This document shows, one piece after another, positions 1-64,000 of a DNA stretch of 64,000 nucleotides. The notes beneath the pieces were generated by a model. It had not been told where the DNA came from. It saw nothing but the letters and a program-made list of their open reading frames with translations, and made no database searches. Each line of letters begins with the position of its first letter. Position 1 is the stretch's first letter. The position numbers and the translations under genes were made by a program. The stretch comes from Cyanobium sp. T1B-Tous (GTDB lineage: Bacteria > Cyanobacteriota > Cyanobacteriia > PCC-6307 > Cyanobiaceae): positions 1 through 64,000 of the forward strand of contig NZ_JAGQBE010000001.1 of the NCBI RefSeq assembly GCF_024345475.1, given 5' to 3'.

Positions 1-269
1 GCCGGGAAGCCGCGGAAGCCGGGCTCCGGTAGGGGCTGGGGCAGCTGCTCAGGCCGCACCGGGGTGCCCTGGGCCAGCACCGCCTCGGCCACGTCCGAGC
101 CCCACCAGCGCCCGTCGGGATCGATGTAGAAGCAGCGCAGCGCGTAGTGCCCGGCGTTGTCGGCATGCCGCACGGCGGCGGCCACGGTGGCGGCCGAGCG
201 GATCGAGACGGCGTGCTCGCCGGAGGCCCCCCCGAAGATCAGACCAACGGGAAGGGGGGATCGGGTCAT
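1..269 (-). CDS. ddl: D-alanine--D-alanine ligase, N-terminal part (runs off the window)
   Basis: Only the first ~89 codons are present; the gene continues past base 1. Translating the minus strand from the ATG at 269 gives MTRSPLPVGLIFGGASGEHA followed by SIRSA. The GLIFGGxSxEHxVS pattern is the N-terminal signature of Ddl ligases, which join two D-alanines with ATP to make the terminal dipeptide of the peptidoglycan stem in the cytoplasm. The start lies 32 bases past the miaB stop (302), so it is probably cotranscribed with miaB. The ATP-grasp domain lies outside the window, so activity cannot be judged. The short N-terminal signature is specific enough that I am fairly sure of the family. 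Confidence 0.85.
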   Translation of the reverse strand, partial: MTRSPLPVGLIFGGASGEHAVSIRSAATVAAAVRHADNAGHYALRCFYIDPDGRWWGSDVAEAVLAQGTPVRPEQLPQPLPEPGFRGFP

Positions 270-301
270 GCCGGCCGGAAGGGGCCCCAGGGGGCCAAAG
301 C

Positions 302-1684
302 TCAGGTCAGTTTGCCGCTGAGGGAGAAGGCGCGCACCCCTTCGATTTGCACCGTCACCAGCTCCCCGGCCTCAATGGGGCGGCCATCGGCGCGCTCACC
401 GGGGAAAAAGGTGAGTCGGTTGGTGCGGGTGCGGCCCATCACCTGCTGGGGATCCTTGGGATTGGTGCCCTCCACCAGGATCTCTTCGATCCGGCCGGCG
501 TAGCGGGCACTGCGTTGGCGGGCCTGCTGCTCCACCAGGGCGTTGATCTCCTGCAGGCGCTCCACCTTCACCGCCTCGCTCAGCTGGTCCGGCCAGTCGG
601 CGGCGGGGGTGTTGGGCCGCGGCGAGTAGGCGGCGGTGTTCACCGCATCGAAGCCGATCTCCTCGATCAGGGCGAGGGTGCGGCGGAATTGGGCGTCGGT
701 TTCGCCCGGGAAGGCCACGATCACATCGGCGCTGATCGCGGCATCGGGCATGCGCTCGCGGATGCGCTCGACGATGCGGCGGTAGCGCTCCACGGTGTAG
801 CCCCGGGCCATCGCCTTGAGCACGGCGTCGTCGCCGCTCTGGAAGGGCACGTGGAAGTGCTCGCACACCTTGGGCAGGTCGGCGCAGGCGTCGATCAGCC
901 GCTCGGTGAAGTAACGGGGATGGCTGGTGGCGAAGCGGATCCGTTCGATCCCTGCCACGTCGTGGACGTGATGGAGCAGGTCGGTGAGGGTGTGGGCACG
1001 GCGGCCTTCGGGGGTGATGCCGGGCAGGTCGCGGCCGTAGGCATCGATGTTCTGGCCCAGCAGGGTGATCTCCTTGAAGCCGCGCTCCGCGAGGCCTTCC
1101 ATCTCCAGCTTGATGGCCTCGGGCAGGCGCGACTGCTCCTGGCCTCGAACGGAGGGCACCACGCAGTAGGTGCAGCGCTCGTTGCAGCCGTAGATCACGT
1201 TCACCCAGCCGCACACCTGGCTGTCGCGCCGGGCGGTGGTGATGTCTTCGAGGATGTGGTGCTCCTCGGTGGCCACCACCTGCTGGCCCTGCTCCACCTG
1301 GGCCAGCAGCACATCGAGCCGGTTGGCGTGCTGGGGGCCCATCACCAGATCCAGCTCCGGCACCCGCCGCAGCAGGGATTCCCCCTCCTGCTGGGCCACG
1401 CAGCCCGCCACCACCAGGGTGAGGTTGGGGTTGGTGCGCTTGCGCTGGGCCTGGCGCCCCAGGTAGCTGTACACCTTCTGCTCCGCGTTGTCGCGGATCG
1501 TGCAGGTGTTGTAGAGCACCAGATCGGCCGTGTGCTCGTCGTCGCCGGCCCGGTAGCCCATGGCTTCCAGGATTCCGGCCATGCGCTCGGAATCCGCCTT
1601 GTTCATTTGGCAGCCGAAGGTGGTGATCCAGTAGCTGCCGCGTGGGCTGAGGGTGGTGGCCTGCATGGGATCAGTTTCGGCCAT
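302..1684 (-). CDS. miaB: tRNA-2-methylthio-N6-dimethylallyladenosine synthase MiaB
   Basis: Radical-SAM methylthiotransferase that adds the methylthio group at C2 of i6A37 in tRNAs. The 460-residue protein has the three N-terminal MTTase cysteines (C25 in FGCQMN, C61 in NTCTIRD, C95 in VAGCVAQ). It also has the radical-SAM CxxxCxxC motif at C167/C171/C174 (GCNERCTYC) and a C-terminal TRAM-like segment, so both Fe-S clusters should be formed. The chosen ATG gives [11 protein letters not shown]; an ATG at residue 7 would also fit. ddl follows 32 bases downstream. The 140-bp gap upstream is shared with the divergent epimerase gene and carries the 19-bp palindrome at 1753-1771. Confidence 0.96.
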
Positions 1685-1752
1685 CGGGTTCCGTGGCTGG
1701 GGTGCCGGTGGTCGTGGTGGGGGGCAGGAGGGCCCTGGGCTGGTGTCGGAAG

Positions 1753-1771
1753 TCTGTACAAGCTGTACGGA
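1753..1771. promoter_or_regulatory. 19-bp palindromic element, copy A, in the miaB/dgcA-like divergent promoter region
   Basis: The sequence is TCTGTACAAGCTGTACGGA. Its core GTACA-AGC-TGTAC is a perfect inverted repeat (5-bp arms, 3-bp spacer), and it also reads as two direct CTGTAC units 9 bp apart. The identical 19 bases occur in opposite orientation at 46320-46338. This copy lies about 70 bp from both flanking start codons, where an operator would be expected. It resembles the cyanobacterial LexA box but has a 5-base rather than 4-base spacer between the GTAC half sites. The regulator is unknown. Confidence 0.5.
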
Positions 1772-1786
1772 TTGCAGGAGGCGTGC

Positions 1787-1817
1787 CTGACGCGTGTCAG
1801 CTTGAGGGCAGCGCCCT
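1787..1817. other. Two short hairpins just upstream of the epimerase gene
   Basis: CTGAC-GCGT-GTCAG (1787-1800) and AGGGC-AGC-GCCCT (1805-1817) are perfect 5-bp stems. They lie back to back between the palindrome at 1753 and the ATG at 1825, and would sit in the 5' leader of the dgcA-like transcript. The second leaves no visible Shine-Dalgarno next to the start. They may affect translation, but at this GC content chance stems are common. Confidence 0.3.
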
Positions 1818-1824
1818 AGCCCTG

Positions 1825-2925
1825 ATGCAGCTTCGCCTGCAACGCTTTCAGCTCACCAAGGCCGTGCCCCTGGCCATCAGCCGCGGCACGACGGCGGCGG
1901 TGGAGCACCTGCTGGTGAGCCTTGAGCACGACGGGCTCACGGGCATCGGCGAGACGGGCGGCTTTGACACCGGCCACCGCCACTACGCCACCGATGCCGT
2001 TGCGGCGGAACTGGAGGCAGTTGCCCCCCAGCTGCAGGCCCTGGCACCCCAGCCCCTTCAGGCCCTGGAGCCCCTGCTGGCGGCCCTCAGCCCGCCGGCC
2101 CGCTGTGGCCTCGATCTGGCCCTGCACGACTGGTGGGGCAAGCGGTTGAACCAGCCGCTGCACCGGCTCTGGGGGCTGGATCCGGGGGCCTGTGTCGCCA
2201 CCAGCGTCACCCTCGGCTTAGGCCCCCCCGAGGCTGTCCTGGCGCGGCTCGAGCGCTGGTGGCTGCAGCTGCCCGCCACCCGGATCAAGCTCAAGCTGGG
2301 TAGCCCTGACGGGGTAGCCCACGACCTGGCCCTGCTGGCGGCCGTGGCCGCGGCCCTGGAGCAGCGGCGCCAGAGCACCGGTGGGCCCTGTGAGCTGCAG
2401 GTGGATGCCAATGGCGGCTGGGATCTGGGTACGGCCCGGGCCATGCTCGATCCCCTGGAGCGCGCTGGGGTGGTGCTGCTGGAGCAGCCCCTGCCGCCCC
2501 TGCGGGACCCGGAGCTCGACACGGCTGGCTTCGAGGCCCTGGAGCTCGACTGCCCGATGCCGTTGGTGGCCGACGAGAGCTGCTGGAACCTGGCCGATCT
2601 GGTGCGGCTAGCACCCTATGTGGATGGCATCAACATCAAACTGCTCAAAAGCGGTGGCCTTGCCGAGGCTTGGGTGATGGCCCAGGCGGCCCGGCGGCTG
2701 GGGCTGGGGGTGATGGTGGGCTGCTACTCCGATGCCGCCCTGCTCAACGGCGCCGCTGCCCAGCTGCTGCCCCTGGTGACCTGGCCCGATCTCGACAGCC
2801 ACCTCAACCTGGTGGACGACCCCTTCGCCGGGCTGAACCTGGCGGCTGATCGGCTGGTGCCGCCCCCCGGCCCCGGCCTGGGCATTGATCTGCACACCTG
2901 CTTGGCAGGCGATCGAGCATGTTGA
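1825..2925 (+). CDS. Enolase-superfamily dipeptide epimerase / N-acetyl-D-glutamate racemase (DgcA-like)
   Basis: 366 residues from the ATG at 1825; the frame is open further upstream, but that stretch looks non-coding. It has the muconate-lactonizing subgroup machinery: KLK at 155-157, metal ligands D194 (QVDAN), E220 (LLEQP) and D250 (VADES), the second catalytic Lys at K272 (NIKLLK), and a DxD at D322/D324. The DxD is typical of L-Ala-D/L-Glu epimerases, where it binds the substrate amino group. The next gene overlaps by 7 bp and encodes a DUF1611/DgcN family protein, the partner of DgcA in the D-glutamate pathway known from marine proteobacteria. Two roles compete: murein-dipeptide epimerase, or racemase of N-acetyl-D-glutamate. 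The fold is certain; the substrate is not. Confidence 0.85.
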
Positions 2926-3986
2926 GCGCCTCCGCTCCGATCGTGCTGCTGCTGCACGGCGGCCTCGACGACCTCTCCGGCAAGACCGGCCTGGCGATGC
3001 TGCGCTACCGATCCGGGCCGATCGTGGCGGTGATCGATCCGGCCTTCGCTGGCGCCGACCTCAAGGCCACCACCGGCATCGACCGGGCCGTCCCTGTGGT
3101 GCCCGACATGGCGGCGGCCCTGGCCTACGGCCCCGAGGTGGCCGTGGTGGGGCTGGCCCCCTCCGGCGGCCGCTTGCCGGAGGGGATGCGGGCCGATGTG
3201 CGGGCCGCGTTGCAGGCGGGGCTGAGCCTGGCCAGTGGCTTGCACGGCCGGCTGGCTGACGACCCGGAGTTCGCCGCCATTCCGCTCCGGCCCGGCCAGT
3301 GGATCTGGGACCTGCGCCAGGAGCCGGATGGGCTGGAAGTGGCCACCGCCCGGGCGGCCGCCCTGCCCGGCCGGCGGCTGCTGGCGGTGGGCTCCGACAT
3401 GGCCGTGGGCAAGATGAGCGCCTGCCTGGAATTGCAGGCCGAGGCCCAGCGTCGGGGCCTGGATGCCCGCTTTGTGGGCACGGGCCAGGCGGGGATCCTG
3501 ATCGCCGGCACTGGTGTGGCTCTCGATGCGGTGCGGGTGGATTACGCCGCCGGCGCCGTGGAGGCGGCGGTGCTGGCGGCCGCGGCTGGGGCAGGGCCGC
3601 AGACGCTCGTGTTGGTGGAGGGTCAGGGATCGCTTGGCCATCCCGGGTCCACCGCCACCCTGCCCTTGCTGCGCGGCAGCCAACCCACCGATCTGCTGCT
3701 GGTGCACCGGGCCGGCCAGACCCACGTGCGCACCCGGCCGGGGGCGGCGCCGGTGCCGATCGCGCCCCTGCCGGAGCTGATTGGGGCGTTGGAGTCCCTG
3801 GCCGCCCTGGGCCGGCCCGATGGCCTGCGGCCCCGGGTGCGGGCCGTGGCGCTCAACACTGCCCGGCTCTCCACTGCCGCAGCCACCGCCGCCCTGCTGG
3901 CCACAGCTGCGGAGACCGGCCTGCCCTGTGCCGATCCGGTGCGGCAGGGGGCCGCTCCCCTGCTGGATGCCCTGGTGGCCGTTTGA
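2919..3986 (+). CDS. DUF1611 family P-loop protein (DgcN-like, putative D-glutamate N-acetyltransferase)
   Basis: 355 residues. An N-terminal Rossmann-like domain (to about residue 150) is followed by a P-loop domain with GSDMAVGKMS at 158-167 and the conserved GTGQAGILIAG stretch at 187-197, both characteristic of DUF1611. Members called DgcN are reported to acetylate D-glutamate, feeding the DgcA racemase that makes N-acetyl-L-glutamate. The ATG at 2919 lies inside the end of the epimerase gene, implying translational coupling. No RBS stands out beyond the coupled context. Family assignment is strong. The acetyltransferase role is inferred from the pairing and has not been shown for a cyanobacterium in anything visible here. 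Confidence 0.82.
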   Translation: MLSASAPIVLLLHGGLDDLSGKTGLAMLRYRSGPIVAVIDPAFAGADLKATTGIDRAVPVVPDMAAALAYGPEVAVVGLAPSGGRLPEGMRADVRAALQAGLSLASGLHGRLADDPEFAAIPLRPGQWIWDLRQEPDGLEVATARAAALPGRRLLAVGSDMAVGKMSACLELQAEAQRRGLDARFVGTGQAGILIAGTGVALDAVRVDYAAGAVEAAVLAAAAGAGPQTLVLVEGQGSLGHPGSTATLPLLRGSQPTDLLLVHRAGQTHVRTRPGAAPVPIAPLPELIGALESLAALGRPDGLRPRVRAVALNTARLSTAAATAALLATAAETGLPCADPVRQGAAPLLDALVAV

Positions 3987-3990
3987 AGGC

Positions 3991-4025
3991 AAAAAAAACC
4001 ACCTCGCCGCGGGGACGAGGTGGTT
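3991..4025 (-). terminator. Rho-independent terminator of tRNA-His
   Basis: Read on the minus strand, a perfect 10-bp stem AACCACCTCG / CGAGGTGGTT with a 9-base loop is followed by eight T residues (A-run at 3991-3998 on the given strand). It begins 12 bases after the tRNA 3' end. In the plus direction no T-run follows, so it serves the minus-strand transcript and faces the end of the dgcN-like gene. Confidence 0.9.
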
Positions 4026-4036
4026 GGGTCTACAAG

Positions 4037-4110
4037 GGCGAGCGAGGGGACTTGAACCCCCGAATGGCGGCGCCACAAGCCGCTGCCTTAACCACTTGGC
4101 TACGCCCGCC
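4037..4110 (-). tRNA. tRNA-His (GTG)
   Basis: The minus-strand sequence folds into a full cloverleaf. G-1 is encoded opposite discriminator C73. The acceptor is GCGGGCG/CGCTCGC with one G-T pair. The D arm contains AGCCAAGTGGTTAAGGC, the anticodon stem GCGGC/GCCGC encloses loop TTGTGGC (anticodon GTG), and the T arm is GGGGG-TTCAAGT-CCCCT. No CCA is encoded. It closely resembles plastid trnH-GUG. A strong terminator follows. Confidence 0.95.
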
Positions 4111-4122
4111 GTGATCAGCGCC

Positions 4123-4151
4123 AATGTACCAAGCCACCTCTTGTGGAGAAG
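4123..4151 (-). promoter_or_regulatory. Possible promoter of tRNA-His
   Basis: On the minus strand CTTCTC, a 17-base spacer and TACATT preceded by TTGG (extended -10 look) lie 12 bases before the tRNA. The -10 is reasonable and the -35 poor. The upstream gene ends at 4158, so read-through is an alternative. Confidence 0.3.
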
Positions 4152-4157
4152 CCCGAT

Positions 4158-4373
4158 TCAGTGGGGCTTGAGCCAGAGGATCGGGATCGCCACCAGGCAG
4201 AGGATGCCGGCCGCGGTGGGCAGCTGGGGCAGTACCGCCGTCAGGGCACCCAGCTGGCCCAGCTGGGCCCCGAGCTGACTGCGCACCAAGGCGGCTGAGC
4301 TGGGGTCGAGCAGAAAGGCCGCGATGGCCGCGAGAAGGGCCGTGGCGACGAGTTTTTGTTCCATCTCCGCCAT
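4158..4373 (-). CDS. Small hydrophobic protein, function unknown
   Basis: 71 residues from ATG 4373 (a second ATG at 4364 would give 68). Two hydrophobic segments, about residues 8-24 and 55-68, flank a polar-to-neutral middle rich in Q, L and G, suggesting a small membrane protein with two spans. It is divergent from the DUF4359 gene and upstream of tRNA-His on the same strand. I recognise no family. Support comes from the hydrophobic pattern and the snug fit between its neighbours. Confidence 0.55.
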   Translation of the reverse strand: MAEMEQKLVATALLAAIAAFLLDPSSAALVRSQLGAQLGQLGALTAVLPQLPTAAGILCLVAIPILWLKPH

Positions 4374-4433
4374 TCTGATGCCGCATTCAAGCGTGATTGG
4401 CGGCTGGCACCAGGATTTGGTGCCAACGTGGGC

Positions 4434-4883
4434 GTGCCTGATGACTCCCCTGGCTTGTCTGGTCACCCGGCGGTTTCCGCCCGCGCTCCCTGGGGTGCTG
4501 GGTTGGTGGTGGTGGCTCTGGCCGCGGCCGGGCTGGCCATCACCAATCCTGGCCCCGCCGACTTCCAGGCCTTTGCGGCCGAGCGTTTGGTGGATGAGAT
4601 CAGTGAGGAACTCTGCAGGGATGGGGGCTTGCCGGTGCTGATGCGCATGGCGGTGACCAACTGCCAGGAGCTGGTGCAAGCCCAGCGGGCCGCCCTGGGC
4701 ACCGTGGTGGCCCACCACACCCGTCGCAGCAACTTCGGTGTGCTGAGCCTTTACACCAGCGAGATCGGCGGCCAGAGCCTGTTGCGCTGGCGGGTGCCGC
4801 GCTTCCGCTCCACGGTGGTTGGGGTGGCGGGTCAGTTTGTGCTGGTGCGTGCCGCCAGCGACCGCCTCCAGGCCGAACAGTGA
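4434..4883 (+). CDS. DUF4359 family protein, single membrane span
   Basis: 149 residues from the GTG at 4434; the frame is open back to ATG 4356, but that start would overlap the divergent small gene. A hydrophobic segment near residues 20-36 (GAGLVVVALAAAGLAITNP) is followed by NPGPADFQAFAAERL, the conserved opening of DUF4359 proteins of cyanobacteria, in which it follows the N-terminal anchor. The remainder has two cysteines (LCRDGG, TNCQEL) and is probably extracytoplasmic. The stop overlaps the GTG start of the amidohydrolase (GTGA), so these genes are translationally coupled. The function of the family is unknown to me. Confidence 0.7.
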   Translation: MPDDSPGLSGHPAVSARAPWGAGLVVVALAAAGLAITNPGPADFQAFAAERLVDEISEELCRDGGLPVLMRMAVTNCQELVQAQRAALGTVVAHHTRRSNFGVLSLYTSEIGGQSLLRWRVPRFRSTVVGVAGQFVLVRAASDRLQAEQ

Positions 4884-6175
4884 CCCGCTTCCTGGACCTG
4901 CGCCTGCCCCGGGGGCTGCTGGATCCGCGCTTGGTGAGCGGTTTTAGCGCCGACGCCGATGGCCTCGTGCCGCTGCGCATCACCGTGGCCGGGGCCTCCA
5001 TCGCCGCGATCGAGCCCTTGGCGCCGCGGGCTCCTGACGCGGTGCAGGCCCTGCCGCTCGCCCTCACCCCTTTGGTGGAGCCCCACGCCCACCTCGACAA
5101 GGCCTTCAGCGGCGACGCCTTCCCGAATCGGGAGGGCACCATGGCGGCAGCCCTGGCGGCCAACCAGCGGGAGTACGCCGAACGCACTGCTGAGCAGGTG
5201 GCGGAGCGGGCTGGGCGGGCCCTGGAGCGGGCCTGGCGCAACGGTGTGCGGGCGATCCGCAGCCATGTCGACAGCGTGGGGCCTGGGGCCCAGCCCAGCT
5301 GGGACGCCCTGCTGCAGGCGCGCCAGCGCTGGAGCGGTCGGGTGGAGTTGCAGCTGGTGGCCCTGGCGCCGATGGCCCATTGGCTCAGTCCGGAAGGGGA
5401 GGCCCTGGCCCGGCGGGTGGCCGCTGCCCAGGGATTGCTGGGCGGCGTGATCGGGCCTCCCTATGGCCAGGGCCGATCCCGCCGCGCCGCCGACCGCGAG
5501 GCCCTGCTGGCCCTGCTCGACCTGGCCGAGCGCCTCGGCTGTGGCGTGGATCTGCATGTGGACGAATCCGACGCCCATCCCGGAGTCGGCGTTGATCTGG
5601 TGGCCCGTGGGGCCCTGGAGCAGCGCCGGGCGGTGCCGATCACCTGCAGCCACGCCAGCAGCATGGCCCTGCTGCCTCCCCGGGCCTGCGACCAGCTGGC
5701 CGAGCGGCTGGCTGCAGCGGACATTGCCGTGGTGGCCCTGCCCACCACCAACTTCTGGCTGCTGGCGCGCGCCGCTGGCCGCACCCCTTGCCGCCGGCCC
5801 CTGGCGCCGATCCGCAGCCTGCAGCGGGCGGGGGTGCGGCTGGCCCTCGGCGGCGACAACGTGCAGGACCCCTGGTATCCGGGCGGCGATTTCGATGCGG
5901 TGGAGCTGTTGCGTTGGTCGGCACCGCTCTGCCAGCTGATGCCCTGGCAGCGCCTCGGCCTGGCTCCGTTCAGCACCGCGGCAGCGGCCGTGCTGGATCT
6001 GGCCTGGGATGGGGTGCTGCGCGTCGGCGGACCGGCCGACCTGGTGCTCCTGGGCGCCGGCACCTGGGGGGAGCTGCTGGCCCGGCCGCCCCAGCGGCGG
6101 GTGCTGCGCGCCGGCCAGTGGCTGCCGCCGCCCGAGGCCGAGCAGCCCTCGGCCCTGCTGCTTCCATGGGGTTGA
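4880..6175 (+). CDS. Cytosine-deaminase-like (CodA-type) amidohydrolase
   Basis: 431 residues, GTG start overlapping the previous stop. All metal and catalytic positions of the CodA group are seen: HxH at H69/H71 (EPHAHLDKA), H226 and E229 (DLHVDES), H258 (CSHASSM) and D326 in GGDNVQDPWYPGG, which closely follows the CodA HDDVFDPWYP pattern. An active metal-dependent deaminase or amidohydrolase is expected in the cytoplasm. The substrate cannot be read from sequence; the group includes cytosine, isocytosine and s-triazine enzymes. The overlap with the downstream FAD oxidoreductase suggests a joint pathway on a nitrogen heterocycle or amide. Function beyond family is inference. Confidence 0.85.
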   Translation: MTRFLDLRLPRGLLDPRLVSGFSADADGLVPLRITVAGASIAAIEPLAPRAPDAVQALPLALTPLVEPHAHLDKAFSGDAFPNREGTMAAALAANQREYAERTAEQVAERAGRALERAWRNGVRAIRSHVDSVGPGAQPSWDALLQARQRWSGRVELQLVALAPMAHWLSPEGEALARRVAAAQGLLGGVIGPPYGQGRSRRAADREALLALLDLAERLGCGVDLHVDESDAHPGVGVDLVARGALEQRRAVPITCSHASSMALLPPRACDQLAERLAAADIAVVALPTTNFWLLARAAGRTPCRRPLAPIRSLQRAGVRLALGGDNVQDPWYPGGDFDAVELLRWSAPLCQLMPWQRLGLAPFSTAAAAVLDLAWDGVLRVGGPADLVLLGAGTWGELLARPPQRRVLRAGQWLPPPEAEQPSALLLPWG

Positions 6176-7584
6176 GCCCCCTGCTCTACCCCGTGGCTGA
6201 TCCCGCACCCGACCGCTGCCCCGAGGCCCGGATCGCCGCCCTGGCGGCGGAGTTGCGGCGGAGCGATCCGGCGCTGCCGCTGCTGGGGGCGGAGTCGCCC
6301 GCGGAGCTGGAGCGCCTCTCCCGCGACTACTACGACTACTCGCCCGTGCTGGTGCCCGTGCTCGAGCACTGCCGGGCCCAGTTGGTGGCGGCGGCCTCCA
6401 GCGTGGAGCAGGTGCGACTGGTGGCCGGAGCCTGCGCCCGCCACGGTGTGCCCCTGACGGTGCGGGGCGCCGGCACGGGCAACTACGGCCAGTGTGTGCC
6501 GCTGCACGGGGGCCTGGTGCTGGATCTGTCCGGTCTCAACCGGCTGCGGCACCTGGACGACGCCACCGGGGTGATCGAGGTGGAGGCGGGCGCCCTGATG
6601 GGGGCGATCGACCATCAGCTGGCACCCCGGGGCCGGGCCCTGCGGCTGGTGCCCAGCACGGCCCGCAGCGCCACCATCGGCGGTTTCATCGCCGGCGGCT
6701 CTGGGGGCATCGGCTCGCTGCGCTGGGGGTTCCTGAGGGATGCCGGCAACCTCTTGGGCCTGGAGGTGGTGACCGTGGAGCCCGAGCCGCGTTTGCTGCG
6801 CCTCGACGCGGCGGCCAGTGCCCCGCTCAACCACGCCTACGGCACCAACGGCATCCTGACGGCCCTGCGCCTGCCCACCACGGAGGCCGGGGCCTGGCAG
6901 GAGCTGGTGGTGGGCTTCGACAGCTGGGCCCAGGCCCTGGCGGCGGCCCAGGCCCTTCCCGCCACGGCCCTGCTGCTGAACGCCCTCAGCCTGATGGAGG
7001 CGCCGGTGGCCCAGCAGCTGCCCTGGCCGGCGAGCTGCCCGAAGCCCGGGGCGGGGGAGCATCGCCTGCTGCTGCTCGCCGCTGCCGACACCCTGGAGGT
7101 GTTGCCGGACTGGCTGGCGGCCCGCGGTGGTGTGTTGTGCTGGCAAGCCCCCCAGGGGCAGAGCCGGGGCCTGCCCCTGCGCGAACTCAGCTGGAACCAC
7201 ACCACCCTGCACTGGCGCGCCCAGCACCGGGGCTGGACCTACCTGCAACTGCTGTTGCCCCAGCCCGAGACGGCCTGTCTGGAGCAGCTGCGGGCCGGCT
7301 GGGGCGACGACCTGCTCTGGCACCTGGAGGCCGTCCGGCAGCAGGGGGCAGCCCGGTTGGCGGCCCTGCCGCTGGTGCGCTGGCGGGGCGAGGAGGCCCT
7401 CCAGCGCCTGATGGCCGACTGCCGGGCAGCGGGAGCGGTGCTGTTCAACCCCCATGTGCTCACCGTTGAAGACGGCGGCCTGGGGGTGGTGGATGCCGAC
7501 CAGGTGGCGGCCAAGGCCGCCTACGACCCGGCCGGCCTGCTCAATCCGGGCAAACTGCGCGGCTGGCTCAGCAGCCCAGGCTGA
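6166..7584 (+). CDS. FAD-binding (PCMH/BBE-type) oxidoreductase
   Basis: 472 residues from ATG 6166, overlapping the amidohydrolase by 10 bp. The N-terminal half holds a PCMH-type FAD domain: TVRGAGTGNYGQ at 98-109, then GLVLDLSGLNR, the VEAGALMG segment and STARSATIGGFIAGGSGGIGS, the usual pyrophosphate-binding and second glycine stretches. The C terminus ends with LLNPGKL, as in glycolate/D-lactate dehydrogenase-like enzymes. I see no His-Cys bicovalent pair. It is probably a soluble flavoprotein oxidising a hydroxy- or amino-acid-like product of the preceding amidohydrolase; that link is inferred from the operon. Its end overlaps the convergent pentapeptide gene by 17 bp. Confidence 0.85.
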   Translation: MGLSPLLYPVADPAPDRCPEARIAALAAELRRSDPALPLLGAESPAELERLSRDYYDYSPVLVPVLEHCRAQLVAAASSVEQVRLVAGACARHGVPLTVRGAGTGNYGQCVPLHGGLVLDLSGLNRLRHLDDATGVIEVEAGALMGAIDHQLAPRGRALRLVPSTARSATIGGFIAGGSGGIGSLRWGFLRDAGNLLGLEVVTVEPEPRLLRLDAAASAPLNHAYGTNGILTALRLPTTEAGAWQELVVGFDSWAQALAAAQALPATALLLNALSLMEAPVAQQLPWPASCPKPGAGEHRLLLLAAADTLEVLPDWLAARGGVLCWQAPQGQSRGLPLRELSWNHTTLHWRAQHRGWTYLQLLLPQPETACLEQLRAGWGDDLLWHLEAVRQQGAARLAALPLVRWRGEEALQRLMADCRAAGAVLFNPHVLTVEDGGLGVVDADQVAAKAAYDPAGLLNPGKLRGWLSSPG

Positions 7585-8089
7585 GGCGGGTGTCGACGCC
7601 GGTGATCGGGTTGGTGCCCTCGGCGTCGCGGCAGAGGGAGCGCTGGTCCACCCGGTCGATCAGGGCGTCGCTGAAGTCGGCATCGGTGACCGTGGCGCCG
7701 CGGAAGCTGCTGCCCGAGGCGATGGCGCCGCTGAGAATCGCTCCGCTGAGATCGGCTCCGGACAGGTCGACTTTGTCCATCAGGGTGCCGCTGAGGTCGG
7801 CGCCGGCGAAGTTGGCCTCCGGGAAGGCGGCCTGGGTGAGGATCGCGCCGTGCAGATCGGCGCCACTGAAGTTGGCGTGGCGGCCCGTGGCCCCGGCGAA
7901 GGAGGTGTTGGCCAGGTTTTGGCCGCTGAAATCCTGCTCGTTTTGGTTGGTGAGCGTGTAGTCCACCCCGGAGAACTCGGCGGCCGCCGGCAGCGGCGCC
8001 AGTCCCAGCAGCCCGATCAGCACCAGGAGGGCCAGGCCCAGGCTGCGCCGGCGCAGGGCGGTAGCCAGTCGGCCGAGGAGGGGGGACAT
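7568..8089 (-). CDS. Secreted pentapeptide-repeat protein
   Basis: 173 residues. A long signal peptide (RRR, then a leucine-rich core, ending PAAAEF about residue 38) is followed by a right-handed pentapeptide helix from about residue 51 to 145 of A(D/N)LSG-type units (FSGADLHGAIL, FAGADLSGTL, VDLSGADLSGA). A short tail contains a Cys pair (SLCRDAEG, LSLGC) that could form a disulphide. This is the layout of lumenal or periplasmic pentapeptide proteins of cyanobacteria. The ligand and role are unknown. The gene is convergent with, and overlaps, the FAD oxidoreductase by 17 bp. Confidence 0.85.
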   Translation of the reverse strand: MSPLLGRLATALRRRSLGLALLVLIGLLGLAPLPAAAEFSGVDYTLTNQNEQDFSGQNLANTSFAGATGRHANFSGADLHGAILTQAAFPEANFAGADLSGTLMDKVDLSGADLSGAILSGAIASGSSFRGATVTDADFSDALIDRVDQRSLCRDAEGTNPITGVDTRLSLGC

Positions 8090-8120
8090 GGGGAGCAGGG
8101 CCGCGGCCCCTCACTCTGGC

Positions 8121-9377
8121 TCAGCCCACCCGTGGATTGCCCAGGAGGTGGCCGATCAGGTAGAGGGAGCCCGCCACCACAATCGGCGCCGGAGAGCTGG
8201 CCTGCTCGAGGCCCCTCTCCAGGTGCGGGGCGGGATGGAGCTGGGCGGCCAGGGCGGGGCAGGCGGCGGCCAGGGCCTCCGGACTCCAGCAGGGGTGGCC
8301 GGGCACCGGCACGATCCAGGCTTGGTCGGCGGGGCCCAGCAGGGCCTGGAGGATCTCCGGCCCCTGCTTGTTGGCCAGGATTCCCAGGACCCAGTGGCGC
8401 GGTCCGGGGGGCAGGCCATGGCGCTCCGGGTGGCCATCGAGTTCGGCCCGCAGGGCGATGGCGGCGGGGAGGTTGTGGGCCCCATCGACCAGCAGGGGCT
8501 GGTTGCGCCAGGTGAGCCGTTGCAGCCGGCCGGGCCAGCGGGCCGCCCAGAAGCCCTGGCGGATGGTGGCCGCGCTGATCGGCCAGCCCCGTTCCGCCAG
8601 GGCCTGCAGCATCCCCAGGGCCACGGCGCCGTTGGTCGCCTGCACGGCCCCGGGCAGCCCCAGGGGCCACTGCTGCCGATCCAGGGGCGCCACCCAGCGC
8701 AGCTCGGCCCCCACCGCCTCGGCCTGGGCCTCCAGCACCGCCGCCACGTCCGGGGTCTGGGGGGCGCTGATGGCCACGGCCCCGCGCTGGAGCACCCCCG
8801 CTTTTTCGGCGGCAATGCGGGCTGGATCCGGCCCGAGAAACTCGGCGTGGTCGAGCCCCACCGAGGCAAAGCCGATCACGGGCCGCTGGGGATGGCAGGT
8901 GGTGGCGTCGAGCCGGCCCCCCAGTCCCACCTCCAGCACCACCAGCTCGCAGTTCGCCTCTGCGAAGGCGAGGAAGGCCGCGGCGGTGACCAGCTCAAAG
9001 GGCGTGAGCTGGTGGTGGCGGGCGATCGGCGTGGCCGTTTCCAGGTGGCGGCGCAGGGCCGGGGCGGCAATTGGGGCATCGCCCAGCCGGATGCGCTCGG
9101 TCCAGCTCACCAGGTGCGGTGAGGTGTAGAGCCCGGCGCGGATGCCGCTGGCCAGCAGCGCCTGGTGCACCAGGGTGCAGATCGAGCCCTTGCCGTTGGT
9201 GCCGGCCACCTGCACGGCGGCGAAGCGGCGCTCGGGATGGCCCAGCTCGGCCAGGGCGGCCTGCAGGCGATCGAGGCCCAGGTCGACGCCGCGACGGCTG
9301 AAGGGCTCGATCAGGTCGGCGAAGTCGTCGGGCTCAGACGCCAATCCTGGTTCAGGCGCCAAGGCTGAGCAGGGCAC
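8121..9377 (-). CDS. folC: Folylpolyglutamate synthase / dihydrofolate synthase
   Basis: 418 residues. Mur-ligase-type ATPase that adds glutamate to dihydropteroate and folates. The P-loop GTNGKGS lies at 59-65, followed by the FolC-type SPHLVSWTERIRL region; EVGLGGRLDATT and DGAHN are also present, all family hallmarks. The chosen ATG at 9377 lies 26 bp inside the end of argD. The first ~15 residues are weakly conserved, so a later non-ATG start is possible. It is probably transcribed with argD, tRNA-Leu and murA. Confidence 0.93.
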   Translation of the reverse strand: MPCSALAPEPGLASEPDDFADLIEPFSRRGVDLGLDRLQAALAELGHPERRFAAVQVAGTNGKGSICTLVHQALLASGIRAGLYTSPHLVSWTERIRLGDAPIAAPALRRHLETATPIARHHQLTPFELVTAAAFLAFAEANCELVVLEVGLGGRLDATTCHPQRPVIGFASVGLDHAEFLGPDPARIAAEKAGVLQRGAVAISAPQTPDVAAVLEAQAEAVGAELRWVAPLDRQQWPLGLPGAVQATNGAVALGMLQALAERGWPISAATIRQGFWAARWPGRLQRLTWRNQPLLVDGAHNLPAAIALRAELDGHPERHGLPPGPRHWVLGILANKQGPEILQALLGPADQAWIVPVPGHPCWSPEALAAACPALAAQLHPAPHLERGLEQASSPAPIVVAGSLYLIGHLLGNPRVG

Positions 9378-10560
9378 GCTCGAGCCGGTCTACGGCGAGG
9401 CGTAGATGGCGCGGTTGGATCACCAGCGGCGGCACGAAGCGCACCACCTGGGGGCCAGCAGGCACCAGCAGAAGTCCCTGCTCCATGGCGGCCTTCACGA
9501 TCTCCGGAGCGCTCGGAGCCTCGGCCCGCAGAACCAGCCCCTGGAGCAGTCCCCAGCCCCGCACCCCCTCCAGCAGGGTTGGGTGGCGGCTCACCAATTC
9601 GGCCAGCAGCTCCTGCAGCAGCCCCCCCATCCGTTGCACATGGCTGAGCAGGTCTCGGCGCTCCAGCTCAGCCAGCACCGTGAGACCGGCCCGGCAGGCA
9701 AAGGGGTTGCCGCCGAAGGTGCTGGCGTGCTCCCCGGGGCGGAAGTGATCCACCGCGCTCTTCACCGCCAGGGCGCCGATCGGGATGCCGCCGCCCAGGC
9801 CCTTGGCCAGGGTGATCGCATCGGGCTCCACCCCCAGCTGTTCGTAGCCCCAGAGCTGGCCGCTGCGGCCGACGCCGATCTGCACCTCATCGAAGATCAG
9901 CAGGATGTTGTGGGCGTCGCAGAGCTCCCGCACCCGTTGGAAGAAGGCGCGGTTGCCGGGGTGCACCCCGCCCTCGCCCTGGATCGGCTCCAGCAGCACG
10001 GCGGCCACCCGCGGACCCTGCACCTCGCAGGTGGCCAGCAGGGCTTCGAAGGCGGCCGTGTCGTTGTAGGGGAAATAGCGGAAGCCCTGCACCATCGGCT
10101 CGAAGCCCTGGTGGTACTTCGGCTGGCCCGTGGCGGTGACGGCGGCCAGGGTGCGGCCGTGGAAACTGGCCTGGGCCGTGAGGATCAGTGGTGCCAGGCC
10201 TTCCCCGGACGCTCCCGTGGTGGGGATGCCGCGCACCGTGTGGCCGTGCTTGCGCGCCAGCTTGATGGCGGCCTCGTTGGCTTCGGCGCCGGAGTTGCAG
10301 AAGAAGACCCGATCCAGGCAGCTCCGGGCTGTGATGGCGGCGGCCAGCTCCTCCTGTTCGGGGATGCGGTAGAGGTTTGAGACGTGCTGGAGCTTGCCCA
10401 GCTGGCGGCCCAGGGACCGCTGCATCCGCCGGTCGCTGTGGCCCAGGGTGCAGACGGCGATGCCGGCTACGCAGTCGAGGTAGCGCTTGCCCGTGCTGTC
10501 CCAAACCCACACCCCCCGGCCCCGGGTGAGGCTGATCGGGAAGCGGGCGTAGGTGTCCAT
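9352..10560 (-). CDS. argD: Acetylornithine aminotransferase (class III PLP enzyme)
   Basis: 402 residues from ATG 10560. The frame is open upstream only because it runs through the tRNA-Leu gene. PLP-site features: NSGAEANEAAIKLAR (89-103), the LIFDEVQIGVGR aspartate motif (221-232) and catalytic K253 in LAKGLGGG. The GRTLAA and STFGGNPF stretches match ArgD. It converts N-acetylglutamate semialdehyde to N-acetylornithine in arginine synthesis. If the DgcA/DgcN-like pair at 1.8-4 kb makes N-acetylglutamate, it would feed this same pathway. A related role as succinyl-diaminopimelate or ornithine aminotransferase is less likely. Confidence 0.92.
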   Translation of the reverse strand: MDTYARFPISLTRGRGVWVWDSTGKRYLDCVAGIAVCTLGHSDRRMQRSLGRQLGKLQHVSNLYRIPEQEELAAAITARSCLDRVFFCNSGAEANEAAIKLARKHGHTVRGIPTTGASGEGLAPLILTAQASFHGRTLAAVTATGQPKYHQGFEPMVQGFRYFPYNDTAAFEALLATCEVQGPRVAAVLLEPIQGEGGVHPGNRAFFQRVRELCDAHNILLIFDEVQIGVGRSGQLWGYEQLGVEPDAITLAKGLGGGIPIGALAVKSAVDHFRPGEHASTFGGNPFACRAGLTVLAELERRDLLSHVQRMGGLLQELLAELVSRHPTLLEGVRGWGLLQGLVLRAEAPSAPEIVKAAMEQGLLLVPAGPQVVRFVPPLVIQPRHLRLAVDRLERALLSLGA

Positions 10561-10601
10561 CACCGCTGAGGCGGACAGGCCTGAGCTGGTGATGGGCGAG
10601 A

Positions 10602-10683
10602 TGGGAGCGGTGGGACTCGAACCCACATGCCCGAAGGCGCTCGATTTTGAGTCGAGTCCGTCTACCAATTCCGGCACGCTCCC
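10602..10683 (-). tRNA. tRNA-Leu (CAA)
   Basis: Class II cloverleaf on the minus strand: acceptor GGGAGCG/CGCTCCC with discriminator A, D arm with AATTGGTAGAC, anticodon stem CTCGA/TCGAG around loop CTCAAAA (anticodon CAA), long variable arm CGCCTTCGGGCATG, and T loop TTCGAGT. No CCA is encoded. It starts 12 bases after the murA stop and precedes argD, so it is probably processed from a longer transcript. Confidence 0.95.
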
Positions 10684-10695
10684 GCAGTCGAGAGC

Positions 10696-12075
10696 TTAGG
10701 CGGCGATGCTGGCGCTGCTGCCCGGGGCGTTGACCCGCTCGATGCAGGCGCCGGCGGCGTTGAGCTTGCCCTCGAGATTCGCGTAGCCGCGATCCAGGAA
10801 TTCCAGGCCCCTCACGGTGGTGATGCCTTCGGCCGCCAGGCCGGCCAGCACCATGGCGGCGGAGGCCCGCAGGTCGGTGCCCTGCACCGGAGCGCCACTC
10901 AGGCGGGACACCCCTTCGACGAAGGCGGTGTTGCCCTGCATGCGGATGGCCGCGCCCATGCGCTGCAGCTCTGCCACGTGCTGCAGGCGGTTCTCGAAGA
11001 TGTTTTCGGTGATCACGCTGGTTCCCTTGGCCGTGGCCAGCAGGCTCATGAACGGAGCCTGGAGGTCGGTGGGGAAGCCGGGGAAGGGTTGGGTGCGCAG
11101 GTCAACGGCGTTGAGGTGGTCGGCCTTGAGGGTGAGGCCGATGCCGTCGTGCTCCAAGGTGCAGCCGGCTTCTTCCAGTTTGGTGAGCACGGCGCCGAGG
11201 TGCTCGGGGATCACCGGTGCCACGCGCAGGTGGGAGCGGGTGATGGCAGCGGCCAGCAGGAAGGTGCCGGCTTCGATGCGATCGGGGATCACGGCGTAGT
11301 CGGCGCCATGGAGGCGGTCCACCCCCACGATCGTGATGGTGGGGGTGCCGGCACCGCGCACCTTGGCTCCCATGGCGATCAGCAGACCGGCCAGATCCAC
11401 CACCTCCGGTTCCAGGGCGGCGTTGTCGATCACCGTCTCGCCATCGGCAAGGGCGGCCGCCATCATCAGGGTCTCGGTTGCCCCGACGCTGGGGCAGTCC
11501 ATGTGGATGCGGCCGCCGGTAAGGCGATGGCCACGGCCGGGCACCACCGCGGTGACGACCCCATGCTCAATGGTCACCTGGGCGCCCAGGGCTTTGAGCC
11601 CCTTGACGTGTTCCACCACGGGCCGGGTGCCGATCTGACAGCCGCCGGGCAGGGGCACCTTGGCCATGCCCATCCGGGCCAGCAGCGGGCCGATGCAGAA
11701 GAAGCTGGCCCTCAGGCTGTTCACCAGCTCATAGGGGGCGGTGGAGTTGTTGATGGCGTCGCCGTTGAGCTCCAGGGCATCGCCGTGGCGCACCACCCGA
11801 CCCCCGAGGCTGCCGAGCATCTCGCCCATGGCGGCGATGTCCGTCAAGGGCGGCACGTTGCGCAACCGGATCGTGTCGCGGGTGAGCAGGCAGGCGGCCA
11901 TCAGCACCAGGGCCGAATTCTTGGCGCCGCTCACCTCCAGCTCCCCGGACAGGCGCCGCCCGCCGCGGATCTCCAGCTGGGGATTGGCCGTGGTCTGAAA
12001 GGGGGTGGAGGTTTGGGTGGGGGAGGGGACAGCGATCAGGCCCATGGAACGACTGCCCAGCTCTAGAGACCGCAT
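10696..12075 (-). CDS. murA: UDP-N-acetylglucosamine 1-carboxyvinyltransferase
   Basis: First committed step of peptidoglycan synthesis: transfer of enolpyruvate from PEP to UDP-GlcNAc in the cytoplasm. 459 residues with an N-terminal extension of about 30 residues before [20 protein letters not shown], so the ATG encoding residue 11 may be the true start. The catalytic cysteine is present as C146 in [10 protein letters not shown], so the enzyme should be fosfomycin-type (Cys, not Asp). The C-terminal [17 protein letters not shown] and [13 protein letters not shown] segments are typical. It begins a minus-strand run murA - tRNA-Leu - argD - folC. Confidence 0.96.
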
Positions 12076-12090
12076 CTTGACAACAAACAG

Positions 12091-12127
12091 TGAGACCGTC
12101 TAGACGGCCGCCGTCCAAACTGTCTCA
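12091..12127. promoter_or_regulatory. Nested inverted repeats between murA and tRNA-Leu(CAG)
   Basis: Outer arms TGAGAC (12091-12096) and GTCTCA (12122-12127) enclose a perfect 12-bp palindrome CCGTCTAGACGG (12096-12107). The element is 16 bp before the murA ATG, in the murA/tRNA-Leu divergent gap. It could be an operator or a leader hairpin for murA. No known binding-site consensus is matched. Confidence 0.35.
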
Positions 12128-12211
12128 TCTGGTCCTCGTCTGGGTTGGCTCGAGTGGGGTGGCTGGTCGCGCGATGGCGTATGTTTTGCCAGTCGCTCCG
12201 GCGGCAGCCAC

Positions 12212-12295
12212 GCGGATGTGGCGGAATTGGTAGACGCGCTAGTTTCAGGTACTAGTGGCAGCAATGTCGTGGGAGTTCAAGTCTCCCCATCCGCA
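12212..12295 (+). tRNA. tRNA-Leu (CAG)
   Basis: Class II cloverleaf: acceptor GCGGATG/CATCCGC with discriminator A at 12295, D arm with AATTGGTAGAC, anticodon stem CTAGT/ACTAG around TTCAGGT (anticodon CAG), a long variable arm, and T loop TTCAAGT. No CCA is encoded. The start codon of the next protein gene lies only 9 bases after the tRNA. Confidence 0.95.
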
Positions 12296-12304
12296 CTTTT
12301 ATCC

Positions 12305-12553
12305 ATGATCGTCCTCAAGATCACCAACGCCTCTGAGGTGATGGCCTCGAAGCTGGGCAAGTTTCTTGAGAGCCTTACCCCCGAAGGTCTCGATCAGTCG
12401 ACGATCGAGGACATCGTGCTGAAAAAGCTGGTCCAGAATCTGCAGGCCGAAGGCCTCAAGGGGGAAGTGGCCTCCGTTCGCGGCCTGGATCTCGACGGCA
12501 AGGACCTGAACATTCACGACGGTCTGCACGTGCGGCGTCACCAGGCCTTCTGA
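12305..12553 (+). CDS. Small conserved protein of picocyanobacteria, function unknown
   Basis: 82 residues from ATG 12305; the frame stays open upstream through the tRNA, which is not coding. The protein is soluble, with no signal or membrane segment. It has an N-terminal beta-like segment (MIVLKITNA), a helical middle with an LDQST(I/V)EDIVL motif, and a charged C terminus ending in HVRRHQAF. I recall similar short proteins next to tRNA-Leu or rRNA methyltransferase genes in marine Synechococcus, but know no function. It lies 1 base before the methyltransferase GTG, so coupling is likely. Confidence 0.8.
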   Translation: MIVLKITNASEVMASKLGKFLESLTPEGLDQSTIEDIVLKKLVQNLQAEGLKGEVASVRGLDLDGKDLNIHDGLHVRRHQAF

Positions 12554-12554
12554 G

Positions 12555-13385
12555 GTGGTTCCCGGCGAGGAGCTCCTGAACGGCCTGGAGCCGATCACCA
12601 GCCGCCGCAACCCGCTGGTGAAACGGCTGCGTCAGCTCCATGACGCCCGCGGACGACGGGAGGAGGGCCTGATCCTGCTGGAGGGCACCCACCTGCTGCA
12701 GGAGGTGCTGCGGCTCCAGCTCCATCCCCGGGATCTGCTGGTCACTCCGGCCTGGCTGGAGGCCCACCCCGCCCTGGTCGGGGCCCTGCCGCAGGGATGG
12801 GAGCGCCGGTTGGTGAGCGAGGAGGTGCTGGAGGCCGTGGCCACGACCCGCCAGCCCGATGGGGTGGTGCTCACCCTGCCGCCGCCGACTCCGGCGCAGG
12901 ATGCTCCAGCACCCTTCGTGCTGGCCCTCGATGGCCTGCAGGATCCCGGCAATCTCGGCACTCTCATGCGCACGGCCCTGGCGGCTGGAGTGGGAGCCCT
13001 GTGGTTGGGCGATGGGGCCGATCCCTTCCAGCCCAAGGTGCTGCGGGCTTCCGCCGGGGCGGCCCTGGCCCTGCCGCTGCGGCGGGGGAGTCGGCTGGAG
13101 CTGGAGCAGTGGCTGGCGGCGGCGGCGGCCGCGGGCTGGCAGGTGGTGGTGACCCTGCTGCCCGGGGCAGGGCCGCTGCCGCCCCAGCCTTACTGGCAGC
13201 TCGACTGGACCCGACCCACCGTCTTGCTGCTGGGCAATGAGGGGGCCGGCATCTCCCCCGCACTCGCTGCCCTGGCCAGCCAGCGGGTCACCATTCCCCA
13301 CAGCCCTGCTGTGGAATCCCTGAATGTGGCGGTGGCCGCGGCTCCGCTGCTGCTGGAGCGCCTGCGCCAGCGGGCCGGAACCTGA
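12555..13385 (+). CDS. SpoU/TrmH-family RNA methyltransferase
   Basis: 276 residues, GTG start. The N-terminal substrate-binding domain begins ITSRRNPLVKRLRQL, as in RlmB/TrmH-type 2'-O-methyltransferases. The knotted SPOUT domain carries the three motifs: LDGLQDPGNLGTLMRTA, LLLGNEGAGIS and IPHSPAVESLNVAVA. These form the AdoMet-binding trefoil and catalytic Arg/Ser. Likely substrates are a ribose in 23S rRNA or tRNA; the precise site is not predictable from sequence. It lies immediately downstream of the small protein gene and 38 bp before lpdA. Confidence 0.92.
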   Translation: MVPGEELLNGLEPITSRRNPLVKRLRQLHDARGRREEGLILLEGTHLLQEVLRLQLHPRDLLVTPAWLEAHPALVGALPQGWERRLVSEEVLEAVATTRQPDGVVLTLPPPTPAQDAPAPFVLALDGLQDPGNLGTLMRTALAAGVGALWLGDGADPFQPKVLRASAGAALALPLRRGSRLELEQWLAAAAAAGWQVVVTLLPGAGPLPPQPYWQLDWTRPTVLLLGNEGAGISPALAALASQRVTIPHSPAVESLNVAVAAAPLLLERLRQRAGT

Positions 13386-13423
13386 CGGGGGAGAATGCCC
13401 GGCAACAACCGCAGTGCTGCCCG

Positions 13424-14896
13424 GTGAGCGACGCCCCCCTCCACGGATCAGGTTTCGACTACGACGTGATCGTGATCGGTGCCGGTTACGGCGGTTTCGA
13501 CGCGGCCAAACACGCCGCTGACCATGGCCTGCGTACGGCGATCATCGAGAGCCGGGACATGGGTGGCACCTGCGTGAACCGCGGCTGCGTGCCCTCCAAA
13601 GCCCTGCTGGCCGCCAGTGGCCGCGTGCGGGAGTTGGCGGATGCCGAGCACCTCGCCGGCTTCGGTATCCATGCGGCTCCGGTGCGCTTTGAGCGTCAGA
13701 AGATCGCCGACCACGCCAACCAGCTGGTGGCCACGATCCGCACCAATCTCACCAAGACCCTGGAGCGTGCCGGCGTCACCATCATCCGTGGCACGGGCCG
13801 CTTGGAGGGCAGCCAGCGCGTGGGGGTGCGGGAGATCAACGGGGTGGATCGGGTGCTCAAGGCCCGTGAGGTGATCCTGGCCACGGGCTCGGAGCCCTTC
13901 GTGCCCCGCGGCATCGAGACCGACGGCCGCACCGTGTTCACCAGCGATGAGGCGGTGAACCTGGAGTGGCTGCCCCGCTGGCTGGCCATCATCGGCAGCG
14001 GCTACATCGGCCTGGAGTTTGCCGATGTGTACACGGCCCTCGGCTGTGAGGTGACGATGATCGAAGCCCTGGATCGGGTGATGCCCACCTTCGATCCCGA
14101 CATCGCCAAGATCGCCGCCCGCAACCTGATTGACGGCCGCGACATCGACGCCCGGGCCGGTGTGCTGGCCCAGTCGGTGCAGCCTGGCGCCCCGGTGCGG
14201 ATCGAGCTGGTGGACATGCAGACCCGGGAGCCGGTGGAGACCCTCGAGGTGGATGCGGTGCTGGTGGCCACGGGGCGGGTGCCCAGCAGCGCCGAGCTCA
14301 ACCTGGCCTCGGTGGCCGTGGAGACCGAGCGGGGCTTCATTCCGGTGGATGACCGGATGCGGGTGCTGGTGGGCGGCGAGCCCGTACCCCACCTCTGGGC
14401 CGTCGGGGATGTCACCGGCAAGATGATGCTGGCCCACACGGCCGCTGCCCAGGGCACCGTGGCCGTGGACAACATCCTGGGCCACAGCCGCAGCATCGAC
14501 TACCGCTCCATCCCGGCGGCCACCTTCACCCATCCGGAGATCAGCTCGGTGGGCCTGAGCGAGGCCGATGCCAAGGCGCTGGCAGCCCAGGAGGGTTTCG
14601 AGCTGGGCGCGGTGCGCAGCTACTTCAAGGCCAATTCCAAGGCTCTGGCCGAGCTCGACAGCGATGGCCTGATGAAGTTGCTGTTCAACAAGGCCACCGG
14701 CGAGGTGCTCGGGGCCCACATCTACGGCCTCCATGCCGCCGACCTGATCCAGGAGATCGCCAACGCCGTGGCCCGTCGCCAGAGCGTGGTGCAACTGGCC
14801 ACCGAGGTGCACACCCACCCCACCCTCAGCGAGGTGGTGGAAGTGGCCTACAAGCAGGCCGCTGCGGCCATGCTTCCCGCCGCCGTGGGGGCCTGA
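13424..14896 (+). CDS. lpdA: Dihydrolipoamide dehydrogenase (E3)
   Basis: FAD flavoprotein that reoxidises dihydrolipoyl groups of pyruvate dehydrogenase and glycine decarboxylase using NAD. 490 residues, GTG start. FAD-binding GAGYGGF at 19-25, redox-active disulphide C50/C55 in [15 protein letters not shown]-binding [12 protein letters not shown], a second FAD motif [10 protein letters not shown], and the C-terminal catalytic H-x4-E in HPTLSEVVE are all present. trpC begins 2 bases after the stop. No other subunit of the complexes lies nearby. Confidence 0.95.
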
Positions 14897-14897
14897 G

Positions 14898-15782
14898 ATG
14901 GAGATCCGTCGCCGGCCCCCCAACCCCAAGGTGAAGGTGGCCTTCCTGGAATACGCCATCCCCCACGAGGACGAGGCCCCACGCCACATCCTCGAAGAAA
15001 TCGTGTGGGCCAAGGACCGTGAAGTGGCTGTGGCCCGCGAACGAGTGCCCCTCGAGAAGCTCAAGCAGCAGGTGGCCGAGTTGCCGGCGCCCCGCGATTT
15101 TCTGGCGGCCCTACGGGCCAGCTGCCGCAAACCGGCGGTGATCGCCGAGGTGAAGAAGGCCAGCCCCAGCAAGGGGGTGATCCGCGAGGATTTCGACCCG
15201 GAAGCCATCGCCAAGGGCTACGCCGCCGGAGGCGCCAGTTGCCTCTCGGTGCTCACCGATAAGCCGTTTTTCCAGGGGGGCTTTGAGGTGCTGGTGCAGG
15301 TGCGCCAGGTGGTGGAGCTGCCCCTGCTCTGCAAGGACTTCATTCTCAGCCCTTACCAGCTGTACCAGGCCCGCGCCGCCGGAGCCGATGCGGCCCTGTT
15401 GATCGCCGCGATCCTCACGGATGTGGACATGGCCTACCTGCTCAAGGTGGCCAAGGCCCTGGGATTGGCGGTGCTGGTGGAGGTGCACGACGGGGAGGAG
15501 CTGGAGCGGGTGCTGGCCCTCGACGGGGTGGAGCTGATCGGCATCAACAACCGGGATCTGGCCACCTTCCACACGGACCTGGCCACCACCGAGCAGCTCA
15601 CCGCCCGTTACGGCGACCAGATCCGCGCCAAGGGTTGCCTGCTGGTGAGCGAGTCGGGCCTGTTCAGCCGCGACGACCTCGATCGCGTGCAGAGCGCCGG
15701 CGCCGATGCGGTGCTGGTGGGCGAATCCCTGATGCGTCAGGCCGACGTCACGGCGGCGCTGGAAACCCTGATCGGGGGCTAG
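14898..15782 (+). CDS. trpC: Indole-3-glycerol phosphate synthase
   Basis: Closes the indole ring in tryptophan synthesis. 294 residues: an N-terminal extension of about 60 residues, usual in cyanobacteria, then the (beta/alpha)8 barrel. Catalytic stretches: [59 protein letters not shown] and [11 protein letters not shown]. It is sandwiched between lpdA (1 base gap) and a small membrane gene whose ATG follows the stop directly, so these genes form a dense operon although not a trp operon. Confidence 0.96.
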
Positions 15783-16145
15783 ATGTCCGATTCTCTGCCC
15801 CCGGTTCCAGGGTTACCCCCCAAGCCCCAACCCAGTCAGCAGGAGATTGAGGCGATTCTGGCCAGAACGGAGCGGGAGCACCGAGCCCGCTTTCCGGTGG
15901 AACAACGATCTCCTTTGGAGATCATTTCTAGCTGGCTTTCGCGTGGCATTGTCGCCCGGGTTCTATTTGGAATATCTGGGCTGATTTTGATCAATAATGG
16001 CCTTGCTGGAATGAAGACTAGGGCTGTATCCAACGACAGTTTGATTGCTGTCAGTATCAACAATCAAGGCGGTCAGTCGGTTGGGCTCGGCTTGGCGATG
16101 TTGGCTTTCGCCACCATGCCTTTCCCCGCCCGCAAACGCGATTGA
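15783..16145 (+). CDS. Small membrane protein of AT-rich composition, function unknown
   Basis: 120 residues. A proline-rich N terminus (PPVPGLPPKPQPS) precedes a charged helix (EIEAILARTEREHRARF), then two hydrophobic segments: VARVLFGISGLILINN (about 58-73) and GLGLAMLAFATMPF (about 101-114). The ATG follows the trpC stop directly. A hand count of 15961-16080 gives 52 G+C in 120 bases (43%), far below the surroundings, so the segment may be recently acquired or under different constraint. I recognise no domain. The open frame, junction with trpC and hydrophobic pattern support it being real. Confidence 0.65.
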   Translation: MSDSLPPVPGLPPKPQPSQQEIEAILARTEREHRARFPVEQRSPLEIISSWLSRGIVARVLFGISGLILINNGLAGMKTRAVSNDSLIAVSINNQGGQSVGLGLAMLAFATMPFPARKRD

Positions 16146-16198
16146 GGGAGCGGCGGATGCCTGGGCAGGCACCGGCCTGCCGTTGGTGGCGCCACAAC

Positions 16199-16226
16199 AA
16201 AAAGCCCCCGCCGTAGGGCGAGGGCT
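16199..16226 (-). terminator. Rho-independent terminator of rpsD
   Basis: On the minus strand a 10-bp stem AGCCCTCGCC / GGCGGGGGCT (one G-U pair) with loop CTAC is followed by five T residues. It lies 27 bp past the rpsD stop. In the plus direction it would be a hairpin without a T-run. Confidence 0.85.
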
Positions 16227-16252
16227 GGGAAACGACCCGGGCAGCCGCTGGA

Positions 16253-16861
16253 TCACACCTTGCGGGAGTAAAACTCCACCACCAGCAGTTCGTTGATCTC
16301 GAGGGCGACCCACTCGCGCTCGCACTTGCTGATCACCTTGGCGACGAGCTTGTTCTTGTCGAGCTCGAGGTGGGGCGGGATGTTGGCCAGACCCGGGAAT
16401 TCCAGGTTGCCTTCGGCCAGTTTCTTGCTTTGCTTGCGCTCGCGCACGGCCACCACATCGCCGGCCCTGCATTGGTAGCTGGGGATGTCCACGACGCGAC
16501 CATTCACGGTCACGTGGCCATGGTTCACCAGCTGACGGGCACCGGGCACGGTGGGGCCGAAGCCGAGGCGGAAACAGATGTTGTCGAGACGGTTCTCGAG
16601 CAGTTTGAGCAGGTTGGTTCCGGTGGAACCCTCCTGGGCACGGGCTTTCTTGACGTAGCGAACCAGCTGACGTTCGGAAATGCCGTAGTTGAAGCGAAGC
16701 TTCTGCTTCTCTTCGAGGCGGATGGCGTATTCGGAGCGCTTGCGACGGGCTTGGCCGTGCTGACCGGGGGGATAAGACCGCTTGGCGGACTTACGGGTGA
16801 GACCGGGAAGGTCTCCCAAGCGCCGCGTGATCCTCAGGCGAGGGCCGCGGTAGCGAGACAT
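16253..16861 (-). CDS. rpsD: 30S ribosomal protein S4
   Basis: 202 residues, standard bacterial length. It starts [20 protein letters not shown], with the [13 protein letters not shown] segment, and continues into the S4 RNA-binding domain [30 protein letters not shown]. It has no zinc-binding cysteines, so it is the C-minus type typical of cyanobacteria and plastids. A primary 16S rRNA binder that nucleates 30S body assembly. It stands alone here rather than in the alpha operon, as in other cyanobacteria, with its own terminator at 16199-16226. Confidence 0.98.
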
Positions 16862-16953
16862 GAAGTCGAGTTCGAAGGACGAAGGGATCCCAAGGGGAGC
16901 CCCAATGGCGCTGCGGCATCGAGCATGCTGGGGAAACCCCGCAAACCCGCGCC

Positions 16954-17277
16954 TTGCCGCGCCAACGGTCGATCTTATCGGTTGGGCCGCCCAGCCTTGA
17001 GCTCCAGACCCAGCCCGGCCTCGCCTCGCTGGAGGCCTCGGATCGGGGGCGGCTGGCCCGGTGGGCTGCGGCCCTGTTGCTGGCCCTGATCGGTCTGTAC
17101 CGCCAGTGGATCTCGCCGCTGCTGGGCCCCCGCTGCCGCTTCATCCCCAGCTGCAGCGCCTACGGCCTCGAGGCGATCAGCCGCCATGGGGCCTGGCGGG
17201 GCAGCTGGCTCACCCTGCGGCGTCTGTTGCGCTGCCACCCCTTCACCCCCTGCGGGTGTGATCCCGTTCCCGATTGA
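16954..17277 (+). CDS. yidD: Membrane protein insertion efficiency factor YidD
   Basis: 107 residues if the TTG at 16954 is used; no ATG or GTG precedes the conserved core, so the N terminus is uncertain. The core is diagnostic: [31 protein letters not shown], then [18 protein letters not shown], matching the YidD pattern with its three conserved cysteine/proline segments. It is a small amphipathic protein at the inner membrane that assists YidC insertion. Here it sits 8 kb from yidC, next to rpsD (divergent), and is followed 15 bp later by a thioredoxin-fold gene. Confidence 0.88.
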
Positions 17278-17292
17278 CGGCCGTTTCGCGTG

Positions 17293-17565
17293 ATGCCCGT
17301 TCTGGTGTTGATGACCCGTCAGGGCTGCTGCCTGTGTGAGGGCCTGGCCGAGAAGCTGCAGGCCCTGGCGTTGCCCCAGGCGCTCGTGCGGATCGACGTG
17401 GATGGCGATCCCGCTCTCCAGGCCCGCTTTGGCCTGGAGGTGCCGGTGCTGGTGCTGCGCTCACCCCACGGGGAACAGGTGTTGCCCCGGGTGCCCCCAC
17501 GGCTGACGGGGGACAGCCTGCGGGTTTGGTTGCAGAAGCACGGTTTTTCAGGCCAGGACGCTTAG
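17293..17565 (+). CDS. Glutaredoxin-like (DUF836) thioredoxin-fold protein
   Basis: 90 residues from ATG 17293; a GTG one codon upstream is the alternative. The N terminus VLVLMTRQGCCLCEGLAEKL carries a CCLC motif at the position of the glutaredoxin CxxC. It is followed by a short beta-alpha-beta fold with the cis-proline in LEVPVLVL. Members of DUF836 are called glutaredoxin family proteins; a thiol reductant role is inferred. It lies between yidD and murE, close enough to be cotranscribed. Confidence 0.8.
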   Translation: MPVLVLMTRQGCCLCEGLAEKLQALALPQALVRIDVDGDPALQARFGLEVPVLVLRSPHGEQVLPRVPPRLTGDSLRVWLQKHGFSGQDA

Positions 17566-17592
17566 AAAGGCGCCATTCAGCCATCTGGTGCC

Positions 17593-19104
17593 ATGACCCA
17601 GCTGCTCCATCCGATCCTGCGGGACGTGGGTCTGGAGCTGCCGGAAGGGTTGCCCAATGGGGAGGTGAGCGGCATCAGCTGCGACTCCCGCCGGGTGGGC
17701 CGGGGCACCCTGTTTGTGGGCTTGCCGGGCACCCAGGTGGATGGCGGCTGCTTCTGGCCCCAGGCGCTGCAGGCCGGCGCTGTGGCGGCCGTGATCAGCC
17801 CGGCGGCCGCGGCGGCCCAGCCCCCGGGCCCCGGCGATGCGGTGCTGGTCAGTCCCGAACCCCTGGCGGGCTGGGCGGGTCTGCTGGCGGCCGCGTTCTG
17901 GGCCCAGCCCAGTCGCCGCCTTGCCCTGATCGGGGTCACCGGCACCAACGGCAAAACCACCACCACCCATCTGATCGAGCACCTGGCCAGCCATGCCGGC
18001 CGCCCTACGGCCCTGTTCGGCACCCTGGTCAACCGCTGGCCCGGCCAGAGTGTGACCGCCCAGCACACCACGGCCTTTGCCGATCTGCTGCAGGCCCAGC
18101 TGGCCCAGGCCGTGGAGGCCGGTGCCCAGCTTGCGGCCATGGAGGTGAGCTCCCACGCCCTCGATCAGCAGCGGGTGGCGGGTTGCCACTTCGCCGGGGC
18201 GGTGTTCACCAACCTCACCCAGGACCACCTCGACTACCACCCGTCGATGCAGGCCTACTTCGAGGCCAAGGCCCGGCTGTTTGCGCCGCCCCTCTGGGAT
18301 GGCAGCGGCAGCCGTGCGGTGGTCAACGGCGATGACCCCTGGGGTGCCCCATTGGCCGCGCGGCTCGGTTCGGCCTGCTGGCGCAGTTCCCTCGAGGATC
18401 CTGGCGCCGAGCTGTTCATCCGGGATCTGGTGCTCGGCGCCGACGGGGTGCGGGGGGTGGTGCAGACGCCGGTGGGGGAGGGGGCCTTCCACTCCCCCCT
18501 GCTGGGCCGCTTCAACCTGATGAACCTGTTGCAGGCCGTGGGCGCCCTGGTTCAGCAGGGCATCCCCTTGCCCCAGTTGTTGGCGGGTCTGGCCAGCTTC
18601 CGCGGCGTGCCCGGGCGGATGGAGCGGGTGCTGGTGGGCGATGGGGCCGGCGACCCGGCCGTGCTGGTCGATTACGCCCACACGCCCGACGGCCTGGCCA
18701 ATGCCCTCGCCGCCTGCCGCCCCTTCACCGCCGGTCGCCTGATCTGTGTGTTCGGCTGCGGGGGTGACCGCGACCGCAGCAAGCGGCCCCAGATGGGCGC
18801 CATCGCGGCCGAACTGGCCGATCAGGTGGTGGTCACCTCCGACAACCCCCGGACTGAAGATCCCCAGCAGATCCTGGCCGACGTGGTGGCCGGCATTCCC
18901 GCCGGCCGCCCGCTGGGCCGGCCTGTGGCGGTGGAGGGGGATCGGGCCACGGCCATCGCCACCGCCATTGCCGATGCCGCGCCGGGGGACCTGGTGCTGA
19001 TCGCCGGCAAGGGCCATGAGGACTACCAGATCCTCGGCACCACCAAGATCCACTTTGACGACCGCGAGGAGGCGGAGAAGGCGCTGCGGAGGCGCCGGGT
19101 CTGA
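17593..19104 (+). CDS. murE: UDP-MurNAc-tripeptide synthetase (meso-diaminopimelate-adding)
   Basis: Adds the third residue of the peptidoglycan stem in the cytoplasm. 503 residues: N-terminal UDP-binding domain (SCDSRRV), central ATPase with GTNGKTTTT at 117-125, and C-terminal domain with the DNPR motif at D417-R420 that selects meso-diaminopimelate over lysine. EVSSHALDQ and DYAHTPDGL are also as expected. It begins 27 bp after the thioredoxin-fold gene. Consistent with the A1-gamma peptidoglycan of cyanobacteria. Confidence 0.97.
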
Positions 19105-19214
19105 GGGGGTGGGATGGTTCAGGGGTGATCGCCAACAATCACGACGGACCTCTGGCCGCCCCCTTCTGCGTTGCGTACCGTGCGCGGATCTGTTGTCTCC
19201 GGTGGTTTTTGCCG

Positions 19215-19961
19215 ATGTCCCAGGCCCAACCCATGTCCAGGCGTTTCCTGGCTGAGCTGATCGGAACCTTCTGGTTGGTGTTCGGTGGCTGCGGCAGCGC
19301 CGTGCTGGCGGCCGTCTTCCCCTACGCCCAGGCCGATGCCAACCCCCTGGGCCTGGGTTTCCTGGGCGTGTCCCTGGCGTTCGGCCTCACCCTGCTCACC
19401 ATGGCCTATGCCATCGGCCATATCTCCGGTTGCCACATCAATCCGGCCGTGAGTTTTGGGCTGTGGGCGAGTGGCCGCATGCCCGGATCCCATCTGCTGC
19501 CTTACATCGTGGCCCAGGTGCTGGGCGGCACGCTGGCGGGCGGCTTGCTGTACGGCATTGCCAGTGGCCGGCCGGGCTTTGAACTCTCCGGTTCCAATCC
19601 CCTCGCCACCAATGGTTTCGGAGCCCACTCCCCGGGCGGCTACGGCCTGGTGTCGGCCCTCCTGATCGAGGTGGTGCTCACCTTCATCTTCCTGCTGGTG
19701 ATTCTCGGCACCACCCACCGTGATGCCATCGCGAGCATGGCCGGGGTGCCGATCGGGCTGTCGCTGACGCTGATCCACCTGATCAGCATTCCGGTCACCA
19801 ACACCTCGGTGAATCCCGCCCGCAGCACCGGTGTGGCCCTGTGGGTCGGTGGGGATGCGATGGGCCAGCTCTGGCTGTTCTGGCTGGCTCCCATCGTCGG
19901 GGCCCTGCTGGCGGGCTGGGTGCAGCGGCAGCTGCTCGATGGTGGTCGTCCCACCGCCTGA
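19215..19961 (+). CDS. aqpZ: Aquaporin Z-type water channel
   Basis: 248 residues from ATG 19215 (an upstream in-frame ATG at 19125 adds a stretch without homology features). Six membrane spans and two half-helices with both NPA motifs are visible: [12 protein letters not shown] in the first half and [12 protein letters not shown] in the second. Residues around the second NPA (an Arg after NPA) match the water-selective filter of AqpZ rather than the glycerol facilitators. The protein lies in the plasma membrane and probably aids osmotic adjustment. Confidence 0.93.
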
Positions 19962-20030
19962 GGGGACGCCCCTCTGACGGGACGACCCTCCTGCCCCCAC
20001 CACCAGAGCGCCAGCCCCAGGCCGGCTCGA

Positions 20031-20420
20031 TCAGTTCGGGGCTTCCTCCTGGGAGCGCAGGGCCCCGTAGCTGATCGCCGCCAGGCCAACCGGCAGCAGC
20101 AGCCACCAGAGTTTGGTGCGCTCCACCCGCAGCGCGGCTTTGGTGGCGCCATCGCTCTCCTTGGCCCCGGCAAAGGGTGACTCCTTGGTGCTGCCGGCGG
20201 CCTTGGTGCCCTGAAGCTGTTGCAGGGCCGCGGCGGTGCCGGCTTCCGCCTGGCGTTCGGTGGCGTCCTGGGCAGCGGCGTAGGGAGAGGCTTTCTGCTC
20301 GGTGGCCGCCTGGGCGGCGGGCGGGGCTGCGATCGGCGTGCCAAACATCGCGGTGCAGCTCAGGCCGGCGCTGCAGGCGCTCAGCAGCAGCAAGCGCCCG
20401 TGGGTGCGGAGGGGTGACAT
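20031..20420 (-). CDS. Secreted or membrane-anchored Ala-rich protein, function unknown
   Basis: 129 residues from ATG 20420; an ATG eight codons upstream (20444) is also possible. The N-terminal hydrophobic stretch LLLLSACSAGLSC could be a signal or lipoprotein sequence with ambiguous cysteines. The middle is low-complexity and rich in A, Q, T and E. A hydrophobic helix LWWLLLPVGLAAISYGAL near the C terminus is followed by a short acidic tail, so the protein is probably anchored by its C-terminal end. Not recognised; the start is uncertain. Confidence 0.55.
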   Translation of the reverse strand: MSPLRTHGRLLLLSACSAGLSCTAMFGTPIAAPPAAQAATEQKASPYAAAQDATERQAEAGTAAALQQLQGTKAAGSTKESPFAGAKESDGATKAALRVERTKLWWLLLPVGLAAISYGALRSQEEAPN

Positions 20421-20492
20421 GAAGAGACTCCGGGTCCTCTTCACTGTGGCCAGAGTTGTTCTTTTTGACAGCGTGGCTCTGGCGCCGTGAAG

Positions 20493-21647
20493 CTAGAGGC
20501 TGCCCAACAGACGGTCGATCTCGTCATCGGTGGTGGTGATGTGGGTGCAGGCCCGCAGGCAATGGGGCTCGTCGAGGCTCCGCACCCAGATGGACTGCTG
20601 GCCCAGACGGTTCACTGTGGCCTCGGGACCTTCGCCCTCCAGTTCAAAGCTCACCAGCCCCGCCGGCGGGGCCACCTCCAGCAGCGGCCGGGCCCGTGGG
20701 ATGGCCCCAAGCCCCTGCCAGAGCCGTTGGCTGCTTCGTTGGATCCGCGCCAGTCGCTCCTCGGCGCTGCCTTCGGCCTCCAGCAGCTGCAGCGACTGCT
20801 CCAGTCCGGCATAGAGGGGCACGCAGGAGGTGGCCACCTCAAAGCGCCGACTGTCGCTGTGGAAGCTGCTGCTGCCGCTGGCCTCCGAGCGGAGACTCCG
20901 CCAGCCGATCAGGGTGGGCTGGGCCTGCTCCAACACCCGTTCGGAGAGGGCCACCGCCCCCAGGCCTTCAGGCCCGCAGCACCACTTGTGGCCGGTGCAG
21001 GCGTAGATGTCGGCGGCGGCGGCGGCTTGGTCCAGGGGGATGCAGCCCAGCGACTGGGCCCCATCCACCAGCAGCCAGGGGTGGCGGCTGTGGCCGGCCA
21101 GCTGCTGGGCTACCGCGGTGATCGGCATCAGCTGGCCCGTGTTCCAGAGCAGGTGGGAGAGCACCACCAGCCGGGTGGCGGGGGTGAGCCTTTGCTCCAG
21201 CCGCTCCAGCACCCGGGCTTCGGTTTCGGCGGGGGTGCCGCGCAGATCGGCCACGGGCAGGGTGGCCAGCTGCAGCCCCTGGCGGCGCGCCAGTTCCCGG
21301 CAGGCAGCTACCACCCCGGGGTGTTCACAGTCGCCGATCAGCAGCTCGTCACCCGGCTGCCAGGGCAGTCCCCAGAGCGGCAAGACGCAGCCGCTGGTCA
21401 CGTTTTCGGTGAAGGCGAGCCGGTGCGGGGGCACCCCGAACCAGCGGGCCAGGTGCTGGCGGAGCCGGCCGGTCGTCTGTTCGATGAAGGGCCACACCGC
21501 GCCGGTGAACGGACCCAGCTCCTGGATCTGCTGCCAGGCGGTGGTGATGGCCTGGAGTGCGGGGGTGGGGAGGGGGCCCTGGCCGCCGTAGTTGAAGTAG
21601 GTCTTGTTGGCCAGGGCGGGCAGCTGGGCCCGGAAATCAGCAGCCAT
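20493..21647 (-). CDS. Class V PLP aminotransferase (cysteine-desulfurase-like)
   Basis: 384 residues from ATG 21647; an ATG at 21683 would add 12 residues. The N terminus TYFNYGGQGPLP is typical of this cyanobacterial subfamily. The class V PLP site LLVDGAQSLGCIPLD and the lysine in CTGHKWCCGPEG are clear. It is related to isopenicillin N epimerase and NifS-like proteins. There is no SufS/IscS-type C-terminal active-site cysteine loop that I can identify, so it may not be a desulfurase. The substrate is unknown. The gene stands alone between the alanine-rich protein and the divergent mscS gene. Confidence 0.85.
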   Translation of the reverse strand: MAADFRAQLPALANKTYFNYGGQGPLPTPALQAITTAWQQIQELGPFTGAVWPFIEQTTGRLRQHLARWFGVPPHRLAFTENVTSGCVLPLWGLPWQPGDELLIGDCEHPGVVAACRELARRQGLQLATLPVADLRGTPAETEARVLERLEQRLTPATRLVVLSHLLWNTGQLMPITAVAQQLAGHSRHPWLLVDGAQSLGCIPLDQAAAAADIYACTGHKWCCGPEGLGAVALSERVLEQAQPTLIGWRSLRSEASGSSSFHSDSRRFEVATSCVPLYAGLEQSLQLLEAEGSAEERLARIQRSSQRLWQGLGAIPRARPLLEVAPPAGLVSFELEGEGPEATVNRLGQQSIWVRSLDEPHCLRACTHITTTDDEIDRLLGSL

Positions 21648-21743
21648 CACCGGCACCCGTTTCCCGGGATCCTGGCATTGCATTGACGGGCGGGGGAGTC
21701 ATCCCCGAAGGTGATCCCTTCACCGCGTTGGTTCACCTTGGCG

Positions 21744-22559
21744 ATGCCCATTCCGGATCTTTCCGTGCTCGTGGCGAGCACGATCGTGCCCTTTGTTCTG
21801 AAGCTGGTGGGCGCCGTTGCCCTGTGGATCGCCGGCGGCTGGCTGATTCAGATGGCGATGCGCATTTTGCGCAAAAGTTTGCGCCATAGCAGCCTGGATG
21901 TCACGGTTGTCGGCTATCTGATCAACATCCTCGCGGCGGTGTTGCGGGTGATCCTGGTGGTGGCGATTCTGGGCTTCTTCGGCATTCAGACCGCCAGCTT
22001 TGCCGCCCTGCTGGCCGGCGCCGGCGTGGCGATCGGTGCGGCCTGGAGCGGCATGCTCGGCAACTTTGCCGCCGGCGTCTTTCTGCAGATCTTCCGCCCC
22101 TTCAGTGTGGGCGACTTCATCACGGCCGCGGGGATCACCGGCACCGTCGAGGAGATCGGCATGTTTGTCACGTCTCTGCTGGCGCCCGACAACGTGCGCA
22201 ACATCGTTCCCAATGGCAAGTTGTTCGGCGACACCATCCAGAACTATTCGGTGCACGGCTACCGCAGGGTGGACCTGGTGGCCCAGCTCGACAATTCAGC
22301 CGATGTGGCCCGGGCCATCGCCCTGCTCAAGGAAGGTGTGCAGCGCGTGCCCAATCAGTTCGAAGGCATGGCGGCCGATGTGGAGGTGCTCGAATTCAGC
22401 GAGCGTGGCCCCCGCCTGGCGGTGAGGCCTTACACCCACACCAGCACCTACTGGCAGGTGTATTTCGACACCAACCGGATGATTGTGGAGGTGCTCGGCA
22501 GCAATGGGTTCCCGGTTCCCCGGATTCCCGTGGCGATGGCGAGCTCGTCGGTGAATTAG
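21744..22559 (+). CDS. Small-conductance mechanosensitive channel (MscS family)
   Basis: 271 residues from ATG 21744. Three N-terminal membrane spans lead into the pore helix AALLAGAGVAIGAAWSGMLGNFAAGVF, the Gly/Ala-rich TM3 that lines the MscS pore. The beta domain follows: RPFSVGDFITAAGITGTVEEIG and NGKLFGDTIQNYS. The overall length is close to the minimal E. coli MscS. It releases solutes upon hypo-osmotic shock, complementing the nearby aquaporin. The stop codon lies in one copy of a 16-bp tandem duplication. Confidence 0.92.
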   Translation: MPIPDLSVLVASTIVPFVLKLVGAVALWIAGGWLIQMAMRILRKSLRHSSLDVTVVGYLINILAAVLRVILVVAILGFFGIQTASFAALLAGAGVAIGAAWSGMLGNFAAGVFLQIFRPFSVGDFITAAGITGTVEEIGMFVTSLLAPDNVRNIVPNGKLFGDTIQNYSVHGYRRVDLVAQLDNSADVARAIALLKEGVQRVPNQFEGMAADVEVLEFSERGPRLAVRPYTHTSTYWQVYFDTNRMIVEVLGSNGFPVPRIPVAMASSSVN

Positions 22560-22580
22560 ATCACCGGTGAACTAGATGAC
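22549..22580. repeat. 16-bp imperfect tandem duplication spanning two convergent stop codons
   Basis: CGGTGAATTAGATCAC (22549-22564) is followed directly by CGGTGAACTAGATGAC (22565-22580), 14 of 16 identical. The first copy holds the TAG stop of mscS, the second the TAG stop of the opposing small membrane gene. A palindrome TCACCGGTGA spans the junction. Confidence 0.7.
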
Positions 22581-22745
22581 CTGACCCACCATCACGGCGG
22601 CCACGGCAGAAAACAGGGTGATGCCGAGGGCGGTGAGGGGGTTCTGGCCCTGGGCCACCGCCACCGTGGTCACGACCCCCGCACCCAGGCAGGCCACGGC
22701 CAGCTGGCTCACCAGTTCAGGGCGGCTGTTGGGGGTCGGGGTCAT
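22572..22745 (-). CDS. Small membrane protein, function unknown
   Basis: 57 residues from ATG 22745; the open frame upstream to 22850 lacks protein-like features. Two hydrophobic segments: LVSQLAVACLGAGVVTTVAVA and LTALGITLFSAVAAVMVGQVI, separated by QGQNP. This looks like a two-span hairpin protein resembling many uncharacterised short cyanobacterial membrane proteins. It is convergent with mscS and upstream of nothing obvious on its own strand. I recognise no family. Confidence 0.6.
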   Translation of the reverse strand: MTPTPNSRPELVSQLAVACLGAGVVTTVAVAQGQNPLTALGITLFSAVAAVMVGQVI

Positions 22746-22862
22746 GGTGCGGCGGGCGGCATGGGCCAGACCGTAGGGGTGCTGGCCTTGGTGGTCTTGG
22801 CCTGAGCGGGAGCTTGTTACCTGGTGTCGGAGTTCGTTACGCCCCGACATCAGGGCCTCCCC

Positions 22863-24338
22863 TCAAGCCCGACTGGCTGGCCGGGCCCGGCCGCTGCTGG
22901 CCCAGATCTGCAGGGCTTCGAGCTGCTCCCTGGCGGTGCGGGACAGCGGCACCACCTGGCTGGCGGCGGCGATCAGGTCGGCCTCCCCGAATTCCCGCTG
23001 TTCCGCAAAGGCCAGGTGCATGGCCTCGATCACGGTCTGCTCCAGCTCAGCCCCCGAGAACCCGGCGGTGCGGTCCACCAGGACCTCCAGGGGAATGGTG
23101 TGCTCGGGCCGGCGCCGCCGCAGTTGCAGATCGAGGATCGCCCGCCGTTCCTCAGCGCTGGGCAAATCCAGCAGGAAGATCTCGTCGAACCGCCCCTTGC
23201 GCAGCAGTTCGGCCGGCAGCTTGTCGACGCCGTTGGCGGTGGCCACCACGAACACGGCGCTGGTTTTCTCCGCCATCCAGGTGAGCACCGTGCCCAGCAC
23301 CCGCTGGCTGGTGCCACCATCGCTGCGGGCGTCCCCGCCAAATCCCTTGTCGATTTCGTCGATCCAGAGCACGCAGGGGGCCATGGCTTCAGCCCGCTGG
23401 ATCATGTCGCGGGTGCGGGCCTCCGAGGCCCCCACCAGCCCGGCGAACAGCCGCCCCACATCCAGTCGCAGCAACGGCATGCTCCAGCTGTGGGCGATGG
23501 CCTTGGCGGTGAGCGACTTGCCGGTGCCCTGGGGCCCCACCAGCAGCACACCCCGGGGCAGGGGCAGGCCGTAGCGCATCGCCTCCTCGCTGAAGGCCAT
23601 GTGGCGCTGCTCCAGCCAGTGCTTCAGCGCCTCCAGGCCGCCAATGTCGGCTGGGGTGGCCTCGCTGGGGCAGTACTCGAGCAGCTCGCTCTTGGCGATC
23701 GCCTGGCGCTTTTCCTCCAGCACCTCGGCCAGATCCGCTTCCCCCAACTGGCCCCTCCGGGCGAGGGCCCGGGCGGCCAGCTGGCGCACCCGCTGTTCGC
23801 TGAGGCCATGGCAGGCCGCCGTGAGCTGCTCACACACCGCGGCAGCCAGGGGCTGGCCGCTGGCGTTGGCGATCGTGCTCAGCAAGCAGCGGATCTCGTC
23901 GGCAGCCGGCAGCGGCAGATCCAGCAGGGTGATGCTGTCCTCCAGTTCCCGGGGGATCGACCAGTCGGGGGCGGTGATCACCAGGGTGCGAGGGGCCTGG
24001 CGCAGGCTCGCCGCCAGGTTGCGCAGCCGGCGGCACACACCCGCGTCTTCGCAGTAGCGATGGAAATCTCGCAGCACCAGCAGGGCCCCCTGCTCGGGTG
24101 GCAGCGGGTCGAGGCAGGCGAGGGCCGCCATCGGGTTGCGGGCGGCTTCCCCGCTGCGGTTCGGGGCGCCACTCAGGCCATCGATGAAATCCCAGCGCAG
24201 CAGGGTGCGGCCCCCCAGCCGTTGGGCGGCCTGCTCGAGCAGGGTCTCCACCCGTTCCTCCTCCAGGCTGCGGATCCAGAGGATCGGGGTGCGGGCCCGG
24301 ATCAGCAGATCGAGTTGGTCGGCCCAGCTGTCGGTCAC
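22863..24338 (-). CDS. ycf46: Ycf46-type AAA ATPase
   Basis: 491 residues. The N-terminal degenerate domain starts with DQLDLLIRARTPILWIRS, typical of Ycf46, and has an LLVLRDFHRY segment. The AAA+ domain has Walker A GPQGTGKS at 268-275, Walker B VLWIDEIDKGF, sensor 1 VFVVATANGVD and arginine-finger-like RRGRF/KGRFDE. Ycf46 is encoded in red-algal plastids and cyanobacteria and is linked to CO2 utilisation in Synechocystis, which is knowledge of the family, not seen here. It is followed on the same strand after DUF177 (upstream) with an 11-bp gap. Confidence 0.93.
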   Translation of the reverse strand: MTDSWADQLDLLIRARTPILWIRSLEEERVETLLEQAAQRLGGRTLLRWDFIDGLSGAPNRSGEAARNPMAALACLDPLPPEQGALLVLRDFHRYCEDAGVCRRLRNLAASLRQAPRTLVITAPDWSIPRELEDSITLLDLPLPAADEIRCLLSTIANASGQPLAAAVCEQLTAACHGLSEQRVRQLAARALARRGQLGEADLAEVLEEKRQAIAKSELLEYCPSEATPADIGGLEALKHWLEQRHMAFSEEAMRYGLPLPRGVLLVGPQGTGKSLTAKAIAHSWSMPLLRLDVGRLFAGLVGASEARTRDMIQRAEAMAPCVLWIDEIDKGFGGDARSDGGTSQRVLGTVLTWMAEKTSAVFVVATANGVDKLPAELLRKGRFDEIFLLDLPSAEERRAILDLQLRRRRPEHTIPLEVLVDRTAGFSGAELEQTVIEAMHLAFAEQREFGEADLIAAASQVVPLSRTAREQLEALQIWASSGRARPASRA

Positions 24339-24348
24339 GGAGGGATGC

Positions 24349-24909
24349 TCAGGGGTTGAGACCCTGCAGGGCGCTCCAGCGGGGATCCCCCCCGGAGCTG
24401 GCGCTGGTCCAGGTGGCAGGGCCCGGACAGTCGCTGCCGCAGTGGTTGACGATGGGCAGCTGCAGGTTGAGCTGCTCGAAGATCCAGTGCTCCGGATCGA
24501 AACTGCCGCGGGGATCGAGTTGTTCCATCAGCCCGCTGTCGTCGCCGGCTCCCTCCAGGTCTTCCGGATCGCCGAGACTCTGGCTGCTTTCGCCGATCCA
24601 GAGCAACTCCCTGCTGGAGGCCTGCAGAGGATGGTTGAAATGCTGCAGGCAGCGGTCGCAGCAGAGCGTGACGATGGTGGCCGCCTGGCCCTCCACCTCC
24701 AGCACGTTGCCGCGGTGGGTGGCCTGCAGCTGGCCCCGAACGGGGGTGAGGCTGGGGAGGCCCGCGATGGGCTGCTCAATCTGCCACTGACGACCATCCT
24801 CCAGGTGACGGAGCTCCTGCAGGGGTACGGGACGCAGGGGATCTGCGCCTGGAGACGGAGAAACCGATTCCGGAAGGATGGGTTCCGGCGGGGCAGATCG
24901 CTCGGGCAC
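24349..24909 (-). CDS. DUF177 / YceD family protein
   Basis: 186 residues. The DUF177 core contains the paired cysteine motifs CCDRCLQHF and HCGSDCPGP, plus the acidic segment between them, as in YceD/DUF177 proteins. These sit next to rpmF in many bacteria and affect 23S rRNA accumulation; that role is from the family and may not hold here. The N terminus (PERSAPPEPILPES) is a proline-rich tail. It lies 17 bp downstream of yidC and 11 bp upstream of ycf46 on the same strand, suggesting an operon. Confidence 0.82.
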   Translation of the reverse strand: MPERSAPPEPILPESVSPSPGADPLRPVPLQELRHLEDGRQWQIEQPIAGLPSLTPVRGQLQATHRGNVLEVEGQAATIVTLCCDRCLQHFNHPLQASSRELLWIGESSQSLGDPEDLEGAGDDSGLMEQLDPRGSFDPEHWIFEQLNLQLPIVNHCGSDCPGPATWTSASSGGDPRWSALQGLNP

Positions 24910-24926
24910 GGCGCAGCGGGGCGGGG

Positions 24927-26054
24927 TTATTTCTTGCCCTTGGGTTCGAAGGGCAGGCGGCCGCCGCTGGCACTCACGGTGACGGGTTGCTGGGCCAGTT
25001 GCTGATCGAGGATGGCCTGCAGGTTGTCGGGCAGGGCTTCCCTGCTGAGCAGGAAGGTCTGCAGCGCCTGGAAGATGTTGGCCACCACCATGTAGAGCAG
25101 CACCCCGGCGGGCAGGGGGAAGAACAGGAACATGCCGGTGATCATCACCGGGGTGATCTTGTTGGCGGTGGACTGCTGCGGATTGGGCGGCATGCCCATG
25201 CCCGAGAGGATCTGGGAGGCAAACAGGCTCGCTCCAAAGCCGGCCACCAGGATGGCGATGTCCCAGTTGACGGCGCCGTCGGTCATGAAGCCCACCTGAC
25301 CGAGGGCCTTGATGAACAGGAAACCGCTGCGGGCCGCGAGGCCAGGAATCTTGCCCTCCACGGTGGCGTCACCGGTGCCCAGGGCCGTGATGGTGCCGTC
25401 GGCCGCCACACTCACCACGCCCTCACCCTTGGTGACACTCCAGGCGGGAGCGAAGGCGTCGCCATGGTCAATGCCCTGCAGCACCGAGGCGAAGCTGTCG
25501 CCTTGCTTGGTGTGCAGCTTCACCTGGGCCGAATCCCCCACGCCCAGCTTGGTGCCCCCTTCCAGGGTGGCGATCACGGGGACGTGGCTGGTTTCGGTGA
25601 CGAAGATCGAGTGGCTGGGGCTGTTGAAGGGTTTGGGTTCCACCGCCGCGATCTGCTCGGCCGGCAGCACCTTGAGGTTCAGGGTGTAGGGCACATCGGC
25701 GAACGGTGAGCCCCGCAGGGTGGCAAACAGGGCGAAGAGGATCGGCATCTGCACCACGAGGGGCAGGCAGCCAGCCAGGGGGCTGCCGAACTCCTTCATC
25801 AGCTGGCCCAGTTCCTCCTGCTGTTTCTGGGGGTTGCTGGCGTACTTCGCCTTGATCTCGGCCTGCCGCTTCTGCATGGCCGGCTGGGCGATGCGCATGC
25901 GCCGGGCATTGCGGATCGAGCCGGCGCTCAGGGGAAACAGGGCCAGCCGGATCACCACGGTGAGCGCAATGATGGCCAGGCCATAGCTGGGCACCAATCC
26001 GTAGAAGAAATCGAGGATTGGGAGCAGCAGGTTGTCGGAGATGTAGCCGATCAC
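24927..26054 (-). CDS. yidC: Membrane protein insertase YidC (Oxa1/Alb3 family) with an Ig-like insertion
   Basis: 375 residues. Oxa1-type core: first span [20 protein letters not shown], the charged cytoplasmic loop with [15 protein letters not shown], and later spans including [19 protein letters not shown] with its conserved [11 protein letters not shown] end. Between the second and third core spans (roughly residues 145-250) lies an extracytoplasmic insertion; its later part [20 protein letters not shown] closely resembles the Big_2 bacterial Ig-like repeat. It inserts thylakoid and plasma membrane proteins. Neighbours rnpA and rpmH upstream match the classic cluster. The C terminus is short and basic (FEPKGKK). 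Confidence 0.95.
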
Positions 26055-26107
26055 GGCAGAGGAGCTCTGGGGGTAGGGAGGAGCGTGGGCTCAGTGTGAC
26101 TGATGGT

Positions 26108-26509
26108 CTAGGCGGCCATGCCCTTCGGTGTGGAGCTCTTGGCCTGACGACGCTCCTCGATGTAGGTCTCGAGCTCGCGGAACCGGGGCACGGAGCGCAT
26201 TTCCAGCTTGGAGCCGTCGTTCAACACCAGCACCATGTCGCCCCAGAGGCCGAAGCCCCGGGGCACGCTGCGCACCTCCCGGATCTGGCTGTACACCACC
26301 TGGGTCCGGTCGCGGCCCAGCCAGCCGCCATTCACCTCGATGCGGCGGCTGGTGATCCGGAACCGCAGCCACAGGGCGCGCACGATGGCTCCCACGGCAA
26401 AGGGGATGCCGATGATGGTCAACCCCAACAGCAGGTTGAACACCAGATCTCCCTTGGCAGGACCGCCTTCGTAGAAGACGGTCTCCTGAATGTTTGCGCC
26501 GGTGCTCAT
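26108..26509 (-). CDS. PH-domain (DUF304-like) membrane-associated protein
   Basis: 133 residues from ATG 26509, overlapping the rnpA stop by 4 bp (ATGA). Two hydrophobic stretches (LVFNLLLGLTIIGIPFAVG) precede a bacterial PH-like segment: WLRFRITSRRIEVNGGWLGRD, VVYSQIREVRSVPRG and GDMVLVLNDGSKLEMRSVP. This gene lies between rnpA and yidC in most cyanobacteria, where such proteins are conserved. Its role in the insertion cluster is not established; membrane tethering is an inference from the sequence. Confidence 0.82.
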   Translation of the reverse strand: MSTGANIQETVFYEGGPAKGDLVFNLLLGLTIIGIPFAVGAIVRALWLRFRITSRRIEVNGGWLGRDRTQVVYSQIREVRSVPRGFGLWGDMVLVLNDGSKLEMRSVPRFRELETYIEERRQAKSSTPKGMAA

Positions 26510-26889
26510 GGCGTCAGACCTGCCTGGTGGAGAAGTTGGCTGCATTCTCCCAGCAAGGCCTGGCTGGGGAGATCGGCGCTGCCTGGTTTGAGACTCAGCA
26601 GCAGCCACAGGCAGCGGTCGCCGGCCTCAATCGGCTGGGCCAGAAGGTGGGCATGCAGCAACCGACGCAGCCGGTTGCGTCTCACGGACCGCTTGTGCAC
26701 CTTGCTGCTCACCACCACCCCACAGCGCCATGGACTGGCCGGGCAGGCCCGTTGTTCGGCCGGCAGCAACGGGGGGAGTGCGTCGAGGATCCGCAGTACC
26801 AGGAATGAACCGTGGATGCGCCGGCCCTTCTGGTACACACGGTCGAAGACCCGTTGCCCCTTGAGCCGGTGGCGCTGGGGCAGGGCCAA
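26506..26889 (-). CDS. rnpA: Ribonuclease P protein component
   Basis: 127 residues. It begins MALPQRHRLKGQRVFDRVY and carries the RNR signature as KVHKRSVRRNRLRRLL, which binds the RNase P RNA and precursor tRNA leader. It pairs with the ribozyme RNA (not in this window) to process tRNA 5' ends. It overlaps the PH-domain gene by 4 bp and lies 5 bp after rpmH, the standard rpmH-rnpA-(PH)-yidC arrangement. Confidence 0.95.
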   Translation of the reverse strand: MALPQRHRLKGQRVFDRVYQKGRRIHGSFLVLRILDALPPLLPAEQRACPASPWRCGVVVSSKVHKRSVRRNRLRRLLHAHLLAQPIEAGDRCLWLLLSLKPGSADLPSQALLGECSQLLHQAGLTP

Positions 26890-26894
26890 GGGCC

Positions 26895-27032
26895 TCAGAC
26901 GGCGAGACGGGCGCGGCCGCGGCGGCGGCGGGAGCGGATCACACGACGGCCGGTGTGGCTGCGCATGCGCACGCGGAAACCAGACACCCGCTTGCGCTTA
27001 CGGCTTGTTCCTTCCAGGGTGCGCTTGGTCAT
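26895..27032 (-). CDS. rpmH: 50S ribosomal protein L34
   Basis: 45 residues, [20 protein letters not shown] then [20 protein letters not shown], as usual for L34: short, very basic and ending in a run of arginines. Start at ATG 27032 (minus strand). It is the first gene of the rpmH-rnpA-PH-yidC cluster and sits at the end of a promoter-like region (27081-27108). Confidence 0.96.
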
Positions 27033-27080
27033 GGCTCTCTGCTCGCTGCGCTCGTCGCGTCGGTAATGGGCGTTGGAGCC

Positions 27081-27108
27081 AACCTATCAGGCGGGGTTGG
27101 CGTGTCAG
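27081..27108 (-). promoter_or_regulatory. Possible promoter of the rpmH-rnpA-yidC cluster
   Basis: On the minus strand CTGACA, a 16-base spacer and TAGGTT lie about 50 bp before the rpmH ATG, the only recognisable sigma-70-like pair in the 90-bp gap. Both boxes match only partly. Confidence 0.35.
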
Positions 27109-27122
27109 GCAGGGGTGCCGAA

Positions 27123-27788
27123 TCAGTTCGACGGCGGATCGATCTGGATCAGCCAGCTGCCCAGGTAGCCAGCGATGGGCACATCCCCAGGGGCCTGGGC
27201 CAGGGCATTGAACTGGTACATGCCGATGTTGAACGGGTTGAAGATGTTCATGTACACCCCGATGGTGCCGGTGTCGGGCACGGGGGTGTCCGGGAAGATC
27301 TCGATGGCGCTGCCGTTTGCAGCCATCTCGATCGTGGCCGGAATCGTTTCCTGGCACTTGGTGCGCGACATCATGCCGCCCTCGCTCATCTTGCAGAGCT
27401 TCACCCGCTTGGGATCGATTTTGGCGTCGAAGTAGCTCGGGATGGTGATGCTCAGCTTGAGGATCGCCGTTTTGCGGTCTTTCGGTTTGAGGATCAGGTA
27501 GTACTCCGAGCGCTTGAGCCGCTCGGTGTAGGTCATGAAGTAGTAGAGCTTGCGGTAGTCCTTGGTGTTGTCCCAGCGGAACTCCATCAAGCTCGGGGTG
27601 CCCTGGGCCTGCACGGCTCCGGGATGAGCGCTGAGGGCGACGGCCCCAACTCCGGCCAGGACTGCGCTGGTGGCCAGCACCGCGGCGCGCCGGCCCAGCT
27701 TGGGGCTGAGCCCTGCCAGGCGACCCAGCTGGCGGCGGAAGGAGGGGAGACCCATCAGGGCGATACCGATCAAGAATCCAATTCTCAT
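27123..27788 (-). CDS. DUF2808 family secreted protein
   Basis: 221 residues. An N-terminal hydrophobic stretch and basic segment (residues 1-35) are followed by RRAAVLATSAVLAGVGAVALSA, a plausible signal peptide ending near AVQAQG at residue 62. The mature part has the DUF2808 hallmarks: MEFRWDNTKDYRKLYYF, SEYYLILKPKDRKTAILKLSI, YFDAKI and a C-terminal P/G-rich segment. This family is found almost only in cyanobacteria and is exported. Its function is unknown. The long N-terminal part before the signal could mean that translation begins later than MRIG. Confidence 0.82.
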   Translation of the reverse strand: MRIGFLIGIALMGLPSFRRQLGRLAGLSPKLGRRAAVLATSAVLAGVGAVALSAHPGAVQAQGTPSLMEFRWDNTKDYRKLYYFMTYTERLKRSEYYLILKPKDRKTAILKLSITIPSYFDAKIDPKRVKLCKMSEGGMMSRTKCQETIPATIEMAANGSAIEIFPDTPVPDTGTIGVYMNIFNPFNIGMYQFNALAQAPGDVPIAGYLGSWLIQIDPPSN

Positions 27789-27844
27789 CAGCTGGCGCCG
27801 GCCCCGGTGGACCGGGTGGCCGGCGCCACAGCTGGCGGCCCTGC

Positions 27845-28222
27845 CTAGGGGTGGGCCCGGTCGGGGCGCAGCCGTGCCGCATCCCGCAGATAGGGATGCA
27901 CCGGCTCCTGTTCTGGACGCAGCCAGGCATGGGCCAGCAGGCGGATGCAGCGGGGCAGGTCTCCAGCCACGGCCATCTGCTGGCAGTCCAGCAGGGCCAC
28001 CTGCTCCCAGCCCACCTGGCGGCGCGCGATGGCGGCGGGGAAACAGGCATCCAGATCCCGGGTCACCGAAAAGGTCACCGAGACCAGCTGATCTCCGGTG
28101 AGGCCGTTGCGGGCCACGAGCACCTCCACCAGCTCAGCCACGGCCGCTCCGATCGCCGCCGCCGTGTTGGCTTCGGCGGTGGTGGCCCCGCGCAGGGCCC
28201 GCAGCACAACGTGTTCGTTCAT
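27845..28222 (-). CDS. aroH: Chorismate mutase, AroH type
   Basis: 125 residues from ATG 28222. AroH-fold chorismate mutase, a small trimeric enzyme converting chorismate to prephenate. The RGATTAEAN opening, ELVEVLVARNGL, SVTFSVTRDLDACFPA and GWEQVALLDCQQM segments match the Bacillus-type family, including the arginine and glutamate of the active site. It feeds phenylalanine and tyrosine synthesis. It overlaps sppA by 4 bp (28219-28222), so the two are translated together although functionally unrelated. Confidence 0.93.
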   Translation of the reverse strand: MNEHVVLRALRGATTAEANTAAAIGAAVAELVEVLVARNGLTGDQLVSVTFSVTRDLDACFPAAIARRQVGWEQVALLDCQQMAVAGDLPRCIRLLAHAWLRPEQEPVHPYLRDAARLRPDRAHP

Positions 28223-29031
28223 GGCCGATACAGCCACAGGGGTTGGCCGCTCCAAGCCAACTCCAGGCTGAGGGCCTGACGGAGTTGGCGCAACTGGCTG
28301 CGACCGGGCAGCACCCCGGCGAAGCGTTTCGGCGGGCTGCCGAAGGTGATCGGCCGGGTTTTTTCAGGATCGAGCCCCGCCAGCTCCGCGGTCAGCCGCC
28401 GGGCGGTCTCCTCATCTCCGAGCACATCCACCAGGCCGAGGTCCTTGGCCTGGGCGCCGCTGAACACCCGGCCATCGGCGAAACTGCGCACGGTGTCGGG
28501 GCTGAGCCCCCGGCCGCTCGCCACCGCGTCGACGAACTGGGCGTAGCTGGAGTCGATCAGGCTCTGCAGCAGCTCCCGCTCCCCCTCGGTGAGGGCGCGA
28601 TCGGGCGACAGGATGTCTTTGTAAAGGCCGCTTTTGACGGTTTCAAAGCTGACGCCCACCCGCTCCAGCAGTTTGGAGAGGTTGTTGCCCCGCAGGATCA
28701 CCCCGATGGAGCCGGTGATCGTGCCCGGGTTGGCCACGATCTGTTCGGCGGCCACGCCGATGTACACCCCGCCTGAAGCGGAGATGTTGCCAAAGCTGGC
28801 CACCACCTTGCAGCCCTTCTCCCGCAGCCGCAGCAGGGCGCTGTGGATCTCCTGGCTGTCGCCCACGGTTCCCCCGGGGCTGTCGATGCGCAGCAGCAGG
28901 GCGGGGCATTCGCGCTGCTCCACCTGGCGGAGCGCCTTGAGCACCCGGGTGCGGGTGGCTCCGGCGATGGCCCCCTCAATGGCGATGCGCGCCATGGTGC
29001 GACGGGTCTTGCGGCGCCAGGGCCAGGGCAT
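28219..29031 (-). CDS. sppA: Signal peptide peptidase SppA-like serine protease
   Basis: 270 residues, a half-length SppA (ClpP-like fold). Catalytic serine S86 in NISASGGVYIG, with the lysine in TVKSGLYKD (K133 or K138) as the other half of the Ser-Lys dyad. LRIDSPGGTVGDSQ and GSIGVILRG are also conserved. The N terminus is basic without a clear signal peptide (MPWPWRRKTRRTMAR), so it may be cytoplasmic or use a later start at M13. It cleaves released signal peptides or, in cyanobacteria, acts in acclimation to light. It overlaps aroH by 4 bp. Confidence 0.92.
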   Translation of the reverse strand: MPWPWRRKTRRTMARIAIEGAIAGATRTRVLKALRQVEQRECPALLLRIDSPGGTVGDSQEIHSALLRLREKGCKVVASFGNISASGGVYIGVAAEQIVANPGTITGSIGVILRGNNLSKLLERVGVSFETVKSGLYKDILSPDRALTEGERELLQSLIDSSYAQFVDAVASGRGLSPDTVRSFADGRVFSGAQAKDLGLVDVLGDEETARRLTAELAGLDPEKTRPITFGSPPKRFAGVLPGRSQLRQLRQALSLELAWSGQPLWLYRP

Positions 29032-29090
29032 CGGGGCGATGTGAAGTGGTTGGATCTTAAAAAGAAAGCCCCCACCGGCCCGGAAGCGCC

Positions 29091-30026
29091 ATGCCCCAGG
29101 CCCTGCGTTGGCCCCTGATGCTGCTGCCCTTTGCCCTCTGGGGCACGGCGATGGCCGCCATGCGGCCCCTGCTCGATGGCGGCACTCCCCTGCAGGTGGC
29201 GAGTCTGCGGCTGCTGCCCGCCGGTGGGCTGGTGCTGCTGGCGGCCGTGCTGCTGGGGCGCCCTCTGCGGGTGGCCGCCGCCGACTGGCCCTGGCTGCTC
29301 GCCTTTGCCCTGGTGGACGGCAGCCTGTTCCAGGGGTTGTTGGCCCAGGGGCTCGGCCAGACCGGGGCGGGGTTGGGGTCGGTGCTGATCGACTCCCAGC
29401 CCCTGCTGGTGGCTCTGTTGGCCCGCAGCCTGTTCGGCGAAGCGATCAATCCAGTGGGGTGGATCGGGTTGCTGCTGGGCCTGCTGGCCATCCTCTGCCT
29501 GGGTTTGCCGGCGCCGGTGTTGCAGCACTGGTGGCTGGAGGGTCCGGTCGCCCTGGGTGAGCGGGCCTGGAGCCATGGGGAGCTGTGGATGCTGGGCGCG
29601 GCGGCGGCGATGGCCCTGGGCACGGTGCTCTCCCGCTATGCCAGCAGCCAGAGTGATCCGGTCGCCATTACGGGCTGGCACATGCTGATTGGGGGGGTGC
29701 CGCTGCTGGCCGGCGTGGGATGGGAAGGGCCCTTGGTGCCCAGCTGGACCGCGGCGGAATGGGGCTGGATGGCCTACGCCACCGTGCTGGGCAGTGCCCT
29801 GGCCTACGGCCTGTTTTTCTGGTTTGCCAACAGCGGCGACCTCACCGGGTTTACGGCCCTCACCTTTCTGACGCCCGTGTTTGCCCTCCTTTGCGGGGTG
29901 TGGCTGTTGGAGGAGCAGTTGCAGCCGCTCCAGTGGCTTGGGGCGGCGCTGGCCCTGGTGTCGGTGCTGTTGATCAACCAGCGCCAGCAGCTTTGGCGTG
30001 GAACGGTGCCGGCGGAGCAGCCCTGA
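29091..30026 (+). CDS. EamA/DMT-family permease
   Basis: 311 residues with ten hydrophobic segments in two EamA repeats (each about five spans). The RPLLDGGTPLQVASLRLLPAG opening and the second repeat, with FLTPVFALLCGVWLLEEQL, are typical of drug/metabolite transporters. Substrate unknown; the family exports amino acids, purines or drugs. Its TGA overlaps the ATG of the next glycosyltransferase gene by one base, so it is probably the first gene of a transport/glycosylation unit. Confidence 0.92.
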   Translation: MPQALRWPLMLLPFALWGTAMAAMRPLLDGGTPLQVASLRLLPAGGLVLLAAVLLGRPLRVAAADWPWLLAFALVDGSLFQGLLAQGLGQTGAGLGSVLIDSQPLLVALLARSLFGEAINPVGWIGLLLGLLAILCLGLPAPVLQHWWLEGPVALGERAWSHGELWMLGAAAAMALGTVLSRYASSQSDPVAITGWHMLIGGVPLLAGVGWEGPLVPSWTAAEWGWMAYATVLGSALAYGLFFWFANSGDLTGFTALTFLTPVFALLCGVWLLEEQLQPLQWLGAALALVSVLLINQRQQLWRGTVPAEQP

Positions 30027-31093
30027 TGCGGATCCTGGTGGTGAGCACCCCGGTGGGGGCCCTGGGCAGCGGTCGCGGCGGTGGTGTGGAACTCACGGCC
30101 TCCACCCTGGTGGCCGGCCTGCTGGAGCGGGGCCATCGGGTCACGGTGCTGGCGGCGGAGGGGTCGGTGTTGCCGCCGTCCTGTGCGGCCGCCACGCTCT
30201 GGCTGGAGCGGGGTGCCGACCAGCCCAGCTGGCAGCACCGCAGCCGCCAGGACCCGGTCGAGCTGCCCGTGGATGCCCTGCTCGGCCGCCTCTGGCGCCG
30301 GGCCCTGGCGCACCAGGCCCACTTCAGCGTGGTTCTCAACCTCGCCTACGACTGGTTGCCGTTGTGGTTGACGCCCCACACCGCCACACCCCTGGCCCAT
30401 CTGGTGAGCATGGGGTCGGTGGGAGAGGCGATGGATGGGGTGATCGCCGAGGTCAGCGCATTGCGCCCCCGGCACCTGGCTTTTCACACCGCCACGCAGG
30501 CCGCCGATTTCCAGCTGGCGGAGCCCCCGATCCTGGTGGGCAATGGCTTTGACCTGAGCCGCTACCAGCTCTGCTTGGAGCCGGAGCCCGTGCTGGGTTG
30601 GGCCGGCCGCATCGCTCCGGAAAAGGGGCTGGAGGACGGGGCGTTGGTGGCGGCTCGGCTGGGTCTGCCCCTGCGGATCTGGGGCTATGAGGAGGATCGG
30701 GCCTATGCGGCTCGGGTGGCCGCCTCCGTGCCGGTGGGGACCCTGGAGTGGCGGGGGTTCCTGCCCACGGAGCAGCTGCAGGGGGAGCTGGGACGCTGTG
30801 CGGCGCTCCTCAACACACCGAAGTGGAATGAGGCCTTCGGCAATGTGGTGGTGGAGGCGATGGCCTGCGGCGTGCCCGTGGCCGCCTACCAGCGCGGAGG
30901 TCCCGGAGAGCTGGTGGTGGAGGGGGTGAATGGGGCCCTGGCCCCCCCCGATGATCGCGAGGCCCTGGTGGCCGCCACCCACCGGGCCCTGGCGGTGGAG
31001 CGCCAGGGCTGCCGGGCCTGGGTGGAGGAGCACTGCTCCCAGCAGGCCTTTGCGGCCCGCGTGGAGACCTGGCTGCAGGACCTGGCGGGATAG
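30026..31093 (+). CDS. Glycosyltransferase family 4
   Basis: 355 residues from ATG 30026; the open frame upstream is inside the EamA gene. GT-B fold: an N-terminal Rossmann domain with VSTPVGALGSGRGGGVELTA and the C-terminal donor site with GWAGRIAPEKGL and EAFGNVVVEAMACGVPVAAYQRGG, including the E-x7-E motif. It transfers a nucleotide-activated sugar, with acceptor unknown. It follows EamA directly and precedes a PMT-type glycosyltransferase 25 bp later, suggesting a cell-surface polysaccharide or lipid modification unit. Confidence 0.9.
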   Translation: MRILVVSTPVGALGSGRGGGVELTASTLVAGLLERGHRVTVLAAEGSVLPPSCAAATLWLERGADQPSWQHRSRQDPVELPVDALLGRLWRRALAHQAHFSVVLNLAYDWLPLWLTPHTATPLAHLVSMGSVGEAMDGVIAEVSALRPRHLAFHTATQAADFQLAEPPILVGNGFDLSRYQLCLEPEPVLGWAGRIAPEKGLEDGALVAARLGLPLRIWGYEEDRAYAARVAASVPVGTLEWRGFLPTEQLQGELGRCAALLNTPKWNEAFGNVVVEAMACGVPVAAYQRGGPGELVVEGVNGALAPPDDREALVAATHRALAVERQGCRAWVEEHCSQQAFAARVETWLQDLAG

Positions 31094-31117
31094 GTTCAAA
31101 GCCGCTGTCCCGGCTGG

Positions 31118-32929
31118 ATGTCCCTGCCGCCCGTCGCCCCGGTCCGCCGCCGCCAGGTGTTGCTGCTCACGGCGGTTGCCGCGGCCGTGCTGTTGCTCTG
31201 GCGCCTCGGCCACACCGGCCTGGTGGACGAGACCCCGCCACTGTTTGCGGCCTCGGCCCGGGCCATGGCCGAAACGGGCGACTGGTTGATCCCCCGGGTC
31301 AACGGGTTGCCCCGCTACGACAAGCCGCCGCTGATCTACTGGGCGATGGGGCTGCTCTATGCCCTGCCTGGTCAGGAGTTCTGGAACCCCCTCGGCACCT
31401 GGGCGGCGCGGCTGCCCTCCGCCCTGGCCTGTGGGGCGGTGATGCTCGGCCTGGCGGCCACCCTGCTGCACTGGCCCCAACGGCCTGAACGCCCGGCCCT
31501 GGCCGCCCTCACCGCTGCCCTGGCCTACGGCTTGTCGCCGCTGGTGCTGCTGTGGGGGCGGATCGCCGTGAGTGATGCCCTGTTTTCCGGTTTGCTGGCC
31601 GGCAGCTTGCTGCTGGCCTGGCAGGCCTATGCGGCACCCGGTCGGGGCTGGCGCAGCGGCTGGTGGTGGCCCTGGCTGCTGCTGGGCCTGGCGGTGCTGG
31701 CCAAGGGGCCGGTGGCCGTGGTGCTGTTGGGTCTCACCCTGCTGTTGTTCGGGTGGTCCCAGGGCGAGCTGGGCCTGCTCTGGCGGCGACTCCGGCCCCT
31801 GTCGGGGCTGGCGATCACTGCCGCGGTGGCGCTGCCCTGGTATGGGGCGGCCCTGCTCCAGGAAGGGGAGCCCTTCTGGCGCAGCTTCTTTGGCTACCAC
31901 AACCTCCAGCGCTTCACGGCCGTGGTGAACAACCACCAGCAGCCCTGGTGGTTTTTCGCTGTGGTGCTGGTGATGGCCAGCCTGCCGGTCACGCCCCTGC
32001 TGCTGCTGGGGCTGGCCCAGGGCCTGGGCCGGCTGCGCTGGAACTGGCGGCCCGCCCAGCCCGTGGCGCCGCCGCTGTCGTTGCAGCGCTTCGCCGCCTG
32101 CTGGCTGCTGGCGGTGTTGCTGTTTTTCACCGTGGCCGCCACCAAGCTGCCCAGCTACTGGTTGCCGGCCACTCCGGCGGCGGGCCTGTTGGTCGCCCTG
32201 GCGGCCCAGCGGGGTGGCCAGCGCTGGTGCTGGTCGCTCACGCTGCTGCTCACGGCCGTGCTGGCGGCCGGCTGGCTGGCTTCCCCCCTGTGGGTGCCGC
32301 TGATCGTCGCCCCGGAGATGCCCGGCCTGGTGCCCCAGCTCTTGGCCGGCCGCTGGTTGCTGCTGGGCGGCCTCCTCTATGGCCTGGCGGTGGTGCTGGG
32401 TCTGGGCCTGGGCCGGTACGGGGGGGCGGCGGCCCTGCTGGGGCTGCAGGGGCCCCTGTTGGCATTTGTGCCGCTGGTGCTGCAGCCAGCCTGGGAGCTG
32501 GGCGATCGCCTGCGGGGCCAGCCCGTGCGGGAGATGGCCGCGGCGCTGGTGCGGCAATCCCGCCCCGCCGAACCGGTGGCGATGGTGGGCATGCTCAAGC
32601 CCTCCCTCCACTACTACGGCCGTCGGGTGGTGATCTACGAGGGGGCTGAGCCCCACAATCTGGTCAACCTGGCCGACCGGCTGCGGGGCGAGAGCCGCCC
32701 AGGCCAACCGGCCAGCAGCCCAGAGGCCCAGCCCACCGTGCTGGTGGTGATTGATGCCGGCACGGCGGACCTGGCCCATTGGCAGGGCCTGGCGCCCGAG
32801 CTCCTGGGACGCAGCGGCATCTATGGCCTCTGGCGCCTCGATCGGCGTCAGCTGGAGCAACGGGCCCAGCAGCTGGGTCGCCAGGGCGTGGCGGCGGACT
32901 GGCGGGTGCCGCGCCCCGAGCGCTACTGA
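31118..32929 (+). CDS. PMT/ArnT-type glycosyltransferase family 39
   Basis: 603 residues with about 12 membrane spans. The first extracytoplasmic loop carries the catalytic acidic pair (VDETPPLFAASARAMAETGDW, YDKPPLIYW), typical of ArnT and protein-O-mannosyltransferases that use polyprenyl-phosphate sugars. The C-terminal soluble part contains GMLKPSLHYYGRRVVIY. It glycosylates a lipid or protein on the outer face of the membrane; the target is unknown. Its end overlaps the convergent dciA-like gene in a CTACTGA junction (7 bp). Confidence 0.88.
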   Translation: MSLPPVAPVRRRQVLLLTAVAAAVLLLWRLGHTGLVDETPPLFAASARAMAETGDWLIPRVNGLPRYDKPPLIYWAMGLLYALPGQEFWNPLGTWAARLPSALACGAVMLGLAATLLHWPQRPERPALAALTAALAYGLSPLVLLWGRIAVSDALFSGLLAGSLLLAWQAYAAPGRGWRSGWWWPWLLLGLAVLAKGPVAVVLLGLTLLLFGWSQGELGLLWRRLRPLSGLAITAAVALPWYGAALLQEGEPFWRSFFGYHNLQRFTAVVNNHQQPWWFFAVVLVMASLPVTPLLLLGLAQGLGRLRWNWRPAQPVAPPLSLQRFAACWLLAVLLFFTVAATKLPSYWLPATPAAGLLVALAAQRGGQRWCWSLTLLLTAVLAAGWLASPLWVPLIVAPEMPGLVPQLLAGRWLLLGGLLYGLAVVLGLGLGRYGGAAALLGLQGPLLAFVPLVLQPAWELGDRLRGQPVREMAAALVRQSRPAEPVAMVGMLKPSLHYYGRRVVIYEGAEPHNLVNLADRLRGESRPGQPASSPEAQPTVLVVIDAGTADLAHWQGLAPELLGRSGIYGLWRLDRRQLEQRAQQLGRQGVAADWRVPRPERY

Positions 32930-33471
32930 ATCGGCCCATCCCCCGGGGGCCGGGCCAGCTGCTTCTGCCGGCAGAAGCTGCAGTGGCCCCAGCGGGCCAT
33001 CTCCCCGGCGGGCGCCGGGCTGCCGCAGCTGGGGCAGGTGGCCATGCCGTGCACATCCACCCGGCTGGGGTGGGCGGCCCACACCGCCGCTTCCTGTTGA
33101 CGGCCTGGGGGCACGGCGGCACTGGGGTGGTGCTGCTCAAGGCGGAGGTCGCGCACCGTAAAGCCGTTGGCGCGCAGGGCCCCGAGCAATTGGTGGCGGT
33201 TGTACTGGAGCGCCTGCAGCCAGGGGCCCGGGGCGGCCCCCACGGTGAGCAGGCCGCTGTGGAGGCGCAGGGGGCGGCAGTGGGGGGCCAGCTGGACACC
33301 GGCGATGCGGGGCCAGGCCTGCCAGAGGGCCGCCAGATGGCCCCCCTGCTGCCAGCGCTGCTCCAGCTCCTGCAGGCAACTGGCCAGGCCGCTGGCGGGC
33401 GGCCGTGGCGGCGGCACCAGCAGCGTCAGGTTGCCGATCTGGCGGGTTTGCTGGCGAGGTGCCCTGCCCAT
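32923..33471 (-). CDS. DUF721 (DciA-like) protein with C-terminal zinc ribbon
   Basis: 182 residues. The DUF721 KH-like core lies at about 30-120 (LASCLQELEQRWQQGGHLAALWQAWPRIAG, LHSGLLTVGAAPGPW, LQALQYNRHQLLGAL). The C terminus has two CxxC pairs in ATCPSCGSP and GHCSFCRQK, a likely zinc ribbon absent from many proteobacterial DciA. DciA is the ancestral replicative helicase (DnaB) loader; the zinc-ribbon version is characteristic of cyanobacteria. Loader activity is inferred. Convergent with, and overlapping, the GT39 gene. Confidence 0.8.
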   Translation of the reverse strand: MGRAPRQQTRQIGNLTLLVPPPRPPASGLASCLQELEQRWQQGGHLAALWQAWPRIAGVQLAPHCRPLRLHSGLLTVGAAPGPWLQALQYNRHQLLGALRANGFTVRDLRLEQHHPSAAVPPGRQQEAAVWAAHPSRVDVHGMATCPSCGSPAPAGEMARWGHCSFCRQKQLARPPGDGPIQ

Positions 33472-33559
33472 GGAGCGACCCTATCGGGGGTGCGGCAATC
33501 CCGCTGGTGTCGGGCCGCGCGAGCTGGCTACCCTCAGGGCCTTGCCCCTGCCGCCTTCG

Positions 33560-34333
33560 ATGGGCTTCTTCGATCGCCTCAGCCGCCTGATCCGCGCCAA
33601 CGCCAATGCGGCGGTTGGGGCCATGGAGGATCCGGCCAAGATCCTGGATCAGTCGGTGGCCGACATGCAGTCGGACCTGGTCAAGCTGCGCCAGGCCGTG
33701 GCCACCGCCATCGCCAGCCAGAAGCGCATCCAGAATCAGGCGGAGCAGGCCGAAGCCCAGGCCAAGACCTGGTACGAACGGGCTGAACTGGCCCTCAAAA
33801 AGGGTGAGGAGGATCTGGCGCGGGAAGCCCTGGGCCGCCGCAAGACCTGCCAGGACACCGCCACCGCCTTGAACACCCAGCTCCAGAGCCAGGCCGGCCA
33901 GGTCGAGCAGCTCAAGAAAAGCCTGGTGTCCCTCGAGAGCAAGATCGCCGAGGCCAAAACTAAAAAAGACATGCTCAAGGCCCGGGCCCAGGCGGCCCAG
34001 GCCCAGGAGCAGCTGCAGAGCGCCGTGGGCAGCCTGGGCACCAACAGCTCGATGGCAGCTTTCGAGCGCATGGAGGAGAAGGTGCAGACCTTGGAGGCCC
34101 GCAGCCAGGCGGCGGCCGAGTTGGCCGGTGCCGATCTCGAAAGCCAGTTTGCGGCGCTTGAAGGGGCCCCGGAGGTAGATGATGAATTGGCGGCTCTGAA
34201 AAATCGCCTCGCCGGAGGGACCCCGGTGTCCCTGCCTGGGAACACCCCCGCTGCTCCCCAGCTCGAGCCCGTGCAGGTGAGCGAGGTGGATTCCGAGCTC
34301 GAAGAGCTCAAGCGCTCGATCGACAAGCTCTGA
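33560..34333 (+). CDS. vipp1: PspA/Vipp1 (IM30) family membrane-remodelling protein
   Basis: 257 residues from ATG 33560. It starts MGFFDRLSRLIRANANAAVG, the amphipathic N-terminal helix, followed by a long coiled coil (NQAEQAEAQAKTWYERAEL, LEEK-type heptads) through about residue 190. The tail extends beyond PspA with a linker (GTPVSLPGNTPAAPQ) and a short C-terminal helix EVDSELEELKRSIDKL, as in Vipp1. It polymerises into rings that maintain thylakoid and plasma membranes. PspA versus Vipp1 cannot be settled without alignment; the C-terminal extension favours Vipp1. Confidence 0.92.
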   Translation: MGFFDRLSRLIRANANAAVGAMEDPAKILDQSVADMQSDLVKLRQAVATAIASQKRIQNQAEQAEAQAKTWYERAELALKKGEEDLAREALGRRKTCQDTATALNTQLQSQAGQVEQLKKSLVSLESKIAEAKTKKDMLKARAQAAQAQEQLQSAVGSLGTNSSMAAFERMEEKVQTLEARSQAAAELAGADLESQFAALEGAPEVDDELAALKNRLAGGTPVSLPGNTPAAPQLEPVQVSEVDSELEELKRSIDKL

Positions 34334-34360
34334 GTCGGAGTTGCGGATGGCCACTCCGAC
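34334..34360. other. Hairpin between vipp1 and trxA
   Basis: Perfect 8-bp stem GTCGGAGT / ACTCCGAC with an 11-base loop, right after the vipp1 stop. No T-run follows, so it is at best a weak terminator. A -10-like TACAAT follows at 34377-34382, before trxA. Confidence 0.5.
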
Positions 34361-34376
34361 CGGTGGCCCCGCTCCA

Positions 34377-34382
34377 TACAAT
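34377..34382 (+). promoter_or_regulatory. Possible -10 element of the trxA unit
   Basis: TACAAT, 33 bp before the trxA GTG start and after the vipp1 hairpin. No convincing -35 is visible at 15-19 bp upstream (GC-rich stretch). Confidence 0.35.
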
Positions 34383-34415
34383 CGCCCTAGCACCCGTTGT
34401 TTCAGGGCTTCTGCC

Positions 34416-34736
34416 GTGTCTGTCGCTCATCTCACCGATGCCAATTTCCAAGCCGAGGTGCTCGCTGCGGCCACCCCGGTGCTGGTGGATGTGTGGGCCG
34501 AGTGGTGCGGGCCCTGTCGCTTGATGGCGCCGATGATGGACTGGCTGGCCACGGAATATGCCGGCCGTTTGGCGGTGGGCAAGCTTGAGGCCGACACCAA
34601 CCCCACCACCCGCGACGCCCTTCAGATCCAGGGGCTTCCCGCCCTGATTCTGTTCAAGGACGGCCAGGAGCTGGCTCGCCATGAGGGCGCCATGGCGAAA
34701 CCCCAGCTGCAGGCTTTTGTGGATGCCCATCTCTGA
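34416..34736 (+). CDS. trxA: Thioredoxin
   Basis: 106 residues, GTG start. Active site WAEWCGPCRLMAP with C31/C34 and the cis-proline segment IQGLPALILFKDGQE. Standard length for an m-type thioredoxin. The N-terminal AHLTDANFQAEVL and ATPVLVDVWAEW match. Reduces disulphides of redox-regulated enzymes in light, using ferredoxin-thioredoxin reductase or NTR (not in the window). Its stop overlaps the ATG of the following aminotransferase, 14 bp in. Confidence 0.95.
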   Translation: MSVAHLTDANFQAEVLAAATPVLVDVWAEWCGPCRLMAPMMDWLATEYAGRLAVGKLEADTNPTTRDALQIQGLPALILFKDGQELARHEGAMAKPQLQAFVDAHL

Positions 34737-35910
34737 GCGGCTGTCCCGGCTCGGCAGTGGCGTTTTCGCCCGCAACGACCAGCGCAAATCTGCCTACGTC
34801 GCCCGGGCGGCTCGCGAGGGTCTGCCCCCCCTGCTCGACCTCTCGTTGGGCTCCACCGACCTCCAACCCCCCGCCGTGGCGATCCAGGCCATGGCGGACC
34901 AGCTCGGAGCGCCAGCCAGCGCCGCCTATTGCCTGCACGGGGCCACCCGTCCCTTCCGTCAGGCCGTGGCCCACTGGGCGGAGCGGCGCTTCGGCGTGGC
35001 GGTGGATGCGGATACGGAAGTGCTGCTGTTGGTGGGATCCCAGGAGGGCACGGCCCACCTGCCGCTGGCGGTGCTGAATCCGGGGGATCGGGCCCTGTTG
35101 CTCGATCCCTATTACCCCTCCCACATGGGCGGCCTGCATCTGGCCTCCGCCGAGCCGGTGCTGTTGCCCCTGGATCCCACGGCCGGCTGGCGGCCCCAGT
35201 TCGAGGCCCTCAGCCCCGAGCAGTGGGATGACCTCAAGCTGATGGTGCTGGGCTTTCCCCATAACCCCACGGCCACCACCGGCCAGCAGGCCTGGGTGGA
35301 TGAGGCCGCCGAACGGGCCGTTCGCCACGGGGTGGTGTTCGCCCACGACAACCCCTACGTCGATCTGGCCCTCGATGGGGAGGCCCCGGCCCTGTTGCGA
35401 TCGCCGCTCTGGCGGGACTGCGGCATCGAGTTTTTCTCCTTTTCCAAGAGCTGGTGTCTCGGCGGGTACCGCCTGGCCTTCGCCATCGGGGCGGAGTGGT
35501 TGATCACGGCCCTGCGCCAGCTCAAGGGGGTGGTGGACTTCAACCAGTCGTTGGCCCTCCAGGCCGGGGCCATCGCGGCCCTGGAGCAGGCTCCCGCCTG
35601 GCCCGGGCAGCTGCGCACGGTGTATCGCCAGCGCCGCGATCGCATGGCGGCGGCGCTGGAGGCGGTGGGTTGGCCGGTGCGGCGGCCCTCGATGGCGCTC
35701 TATCTCTGGCTGGAGCTGCCGCCCCAGGCCCGGGGCATGGGCTCGGAGGCCTTCGGGGCTGCCCTGTTGGAGGCCACTGGCGTTGCCCTCACCCCCGGCA
35801 ATGGCTTCGGTCCGGCGGGGGAGGGCTGGATGCGGCTGGCGCTGGTGCATCCGGAGGAGGAGCTCGCAGCCGGTGCGGCCCGCATCGGCGCCTGGTTGGC
35901 CAGCCTTTGA
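34723..35910 (+). CDS. Class I/II PLP aminotransferase
   Basis: 395 residues from ATG 34723, overlapping trxA by 14 bp. PLP lysine K242 in FFSFSKSWCLGGYRLAF, the substrate-binding DPYYPSHMGG and GFPHNPTATTG. The YCLHGATRPFRQAVAHW and LVGSQEGTAHL stretches resemble LL-diaminopimelate aminotransferase and related MalY/AAT-type enzymes. In cyanobacteria a paralogue often sits next to trxA or birA. The exact substrate is not deducible; an LL-DAP or aromatic/aspartate transaminase are candidates. Confidence 0.85.
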   Translation: MPISERLSRLGSGVFARNDQRKSAYVARAAREGLPPLLDLSLGSTDLQPPAVAIQAMADQLGAPASAAYCLHGATRPFRQAVAHWAERRFGVAVDADTEVLLLVGSQEGTAHLPLAVLNPGDRALLLDPYYPSHMGGLHLASAEPVLLPLDPTAGWRPQFEALSPEQWDDLKLMVLGFPHNPTATTGQQAWVDEAAERAVRHGVVFAHDNPYVDLALDGEAPALLRSPLWRDCGIEFFSFSKSWCLGGYRLAFAIGAEWLITALRQLKGVVDFNQSLALQAGAIAALEQAPAWPGQLRTVYRQRRDRMAAALEAVGWPVRRPSMALYLWLELPPQARGMGSEAFGAALLEATGVALTPGNGFGPAGEGWMRLALVHPEEELAAGAARIGAWLASL

Positions 35911-36629
35911 CCTGGCAGCTGCGCCGGCTGCCGGTGTGTGCCAGCACCGAACGCGAACTGGATCGCTGGCTGGCCGAGCGCCAGTCCCGTGGGTTGGTGG
36001 CAGACCCCCTGCCGATGGCCCGGTTGGCGGTACAGGCCCGGCGTCAGCGCTTTGGCCATGGCCAGCAGGGGCGTGTCTGGATCTCCCCCCCTGGCGGCCT
36101 CTGGCTCAGTGCCGCCTTCCCCTGGGCTCGAGGGGTGGCGGGATCGGCCTCCCTCGGGCTGGCGGTGGCCGTGGGGCTGGCCCAGCAGCTGGAGGCCCTC
36201 GGCTTGGAGGTGCAGCTCAAGTGGCCCAACGACCTGCTCGTGCATGGGCGCAAGCTGGCCGGCCTGCTGCCCCGGCTGCGGCTGCGGGGCAGCCGGATCC
36301 GCTGGGCCCAGGTGGGCGTCGGGCTCAATGGCTGCAACCGGGTTCCGCCCGGGGCCATCTCGGTGGCCGAGGCCCTGGCGCCTGCGCGGGCCCATCCCCA
36401 GGCTCGCCCGGAGCGGTTGCGGTTGCGGGTGCTCGCCGCCCTCGACTGGGCGTCGGCCCATGCCGACCAACCCGAGCTGGTGAGGGCTGCCGCTGAAGCG
36501 CGCCTGTGGCGACCGGAGCCGGGTTGGCTGCACGAGGGTGAGGCCTGGGAGGTGCTGGGACTGCACACCGATGGACGCCTGCGTCTGGCTCGAGGCGGCC
36601 TGGAGATCGCCCTGCAGCGCCAGTTCTGA
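35907..36629 (+). CDS. birA: Biotin--[acetyl-CoA-carboxylase] ligase
   Basis: 240 residues from TTG 35907, whose TTGA overlaps the previous stop; the frame is open far upstream but overlaps the aminotransferase. It has the biotin ligase core: LAVQARRQRFGHGQQGRVWISP, with the RxRxxG-like lysine/arginine loop, and LKWPNDLLVHGRKLAGLL, the catalytic Lys motif. There is no N-terminal winged helix, so it is ligase only, not a repressor. It biotinylates AccB for fatty acid synthesis. Because the start is non-ATG and coupled, it depends on translation of the upstream gene. Confidence 0.9.
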   Translation: MTWQLRRLPVCASTERELDRWLAERQSRGLVADPLPMARLAVQARRQRFGHGQQGRVWISPPGGLWLSAAFPWARGVAGSASLGLAVAVGLAQQLEALGLEVQLKWPNDLLVHGRKLAGLLPRLRLRGSRIRWAQVGVGLNGCNRVPPGAISVAEALAPARAHPQARPERLRLRVLAALDWASAHADQPELVRAAAEARLWRPEPGWLHEGEAWEVLGLHTDGRLRLARGGLEIALQRQF

Positions 36630-36673
36630 AGCCGTCTGCTCCCAGGCGCTGAGACGCCAGTGCCAGGGATTTT

Positions 36674-36679
36674 TACAAT
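36674..36679 (+). promoter_or_regulatory. -10-like element just before the M23 peptidase gene
   Basis: TACAAT with 7 bases between it and the ATG at 36687, close enough that a transcript started from it would be leaderless or start at the codon. No -35 is seen at the usual distance. Confidence 0.35.
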
Positions 36680-36686
36680 TCACCCC

Positions 36687-37808
36687 ATGACCGACCGGAG
36701 CCGCTCGCCCCAACCCGCTCGCCCCCCGTGGGCCTCGGCCCTTGTGGCGCTGCTGCCGCTGCTGTCGGCTCCCCTGCTTGGGGTGGGGCTCGCCTGGGGC
36801 CAGGACCAGCTCACGCCCGACCCTGGCAGTGGTGCGCCCGCCGCGCTCCCCGCCGGCCCCCTGGTCCCCCCCCTACCCCCGCCGCCGGTGCCCCTGGCCC
36901 AACCGCTGCGGCCCGATCCGGCTGCCCTGCCCAGCCGCCCCCCGGCCCGGTTCGACGCCTCCCTGGATGCCCTGGTGCGGGATGGGGTGGTGAGCCCGGC
37001 GGAGCGGGCCCGGATCCGCTCCGGCTCGGGCATGACGCCCTTCCATGTGCCCGCCCACCAGCAGGCCTGCCGCAGTGGTGCCCTCTCCCAGCAGGAATGC
37101 AGCAGTGGCCTGGTGGTGCGCTGGCGGGGGCGCTTCAACCCGGGCTCCGGCTCAGGGGCCGATGGCGGCGTGGACGGCGGCTCCGGCTTTGCCGGTCAGC
37201 CCCTGCCTCCCCTCACGGTGCCGGTTTCGGCCCTGCTGGCGGGCGCTGGGGGCACGTTCCGACTGGCGGATGTGTTTGGGGTGACGCCGCGGCCGGCACC
37301 GATTGGCGGCAATGGCAATCGTCAGTTGCTGTTTCCCCTGATCGGTTCGGCCGTGACCAGCAGCAATTTCGGCTACCGGCTCCATCCGCTGCTGGGCAGC
37401 TGGCTGATGCATGCCGGCCGCGACCTGGCGGCGCCGGAGGGGACGCCGGTGGTGGCGGCCCTCGGCGGCCGGGTGGTGAGCAGTGGCCTGGCGGGGGGCT
37501 ATGGGCTGGCGATTGAGGTGGAGCACGACCGCCCCCGGCGCCGCACCCTCTACGGCCACCTCAGTGAGCTCTACGTCAAGCCGGGGGATCGGGTGCGCCA
37601 GGGGGAGGTGATCGGCCGGGTGGGCAGCACGGGCCTGAGCACCGGGCCCCACCTCCACTTCGAGCTGCGGCTGCCCGGGGACGGGGGCTGGGTGGCGGTG
37701 GATCCCGGGGATCTTGATCCCGGCGGTGGGGCTGCCGGCAGCGACGCCATTGCCCTGTTGATGGGCCAGCTGCTGCAGAGCCTGGAGCGCCCCCGTCCCG
37801 TCAGCTGA
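36687..37808 (+). CDS. M23-family peptidoglycan endopeptidase (LytM-type)
   Basis: 373 residues from ATG 36687. Hydrophobic signal or anchor (ALVALLPLLSAPLLGVGLAWG), then a proline-rich linker (PLPPPPVPLAQP) and a spacer with three cysteines (QACRS, QECSS). The C-terminal LytM domain has H and D in LMHAGRDLAAPEGTPV and the HLHFE motif GLSTGPHLHFELRL, so the zinc site should be intact. Cleaves peptidoglycan cross-links at the cell envelope. Its end overlaps the convergent ABC-ATPase gene by 8 bp. Confidence 0.9.
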   Translation: MTDRSRSPQPARPPWASALVALLPLLSAPLLGVGLAWGQDQLTPDPGSGAPAALPAGPLVPPLPPPPVPLAQPLRPDPAALPSRPPARFDASLDALVRDGVVSPAERARIRSGSGMTPFHVPAHQQACRSGALSQQECSSGLVVRWRGRFNPGSGSGADGGVDGGSGFAGQPLPPLTVPVSALLAGAGGTFRLADVFGVTPRPAPIGGNGNRQLLFPLIGSAVTSSNFGYRLHPLLGSWLMHAGRDLAAPEGTPVVAALGGRVVSSGLAGGYGLAIEVEHDRPRRRTLYGHLSELYVKPGDRVRQGEVIGRVGSTGLSTGPHLHFELRLPGDGGWVAVDPGDLDPGGGAAGSDAIALLMGQLLQSLERPRPVS

Positions 37809-38475
37809 CGATCCGACCGTCGCGGAAGCGCACGATCTTCTCGGCCCGGGCGGCCACATCGTCTTCGTGGGTCACCATCACCACGGTCATGCCGCCGCGA
37901 TGCAGGGCATCGAAGATGTCCAGCACTTCGGCGGTGGTCTGGGAATCGAGGGCGCCGGTGGGTTCGTCGGCCAGGAGTAGGGCCGGCTGGTTGATGATCG
38001 CCCGGGCGATGGCCACCCGTTGCTGCTGGCCGCCGGAGAGTTGGTTGGGCTTGTTGTGCAGCCGCTCCCCCAGCCCCACCCGCTCCAGGGCTGCCTGGGC
38101 CCGCTGCTGGCGTTCGGCGGCGGGCACCCCGGCGTACACCATCGGCAGCATGACGTTGTGGAGGGCACTCAGCTGGGGCAGCAGGTGGAACTGCTGAAAC
38201 ACAAAGCCCAGATCCCGGTTGCGCAGATCGGCCAGCTGGTCGTCGCTGAGCTGCTCCACGGGCGTGTCGTTGAGGCGGTAGCTGCCGCTGCTGGGTCGGT
38301 CGAGGCAGCCCAGGATGTTCATCGCCGTGCTCTTGCCGGAGCCCGAAGCACCCATCACGGCCAGGTAGTCGCCCCGGTTCACCGTGAGGTTGAGCTGGTC
38401 GAGGGCTTTGACCGCCATCTCACCGCTGCCGTACACCTTGCAGACGCCCTCCAGCCGGGCCACCGGAGCGCTCAT
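37801..38475 (-). CDS. ABC transporter ATPase of the LolD/MacB type
   Basis: 224 residues. Walker A GASGSGKST at 42-50, signature LSGGQQQRVAIARA, Walker B LLLADEPTGALDS and switch THEDDVAARA. The DRPSSGSYRLND and RNRDLGFVFQQFHLLPQL segments are typical of the LolCDE/MacB (type VII) subfamily, which move lipoproteins or toxins mechanically rather than translocating. The partner permease is not adjacent. ndhB lies just upstream on the same strand, 6 bp away. Confidence 0.9.
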   Translation of the reverse strand: MSAPVARLEGVCKVYGSGEMAVKALDQLNLTVNRGDYLAVMGASGSGKSTAMNILGCLDRPSSGSYRLNDTPVEQLSDDQLADLRNRDLGFVFQQFHLLPQLSALHNVMLPMVYAGVPAAERQQRAQAALERVGLGERLHNKPNQLSGGQQQRVAIARAIINQPALLLADEPTGALDSQTTAEVLDIFDALHRGGMTVVMVTHEDDVAARAEKIVRFRDGRIVS

Positions 38476-38481
38476 CGGGCC

Positions 38482-40041
38482 TCAGCCAATGGCCTGCATC
38501 AGCATCGGGGTGCCGGTCACGGCCTGGCTGGCCCAGGTGAACAGGGGGTTGGAGAGGATGCCCCCAACCGCGGTGACGATCACGCAGCCCACCAGGGCCG
38601 TGCGCAGGGCCGGCATCCCGACCACGTTCCAGCTGATCGCCGGGTAGGCCTTCACGACATCGGAGGCTTCCTGGGGCTCCTTCACCACCATCATCTTGAT
38701 CACCGAGATGTAGTAGTAGATCGACACCACCGAAGTCACCAAGCCCACCACCACGAGCAGGTACTGGTGGTCGGCCCAGCCGGCGAAGAAGAGGTAGATC
38801 TTGCCGAAGAAGCCCAGCATCGGCGGGATGCCGCCGAGGGAGAGCAGGCAGAGGCTGAGGCCGAGGGTGATCAGCGGATCCTTCTGGTAGAGGCCGGCGT
38901 AGTCGGCGATGCGGTCGGAGCCGGTGCGCAGGGAGAACAGGATGATGCAGGCGAAGGCGCCCAGGTTCATGAACAGGTAGGCGGCCATGTAGAGCACCAT
39001 TGCCGCAAAGCCGTCCTCGGTGCCGCACACCAGGCCGATCATCACGAAGCCGGCCTGGCCGATCGAGCTGTAGGCCAGCATCCGCTTCATCGAGGTCTGG
39101 GCCAGGGCCACCACGTTGCCCAGCACCATGCTCAGCACCGCCAGCACGGTGAACAGCAGCTTCCACTGGGCGTCGAAGCTCTCAAAACAGCCCACCAGGA
39201 TGCGCAGGGCCAGCGCAAAGCCAGCGGCCTTCGAGCCCACCGACAGGAACGCCACCACCGGGGTGGGGGAGCCCTCGTAGACGTCGGGGGTCCACTGGTG
39301 GAAGGGAACGGCGGCGATCTTGAAGGCCACCGTGGCCAGCACGAACACCAGGGCCAGGGCCGTCACCGGGGAGGCACTGGTGCGCAGGGCCACCGCCACC
39401 GCATCGAGGCCGGTGGCGCCACCGGTGAGGCCGTAGAGCAGGGAGGCGCCGTAGAGGAACACGGCCGCTGCCGCGGAGCCCACCAGCAGATATTTCAACG
39501 CCGCTTCGGAGCTGCGGGCATCCCGCTTCATGTAGCCCGCCAGCAGGTAGCTGGACACCGAGAGGGTTTCCAGCGACACGAAGATGCTCACCAGGTCGGT
39601 GGCACCGCAGAGGAACATCGCCCCCAGGGTGGCCGCCAGGAGAATGCCGGCGAACTCGCCCACCGGGGTGCCGCTGCGCTCCACGTAGCGCCAGCTCAGC
39701 AGCAGGGAGATCAGCGTGGAGGCCGCCACCACGGCCCGGAAGGCGATGGCCAGGTTGTCGGCCAGGAAGGAGCCCACGAAGGCGGGCTGCAGGTCGGGGG
39801 TGTTCCACTGCAGGGCCAGGAGCACCAGGGCACTGCCCAGGCCGGCGTAACAGATCGGCGGCACCCAGCGGCTGGCGGCCTTCTCACCGGCCAGGTCCAC
39901 CAGCAGGCAGGTGATCAGGGCGATCAACACCGCCGCTTCAGGGGCGATGGCACCGGCGTTGAGCTGGAGGTTCAGTCCCCCGGTTCCGGCACCACTGCCG
40001 ATCGCATCCGCCACGGTGGAGAGGGCGCCGAGCAGGAACAT
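38482..40041 (-). CDS. ndhB: NAD(P)H-quinone oxidoreductase subunit 2
   Basis: 519 residues with about 14 membrane spans, homologous to NuoN. It contains the proton-channel features: [17 protein letters not shown] with the Glu/Lys pair, [21 protein letters not shown] with the conserved Lys-His, and [13 protein letters not shown] core part of the NDH-1 complex in thylakoids, used for cyclic electron flow, respiration and CO2 uptake. Single-copy in cyanobacteria. Divergent from topA with about 100 bp between the two starts. Confidence 0.96.
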
Positions 40042-40139
40042 CAGCGAGAAAACCGCAAGGCGGGAGCTGTGATGTGGGGGACTGTAGCGGCGCTGCGCTG
40101 TCGACTTGGTCCCTGGATGCGATAAAGAGGGAAGCGGTT

Positions 40140-42877
<2,738 letters not shown>

Positions 42878-42878
<1 letters not shown>

Positions 42879-43372
42879 TGGCAGCAGAGCCGCTGCGCTG
42901 GGTGCTGTCGGCCCGCCGACCGGTGCTGAACGCTCTGGCTCTCTCGGCCTGCGGGCTGCTGCTGGCGAGTTGCAGCGGAACCCGCTTCGGCGACCAGCTC
43001 GCCCGCAGTTTCTCAACGCCCCAGGCCCAGCCTGAGGCACCGCCCCCGGCGCCCACCCAGACCCCCGTCCCTGGCACGACAGCCGCCACCAGCAAAGGCG
43101 CGAAAGCTCCAAAGGCTCCCGTGCCGCCCGTCCCGTCCTTGCCCCGGGCGACCCAGCCCAGCAAGCCGGCTCCCTACCGGATCACGATCCAGCTGCCGTC
43201 GGCGGATCCGGCAGCCCCCGCCGAGGCGGTCACCGAGGCGCTGCGGGCCGCCGGTGTGAGTTTTGAAGTGGAGATGATCGAGCGCATCGGCGCGTCGGCT
43301 GGTGGACAGGCGCCCCCGGCCGCTCCCGCCCCTGCGGCCCCCACGGTCACCCCGGCGCCGGCTCCCCGCTGA
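42878..43372 (+). CDS. Putative lipoprotein, function unknown
   Basis: 164 residues, ATG overlapping the topA stop. The signal ends with a lipobox-like LLASC (cysteine about residue 32). A Pro/Ala/Thr-rich linker (QPEAPPPAPTQTPVPGTTA) leads to a short folded region (PYRITIQLPSADPAAPAEAV, ALRAAGVSFEVEMIERIG) and another Pro/Ala tail. The middle segment could be a small alpha-beta domain, not recognised. The lipidated protein would sit on the periplasmic side of a membrane. Confidence 0.65.
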
Positions 43373-44046
43373 TGGCACCCCACCGGCAGGATCGGCCGTT
43401 GTCCGGGCGTCAGCTGAGTCGACGCCAGGCCCGCCAGTTGATGGACACCGCCTACCTGGCCGCTGCCACCGCCCTGCTCTGGGTGGCGCTCTACTACCTG
43501 CCGGTGGGCAGCCCCCTGTTCCGCCTGGCCCTGCCCCTGCCCCTGGCTCTGTTGCAGTTGCGTCACGGCTGGCGCTGTGCCCTCGAGGGGCTGGTGGTGA
43601 CAGCTCTTTTGCTGGTGGCCCTGATGGGGCCGATCCGGGGGCCGCTGGTGGTGTTTCCCTATGGAGCCCTGGCCCTCTGGCTGGGCTGGTGTTGGCGGCG
43701 GCGAACCAGCTGGTGGCTCAGCTGGGGGGTCGGCAGCCTGATCGGTGCCGCCGGTTTTCTGGTGCGAGTGGCGGTGCTGTCGGTGCTCGTGGGCGAAAAC
43801 CTCTGGGTGGTGATCACCACGGCGGCCGCCGGACTGCTGGAAAAACTGGCCGGCTGGGTGGGGTTGGCCGCAGGCGTTGAACTGGTCCAGGTGCAGCTGG
43901 CTGCCCTGGGGCTCGTGTGGGTGCAAAACGTGATCCTGGTGCTGGCCCTGCACGCCGTGGCCTACTGGATCTTCCCCAGGCTGCAGGCGCCGATCAGTGA
44001 GCCCCCGGACGCCCTGCGCGCCCTGGTGGCCCTCGATCCCCTCTGA
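43372..44046 (+). CDS. DUF2232 family membrane protein
   Basis: 224 residues with about six hydrophobic segments ([66 protein letters not shown], and a C-terminal segment). The N-terminal 25 residues are basic. The arrangement matches DUF2232 (YybS-like) membrane proteins, of unknown function. Start overlaps the lipoprotein stop by one base, so topA - lipoprotein - DUF2232 - CobT-like look like one transcript. No catalytic motif is seen. Confidence 0.75.
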   Translation: MAPHRQDRPLSGRQLSRRQARQLMDTAYLAAATALLWVALYYLPVGSPLFRLALPLPLALLQLRHGWRCALEGLVVTALLLVALMGPIRGPLVVFPYGALALWLGWCWRRRTSWWLSWGVGSLIGAAGFLVRVAVLSVLVGENLWVVITTAAAGLLEKLAGWVGLAAGVELVQVQLAALGLVWVQNVILVLALHAVAYWIFPRLQAPISEPPDALRALVALDPL

Positions 44047-44054
44047 GTGGGCTG

Positions 44055-45227
44055 ATGGCCTCTGGGGGTTTGCCACCCGATGCCTTGGCCCCTGATTCCT
44101 GGCGTCAGGCGCTTCAGCTGGGCTGGTCGCAGAGCCGGACCCTGCTACTCCTGGCGGCCACCGACACCGCCGCGGTGCCTGGCATCTCGGCCGCCGGAGC
44201 CTCGCCCACAGCCCGGCTCGGCACCGCAGCCGCGGATGCCGAGCTGCTGGTGCAGGGGCCGGGCGGTAGCCGCTGCCATGCCCTGCCGCCCCTGCCGGCG
44301 GGGGTGAGTCCGGCCCTGATCAGCCATGTGGTGCTGCGGGAGCTGGGTCTGCTGGACCGCACCCAGGTGCTGGATTTGGGCTGCCCCATCGCGGCGGCGG
44401 TGCCGCACCTGCGCCTGCCCGGCCTCGAAGCTGCCGGCCCCGCCCGCTGCCTCAGCACCGGCCGGGCCCTGGATCCGGCCCGGGTGGCGGCCCTGCTGCA
44501 GCGGGGCACCCGGTGGGGCCAGCGCTGGGATCCCAGCGAGCCCCTGGTGGTGGCGGAGTGCGTGCCGGGGGGCACCAGCACGGCCCTGGCGGTGCTGCAG
44601 GGGCTTGGGGTGGCGGCGGCCGGGCTGGTGAGCGGCAGCCTGCACCAACCCGCCCACGCGCTCAAGGCGGCCCTGGTGGGCCAGGGCCTGGCGGCGGCCG
44701 GGCTGTCGGGCGGGGGGAGCGCTGTGGCCAATCCCCTGGCGGTGTTGGCGGCGGTGGGGGATCCGATGCAGGCCTTCGCCACGGGCCTGGTGGGGGCGGC
44801 GGCGGCCCGGGGCACGCCGGTGCTGCTGGCCGGGGGCAGCCAGATGGCGGCCGTGCTCGCCCTGGCCCTGGCGCTGGCACCGGTGGCGGCCCGGCAGGCC
44901 CTGGCGGAGCGGTTGGTGGTGGCGACCACGGCCTGGGTGGCGGAGGAGCCGGACAGCGATCTGAGCCTGTTGCTGGAGCGCATCGGCGCCTGCTGGCAGG
45001 TGCAGCCGCGGCTGGAGGTGGCGGCCCTGCGGTTCCACGGCTGTATCAGTGCAGCCCTGCGGGATTACGAGCGCGGCTATGTGAAGGAGGGCGTGGGGGC
45101 GGGGGGCCTGGCCGTGCTCTGGCAGCTGGCCGGACGCGACCCGGCGGCCCTGGCGGCCGCCTGCGATCGTGCCTGCCGGATCGAGCTCGATCTGGACGGG
45201 CTGGCTGGGGGGGATCGCGGTGTTTAG
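44055..45227 (+). CDS. TIGR00303/UPF0284 CobT-like protein
   Basis: 390 residues. Resembles CobT (nicotinate-nucleotide--dimethylbenzimidazole phosphoribosyltransferase): the GTAAADAELLVQGPGG, VVAECVPGGTSTALAVLQGLG and VLLAGGSQMAAVLALALALAP stretches are the glycine-rich substrate-binding parts of the fold, and the C terminus has GYVKEGVGAGG. This UPF0284 group is found in cyanobacteria that make pseudocobalamin; an adenine-activating variant of CobT is a plausible role but is inference. It lies after DUF2232 with a small gap. Confidence 0.8.
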   Translation: MASGGLPPDALAPDSWRQALQLGWSQSRTLLLLAATDTAAVPGISAAGASPTARLGTAAADAELLVQGPGGSRCHALPPLPAGVSPALISHVVLRELGLLDRTQVLDLGCPIAAAVPHLRLPGLEAAGPARCLSTGRALDPARVAALLQRGTRWGQRWDPSEPLVVAECVPGGTSTALAVLQGLGVAAAGLVSGSLHQPAHALKAALVGQGLAAAGLSGGGSAVANPLAVLAAVGDPMQAFATGLVGAAAARGTPVLLAGGSQMAAVLALALALAPVAARQALAERLVVATTAWVAEEPDSDLSLLLERIGACWQVQPRLEVAALRFHGCISAALRDYERGYVKEGVGAGGLAVLWQLAGRDPAALAAACDRACRIELDLDGLAGGDRGV

Positions 45228-45237
45228 GGTCGCTGCC

Positions 45238-46266
45238 ATGGCTCCTCTCCCCGGATCGCTCTCCCGCCGCCAGCTCCTGCAGCTGGGCGTGGCGGCCGGC
45301 CTGTTGGCCGCCTGCCGCCCCGCGAACGGTCCCGAGCTGCTGCTGGTGGAGGGAGAGCTGCCGGCTGCCTGGTTGAAGCAGCTGCCGGCGCCCTGGCGTT
45401 CCCGGGCGCTGGCGGATCCCGCAGCGGTCCAACGGGCCGGATTCCCCGCTGGGCAGCCCGCACCTGGCCTGGTGGCCCTCAGCGACGGCTGGGCCAGTGG
45501 TCTGGGCCGGGAGCGGTTGCAGGCCTTCGGGGCGCCCCGGCTCTGGGCCCGTCTGGCGCCCTTCAGTGCCGAGGTGGCCCGGCTGTTCGGCCCAGCCGGG
45601 GGCACGGCTGAGCTGGCCTTCCCCTGGGCCTACAGCCCCTGGGTGATCGCCCTGCGCAACCGTCCCGATCTGGCGGCCCGCCGCCAGCAGGGCTGGTCGC
45701 TGCTGCTCGACCCCAGCCTGCGGGGGCGGTTGGTGCTGCCCTCCAGCCCCCGCATCAGCCTGGAGATCGTCAAAGGGGATTTTGAGCAACTGGAGCGGCT
45801 GCGGGCCCAGGCCCTGGCCTACGACGACCGCGATGGCCTCAGCCTGTTGCTGGGCGGCAAGGCCGAAGCGGCCGTGCTGCCGTTGCAGCGGTTGATTCCC
45901 CTGCTGCGCCGCGACCAGCGCCTGGCGGTGATCTGGCCCGACAGCGGGGCTCCGCTCAGCTGGCAGCTGCTGGTGCGGCCAGCGCTACCCCAAGCCCAGG
46001 CTGGGCAGGCGTCCCCCCCACCGCTGGAGTGGCTCGGGGCGGTTCTGGAGCCGTCGCTGCTGGAATCGCTGCTGGCCAAGGGCTGGGTGCCGCCCCTGCC
46101 CCAGGCGGTGCTGGCCCCCGCGGCCCGGCGTTTTCCGGCGGCCATGGCGGCGTTGTTGCTGCCCGGCGATGCCCTGCTGGGCCGCTGCTGGAGCCTGCCA
46201 CCGCTCAGCGTTGCTGCGCAGCTCGCCCAGCAGAACCTCTGGGATGCGGCTGCCCCCAGGCCTTAG
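45238..46266 (+). CDS. PotD-like solute-binding lipoprotein of an ABC transporter type
   Basis: 342 residues from ATG 45238. N terminus MAPLPGSLSRRQLLQLGVAA has a twin-arginine-like RRQ and a lipobox LLAAC (Cys about 26). The mature part matches periplasmic spermidine/putrescine-type binding proteins: FPWAYSPWVIALR, QQGWSLLLDPSLRGRLVLPSS and AAVLPLQRLIPLLRRD. No permease or ATPase gene is next to it, so its transporter is either elsewhere or it is a sensor or orphan protein. The ligand cannot be guessed reliably. It begins 11 bp after the CobT-like gene. Confidence 0.72.
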   Translation: MAPLPGSLSRRQLLQLGVAAGLLAACRPANGPELLLVEGELPAAWLKQLPAPWRSRALADPAAVQRAGFPAGQPAPGLVALSDGWASGLGRERLQAFGAPRLWARLAPFSAEVARLFGPAGGTAELAFPWAYSPWVIALRNRPDLAARRQQGWSLLLDPSLRGRLVLPSSPRISLEIVKGDFEQLERLRAQALAYDDRDGLSLLLGGKAEAAVLPLQRLIPLLRRDQRLAVIWPDSGAPLSWQLLVRPALPQAQAGQASPPPLEWLGAVLEPSLLESLLAKGWVPPLPQAVLAPAARRFPAAMAALLLPGDALLGRCWSLPPLSVAAQLAQQNLWDAAAPRP

Positions 46267-46319
46267 TCGTTGCTCCCTTGCCTGAGTGGGGGATGGGGTG
46301 GGCGCGGCCGTGTCGCTGT

Positions 46320-46338
46320 TCCGTACAGCTTGTACAGA
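46320..46338. promoter_or_regulatory. 19-bp palindromic element, copy B, between two convergent genes
   Basis: Exact reverse complement of the element at 1753-1771 (TCCGTACAGCTTGTACAGA on the given strand). It lies in the 136-bp gap between the PotD-like gene and the stop of the Fe-S aldo/keto reductase, so no adjacent start codon is downstream in the usual way. It may be an operator of an unseen transcript or a structural site. Confidence 0.45.
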
Positions 46339-46351
46339 ATTTGGACCTAGG

Positions 46352-46383
46352 GGATCTGGGCCATGGGGCCCTCCTCCAGATCC
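46352..46383. terminator. Hairpin between convergent PotD-like and aldo/keto reductase genes
   Basis: Arms GGATCTGG (46352-46359) and CCAGATCC (46376-46383) with an inner GGCC/GGCC-type pairing in the loop. A strong stem in a convergent gap, without a T-run on either side. It may terminate transcription in both directions. Confidence 0.4.
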
Positions 46384-46401
46384 GGATCAGGACGCCAAGG
46401 G

Positions 46402-47562
46402 CTAGCCCCAGAGCCGCCGCCGCGGAGCGGCGGCCAGGCGCCGGTGGGTGTCGGCCAGCAGGGTTGGGATCGGCAGGCCGTGGGGGCAGCGGGGCAGGCA
46501 GGCGCCGCAGGCTTGGCAGGCCTCGGCCTGGCGCTCCTCCCACCAGTGGCCGGCGCGGCCGATCAGGTTGTAGCGCTCGCCGGCAAACGCCTCCATGCCG
46601 TGGCCGACGGCCAGGTTGCGCAGGCGCAGCAGTTCGGGGATCGGCACGCCGTTGGGGCAGGGCAGGCAGGCCCGGCACTGGCCGCAGCGCTCGGCCCCCA
46701 GCCGCTGCCGGCCGGCGGCCTCCAGCCTGGCCAGGGCCTGGTGGTGGGCAGGGCTGAGCCAGGCTGCGGGCTCTGCGGCGATGGCAGTGGCCCAGGCCAG
46801 ATCGCCCGGCTGCTCGGCCCCCAGGCTCAGGGTGGAGATTCCCTGATCCAGCAGAAAGCGGTAGGCCAGCTCCAGGGGGTGGAACGGGGCGCAGTCGGCC
46901 AGCAGTTCGGCTGGTGGGTCGTAGAGGCGGCCGCCCTTGTCGGCGGGGGAGATGGCCAGCACGCCGATGCCGTCCGCGAGGGCGGCGCGGGCCAGGGGCA
47001 GGCGGGTCTGGTCGAACAGGTGCAGGTGCAGGCTGCAGAAGCTGAAGGATCCCGAGGCCAGGGCCGCTTCGATCAGCTCCGGACTGCCGTGGCTGGTGAA
47101 GCCCACCTGGCCCACCAGCCCTTCGCCGCGGGCCCAGGTCAGCAGCTCGGCACCGGGGCCCCGCAGGGCCCAGTCCAGGTGCTCGGGGGTGTTGAGGCCA
47201 TGCACCGCCAGGTTGGTGAGTGGGCCTGGGCCAAGGCGCTGGAGGATGGCGCGCAGCTGCCCCTGGGCGGTGGCCAGATCGGGCCCAGGCAGCAGCTTGC
47301 TGGTGATGCGCCAGCCGCCCGGCGGGGCCAGGTTGTCCAGGGCCAGGGCGGCGAGGGCCTGGCCGAGGAAGGTTTCGGCGGGGCCGTAGGCCGGGGCCGT
47401 CTCCAGATGGTTGATGCCGGCGGCCAAGGCCGCGCGCAGCACCGCTTCCATCTGGGCCGGGCTGCCCAGGGCGCGCATGGTGCCCAGGCTGAAGGCCGAT
47501 ACCGGTGGCCCGGCTCCGAAGGGGCGCAGCCGCTGCTCAGCCGGCGCCGGGACTGTCGTCAT
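46402..47562 (-). CDS. Aldo/keto reductase with C-terminal 4Fe-4S domain
   Basis: 386 residues from ATG 47562; the frame is open upstream inside the next gene. N-terminal AKR barrel: FSLGTMRALGS, HLETAPAYGPAETFLG with the catalytic Asp/Tyr position shifted (ETAPAYG) and the FTSHGSPELIEAAL region. The C-terminal 60 residues hold two Cys clusters, CGQCRACLPCPNGVPI and CQACGACLPRCPHGLPI, giving a 2[4Fe-4S] ferredoxin-like domain. Such proteins occur in cyanobacteria; the electron partner is unknown. The start overlaps the bifunctional nuclease gene by 26 bp. Confidence 0.88.
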   Translation of the reverse strand: MTTVPAPAEQRLRPFGAGPPVSAFSLGTMRALGSPAQMEAVLRAALAAGINHLETAPAYGPAETFLGQALAALALDNLAPPGGWRITSKLLPGPDLATAQGQLRAILQRLGPGPLTNLAVHGLNTPEHLDWALRGPGAELLTWARGEGLVGQVGFTSHGSPELIEAALASGSFSFCSLHLHLFDQTRLPLARAALADGIGVLAISPADKGGRLYDPPAELLADCAPFHPLELAYRFLLDQGISTLSLGAEQPGDLAWATAIAAEPAAWLSPAHHQALARLEAAGRQRLGAERCGQCRACLPCPNGVPIPELLRLRNLAVGHGMEAFAGERYNLIGRAGHWWEERQAEACQACGACLPRCPHGLPIPTLLADTHRRLAAAPRRRLWG

Positions 47563-48184
47563 GCTCTTCGCCGGGGCCGGGGGCTGGGGGTTCAGGCTCC
47601 GCTTCCGTTTGCGATGCCGACCCAGGCTCGGGGTGGGCCTGGCGCAGATGGCGCACCAGGTCGGCGGGGCTGGTGCTGTCGAGGAAGCGGCGGAATTTGT
47701 CCTGGTCTTCCGCATCGGCCTCCGCATCCACCGGGATGGAGGCATCGGCCACCACTTCCTCCAGCATCCAGATGGGGCTATGGGTGCGCAGGGCCAGGGC
47801 GATGGCGTCGCTGGGCCGGGCATCGAGCTCCAGGCTGGTGGCGGGTTTGGCGTCGCCAGAGCCGGATTCCCCAGGCCCGGACTCCCCTGCGCCAGCGGCC
47901 TGGGCGGGGAGGAGTTTCAGCACGGCCCGGAAGGTGCTGTCTTCAATCGTGTGGATCACCACCCGGTCGAGCCGCAGCCCGCCCGCATCGATCAGGGCGG
48001 CCATCAGGTCGTGGCTGAGGGGCCGCGGCGGCGGCTCGTTGCTGAGGCCGGCCAGGATGTTCTGGGCCTGGGCCTGGTCGATCCAGATCGGCACCTGGCG
48101 CCGGCCCGAAGGATCCCGCAACAGCACGATCGGGCTGCGACTGGCCGCATCCAGGCCGATTCCGGCAACGCGCATCTCGACCAT
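47537..48184 (-). CDS. Bifunctional nuclease (BFN/DUF151) family protein
   Basis: 215 residues. The DUF151 core: MRVAGIGLDAASRSPIVLLRD, RQVPIWIDQAQAQNILAGL, LSHDLMAALIDAGGLRLDRVVIH and LDARPSDAIALALRTHSPIWM. The C-terminal part is an acidic low-complexity tail (EPEPPAPGPGEEHDD), and a short Gly/Ser/Glu-rich insertion lies near residue 100. Plant and archaeal homologues have nuclease activity; the bacterial role is not established. It overlaps the aldo/keto reductase by 26 bp. Confidence 0.85.
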   Translation of the reverse strand: MVEMRVAGIGLDAASRSPIVLLRDPSGRRQVPIWIDQAQAQNILAGLSNEPPPRPLSHDLMAALIDAGGLRLDRVVIHTIEDSTFRAVLKLLPAQAAGAGESGPGESGSGDAKPATSLELDARPSDAIALALRTHSPIWMLEEVVADASIPVDAEADAEDQDKFRRFLDSTSPADLVRHLRQAHPEPGSASQTEAEPEPPAPGPGEEHDDSPGAG

Positions 48185-48248
48185 GGCTTGCCCGCCGAGC
48201 CCTTTGTCCGATTATGGCCAGATTGGTTCTTCCTGGGCTGGACAGCGG

Positions 48249-48920
48249 ATGTTTACCGGGCTGGTGCAGGCCACAGGGGTGATCCGCCGCAGTCCCCGCG
48301 GGGTGCAGGTGCAGTGGTCGGCAGCTCCCGCAGGGGGCTGGGGGCCCCAGAGTCTGGCCCTGGGGGACAGCGTGGCGGTGGATGGGGTGTGCCTCACCGT
48401 GGCCGAGCGCCTCGCCGATGGTTTTCGCGCCGATGTGAGTGAGGAAACCCTGGGGCGCACCACCCTCGCGGCCAAGGCGGATCGGGGTGGGGCGGTGAAT
48501 CTTGAGCCCGCCCTGCGCCTGGCCGATCGCCTCGGCGGCCATCTGGTGAGCGGCCATGTGGACGGCTTGGGGGTGGTGCGCGCCATTGCGCGTCAGCCGG
48601 CCTCCTGGCGCCTGGAGCTGGCCTGGAGTGACCCCGCCTATGGCCGCTACATCTGTGAGAAGGCGAGTGTTGCCGTGGATGGCATCAGCCTCACGGTGGC
48701 GGGCTGCGAGCCCAGTGGTGCCGGCTTCTGGATCGCCGTGATTCCCCACACCTGGGCCAGCACCACCCTGGCCCAGCTGGCCGTGGGGGATGGGGTCAAC
48801 CTGGAAGCTGATCTGTTGGCGAAATACACCGAACGGCTGCTCTCGGCCGCCGGCACGGCCGCGGGGCCGGCTGGGGAGTCGATCAGTGGTGCCTGGCTAG
48901 CCGACCACGGTTGGGTCTGA
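48249..48920 (+). CDS. ribE: Riboflavin synthase, alpha subunit
   Basis: 223 residues from ATG 48249. Two repeated lumazine-binding domains: MFTGLVQATG with DSVAVDGVCLTV in the first, then HLVSGHVDGLG and KASVAVDGISLTVAG in the second. Dismutates two 6,7-dimethyl-8-ribityllumazines to make riboflavin. The start is supported by the family's conserved N terminus (MFTGxV). It diverges from the nuclease gene by 64 bp. Confidence 0.96.
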   Translation: MFTGLVQATGVIRRSPRGVQVQWSAAPAGGWGPQSLALGDSVAVDGVCLTVAERLADGFRADVSEETLGRTTLAAKADRGGAVNLEPALRLADRLGGHLVSGHVDGLGVVRAIARQPASWRLELAWSDPAYGRYICEKASVAVDGISLTVAGCEPSGAGFWIAVIPHTWASTTLAQLAVGDGVNLEADLLAKYTERLLSAAGTAAGPAGESISGAWLADHGWV

Positions 48921-48979
48921 GCCAGGCTGACGCCGGCGGATGGCGTGACTACGGTCCGAGGGACGTCGGTTGCATACGG

Positions 48980-49555
48980 ATGGGCTCAAGTCTGCTGTCC
49001 CCCAATGGCGCGGGACTCAAGGCCTTCACCCTGTTTGAGGGGGTATTGATGCTGGTGCTGGGGGTGCTGGCCCTGATCTTTCCGGTGGTGGCCTCGGCCT
49101 GGATCACCGTGATCGTGGCGGTGTCCTTTCTGGTGGGCGGCATCGTGGGCTGGGTGAGCAATCTGGCCCGCTCCCGCCAGCTGGGGCGGTGGTACTGCTT
49201 CTGGCGCCTGGTGATCTCCACCCTGTTTGTCGTGGTGGGGGCCTGGATGATTCAGCAGTTCCGCGGCGGCCCGCTCGAGGGGGGCGTGGTGGTGGCCAGC
49301 CTCGCCTTTGCCATCGGCCTCGTCTTCATCCTGGAGGGCGTGGTGTCAATCCTGATGTCCCTGGGGCACACCCAGATGCGGGGCTGGGGATGGGGCCTGC
49401 TCAATGGCATCGTCACCCTGATCCTCGGCGTGTTGATCGTCACCATGCAGGGCTGGGGCCTGCTGTGGGTGATTGGCGTGCTGGTGGGGATCAGCTTTTT
49501 GTTCAGCGGCATCGACCTGCTGGCCTTCAGCGCCCGCTTTCATGGCGATGACTGA
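48980..49555 (+). CDS. HdeD family (DUF308) membrane protein
   Basis: 191 residues from ATG 48980. Six hydrophobic segments arranged in three helical pairs (EGVLMLVLGVLALIFP, VIVAVSFLVGGIVGW, LVISTLFVVVGAWM, VVVASLAFAIGLVFILEG, GLLNGIVTLILGVLIVTM and LWVIGVLVGISFLFSGID). Matches HdeD/DUF308 proteins linked to acid resistance in E. coli; here its role is unknown. It lies 59 bp after ribE and faces the convergent cyAbrB gene. Confidence 0.88.
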   Translation: MGSSLLSPNGAGLKAFTLFEGVLMLVLGVLALIFPVVASAWITVIVAVSFLVGGIVGWVSNLARSRQLGRWYCFWRLVISTLFVVVGAWMIQQFRGGPLEGGVVVASLAFAIGLVFILEGVVSILMSLGHTQMRGWGWGLLNGIVTLILGVLIVTMQGWGLLWVIGVLVGISFLFSGIDLLAFSARFHGDD

Positions 49556-49564
49556 AGCGGGCTC

Positions 49565-49951
49565 CTAGCCCTCGAGGGGCAGTAGCCAGATGGAGCCGGT
49601 TTCCTGGTGAATTTCGATCCGGAACTCCTGGCCCGGCTCCAGTCCCAGCCGGCGGGTGTAGGCCTGGCCGATCAGCAGGTTGCCATTGCCGTGCACGCGG
49701 GTTCGGAATTCCGCTTGCCGGCCCTTCCCCTGGCCCGTGCCGCGGCCCCCGGAGCTGGCGGGGAGGTGGTAGCCCTTGGCGGCCACCAGGGCCCGGTAAA
49801 AACTCTTTTTCAGCACCCGACCACTCGGACCCACATAGCCACAGGCCCGGGCGATCTGATCTTCCGGCCGATCGCTCAGGGCCCGCGCCCGATCCAGCAG
49901 GGCCTGGCCTTCCAGCATTTCCGGTGGGCTGTCGCCCGTCCTGGCCGCCAT
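49565..49951 (-). CDS. Cyanobacterial AbrB-like transcription regulator (cyAbrB)
   Basis: 128 residues. N-terminal segment LLDRARALSDRPEDQIARACGY, the conserved KKSFYRALVAAKGYHL, then a basic linker and a C-terminal AbrB-like swapped beta-hairpin (FRTRVHGNGNLLIGQAYTRRLGLEPGQEFRIEI). cyAbrB proteins bind DNA with low specificity and tune nitrogen and carbon genes in Synechocystis. That applies to the family; no target is visible here. It lies 100 bp before the ctaE stop region and is transcribed away from it. Confidence 0.9.
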   Translation of the reverse strand: MAARTGDSPPEMLEGQALLDRARALSDRPEDQIARACGYVGPSGRVLKKSFYRALVAAKGYHLPASSGGRGTGQGKGRQAEFRTRVHGNGNLLIGQAYTRRLGLEPGQEFRIEIHQETGSIWLLPLEG

Positions 49952-50051
49952 GGCGCTTGCCTGCCCTCGTCAGTGAGATAACTCGATTCTGCCGACTGTG
50001 CTGAAAATCGCCACTCCCGTCAGGGTGAGGAAACTGGGGATTGGATCGCTC

Positions 50052-50696
50052 TCAGAGCAGATAGAGAATTCCGTACAGCACCACCCAGATGCCATCCACG
50101 AAGTGCCAGTAAAGCTCGGCCGCTTCGAGGCCGAAGTGATCGCTGGCGCTGATGCGGCCGCCTTGGCGGGTTTGCAGGGCCACGATGGCGATGCAGATCA
50201 CCCCCAGGGTCACGTGCAGGCCGTGGAACCCGGTGAGGGCATAGAAGGTGCTGGCGAACAGGTTGTCGGTGAGGCTGAAGGGCAAGCTGAAGTACTCCAC
50301 CATCTGGCCCGCCAGAAAGATGGCCCCCAAGCCGCCGGTGATGGCCAGCCAGAGGCGACTGGCCCCCAGGTTGCCGCCGCGGCATTCCTTGCCCGCCCGG
50401 TGGAAGGTGAAGCTGCTGATGATCAGCACCACGGTGTTGATCGTGGGGAGCAGCAGCTCCAGTTCGTAGGTGCTCCCCTCCTGCAGGGGATTCACGGCCC
50501 GGAAGGTGAGATAGGCGGCGAAGAAGCCGGCGAAGGTCATGCCATCGGCCACCAGGAAGGTGGCCAGGCCAAACAGGCGAAAGTCCCCATGCTCCGCGTG
50601 CTCCTGCTCGGCCGCGGCGGTGTGGCTGGCGTCGGGGCCCTGGTTGGGGCTGCCGGAGCCCTGGCCGGAGTCCTGGAGGGGTGCGGTGCTGGTCAT
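50052..50696 (-). CDS. ctaE: Cytochrome c oxidase subunit III
   Basis: 214 residues from ATG 50696, overlapping the ctaD stop by 4 bp. Five hydrophobic spans and the subunit III pattern: GLATFLVADGMTFAGFFAAYL, TVVLIISSFTFHRAG and FYALTGFHGLHVTLGVI, with HFVDGIWVVLYGILYL at the end. It stabilises the catalytic core of the aa3 oxidase. Third gene of ctaC-ctaD-ctaE, minus strand. Confidence 0.95.
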   Translation of the reverse strand: MTSTAPLQDSGQGSGSPNQGPDASHTAAAEQEHAEHGDFRLFGLATFLVADGMTFAGFFAAYLTFRAVNPLQEGSTYELELLLPTINTVVLIISSFTFHRAGKECRGGNLGASRLWLAITGGLGAIFLAGQMVEYFSLPFSLTDNLFASTFYALTGFHGLHVTLGVICIAIVALQTRQGGRISASDHFGLEAAELYWHFVDGIWVVLYGILYLL

Positions 50697-52327
50697 GCCT
50701 TCACCTCCTGGGGTTGATCCTGGTGCTGGCCGTAGCCGTAGGGCTCGGTGACCAGCGGGGCTTCGCCAATCCAGTTTTCCACCGGCGGCGGCGAACTGGT
50801 GAGCCACTCGGGGGTGAGGGCATTCCAGGGGTTATCGCCCGCTGGCTTGCCGTTGATGGCGGTGACCACCACGTTGATCAGCAGGGGGATGGTGCTGATC
50901 GCCATCAGCAGGGCGCCGACGCTGCTCACCTGGTTGAGGGTGGTGAAGGTGGGGTCGTATTCCGCCACGCGCCGGGGCATGCCATTGAGCCCCAGCCAGT
51001 GCTGGGGAGCGAAGCAGAGATTGAAGCCGATGAAGGTGAGCAGGAAGTGGAGCCGGCCGAGGTCTTCATTGAGCAGTCGGCCGGTGAATTTGGGATACCA
51101 GTGATAAAGCGAGCCGAAGATCACGAACACCGTGCCGCCATAGACGATGTAGTGGAAATGGCCCACCACGAAGTAGGTGTCATGCACGTGGATGTCGAAG
51201 GGCACCTGGGCCAGGGCGACTCCGGTGATGCCACCAAACACGAAGTTGACGATGAAGGCACAGGAAAACAGCATGGCTGAATTCAGGGCAATCTTGCCGC
51301 CCCAGAGGGTGGCGAGCCAGTTGAAGAATTTGATGCCCGTGGGAACGGCAATGAAGGAGGTGGCGATCGTGAAGAACAGGCGCATCCAGGGGGGCGTGCC
51401 GCTGGTGAACATGTGGTGGGCCCACACGATCAACCCGAGAAACACAATGGCCATGATCGAATACACCATCGTGGTGTAGCCGAACAGGGGTTTGCGGGCG
51501 TGCACCGGCAGGATCTCACTCACCAGGCCAAAAGCCGGCAGCACCATGATGTACACGGCTGGGTGGGAATAGAACCAAAACAGGTGCTGGTACACCACCA
51601 CGTTGCCGCCTAGGGCCGGATTAAAGAAGCCTGTGTGGGCAATGATGTCGAAGCTGAGCAGGATCAGCGTGCCTGCCAGCACCGGCGTGGAGAGCACCAC
51701 CAGGATGCTGGTGCCGAGCATGGCCCAGCAGTACATCGGCAGCTGCATCAGCTTGAGGCCCGGCCGGCGCAATTTCAGCACCGTCGCGATGAAGTTGATG
51801 CCGCCGAAGATGGAGCTGCCCCCCAGTAACAGCACACTCAGAATCCACACCACCTGGCCGGCGGCGGGGGTGGTGAGGCTCAGGGGGGGGTAGGCCGTCC
51901 AGCCGGACTGGGCGGCGGCCCCGGCAATGAAGTAGCTGCTGATCAGCAGGATGCCGGCCGGAGGGATCAACCAGAACGCCACCGCATTGAGCCGCGGGAA
52001 GGCCATGTCCCGGGCCCCAACGTAAAAGGGGATCAGGTAGTTGCCGAATGCCCCGTTCACCACCGGCACGATCCAGAGAAAGATCATCACCGTGCCGTGG
52101 AGGGTGAGCACCTCGTTGTAGGTGTCACGCGGCATGAAATCGGACAGGGGCGTGACCAGCTCCGTGCGGATAGCTCCGGCCAGGGCACCACCCACCAGAT
52201 AAAAGAGGAAGCCGCACACCAGGTACTGCAGCCCAATCACCTTGTGGTCGAGGCTGAAGCTGAAATACCGCAACCACCCCTGGGGCTGGAGGCTGCCGTT
52301 GAAGTCGCTCGGATTGGCGAGGGTCAT
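50693..52327 (-). CDS. ctaD: Cytochrome c oxidase subunit I (A2-type motif)
   Basis: 544 residues with twelve spans. Heme/copper ligands: LTLHGTVMIFLW, HLFWFYSHPAVYIMVLP (CuB His and cross-linked Tyr) and VVGHFHYIVYGG (heme histidines). The helix-VI motif reads YSHPAVY, with Ala where A1 oxidases have the D-channel Glu (HPEVY). The YS pair is characteristic of the A2 subfamily, so the D-channel is likely of A2 type. Reduces O2 at the plasma or thylakoid membrane. Confidence 0.96.
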   Translation of the reverse strand: MTLANPSDFNGSLQPQGWLRYFSFSLDHKVIGLQYLVCGFLFYLVGGALAGAIRTELVTPLSDFMPRDTYNEVLTLHGTVMIFLWIVPVVNGAFGNYLIPFYVGARDMAFPRLNAVAFWLIPPAGILLISSYFIAGAAAQSGWTAYPPLSLTTPAAGQVVWILSVLLLGGSSIFGGINFIATVLKLRRPGLKLMQLPMYCWAMLGTSILVVLSTPVLAGTLILLSFDIIAHTGFFNPALGGNVVVYQHLFWFYSHPAVYIMVLPAFGLVSEILPVHARKPLFGYTTMVYSIMAIVFLGLIVWAHHMFTSGTPPWMRLFFTIATSFIAVPTGIKFFNWLATLWGGKIALNSAMLFSCAFIVNFVFGGITGVALAQVPFDIHVHDTYFVVGHFHYIVYGGTVFVIFGSLYHWYPKFTGRLLNEDLGRLHFLLTFIGFNLCFAPQHWLGLNGMPRRVAEYDPTFTTLNQVSSVGALLMAISTIPLLINVVVTAINGKPAGDNPWNALTPEWLTSSPPPVENWIGEAPLVTEPYGYGQHQDQPQEVKA

Positions 52328-52333
52328 GGCGTC

Positions 52334-53173
52334 TCAGGTGGTGGTGCGGTTGGGGCTGTTCTGCTGCAGCCAGGCGTCGTAGGCCTCGGGTTCATGCACC
52401 ACCACATTGGAGCGCATGCCGCCGTGGTACGGCCCGCAGAGTTCGGCGCACACGATCGGATAGGTGCCCGCCTTGGTGGCGGTGAAGGACAACACGGTGG
52501 GTTGACCGGGGATCACGTCCTGCTTGAGGCGGAACTGGGGCACCCAGAAGGCATGGATCACGTCGCGGGCCTCCATGTGGAGCTCCACCGGTTGGCCGGT
52601 GGGAACGTGCAGCTCACCGCTGGTGATCTGGGCGTCCGGGTAGTGAAAGATGAAGGCGAACTGCATGGCGGTGACCTCCACGGGCAACACTGGACCGCCC
52701 GGGGCGGCGTCCATGCCGGCGGCGCCAATCCCGCCCCAGACCCGGCCAGGGGCTTGGGCCTGTTGCACCGAGTGGTCCATCGCCATGTGGTCCATGGCGG
52801 AGTGGTCGTTGAGCGCCACCATGCCGCCCATGCGCTCGTAGATGTCGTAGCTGTAAATGCCGACGAACAAGACCACGATTGCGGGAATGGCGGTCCAGAC
52901 GATTTCAAGGGGCAGATTGCCCTCGATGGCGAGGCCATCACTGAAGTCGCCGGCGCGGCGTCGGAATCGAAACATGCTGTAAACAAGCAAGATCACGATG
53001 CCGAGAAACAGCATGGTGCCAATGCTGAATAAAACCTTAAATAGGGCGTCGTAGGTGGGGGCGTTGCTGCTTGCGTCCAGGGGCAGCATGTTGACGTTGT
53101 TGCCCACCCACAACCCTGTCAGCACAAGGGCTGTGGTGGCCGCGAGAACAGCCAGGGCGGTGCGAATCGGCAC
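52334..53173 (-). CDS. ctaC: Cytochrome c oxidase subunit II
   Basis: 279 residues from GTG 53173; an upstream ATG at 53314 gives 326 residues, but the extra 47 residues lack membrane character and would cover the promoter. Two transmembrane helices (IRTALAVLAATTALVLTGLW, LFSIGTMLFLGIVILLVYSMFRF), then a cupredoxin domain with the CuA site: HAFWVPQF, CAELCGPYHGGM (C, C, H, M ligands). A His/Met-rich loop (NDHSAMDHMAMDHS) lies between, possibly binding Cu. First gene of the oxidase operon. Confidence 0.93.
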   Translation of the reverse strand: MPIRTALAVLAATTALVLTGLWVGNNVNMLPLDASSNAPTYDALFKVLFSIGTMLFLGIVILLVYSMFRFRRRAGDFSDGLAIEGNLPLEIVWTAIPAIVVLFVGIYSYDIYERMGGMVALNDHSAMDHMAMDHSVQQAQAPGRVWGGIGAAGMDAAPGGPVLPVEVTAMQFAFIFHYPDAQITSGELHVPTGQPVELHMEARDVIHAFWVPQFRLKQDVIPGQPTVLSFTATKAGTYPIVCAELCGPYHGGMRSNVVVHEPEAYDAWLQQNSPNRTTT

Positions 53174-53370
53174 GGTGCACGTGGCGCGTTTGCTCAGCCT
53201 ATGGGGAGCAGCGCTGCGGTGCGTGTCAAACGTTGTTTTGGTTGGCAAATCAACGTCTCCGGCGCTTCTCTTGCGGGTGGATGTTTCAGCTTTGAGATGT
53301 GCGGGATTGCCCATCCCCCGTTTTGAACAAGCTGGCTAACTTGTCAGCCAATCTCGGGACCCTTCCCGCC
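53174..53370. promoter_or_regulatory. Divergent control region between ctaC and ctaA
   Basis: A 197-bp gap between opposing oxidase and heme A genes, less GC-rich than the coding regions around it. I see no convincing -35/-10 pair on either strand, and no clear NtcA, LexA or Fur box. The GTG start of ctaC, if correct, places the leader in this gap. The upstream ORF extension of ctaC overlaps it without coding evidence. Confidence 0.3.
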
Positions 53371-54309
53371 ATGGCGGCGCCTCTGCAGCCAGAGCCCAAT
53401 CCCCTCCCGGGCACCGTGCTGCGCCAGCGACTGGCCCTGCTCGCCTCCCATTTGGTGGTGGCCCTGGTGGCCCTAGTGGCCATCGGCGGGGCCACCCGGG
53501 TGATGGAGGCCGGCCTGGCCTGCCCCGACTGGCCTCTCTGTTATGGCCGCCTCCTGCCAGGCCATCAGATGAATCTCCAGGTTTTTCTGGAGTGGTTCCA
53601 CCGGCTGGATGCCTTCGTGGTGGGTGTGGCCCTGCTGGTTCTGACCGGCACCAGCTGGATCGGCCGCCGGCAGCTGCCGGGGTGGTTGCCCTGGGCTGCC
53701 GGGACGGCCCTGGTGATGGTGGCTGTGCAGGGTGGCCTGGGCGCCCTCACCGTCACCCAGCTCTTAGCGGCTCCCCTGGTGACGGCCCATCTCACCACCG
53801 CCCTGCTGCTGGTGGCCCTCACCAGTGGGCTGTATCAGCGCCTGGCCATGGTGGGCCGCCACCTGCAGGCACCGCCGGCCTGGTGGCTGGCCTTGGCTGG
53901 AGTTTCCCTGGTGGTGGTGCTTGCCCAATGCCTGCTGGGGGGCTCGATGGCCAGCCAGTGGGCTGCGGATCAGTGCTTCAGCTCCGGGAGTGGTTGCCGC
54001 TGGCTGCTGGCCCATCGCCAGCTGGCCATGCTTGCCGCCTTGTCGGTGCTGGCGCTGGGAGCCACCACCCCGTTGCTTCCCAAAGGCCTGGGCCAGCTGC
54101 CCGCTCTCGCCCTGGCCGCGGTGGCCCTGGTGGGTGTTCAGGTGGCGCTGGGGGTCTGGACCTTGCGCCTCCAGCTCGATGCCCCCCTGGTGACGATTGC
54201 CCATCAGCTCACCGCAGCCCTGTTGGTGGGTCTGCTGGCGGCGGTGCTGGCCCGTTCTCTTGGCGGCCGCGAGCGGTCGCTTCTCTCCTCCGAGGTGGTT
54301 CATGGTTAG
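53371..54309 (+). CDS. ctaA: Heme A synthase (COX15/CtaA)
   Basis: 312 residues from ATG 53371; upstream in-frame ORF is not needed. Eight hydrophobic segments in two repeats. The conserved histidine-bearing segments are EWFHRLDAF and [11 protein letters not shown] in the first half, [10 protein letters not shown] and [13 protein letters not shown] in the second. Adds the formyl group to heme O to give heme A for ctaD. The conserved Cys pair of the loop ([10 protein letters not shown]) is present. Overlaps ctaB by 8 bp. Confidence 0.95.
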
Positions 54310-55297
54310 TGCAACGGCCCCAGCCTCGGTCGCCCTCGCCCCTGCGGCGGCATCGGCGATTCGTCCCTCGGTGAAATTGCCGGCCTGGCTCGAGGTGGCC
54401 AAGCCCCGGCTGATCCCCCTCCTCCTGGCCACCACCTTGGGGGGGATGGCCCTCAGCGCCGGTGGCTCCCCCAGTGCGGGCACCATTGCCTGCACCCTGG
54501 TGGGCGGCAGCCTGGCCTCGGCCGCTGCTGGCGTGCTCAATTGCCTGTGGGAGCAGGAGCTGGACGGCCGCATGCAGCGCACCAGCCGCCGCGCCCTGCC
54601 CTCGGGTCGGCTGGCCCAGCGCCAGGCCTTCGCTCTGGCGATCGGGCTCACGCTCCTCTCGGTGGGCGTGCTGGTGATCGGCGTGAATCCCCTGGCCGCC
54701 AGCCTGTCGCTGCTGGGCCTGTGCAGCTACGTGCTGCTCTACACGGCCCTGCTCAAGCCCCGTACCACCCAGAACATTGTCATCGGCGGCGTGGCTGGCG
54801 CGATCCCACCCCTGGTGGGGGCGGCCGCGGCCACCGGTGGCCTGGGCTGGTCGTCCTGGTGGCTGTTTTCCCTGGTGATGCTCTGGACCCCGGCCCATTT
54901 CTGGGCCCTGGCCCTGCTGCTCAAGGACGACTACCGCTCGGTGGGGATTCCCATGCTGCCGGTGGTGAAGGGAGTGGTGGTCACCACCCGGGCCATCAGC
55001 CACTACGCCTGGGCCACGGTGGCCTTCAGCTTGCTGGGGGCGTGGGCCCTGCCCAGTGGTGGCCTGCTCTACGGCCTGATGGTGTTGCCCTTCAACGGGC
55101 GTCTGCTGCAGCTCAGCTCCAGGCTGCGCGCCCAGCCCGATGACCCCCAGCGGGCCCGGGCCCTGTTCCGCTGGTCGATCTTCTATCTCTTCGGCATCTG
55201 CCTGCTGTTGCTGCTGGCCCGTCTTCCCCAGGCATCCCTGCTTGGCCCCGGCCTGTTCAGCGTCCCGCTGGTGGCGCTGCCTACATTGGTCGGCTGA
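54302..55297 (+). CDS. ctaB: Protoheme IX farnesyltransferase (heme O synthase)
   Basis: 331 residues from ATG 54302, overlapping ctaA by 8 bp. UbiA-family fold with the polyprenyl-diphosphate motif [21 protein letters not shown] (an Asp motif of the N-DxxxD type) and the second Asp-rich loop [18 protein letters not shown]. Converts heme B to heme O, upstream of ctaA in the pathway. The overlapped order ctaA-ctaB ensures balanced synthesis for the oxidase encoded divergently. Confidence 0.95.
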
Positions 55298-55315
55298 TTG
55301 GGGCGGCCTGGCTCG

Positions 55316-56338
55316 GTGATCGAACTGCAGCAGCTCTGCAAGCGTTACGGCGGCCCCAAGGGAGGCCAGGGGGTGGTGGCCCTCGACGGCCTGTCCCTCC
55401 AGGTGCCGGCCGGCTGCCTTTACGGCCTGCTGGGGCCCAACGGCGCCGGCAAGACCACCACCCTGCGCATCCTCTGCACCCTGCTGGCCCCTGACAGCGG
55501 CAGGGTGCGGGTCGGAGGGGTGGATGCCCTGGCCGATCCGCGGGCGGTACGGCGTCTGCTGGGTTATGTGGCCCAGGAGGTGGCGATCGACAAGATCCTC
55601 ACCGGCCGGGAATTGCTGCAGCTCCAGGGCGATCTCTATCACCTGCCCTCGCTTGAGCGGAACCAGCGGATCGGCGAGTTGATTGAGCTGCTGGGGATGG
55701 CCGACTGGATCGACCGCCGCTGCGGCGGCTATTCGGGGGGCATGCGGCGCCGGCTGGATCTGGCTGCCGGCCTGCTGCACCGGCCCCAGGTGCTGGTGCT
55801 GGATGAACCCACGGTCGGCCTGGATATTGAAAGCCGCGCGGCCATCTGGGGCGTGCTGCGCCAGTTGCGCGACGGCGGCACCACCGTGTTGCTCAGCAGC
55901 CACTACCTCGAGGAGGTGGATGCCCTGGCCGACCACTTGGCGATCATCGAGGCCGGCAAGGTGATCGCCGCAGGGGCACCCTCGGCGCTCAAGGGGGCCC
56001 TGGGGGGCGATCGGGTCACCCTGCGGGTGCGGGAGTTCAGCGATGCCGATGAGGCGGCCCGGGTGCAGGGCATCCTGCAGTCCTGCGCTGGGGTGCGCCA
56101 GGTGGTGGTCAACCAGGCCCAGGGCTACTCCCTCAACCTGGTAATTGAGCACGACGGTGTGATCGAGCAGCTGCGCCGGCAGCTGGCCGAGGCCGACCTG
56201 CCGGTGTTCGCCCTGGCCCAGAGCCGCCCCAGCCTCGATGATGTCTATCTCCAGGCCACGGGCCGCACCCTGATGGATGCGGAGCTGGCCGTGGCCGGCA
56301 GCCGCGATCCCAAGGCCGAACGCAAAGCGAGCATGTGA
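55316..56338 (+). CDS. ABC-2 type exporter ATPase (DrrA/CcmA-like)
   Basis: 340 residues from GTG 55316 (a TTG at 55298 gives 6 more). Walker A GPNGAGKTTTLRI, signature GGYSGGMRRRLDLAAGL, Walker B VLVLDEPTVGLD and H-loop LLSSHYLEEVDAL. The C-terminal 100 residues form a DUF4162-like domain (VNQAQGYSLNLVIE). Belongs to the DrrA family that powers ABC-2 permeases. Its stop overlaps the start of the permease gene by one base, so the two are one exporter. Just downstream of ctaB and possibly cotranscribed. Confidence 0.92.
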   Translation: MIELQQLCKRYGGPKGGQGVVALDGLSLQVPAGCLYGLLGPNGAGKTTTLRILCTLLAPDSGRVRVGGVDALADPRAVRRLLGYVAQEVAIDKILTGRELLQLQGDLYHLPSLERNQRIGELIELLGMADWIDRRCGGYSGGMRRRLDLAAGLLHRPQVLVLDEPTVGLDIESRAAIWGVLRQLRDGGTTVLLSSHYLEEVDALADHLAIIEAGKVIAAGAPSALKGALGGDRVTLRVREFSDADEAARVQGILQSCAGVRQVVVNQAQGYSLNLVIEHDGVIEQLRRQLAEADLPVFALAQSRPSLDDVYLQATGRTLMDAELAVAGSRDPKAERKASM

Positions 56339-57213
56339 TGACCACCACCCTTCCCGCTCCTCCCCCAGTCCGCGATCCCGTTCCGGGTTCCCCGCCCGAG
56401 GCCTCCGCTTGGGCTGAGATCAGCCAGGAAACCTTCGCGCTCACCCGGCGGCTGTTCGTGCAGCTGCAACGGCGCCCTTCCACCCTGGTGGCGGGCGTGT
56501 TGCAACCCCTCATCTGGTTGGTGCTGTTTGGGGCCCTGTTCGCCAAGGCGCCCGCCGGGCTCTTGCCGGGGGGGACCAGCTACGGGCGCTTCCTCGGGGC
56601 CGGCGTGATCGTGTTCACGGCCTTCAGTGCCGCCCTGAACGCGGGCCTGCCGGTGATGTTCGACCGGGAGTTTGGCTTCCTCAACCGGTTGCTGGTGGCG
56701 CCCCTGCGCTCCCGCAGCTCGATTGTGTTCGCCTCGGTGCTCTACATCACCTCCTTGAGCCTGGTGCAGAGCCTGGCGATCATGGGAACTGCGGCCCTGC
56801 TCGGCTACGGCTGGCCCGGTGCCGCTGGCCTGCTGTTGGTGCTGGTCACCCTGCTGCTGTTGGTGTTTGCGGTGACGGCCCTGAGCCTGGGGTTGGCCTT
56901 TGCCCTGCCGGGCCATATCGAGTTGATCGCGGTGATCTTCGTGGCCAACCTGCCCCTGCTGTTTGCCAGCACCGCTTTGGCCCCGTTGTCGTTCATGCCG
57001 GCCTGGCTGGGCTGGCTAGCGGCCCTGAATCCCCTTACCTTCGCGATTGAACCGATTCGTGCCGCCTACGCCGGACAGGTCTCCCTCACCGCCGTGGTGC
57101 TGGAGGCCCCCTACGGCCAGCTCAGCAGCGCCACCTGCCTGGGGGTGCTCGCCCTGTTGGCCGCCGGGTTGTTCCTGCTGATCCGGCCCCTTCTGGATCG
57201 CAAGCTCACCTAG
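56338..57213 (+). CDS. ABC-2 type permease
   Basis: 291 residues from ATG 56338 (a GTG one codon upstream exists). Six spans in the ABC-2 pattern, starting with the TRRLFVQLQRRPSTLVAGVLQPLIWLVLFG amphipathic helix and first span, through FDREFGFLNRLLVAPLRSRSSIVF (the coupling helix) to PLSFMPAWLGWLAALNPLTFAIEPIR. Partner of the upstream ATPase. The cargo is unknown; the location next to ctaAB is conserved in picocyanobacteria as far as I recall, but a role in oxidase assembly is only an inference. Confidence 0.9.
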   Translation: MTTTLPAPPPVRDPVPGSPPEASAWAEISQETFALTRRLFVQLQRRPSTLVAGVLQPLIWLVLFGALFAKAPAGLLPGGTSYGRFLGAGVIVFTAFSAALNAGLPVMFDREFGFLNRLLVAPLRSRSSIVFASVLYITSLSLVQSLAIMGTAALLGYGWPGAAGLLLVLVTLLLLVFAVTALSLGLAFALPGHIELIAVIFVANLPLLFASTALAPLSFMPAWLGWLAALNPLTFAIEPIRAAYAGQVSLTAVVLEAPYGQLSSATCLGVLALLAAGLFLLIRPLLDRKLT

Positions 57214-57224
57214 CCAGCCCTCCC

Positions 57225-57638
57225 GTGACCCTGCCCCCCAGCTTTCCCCCGCCAGCCCGTCCCGACCTGGCGGATCGTCTGCTGGCGGCGGTGGCCGAAC
57301 GGGACCAGCCCATGGCCGAACGGCTGGTGCAGCAGTGGGTGCACCGTCGGGGCCTGGTCGCCCTAGATGCGCTGATTGCAGGCCCGCTGTCCGCCAGTCA
57401 GGGGGCGGATGCTGCGGCCTGGCTGCAGGATCGGGCCGGCCTGCTGCAGCCCCCGAGCGTCCAGCCGCAGCCCGTTCGCGTGTGGCCCCAGCTCAGCGTG
57501 GTGCCGGGCGGCGCCGCAGCACCGGCGCCACCCTCGCTGCAGCCCTTGCGTGCCTGGCTGCCCGATGCCGAGGAGCTCGAGGCGGATGGCCACCACGGCG
57601 CGGGCTCCGCTGCCAACCCCTTCCCCCTGGCCAGCTGA
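57225..57638 (+). CDS. Hypothetical protein, Pro/Ala-rich C terminus
   Basis: 137 residues, GTG start. The N-terminal helix-rich half (LADRLLAAVAERDQPMAERLVQQWVHRRGLVALDAL) could pack as a small helical bundle; the C-terminal half is low-complexity with Pro, Ala and Gln (SVQPQPVRVWPQLSVVPGG). No signal peptide or membrane span. It lies between the ABC permease and nanE with close spacing on both sides, and its stop is directly followed by the nanE GTG. Not recognised. Confidence 0.65.
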   Translation: MTLPPSFPPPARPDLADRLLAAVAERDQPMAERLVQQWVHRRGLVALDALIAGPLSASQGADAAAWLQDRAGLLQPPSVQPQPVRVWPQLSVVPGGAAAPAPPSLQPLRAWLPDAEELEADGHHGAGSAANPFPLAS

Positions 57639-58304
57639 GTGAAACCCTCCGGACTGATCGTGTCGGTGCAGGCCCCCGAGGGCTCCCCCATGCGCGATCC
57701 CGATGTGATCGCCGCCATGGCTGAGGCCAGCCTGCGCAATGGCGCCACCGGGGTGCGGCTGGAGAGCCCCGAACACATCGGTGCCGTGCGGCGCCGCTGC
57801 CCGGGGGCCCTGATCGTGGGGCTGTGGAAGCGCACCTATCCCGACAGCTCCGTGTACATCACCCCTGGCTGGGAGGAGATCCGGGCGGTGTGGGGGGCCG
57901 GGGCCGATGTGGTGGCGATCGATGCCACCGAGCGGTTCCGCCCTGGCGGTGAGGCCTTGGAGGCGTTGATCCAGCGGGCCCGGCGGGAGCTGGGGGCCCC
58001 GCTGATGGCGGATGTCGACTCCCTGGCCAATGGCGTGGGAGCCGCCGCCCTCGGCTGCGAGTGGGTGGGAACCACCCTCTATGGCTACACCGAAGCCACG
58101 GCGGGACAGCGGCCACCCGCCTGGGAGTTGCTGCCCCAGCTCCGGCAGGAGCTGCCCGAGGCGGTCAGCCTCATCTGCGAAGGCGGCATTGCCAGCCCCC
58201 AGCAGGTTCGGCAGGCCCTCGCTGCCGGTGCCGATGCCGTGGTGGTGGGCACGGCCATCACCGGCGTTGATCTCCAGGTGGCGGCCTACGTGGCGGCGTG
58301 TTGA
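57639..58304 (+). CDS. nanE: N-acylglucosamine-6-phosphate 2-epimerase (NanE-like)
   Basis: 221 residues, GTG start. TIM-barrel fold with the NanE hallmarks: GLIVSVQAPEGSPM, GATGVRLESPEHI, PGALIVGLWKRTYPDSSVYITP (with the catalytic Lys), DVVAIDATERFRP, CEWVGTTLYGYT and ICEGGIASPQQV. It interconverts ManNAc-6-P and GlcNAc-6-P. No sialic acid genes lie in the window, so the physiological role is probably amino-sugar or cell-wall recycling. It overlaps no gene but follows the hypothetical stop directly. Confidence 0.92.
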   Translation: MKPSGLIVSVQAPEGSPMRDPDVIAAMAEASLRNGATGVRLESPEHIGAVRRRCPGALIVGLWKRTYPDSSVYITPGWEEIRAVWGAGADVVAIDATERFRPGGEALEALIQRARRELGAPLMADVDSLANGVGAAALGCEWVGTTLYGYTEATAGQRPPAWELLPQLRQELPEAVSLICEGGIASPQQVRQALAAGADAVVVGTAITGVDLQVAAYVAAC

Positions 58305-58369
58305 ACCTCGCTGCACACTGAAGGGGGCAGTGGCTCCCGCGTTGGATGGGGGCAGGGCAGGAGGCCGCC

Positions 58370-58546
58370 ATGACCCAATCACCCCTGGCGCTGTTGAGCT
58401 TGGTGGTGCTCACCATCCCGATCAGCAGCTTTCACGTCAACCAGGTGCAGGCGCTCAACCGGGAATTGGGAAAGCTCTGCAGCAGCCCACCACCCCAGGC
58501 GATGACGGTTTGCCGCATCCACGCCCGGTTGGTGAGCTCCCTCTGA
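58370..58546 (+). CDS. Small protein with N-terminal membrane segment, strong RBS
   Basis: 58 residues from ATG 58370. GGCAGGAGGCCGCC before the ATG gives an AGGAGG Shine-Dalgarno at 6 bases, rare in this window. An N-terminal hydrophobic stretch (LALLSLVVLTIPISSF) is followed by a short polar part with two Cys (KLCSSPP, MTVCRIH). Possibly a small membrane or secreted protein. Not recognised; the strong RBS is the main evidence. Confidence 0.55.
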   Translation: MTQSPLALLSLVVLTIPISSFHVNQVQALNRELGKLCSSPPPQAMTVCRIHARLVSSL

Positions 58547-58549
58547 GCC

Positions 58550-60612
<2,063 letters not shown>

Positions 60613-60630
60613 GCCCCCCTGCTGGAGGCG

Positions 60631-61386
60631 CTACCGCATGACCATGCCGCCATCCACCTGCAGCACCTGGCCGGTGATGTAAGCGGCGGCGGGATCGGCG
60701 GCCAGGAAGCGCACGGCACCGGCCACCTCGGCGGCGCTGCCCATCCGGCCCATGGGGATGGCCGCCAGGATCGGCTCCTTGTCGAGCTCGGCGGTCATAT
60801 CGCTCTCGATGAAGCCCGGGGCCACCGCATTGACGGTGACGCCCCGGGCGGCGAATTCGGCCGCATTGCTGCGGGTGAGGCCGATCACACCGGCCTTGGC
60901 GGCGCTGTAATTCGCCTGGCCGGGGTTGCCCATCAGGGCCACCACCGAGGTGATGTTGATGATGCGGCCGGAGCGGGCCTTCAGCATCGCCCGGCTCACG
61001 GCGCGGGTGCAGAGGAATACGCCGGTGAGGTTGAGGTCGATGACGCTTTGCCAGTCGGCGGTTTTCATGCGCATCAGCAGCCCGTCCCGGGTGATGCCGG
61101 CGTTGTTGACCAGCACGTCGAGCCGGCCGGCCTTCTCCAGCACCGCCTTGACCATGGCATCCACTTCGCCTTCGTCGGCCACGTTGGCCCGGTGGCTCCA
61201 GGCCTGGCCGCCGCTGGCCGTGATCGCTGCCACCACCGCCTCGGCGGCCTCAGACGAGCTGGCGTAGTTGACCACCACCTGGGCTCCGGCGGCGCCCAAT
61301 TCCAGGGCGATGGCACGGCCGATGCCCCGGCTGGCACCGGTGACCAGGGCGACGTGACCGGCCAGGGGGGCGGAGCTGGACATCAC
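60631..61386 (-). CDS. fabG: 3-oxoacyl-[acyl-carrier-protein] reductase
   Basis: 251 residues of the short-chain dehydrogenase fold. NADPH-binding [20 protein letters not shown], catalytic Ser in [11 protein letters not shown], and the YSAAK dyad. The [29 protein letters not shown] segment and the [11 protein letters not shown] loop are characteristic of FabG. Reduces 3-ketoacyl-ACP in fatty acid elongation. It stands alone here, not with acpP or fabD. Confidence 0.94.
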
Positions 61387-61422
61387 AGGGCTGGCGTCAG
61401 TGCCGGTGATCGTATGGCGCGG

Positions 61423-62262
61423 CTAGCCCAGGCCCAGGGCGGCCAGCACCTCGGGGGTGCCGAGTTGGTTCAGGTGGGTGGCCGATCCCAGGCCTTGAAC
61501 CCCGGCCCGGCTCGGCAGGCTGGAGGCGTCCCGGCCAAGGGCCACGAGGGGCAGGCCGAGCAGCAGGGCCAGTTCGATTGCCACCGGATCACTGGCCAGC
61601 ACCACATCGGCACTGGCGATCTGGGCCGCGCGCCCGCGCAACTTGGCGCTGCCGGGCAGGGCTTGCAGGGTTCGCAGGTTGGGCAGCTTGCTGCGGATCG
61701 CGGCCGGCAGGGCCTGCCACTGGTTTGCGGGCCAGTCGCTGGCCTCACCGGAGGGGGCGAGCAGCAGGGCCGGGCCATCGCCGGTGGGTAGGGCCGCCGC
61801 GGCCGCCTCCAGATCACCCTGGGGCAGGGGCAGCCGGAAGGCGTCGGCATCGAGCCGTACGCCGATCGGCTGGAGGAAGGCCTCCCAGGCCTGGTTGGGC
61901 CAGCCGCCCGCCACGGGAGTGATCCGCTCGGTGGCGGAAAAGCCAGCGGCGGCCACCCGGGTGGGGATGTGGCTCATCGACAGCATCAGGTCCATCTGCC
62001 GGCTGGGCGCCAGGTTGAGGCACAGCTGGAAATCCGGTTCCCGCACCGATCCCATCAGGTTGGCCCAGTCGGCAAGGGTGGCCTGGTCGTAGGCAAAGGG
62101 CATCGCCCGGTTCACGCCCGGATGCAGGCTCCAGAGGGGCACGGCGGCCAGCGGGCAGACCACCTGCACCTCGGCCCCTAGCTGGTCGGCCACCGCAGCC
62201 ACGGCGGCAAAACTCTGCAGCTGCTGGCTGCTGCCGCCCGGAATCAGAAACAGGGCGCGCAT
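61423..62262 (-). CDS. Glycosyltransferase family 9-like protein
   Basis: 279 residues from ATG 62262. N terminus MRALFLIPGGSSQQLQSFAA and the ending TPEVLAALGL. LCLNLAPSRQMDLMLSMSHIPTRVAAAGF and ALLLAPSGEASDWP resemble ADP-heptose:LPS heptosyltransferases (GT9); the acceptor helix SADVVLASDPVAIELALLLGLPLVALG is in the right place for the donor site. Shorter than typical heptosyltransferases (about 350), so an early truncation or a degenerate member is possible. Cell-surface polysaccharide synthesis is inferred. Confidence 0.72.
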   Translation of the reverse strand: MRALFLIPGGSSQQLQSFAAVAAVADQLGAEVQVVCPLAAVPLWSLHPGVNRAMPFAYDQATLADWANLMGSVREPDFQLCLNLAPSRQMDLMLSMSHIPTRVAAAGFSATERITPVAGGWPNQAWEAFLQPIGVRLDADAFRLPLPQGDLEAAAAALPTGDGPALLLAPSGEASDWPANQWQALPAAIRSKLPNLRTLQALPGSAKLRGRAAQIASADVVLASDPVAIELALLLGLPLVALGRDASSLPSRAGVQGLGSATHLNQLGTPEVLAALGLG

Positions 62263-62334
62263 CGCAAAGGCACGGGATCGGCGGCCTGATTGTATGGATC
62301 GAATCCGGTTTGCCCCGTTTCCCAGGAGTCGCTT

Positions 62335-63015
62335 GTGCATTTGCTGATCGCCGCCGCCGGTAGCGGCCGCCGCATGGGGGCCGAGGGCAACAAGTTGCTG
62401 CTGCCGGTGGCGGGCCGGCCCGTATTGGCCTGGACCCTGGAGGCCGCCCTGGCCTGCCCGGCCATTCATTGGATCGGCATCGTCGGCCAGCCTGTGGATG
62501 CGGAGGCGATCGCCGCGATCGTGGCGGCCGCTGGCCCCGACCGGCCGGTGCACTGGATTCTGGGAGGCGACACCCGTCAGGAGTCGGTGTGCCGCGGGCT
62601 GGCGGCCCTGCCGGCGGAGGCTGCGGGGGTGCTGATCCACGACGGTGCCCGCTGCCTGGTGGAGCCGGCCCTGCTGGAGCGCTGCGCCGCCGCCGTGAAC
62701 GGGGGCGCCGCGGTGATTGCCGCCACCCCGGTCACCGACACGATCAAGCAGGTGGATGGCGCGGGCACGATCACCGGCACCCCGGACCGTCGCGGGCTCT
62801 GGGCGGCCCAGACCCCCCAGGGATTCCCCGTGGCCCAGCTGCGCACCGCCCACGCCACGGCCACGGCGGAGGGTTGGAGCGTCACCGATGACGCGGCCCT
62901 GTTTGAACGGCTGGGGCTGCCGGTGCAGGTGCTGGAGGCGCCCCCGTCCAACATCAAGCTCACCACCCGCTTTGATCTCACCGTGGCGGAAGCGGTGTTG
63001 GCGGGCCGGCGCTGA
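62335..63015 (+). CDS. ispD: 2-C-methyl-D-erythritol 4-phosphate cytidylyltransferase
   Basis: 226 residues from GTG 62335 with a CAGGAG Shine-Dalgarno just before it. Nucleotide-binding loop [43 protein letters not shown], and the C-terminal [14 protein letters not shown]. Makes CDP-methylerythritol in the MEP pathway to isoprenoids and carotenoids. It diverges from the GT9-like gene and is convergent with ldcA. Confidence 0.95.
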
Positions 63016-63028
63016 GCGGCTCGGGCGC

Positions 63029-63982
63029 TCAGCTGGGCAGCACCCGCAGCTGGCCCCGGTCCGCGTCGAGTTCGGCCCAGGCCCCCAGGGGGAGGGCCGC
63101 ATTGCCGGCGACGTGGCCGACGGGCAGGCCACTCACCACCGGCACGCCGAGGTCGGCGGTGCGCTCGCGCAGCACCTGCTCGAGGCTGAAGCGATCCAGC
63201 TCCTGGTCGGAGGACGGCCCCTCAGAGGGCCCGTCCTCCGAGGGCGCGTCGTCGCAGTCGCTGAACTGGCCCAGGCCGATGCCCGCGAGTTGCTGCAGGG
63301 CGCCGCTGAGGCGCCAGTGGGTGAGCATCCGCTCGATCCGGTAGGGGGCCTCGCCCACGTCCTCCAGCACCAGGATCGCGCCGCGCAGATCCGGCAGGTG
63401 GGGGGTGCCGAGCAGGTGGGTGGCCACCGTGAGGTTGGCTGCCAGCAGGGGGCCTGCGGCGGTGCCGCCACTCCAGCCCACCCCCTGGAGGTCGGCCAGG
63501 GGTTCGCCGAACAGCAGCCGTCGCAGCCGCTCCTGGCTCCAGGGCGGCTCGGCGGCCAGGGTGGTGAGCAGGGGGCCGTGGATGGCGCCGCCCTGGCCCT
63601 GGGCCAGTTGGGCCCAGAGCAGGGAGGTGACGTCGGAGAAGCCCAGCAGCCAGCGGTGCGGCAGGCCCAGGGGCTCCTCCAACAGGCGGGCGGCCCCCCA
63701 GCCTCCTCGCACGCAGGCGAGCAGCTCCGCCCCCCGCCGCGCCGCCGCTTCCAGGTCGCCGCGCCGTTCTGGATCGCGGCCGGCCAGGTACCCCCAGCGG
63801 CGACCCTGCAGCGGGGCGGGCTCCACCTGCAGCCCCCAGCCCTCAAGCACGGCGATGCCGGCCTGCAGCCGGGCCTGGGCGTCTTCCCCCAGCAGGGCCG
63901 AGCTGGCCGCCACCAGCTGCACCCGATCCCCGGGCCGCAGCGGCTCGGGCAGGCGGATCGAGCGGCCGAGGGGCTGGCTCAT
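63029..63982 (-). CDS. ldcA: LD-carboxypeptidase (MEROPS S66, LdcA/MccF-like)
   Basis: 317 residues. The catalytic triad is visible: Ser116 in LLGFSDVTSL, Glu207 in LVLEDVGE and His290 in PVGHVAGN. It removes the terminal D-alanine from tetrapeptides during murein recycling. Residues about 245-262 form an acidic Ser/Pro/Asp-rich insertion (SEDGPSEGPSS), which corresponds in DNA to a nearly perfect 35-bp palindrome (63207-63241). The ATG at 63982 overlaps the end of an upstream frame by 4 bp, so it is likely a downstream gene of an operon. Confidence 0.93.
   Translation of the reverse strand: MSQPLGRSIRLPEPLRPGDRVQLVAASSALLGEDAQARLQAGIAVLEGWGLQVEPAPLQGRRWGYLAGRDPERRGDLEAAARRGAELLACVRGGWGAARLLEEPLGLPHRWLLGFSDVTSLLWAQLAQGQGGAIHGPLLTTLAAEPPWSQERLRRLLFGEPLADLQGVGWSGGTAAGPLLAANLTVATHLLGTPHLPDLRGAILVLEDVGEAPYRIERMLTHWRLSGALQQLAGIGLGQFSDCDDAPSEDGPSEGPSSDQELDRFSLEQVLRERTADLGVPVVSGLPVGHVAGNAALPLGAWAELDADRGQLRVLPS
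63207..63241. repeat. 35-bp nearly perfect palindrome inside ldcA
   Basis: Left arm TCGGAGGACGGCCCCTC (63207-63223) and right arm GAGGGCCCGTCCTCCGA (63225-63241) match at 16 of 17 positions around a single central base (63224). It is in frame and adds an acidic low-complexity stretch to LdcA. It looks like an inserted repeat element rather than conserved coding sequence. Confidence 0.75.
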
Positions 63983-64000
63983 GGCAGTTGCCCGAGCACC
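63979..64000 (-). CDS. C-terminal end of an upstream gene (partial)
   Basis: Reading the minus strand in the frame that ends with TGA at 63979-63981 gives ...VLGQLP before the stop. It overlaps the ldcA ATG by 4 bp (ATGA), the common coupling pattern of this genome. Only six codons are visible, so no identification is possible. Confidence 0.35.

Follow-up and report, generated by a model that had tools for sequence, protein, structure and literature searches.

A gene pair for the salvage of D-Glu is known from marine proteobacteria and haloarchaea. Its products, according to papers that cite the original work, are a D-glutamate N-acetyltransferase, DgcN, and an N-acetyl-D-Glu racemase, DgcA (PMC10845958, PMC11747546, PMC12363236), which carry the numbers EC 2.3.1.312 and EC 5.1.1.25, respectively (PMC11747546), and which together convert D-Glu to L-Glu (PMC10845958). 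The proteobacterial DgcN-DgcA operons often end with a gene for a D-amino-acid transaminase, which fits a role in D-amino acid catabolism. The accessible papers yielded no biochemical data on cyanobacterial members, nor did a paper on the D297G variant come to light.

Here we describe a gene pair of Cyanobium sp. T1B-Tous that shows both similarities to and differences from the systems described so far: (i) Like DgcN-DgcA, it joins adjacent genes of the same two families, with the same catalytic residues, including the DxD motif of the epimerase and the P-loop lysine of the DUF1611 protein, and the DUF1611 halves of the two systems form sister clades. In contrast, the cyanobacterial gene order is reversed, with the racemase first, identity is about 28–38%, the 20s and 50s loops of the epimerase differ, and the cyanobacterial operons contain neither a transaminase nor a transporter. 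(ii) The epimerase shares its fold, catalytic lysines, metal ligands and DxD with the dipeptide epimerases YcjG (1jpd), YkfB (1jpm) and 3iji of Bacteroides thetaiotaomicron, but it lacks the equivalent of R24 of YcjG and has a DUF1611 neighbour instead of a murein peptidase such as MpaA or NlpC/P60. (iii) Ava_3511 of Anabaena variabilis, whose structure (2obn) has been solved since 2007, is a cyanobacterial orthologue of the DUF1611 protein, falling in the same clade with 52% identity. (iv) Other members of the DUF1611 family also adjoin a racemase, a PLP enzyme resembling ornithine racemase, although in that case the DUF1611 proteins form a separate clade and the racemase has an unrelated fold.

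The gene pair and its products

Both genes lie near the start of the window, that is, the whole stretch of 64,000 nucleotides that was analysed (Table 1). They are intact and their reading frames overlap, and the residues named in the original prediction, from the KxK, metal ligands, second lysine and DxD of the enolase-superfamily epimerase to the Walker-A-like motif of the DUF1611 P-loop protein, are all in the places assigned to them, as are the 7 bases common to both ORFs. The catalytic residues of the epimerase, DxD included, do not vary in its alignment (27–28 relatives), and the same is true of G158, D160, G164 and K165 in the P-loop of the DUF1611 protein (28 relatives).

Table 1. Positions in the window of the two genes and of their main sequence features
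Feature	Position	Strand	Basis
Enolase-superfamily (MLE subgroup) racemase/epimerase, 366 aa, DgcA/L-Ala-D/L-Glu-epimerase-like	1825..2925	+	ATG 1825 to TGA 2925
DUF1611 protein, Rossmann-like + P-loop domain, 355 aa, DgcN-like	2919..3986	+	ATG 2919 to TGA 3986
7-bp overlap ATGTTGA, DUF1611 start codon within the end of the epimerase gene	2919..2925	+	sequence
20s-loop motif SRGTT (S19-T23) of the epimerase	1879..1893	+	alignment columns
50s capping loop of the epimerase, about 3 residues longer than in DgcA/YcjG	1963..1992	+	alignment
KxK (K155, K157), catalytic lysines of the epimerase	2287..2295	+	invariant in alignments
Metal ligands D194 (2404-2406), E220 (2482-2484) and D250 (2572-2574) of the epimerase	2404..2574	+	invariant in alignments
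K272, second catalytic lysine of the epimerase	2638..2640	+	invariant
DxD (D322, D324) of the epimerase	2788..2796	+	alignment
Walker-A-like GSDMAVGKMS, residues 158-167 of the DUF1611 protein	3390..3419	+	alignment

Pfam assigned the N- and C-terminal MR_MLE domains to the epimerase and DUF1611_N and DUF1611_C to its partner, all above their cut-offs. The top NCBIfam models were DgcA for the former (NF042940, 159.6 bits against an equivalog cut-off of 400) and DgcN for the latter (NF041892, 220.4 bits against 480); since these scores fall far below the cut-offs, the two proteins are relatives of DgcA and DgcN and not members as defined by NCBI. The DUF1611 protein carries the motif set of DgcN, with the invariant P-loop, the EGQG/TGQ motifs and both DUF1611 domains. 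Its AlphaFold model (pLDDT 94.2) matched Ava_3511 (TM 0.87–0.91), Thermotoga TM0796 (2g0t, TM 0.81–0.82) and DgcN itself (7xrj, TM 0.79) in the PDB; the next matches were general P-loop proteins at TM 0.21–0.35, and little else was found. The model of the epimerase (pLDDT 95.6) was closest to the L-Ala-D-Glu-bound dipeptide epimerase 3iji/3ijq of B. thetaiotaomicron (TM 0.83–0.84), followed by YkfB, the Enterococcus faecalis enzyme and other epimerases. The proposal of a DgcA/DgcN-like pair is partly supported by the best profile models and by the structural closeness of 7xrj, but not to the level of the equivalog cut-offs, which both proteins miss.

Distribution in the phylum

Absence from other cyanobacteria, which would have refuted the original prediction, was not observed: the pair is not confined to one cyanobacterium and recurs across the phylum. 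Among 146 genomes taken evenly from the phylum, 45 gave a DUF1611 match, as did the control Synechococcus elongatus, and 46 an epimerase match. When only strong matches were counted, both genes were present in 42 of the 146, the DUF1611 partner never occurred without the epimerase, and a single genome, from another class and 9% contaminated (G053), had the epimerase alone; in other words, the partner accompanied 42 of the 43 strong epimerase matches (Fisher p 5e-36, uncorrected for kinship). Both genes were also found in 16 of 16 searched genomes of the same genus as the window, and families f1, f6, f7 and f9 each include genomes that keep both genes and genomes that have neither. The two are neighbours in most genomes, with the epimerase followed by DUF1611, and where they lie apart, as in G011 (a single-contig genome), G033, G045, G060 and G186, both are nevertheless kept. 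This co-retention, unlinked pairs included, argues strongly for a single pathway in which both proteins take part. Adjacency and co-occurrence that recur in this way across the phylum are far beyond chance: the pair is real and conserved, and is kept or lost together.

G188 was considered as another unlinked pair and rejected, its epimerase gene being split by contig ends. G192 (88% complete) has an epimerase gene (L203:4815-5903) in which the SRG motif is lost (RTHQG), and its genome gave no DUF1611 match; drift of the epimerase following loss of its partner is possible.

Gene neighbourhood

In the loci examined, the pair has no further conserved neighbour beyond close kin. They yielded no conserved peptidase, transporter or other murein gene that would speak for the new use of murein peptides raised in the original prediction, and none for D-Glu uptake, deacylation or arginine synthesis, and the neighbours of the unlinked epimerase genes showed no common function. 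Downstream of the pair, and separated from it by a tRNA-His gene on the other strand, lie genes for a cytosine-deaminase-like amidohydrolase (window 4880-6175, + strand; no Pfam match and below the NCBIfam cut-offs) and for a FAD-linked oxidase (6154-7584, + strand), which overlap or abut and travel together in this position in ten loci of the same family as the window.

Three links to neighbouring metabolism were considered and rejected. The gene argD does lie about 5.4 kb from the pair, on the opposite strand, and had been taken to connect it with arginine synthesis; it is near the pair in three loci only, a figure to be read as a minimum for the family, as the loci reach only about 5 kb, and we discount it as a sign of arginine feeding since all three belong to close kin, whose synteny it reflects, and have argD on the opposite strand. 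LdcA is near-universal in the class, whether a genome carries the pair or not, and is therefore uninformative as a link to murein recycling; an LD-carboxypeptidase A (Peptidase_S66) domain is encoded close to the end of the window (63575-63922, − strand). A connection with cyanophycin was discarded because cphA does not track the pair: it is absent from the Cyanobium genome studied here and from the pair-bearing G036, gives only weak matches in G054 and G121, and is found in many genomes that lack the pair.

Phylogeny

All of the 29 cyanobacterial rows in the epimerase tree form a single clade (100/100). With a support of 95/80 it joins the Bacteroides dipeptide epimerases and the DUF1611-paired epimerases of another class of the phylum, presumably Vampirovibrionia-like; the cyanobacterial enzymes thus group with 3iji, although as a long clade of their own. 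They lie outside the separate clade of proteobacterial DgcN-paired enzymes (100/100), which includes all five NCBI-named DgcA proteins, the Agrobacterium structure 4gfi and Escherichia coli YcjG, the latter grouping with three of the NCBI-named DgcA proteins at 100/97. An AU test did not reject a single clade of cyanobacterial and proteobacterial enzymes without Bacteroides (p 0.083), so a single origin of the epimerase-DUF1611 pairing is possible.

The main splits of the DUF1611 tree agree with those of the epimerase tree. Here the cyanobacterial proteins (100/99) and those of the other class group with each other (95/82), and proteobacterial DgcN is the sister of this group (100/97 for the three combined); the epimerase-paired haloarchaeal proteins, Thermotoga and the ornithine-racemase-paired proteins fall outside, in a tree rooted by choice on the last of these, with a long Thermotoga branch and few haloarchaeal rows. 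With haloarchaeal epimerase-paired proteins outside, the cyanobacterial DUF1611 clade is bracketed by proteins that have an epimerase as their partner. In both trees the cyanobacterial pair forms its own clade outside the proteobacterial branch, and it looks like a remote offshoot of the known DgcN-DgcA system.

A proposed route from D- to L-amino acids

By analogy with its relatives, we propose that the pair is a DgcN-DgcA-like, two-step unit for D-to-L amino acid salvage in its D-Glu version, the most likely of the readings considered here and one that we regard as evenly poised between right and wrong. The DUF1611 protein would N-acylate a D-amino acid, most probably using acetyl-CoA and D-Glu to give N-acetyl-D-Glu; the epimerase, with Mg2+ held on D194/E220/D250, would then remove and return the alpha proton through K157 and K272 to give the N-acyl-L form; and the resulting N-acetyl-L-Glu could feed arginine synthesis or undergo deacylation. 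We infer the acylation and racemisation steps from the relatives and, with less confidence, D-Glu as the amino acid, acetyl as the acyl group and peptidoglycan as the source. The D-Glu reading draws support from the co-occurrence of the genes, DgcA and DgcN as top models, the bracketing in the DUF1611 tree, an arginine (R20) shared with DgcA and the transaminase of the proteobacterial operons; it is weakened by scores of less than half the equivalog cut-offs, the missing R24-equivalent, the changed loops, 3iji as the nearest epimerase in both tree and structure search, and the want of a third gene in the loci examined.

The partners of DUF1611 proteins elsewhere bear on the generality of such a scheme. 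A second DUF1611 clade, present in the same genome and genus as the window, adjoins an ornithine-racemase-like PLP enzyme in 16 of 16 examined loci, and the two are likewise adjacent in other cyanobacteria and on a Vibrio plasmid (L103); the best model for the PLP enzyme is the ornithine racemase Orr, which gave 296 bits for one example and 370 for another against a cut-off of 480. At L074 (G190:C1:3296000-3307000) the neighbour of a DUF1611 gene is homologous to 3rit, the L-Arg-D-Lys dipeptide epimerase of Methylococcus, with which it groups at 100/100, and represents a third kind of partner. That DUF1611 proteins accompany racemases of two unrelated folds speaks for a general role, that of handling one enantiomer for the partner racemase. 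A broader conjecture, offered tentatively and in our view unlikely, is that the product of the cyanobacterial protein is an N-acyl-D-amino acid different from N-acetyl-D-Glu and that, at the same time, DUF1611 proteins are general D-amino-acid modifiers that were joined, in different lineages, to enolase-type racemases of differing specificity and to PLP ornithine-racemase-like enzymes.

The Cyanobium genome (G000) has this second DUF1611 cluster in two versions, at G000:C83:2388-4606 (L032) and on G000:C79 (L033:7503-9751), which are 77% identical and have GC contents of 61% and 66%, respectively; close kin carry one each, and, given a contamination of 2.69%, one of the two may be foreign. 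On a Novosphingobium plasmid (L101:1105-6852), genes for a serine hydrolase, a dipeptide epimerase, a peptide transporter, a TonB receptor and a DUF1611 protein are clustered, which suggests that this locus serves peptide use; the sphingomonad loci L162 and L178 also carry an N-acyl-D-amino-acid-deacylase-like gene.

Taken by itself, the idea that the cyanobacterial enzymes run the same two steps on some other D-amino acid, or with some other acyl group, is unlikely, though it would accord with the changed capping loops of the epimerase. The position of R24 in YcjG, a residue which we take to participate in Glu/substrate binding in the E. coli enzyme, is T23 in the window epimerase, T in 25 of the 29 cyanobacterial rows and never R or K, whereas 26 of the 38 rows of the DgcA clade have R or K. 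Together with the longer 50s loop and with the exchange of GCM and DLDG for GCYSDS and DLDSH, changes that are conserved clade-wide, this loss means that the substrate may differ in its side chain or acyl group, and the variety of DUF1611 partners, from the 3rit homologue to the PLP enzymes, points the same way. However, R20 (R21 in YcjG), which is common to DgcA and YcjG and not to YkfB-, E. faecalis- or NSAR-type enzymes, is retained in 27 of the 29 cyanobacterial rows, and 41 alignment columns of the DUF1611 half, those of the P-loop included, are conserved with one residue common to the cyanobacterial and DgcN clades.

Distinctly unlikely, in our judgement, is that the epimerase acts on the murein dipeptide L-Ala-D/L-Glu, with the DUF1611 protein catalysing a step of its own, coupled to the first, on that peptide or on D-Glu. 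E. coli YcjG is a verified L-Ala-D/L-Glu epimerase, and its place within the DgcN-paired clade indicates that DgcA-type enzymes can serve as, or become, dipeptide epimerases. Both the clade and the fold of the cyanobacterial enzyme are nearest the B. thetaiotaomicron L-Ala-D-Glu epimerase, and the Novosphingobium cluster offers a precedent for a DUF1611 gene among those for peptide use. The DxD at 322/324 had been read as a sign of a dipeptide epimerase, a reading that we set aside: the motif is present in all five NCBI-named DgcA proteins as well as in YcjG, YkfB and the cyanobacterial epimerases, being absent from the N-succinyl-Arg/Lys racemase 2p88, and with YcjG inside the DgcN-paired clade it is uninformative on which of the two reactions is run. 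Indeed, the whole residue set of the L-Ala-D/L-Glu epimerases (KxK, the D/E/D ligands, the second Lys and DxD) is found here and is equally that of DgcA. Against a dipeptide epimerase, the near-perfect co-retention of DUF1611, even where unlinked, would be odd for a stand-alone enzyme, LdcA occurs in the class regardless of the pair, and no NlpC/P60, MpaA or dipeptidase gene adjoins the pair in the loci examined.

It is very improbable that the DUF1611 protein is an ATP-dependent ligase forming an N-acyl or peptide bond instead of an acetyl-CoA transferase: its Walker-A-like lysine is invariant and its weak structural matches include P-loop ATP-using ligases (cyclic 2,3-diphosphoglycerate synthetase, MurC, the D-Glu ligase MurD, dethiobiotin synthetase and CTP synthetase), but at TM 0.21–0.35, and with adenylate kinase and SRP GTPases also matched, these reflect the P-loop fold alone, and PMC11747546 describes DgcN-family proteins as acetyltransferases (EC 2.3.1.312).

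Implications

A verified dipeptide epimerase nests among the DgcN-paired racemases, and the names 'dipeptide epimerase' and 'DgcA' are not separable by DxD; the two annotations may be mixed up in databases. The relatives of DgcN-DgcA are a widely held and patchily lost cyanobacterial trait, which extends to Anabaena and, for DUF1611 at least, to S. elongatus, both of them organisms that are easy to mutate. If the cyanobacterial pair runs the same chemistry as DgcN-DgcA, phototrophs would have, beside glutamate racemase, a second and one-way route from D-Glu to L-Glu or to arginine precursors.
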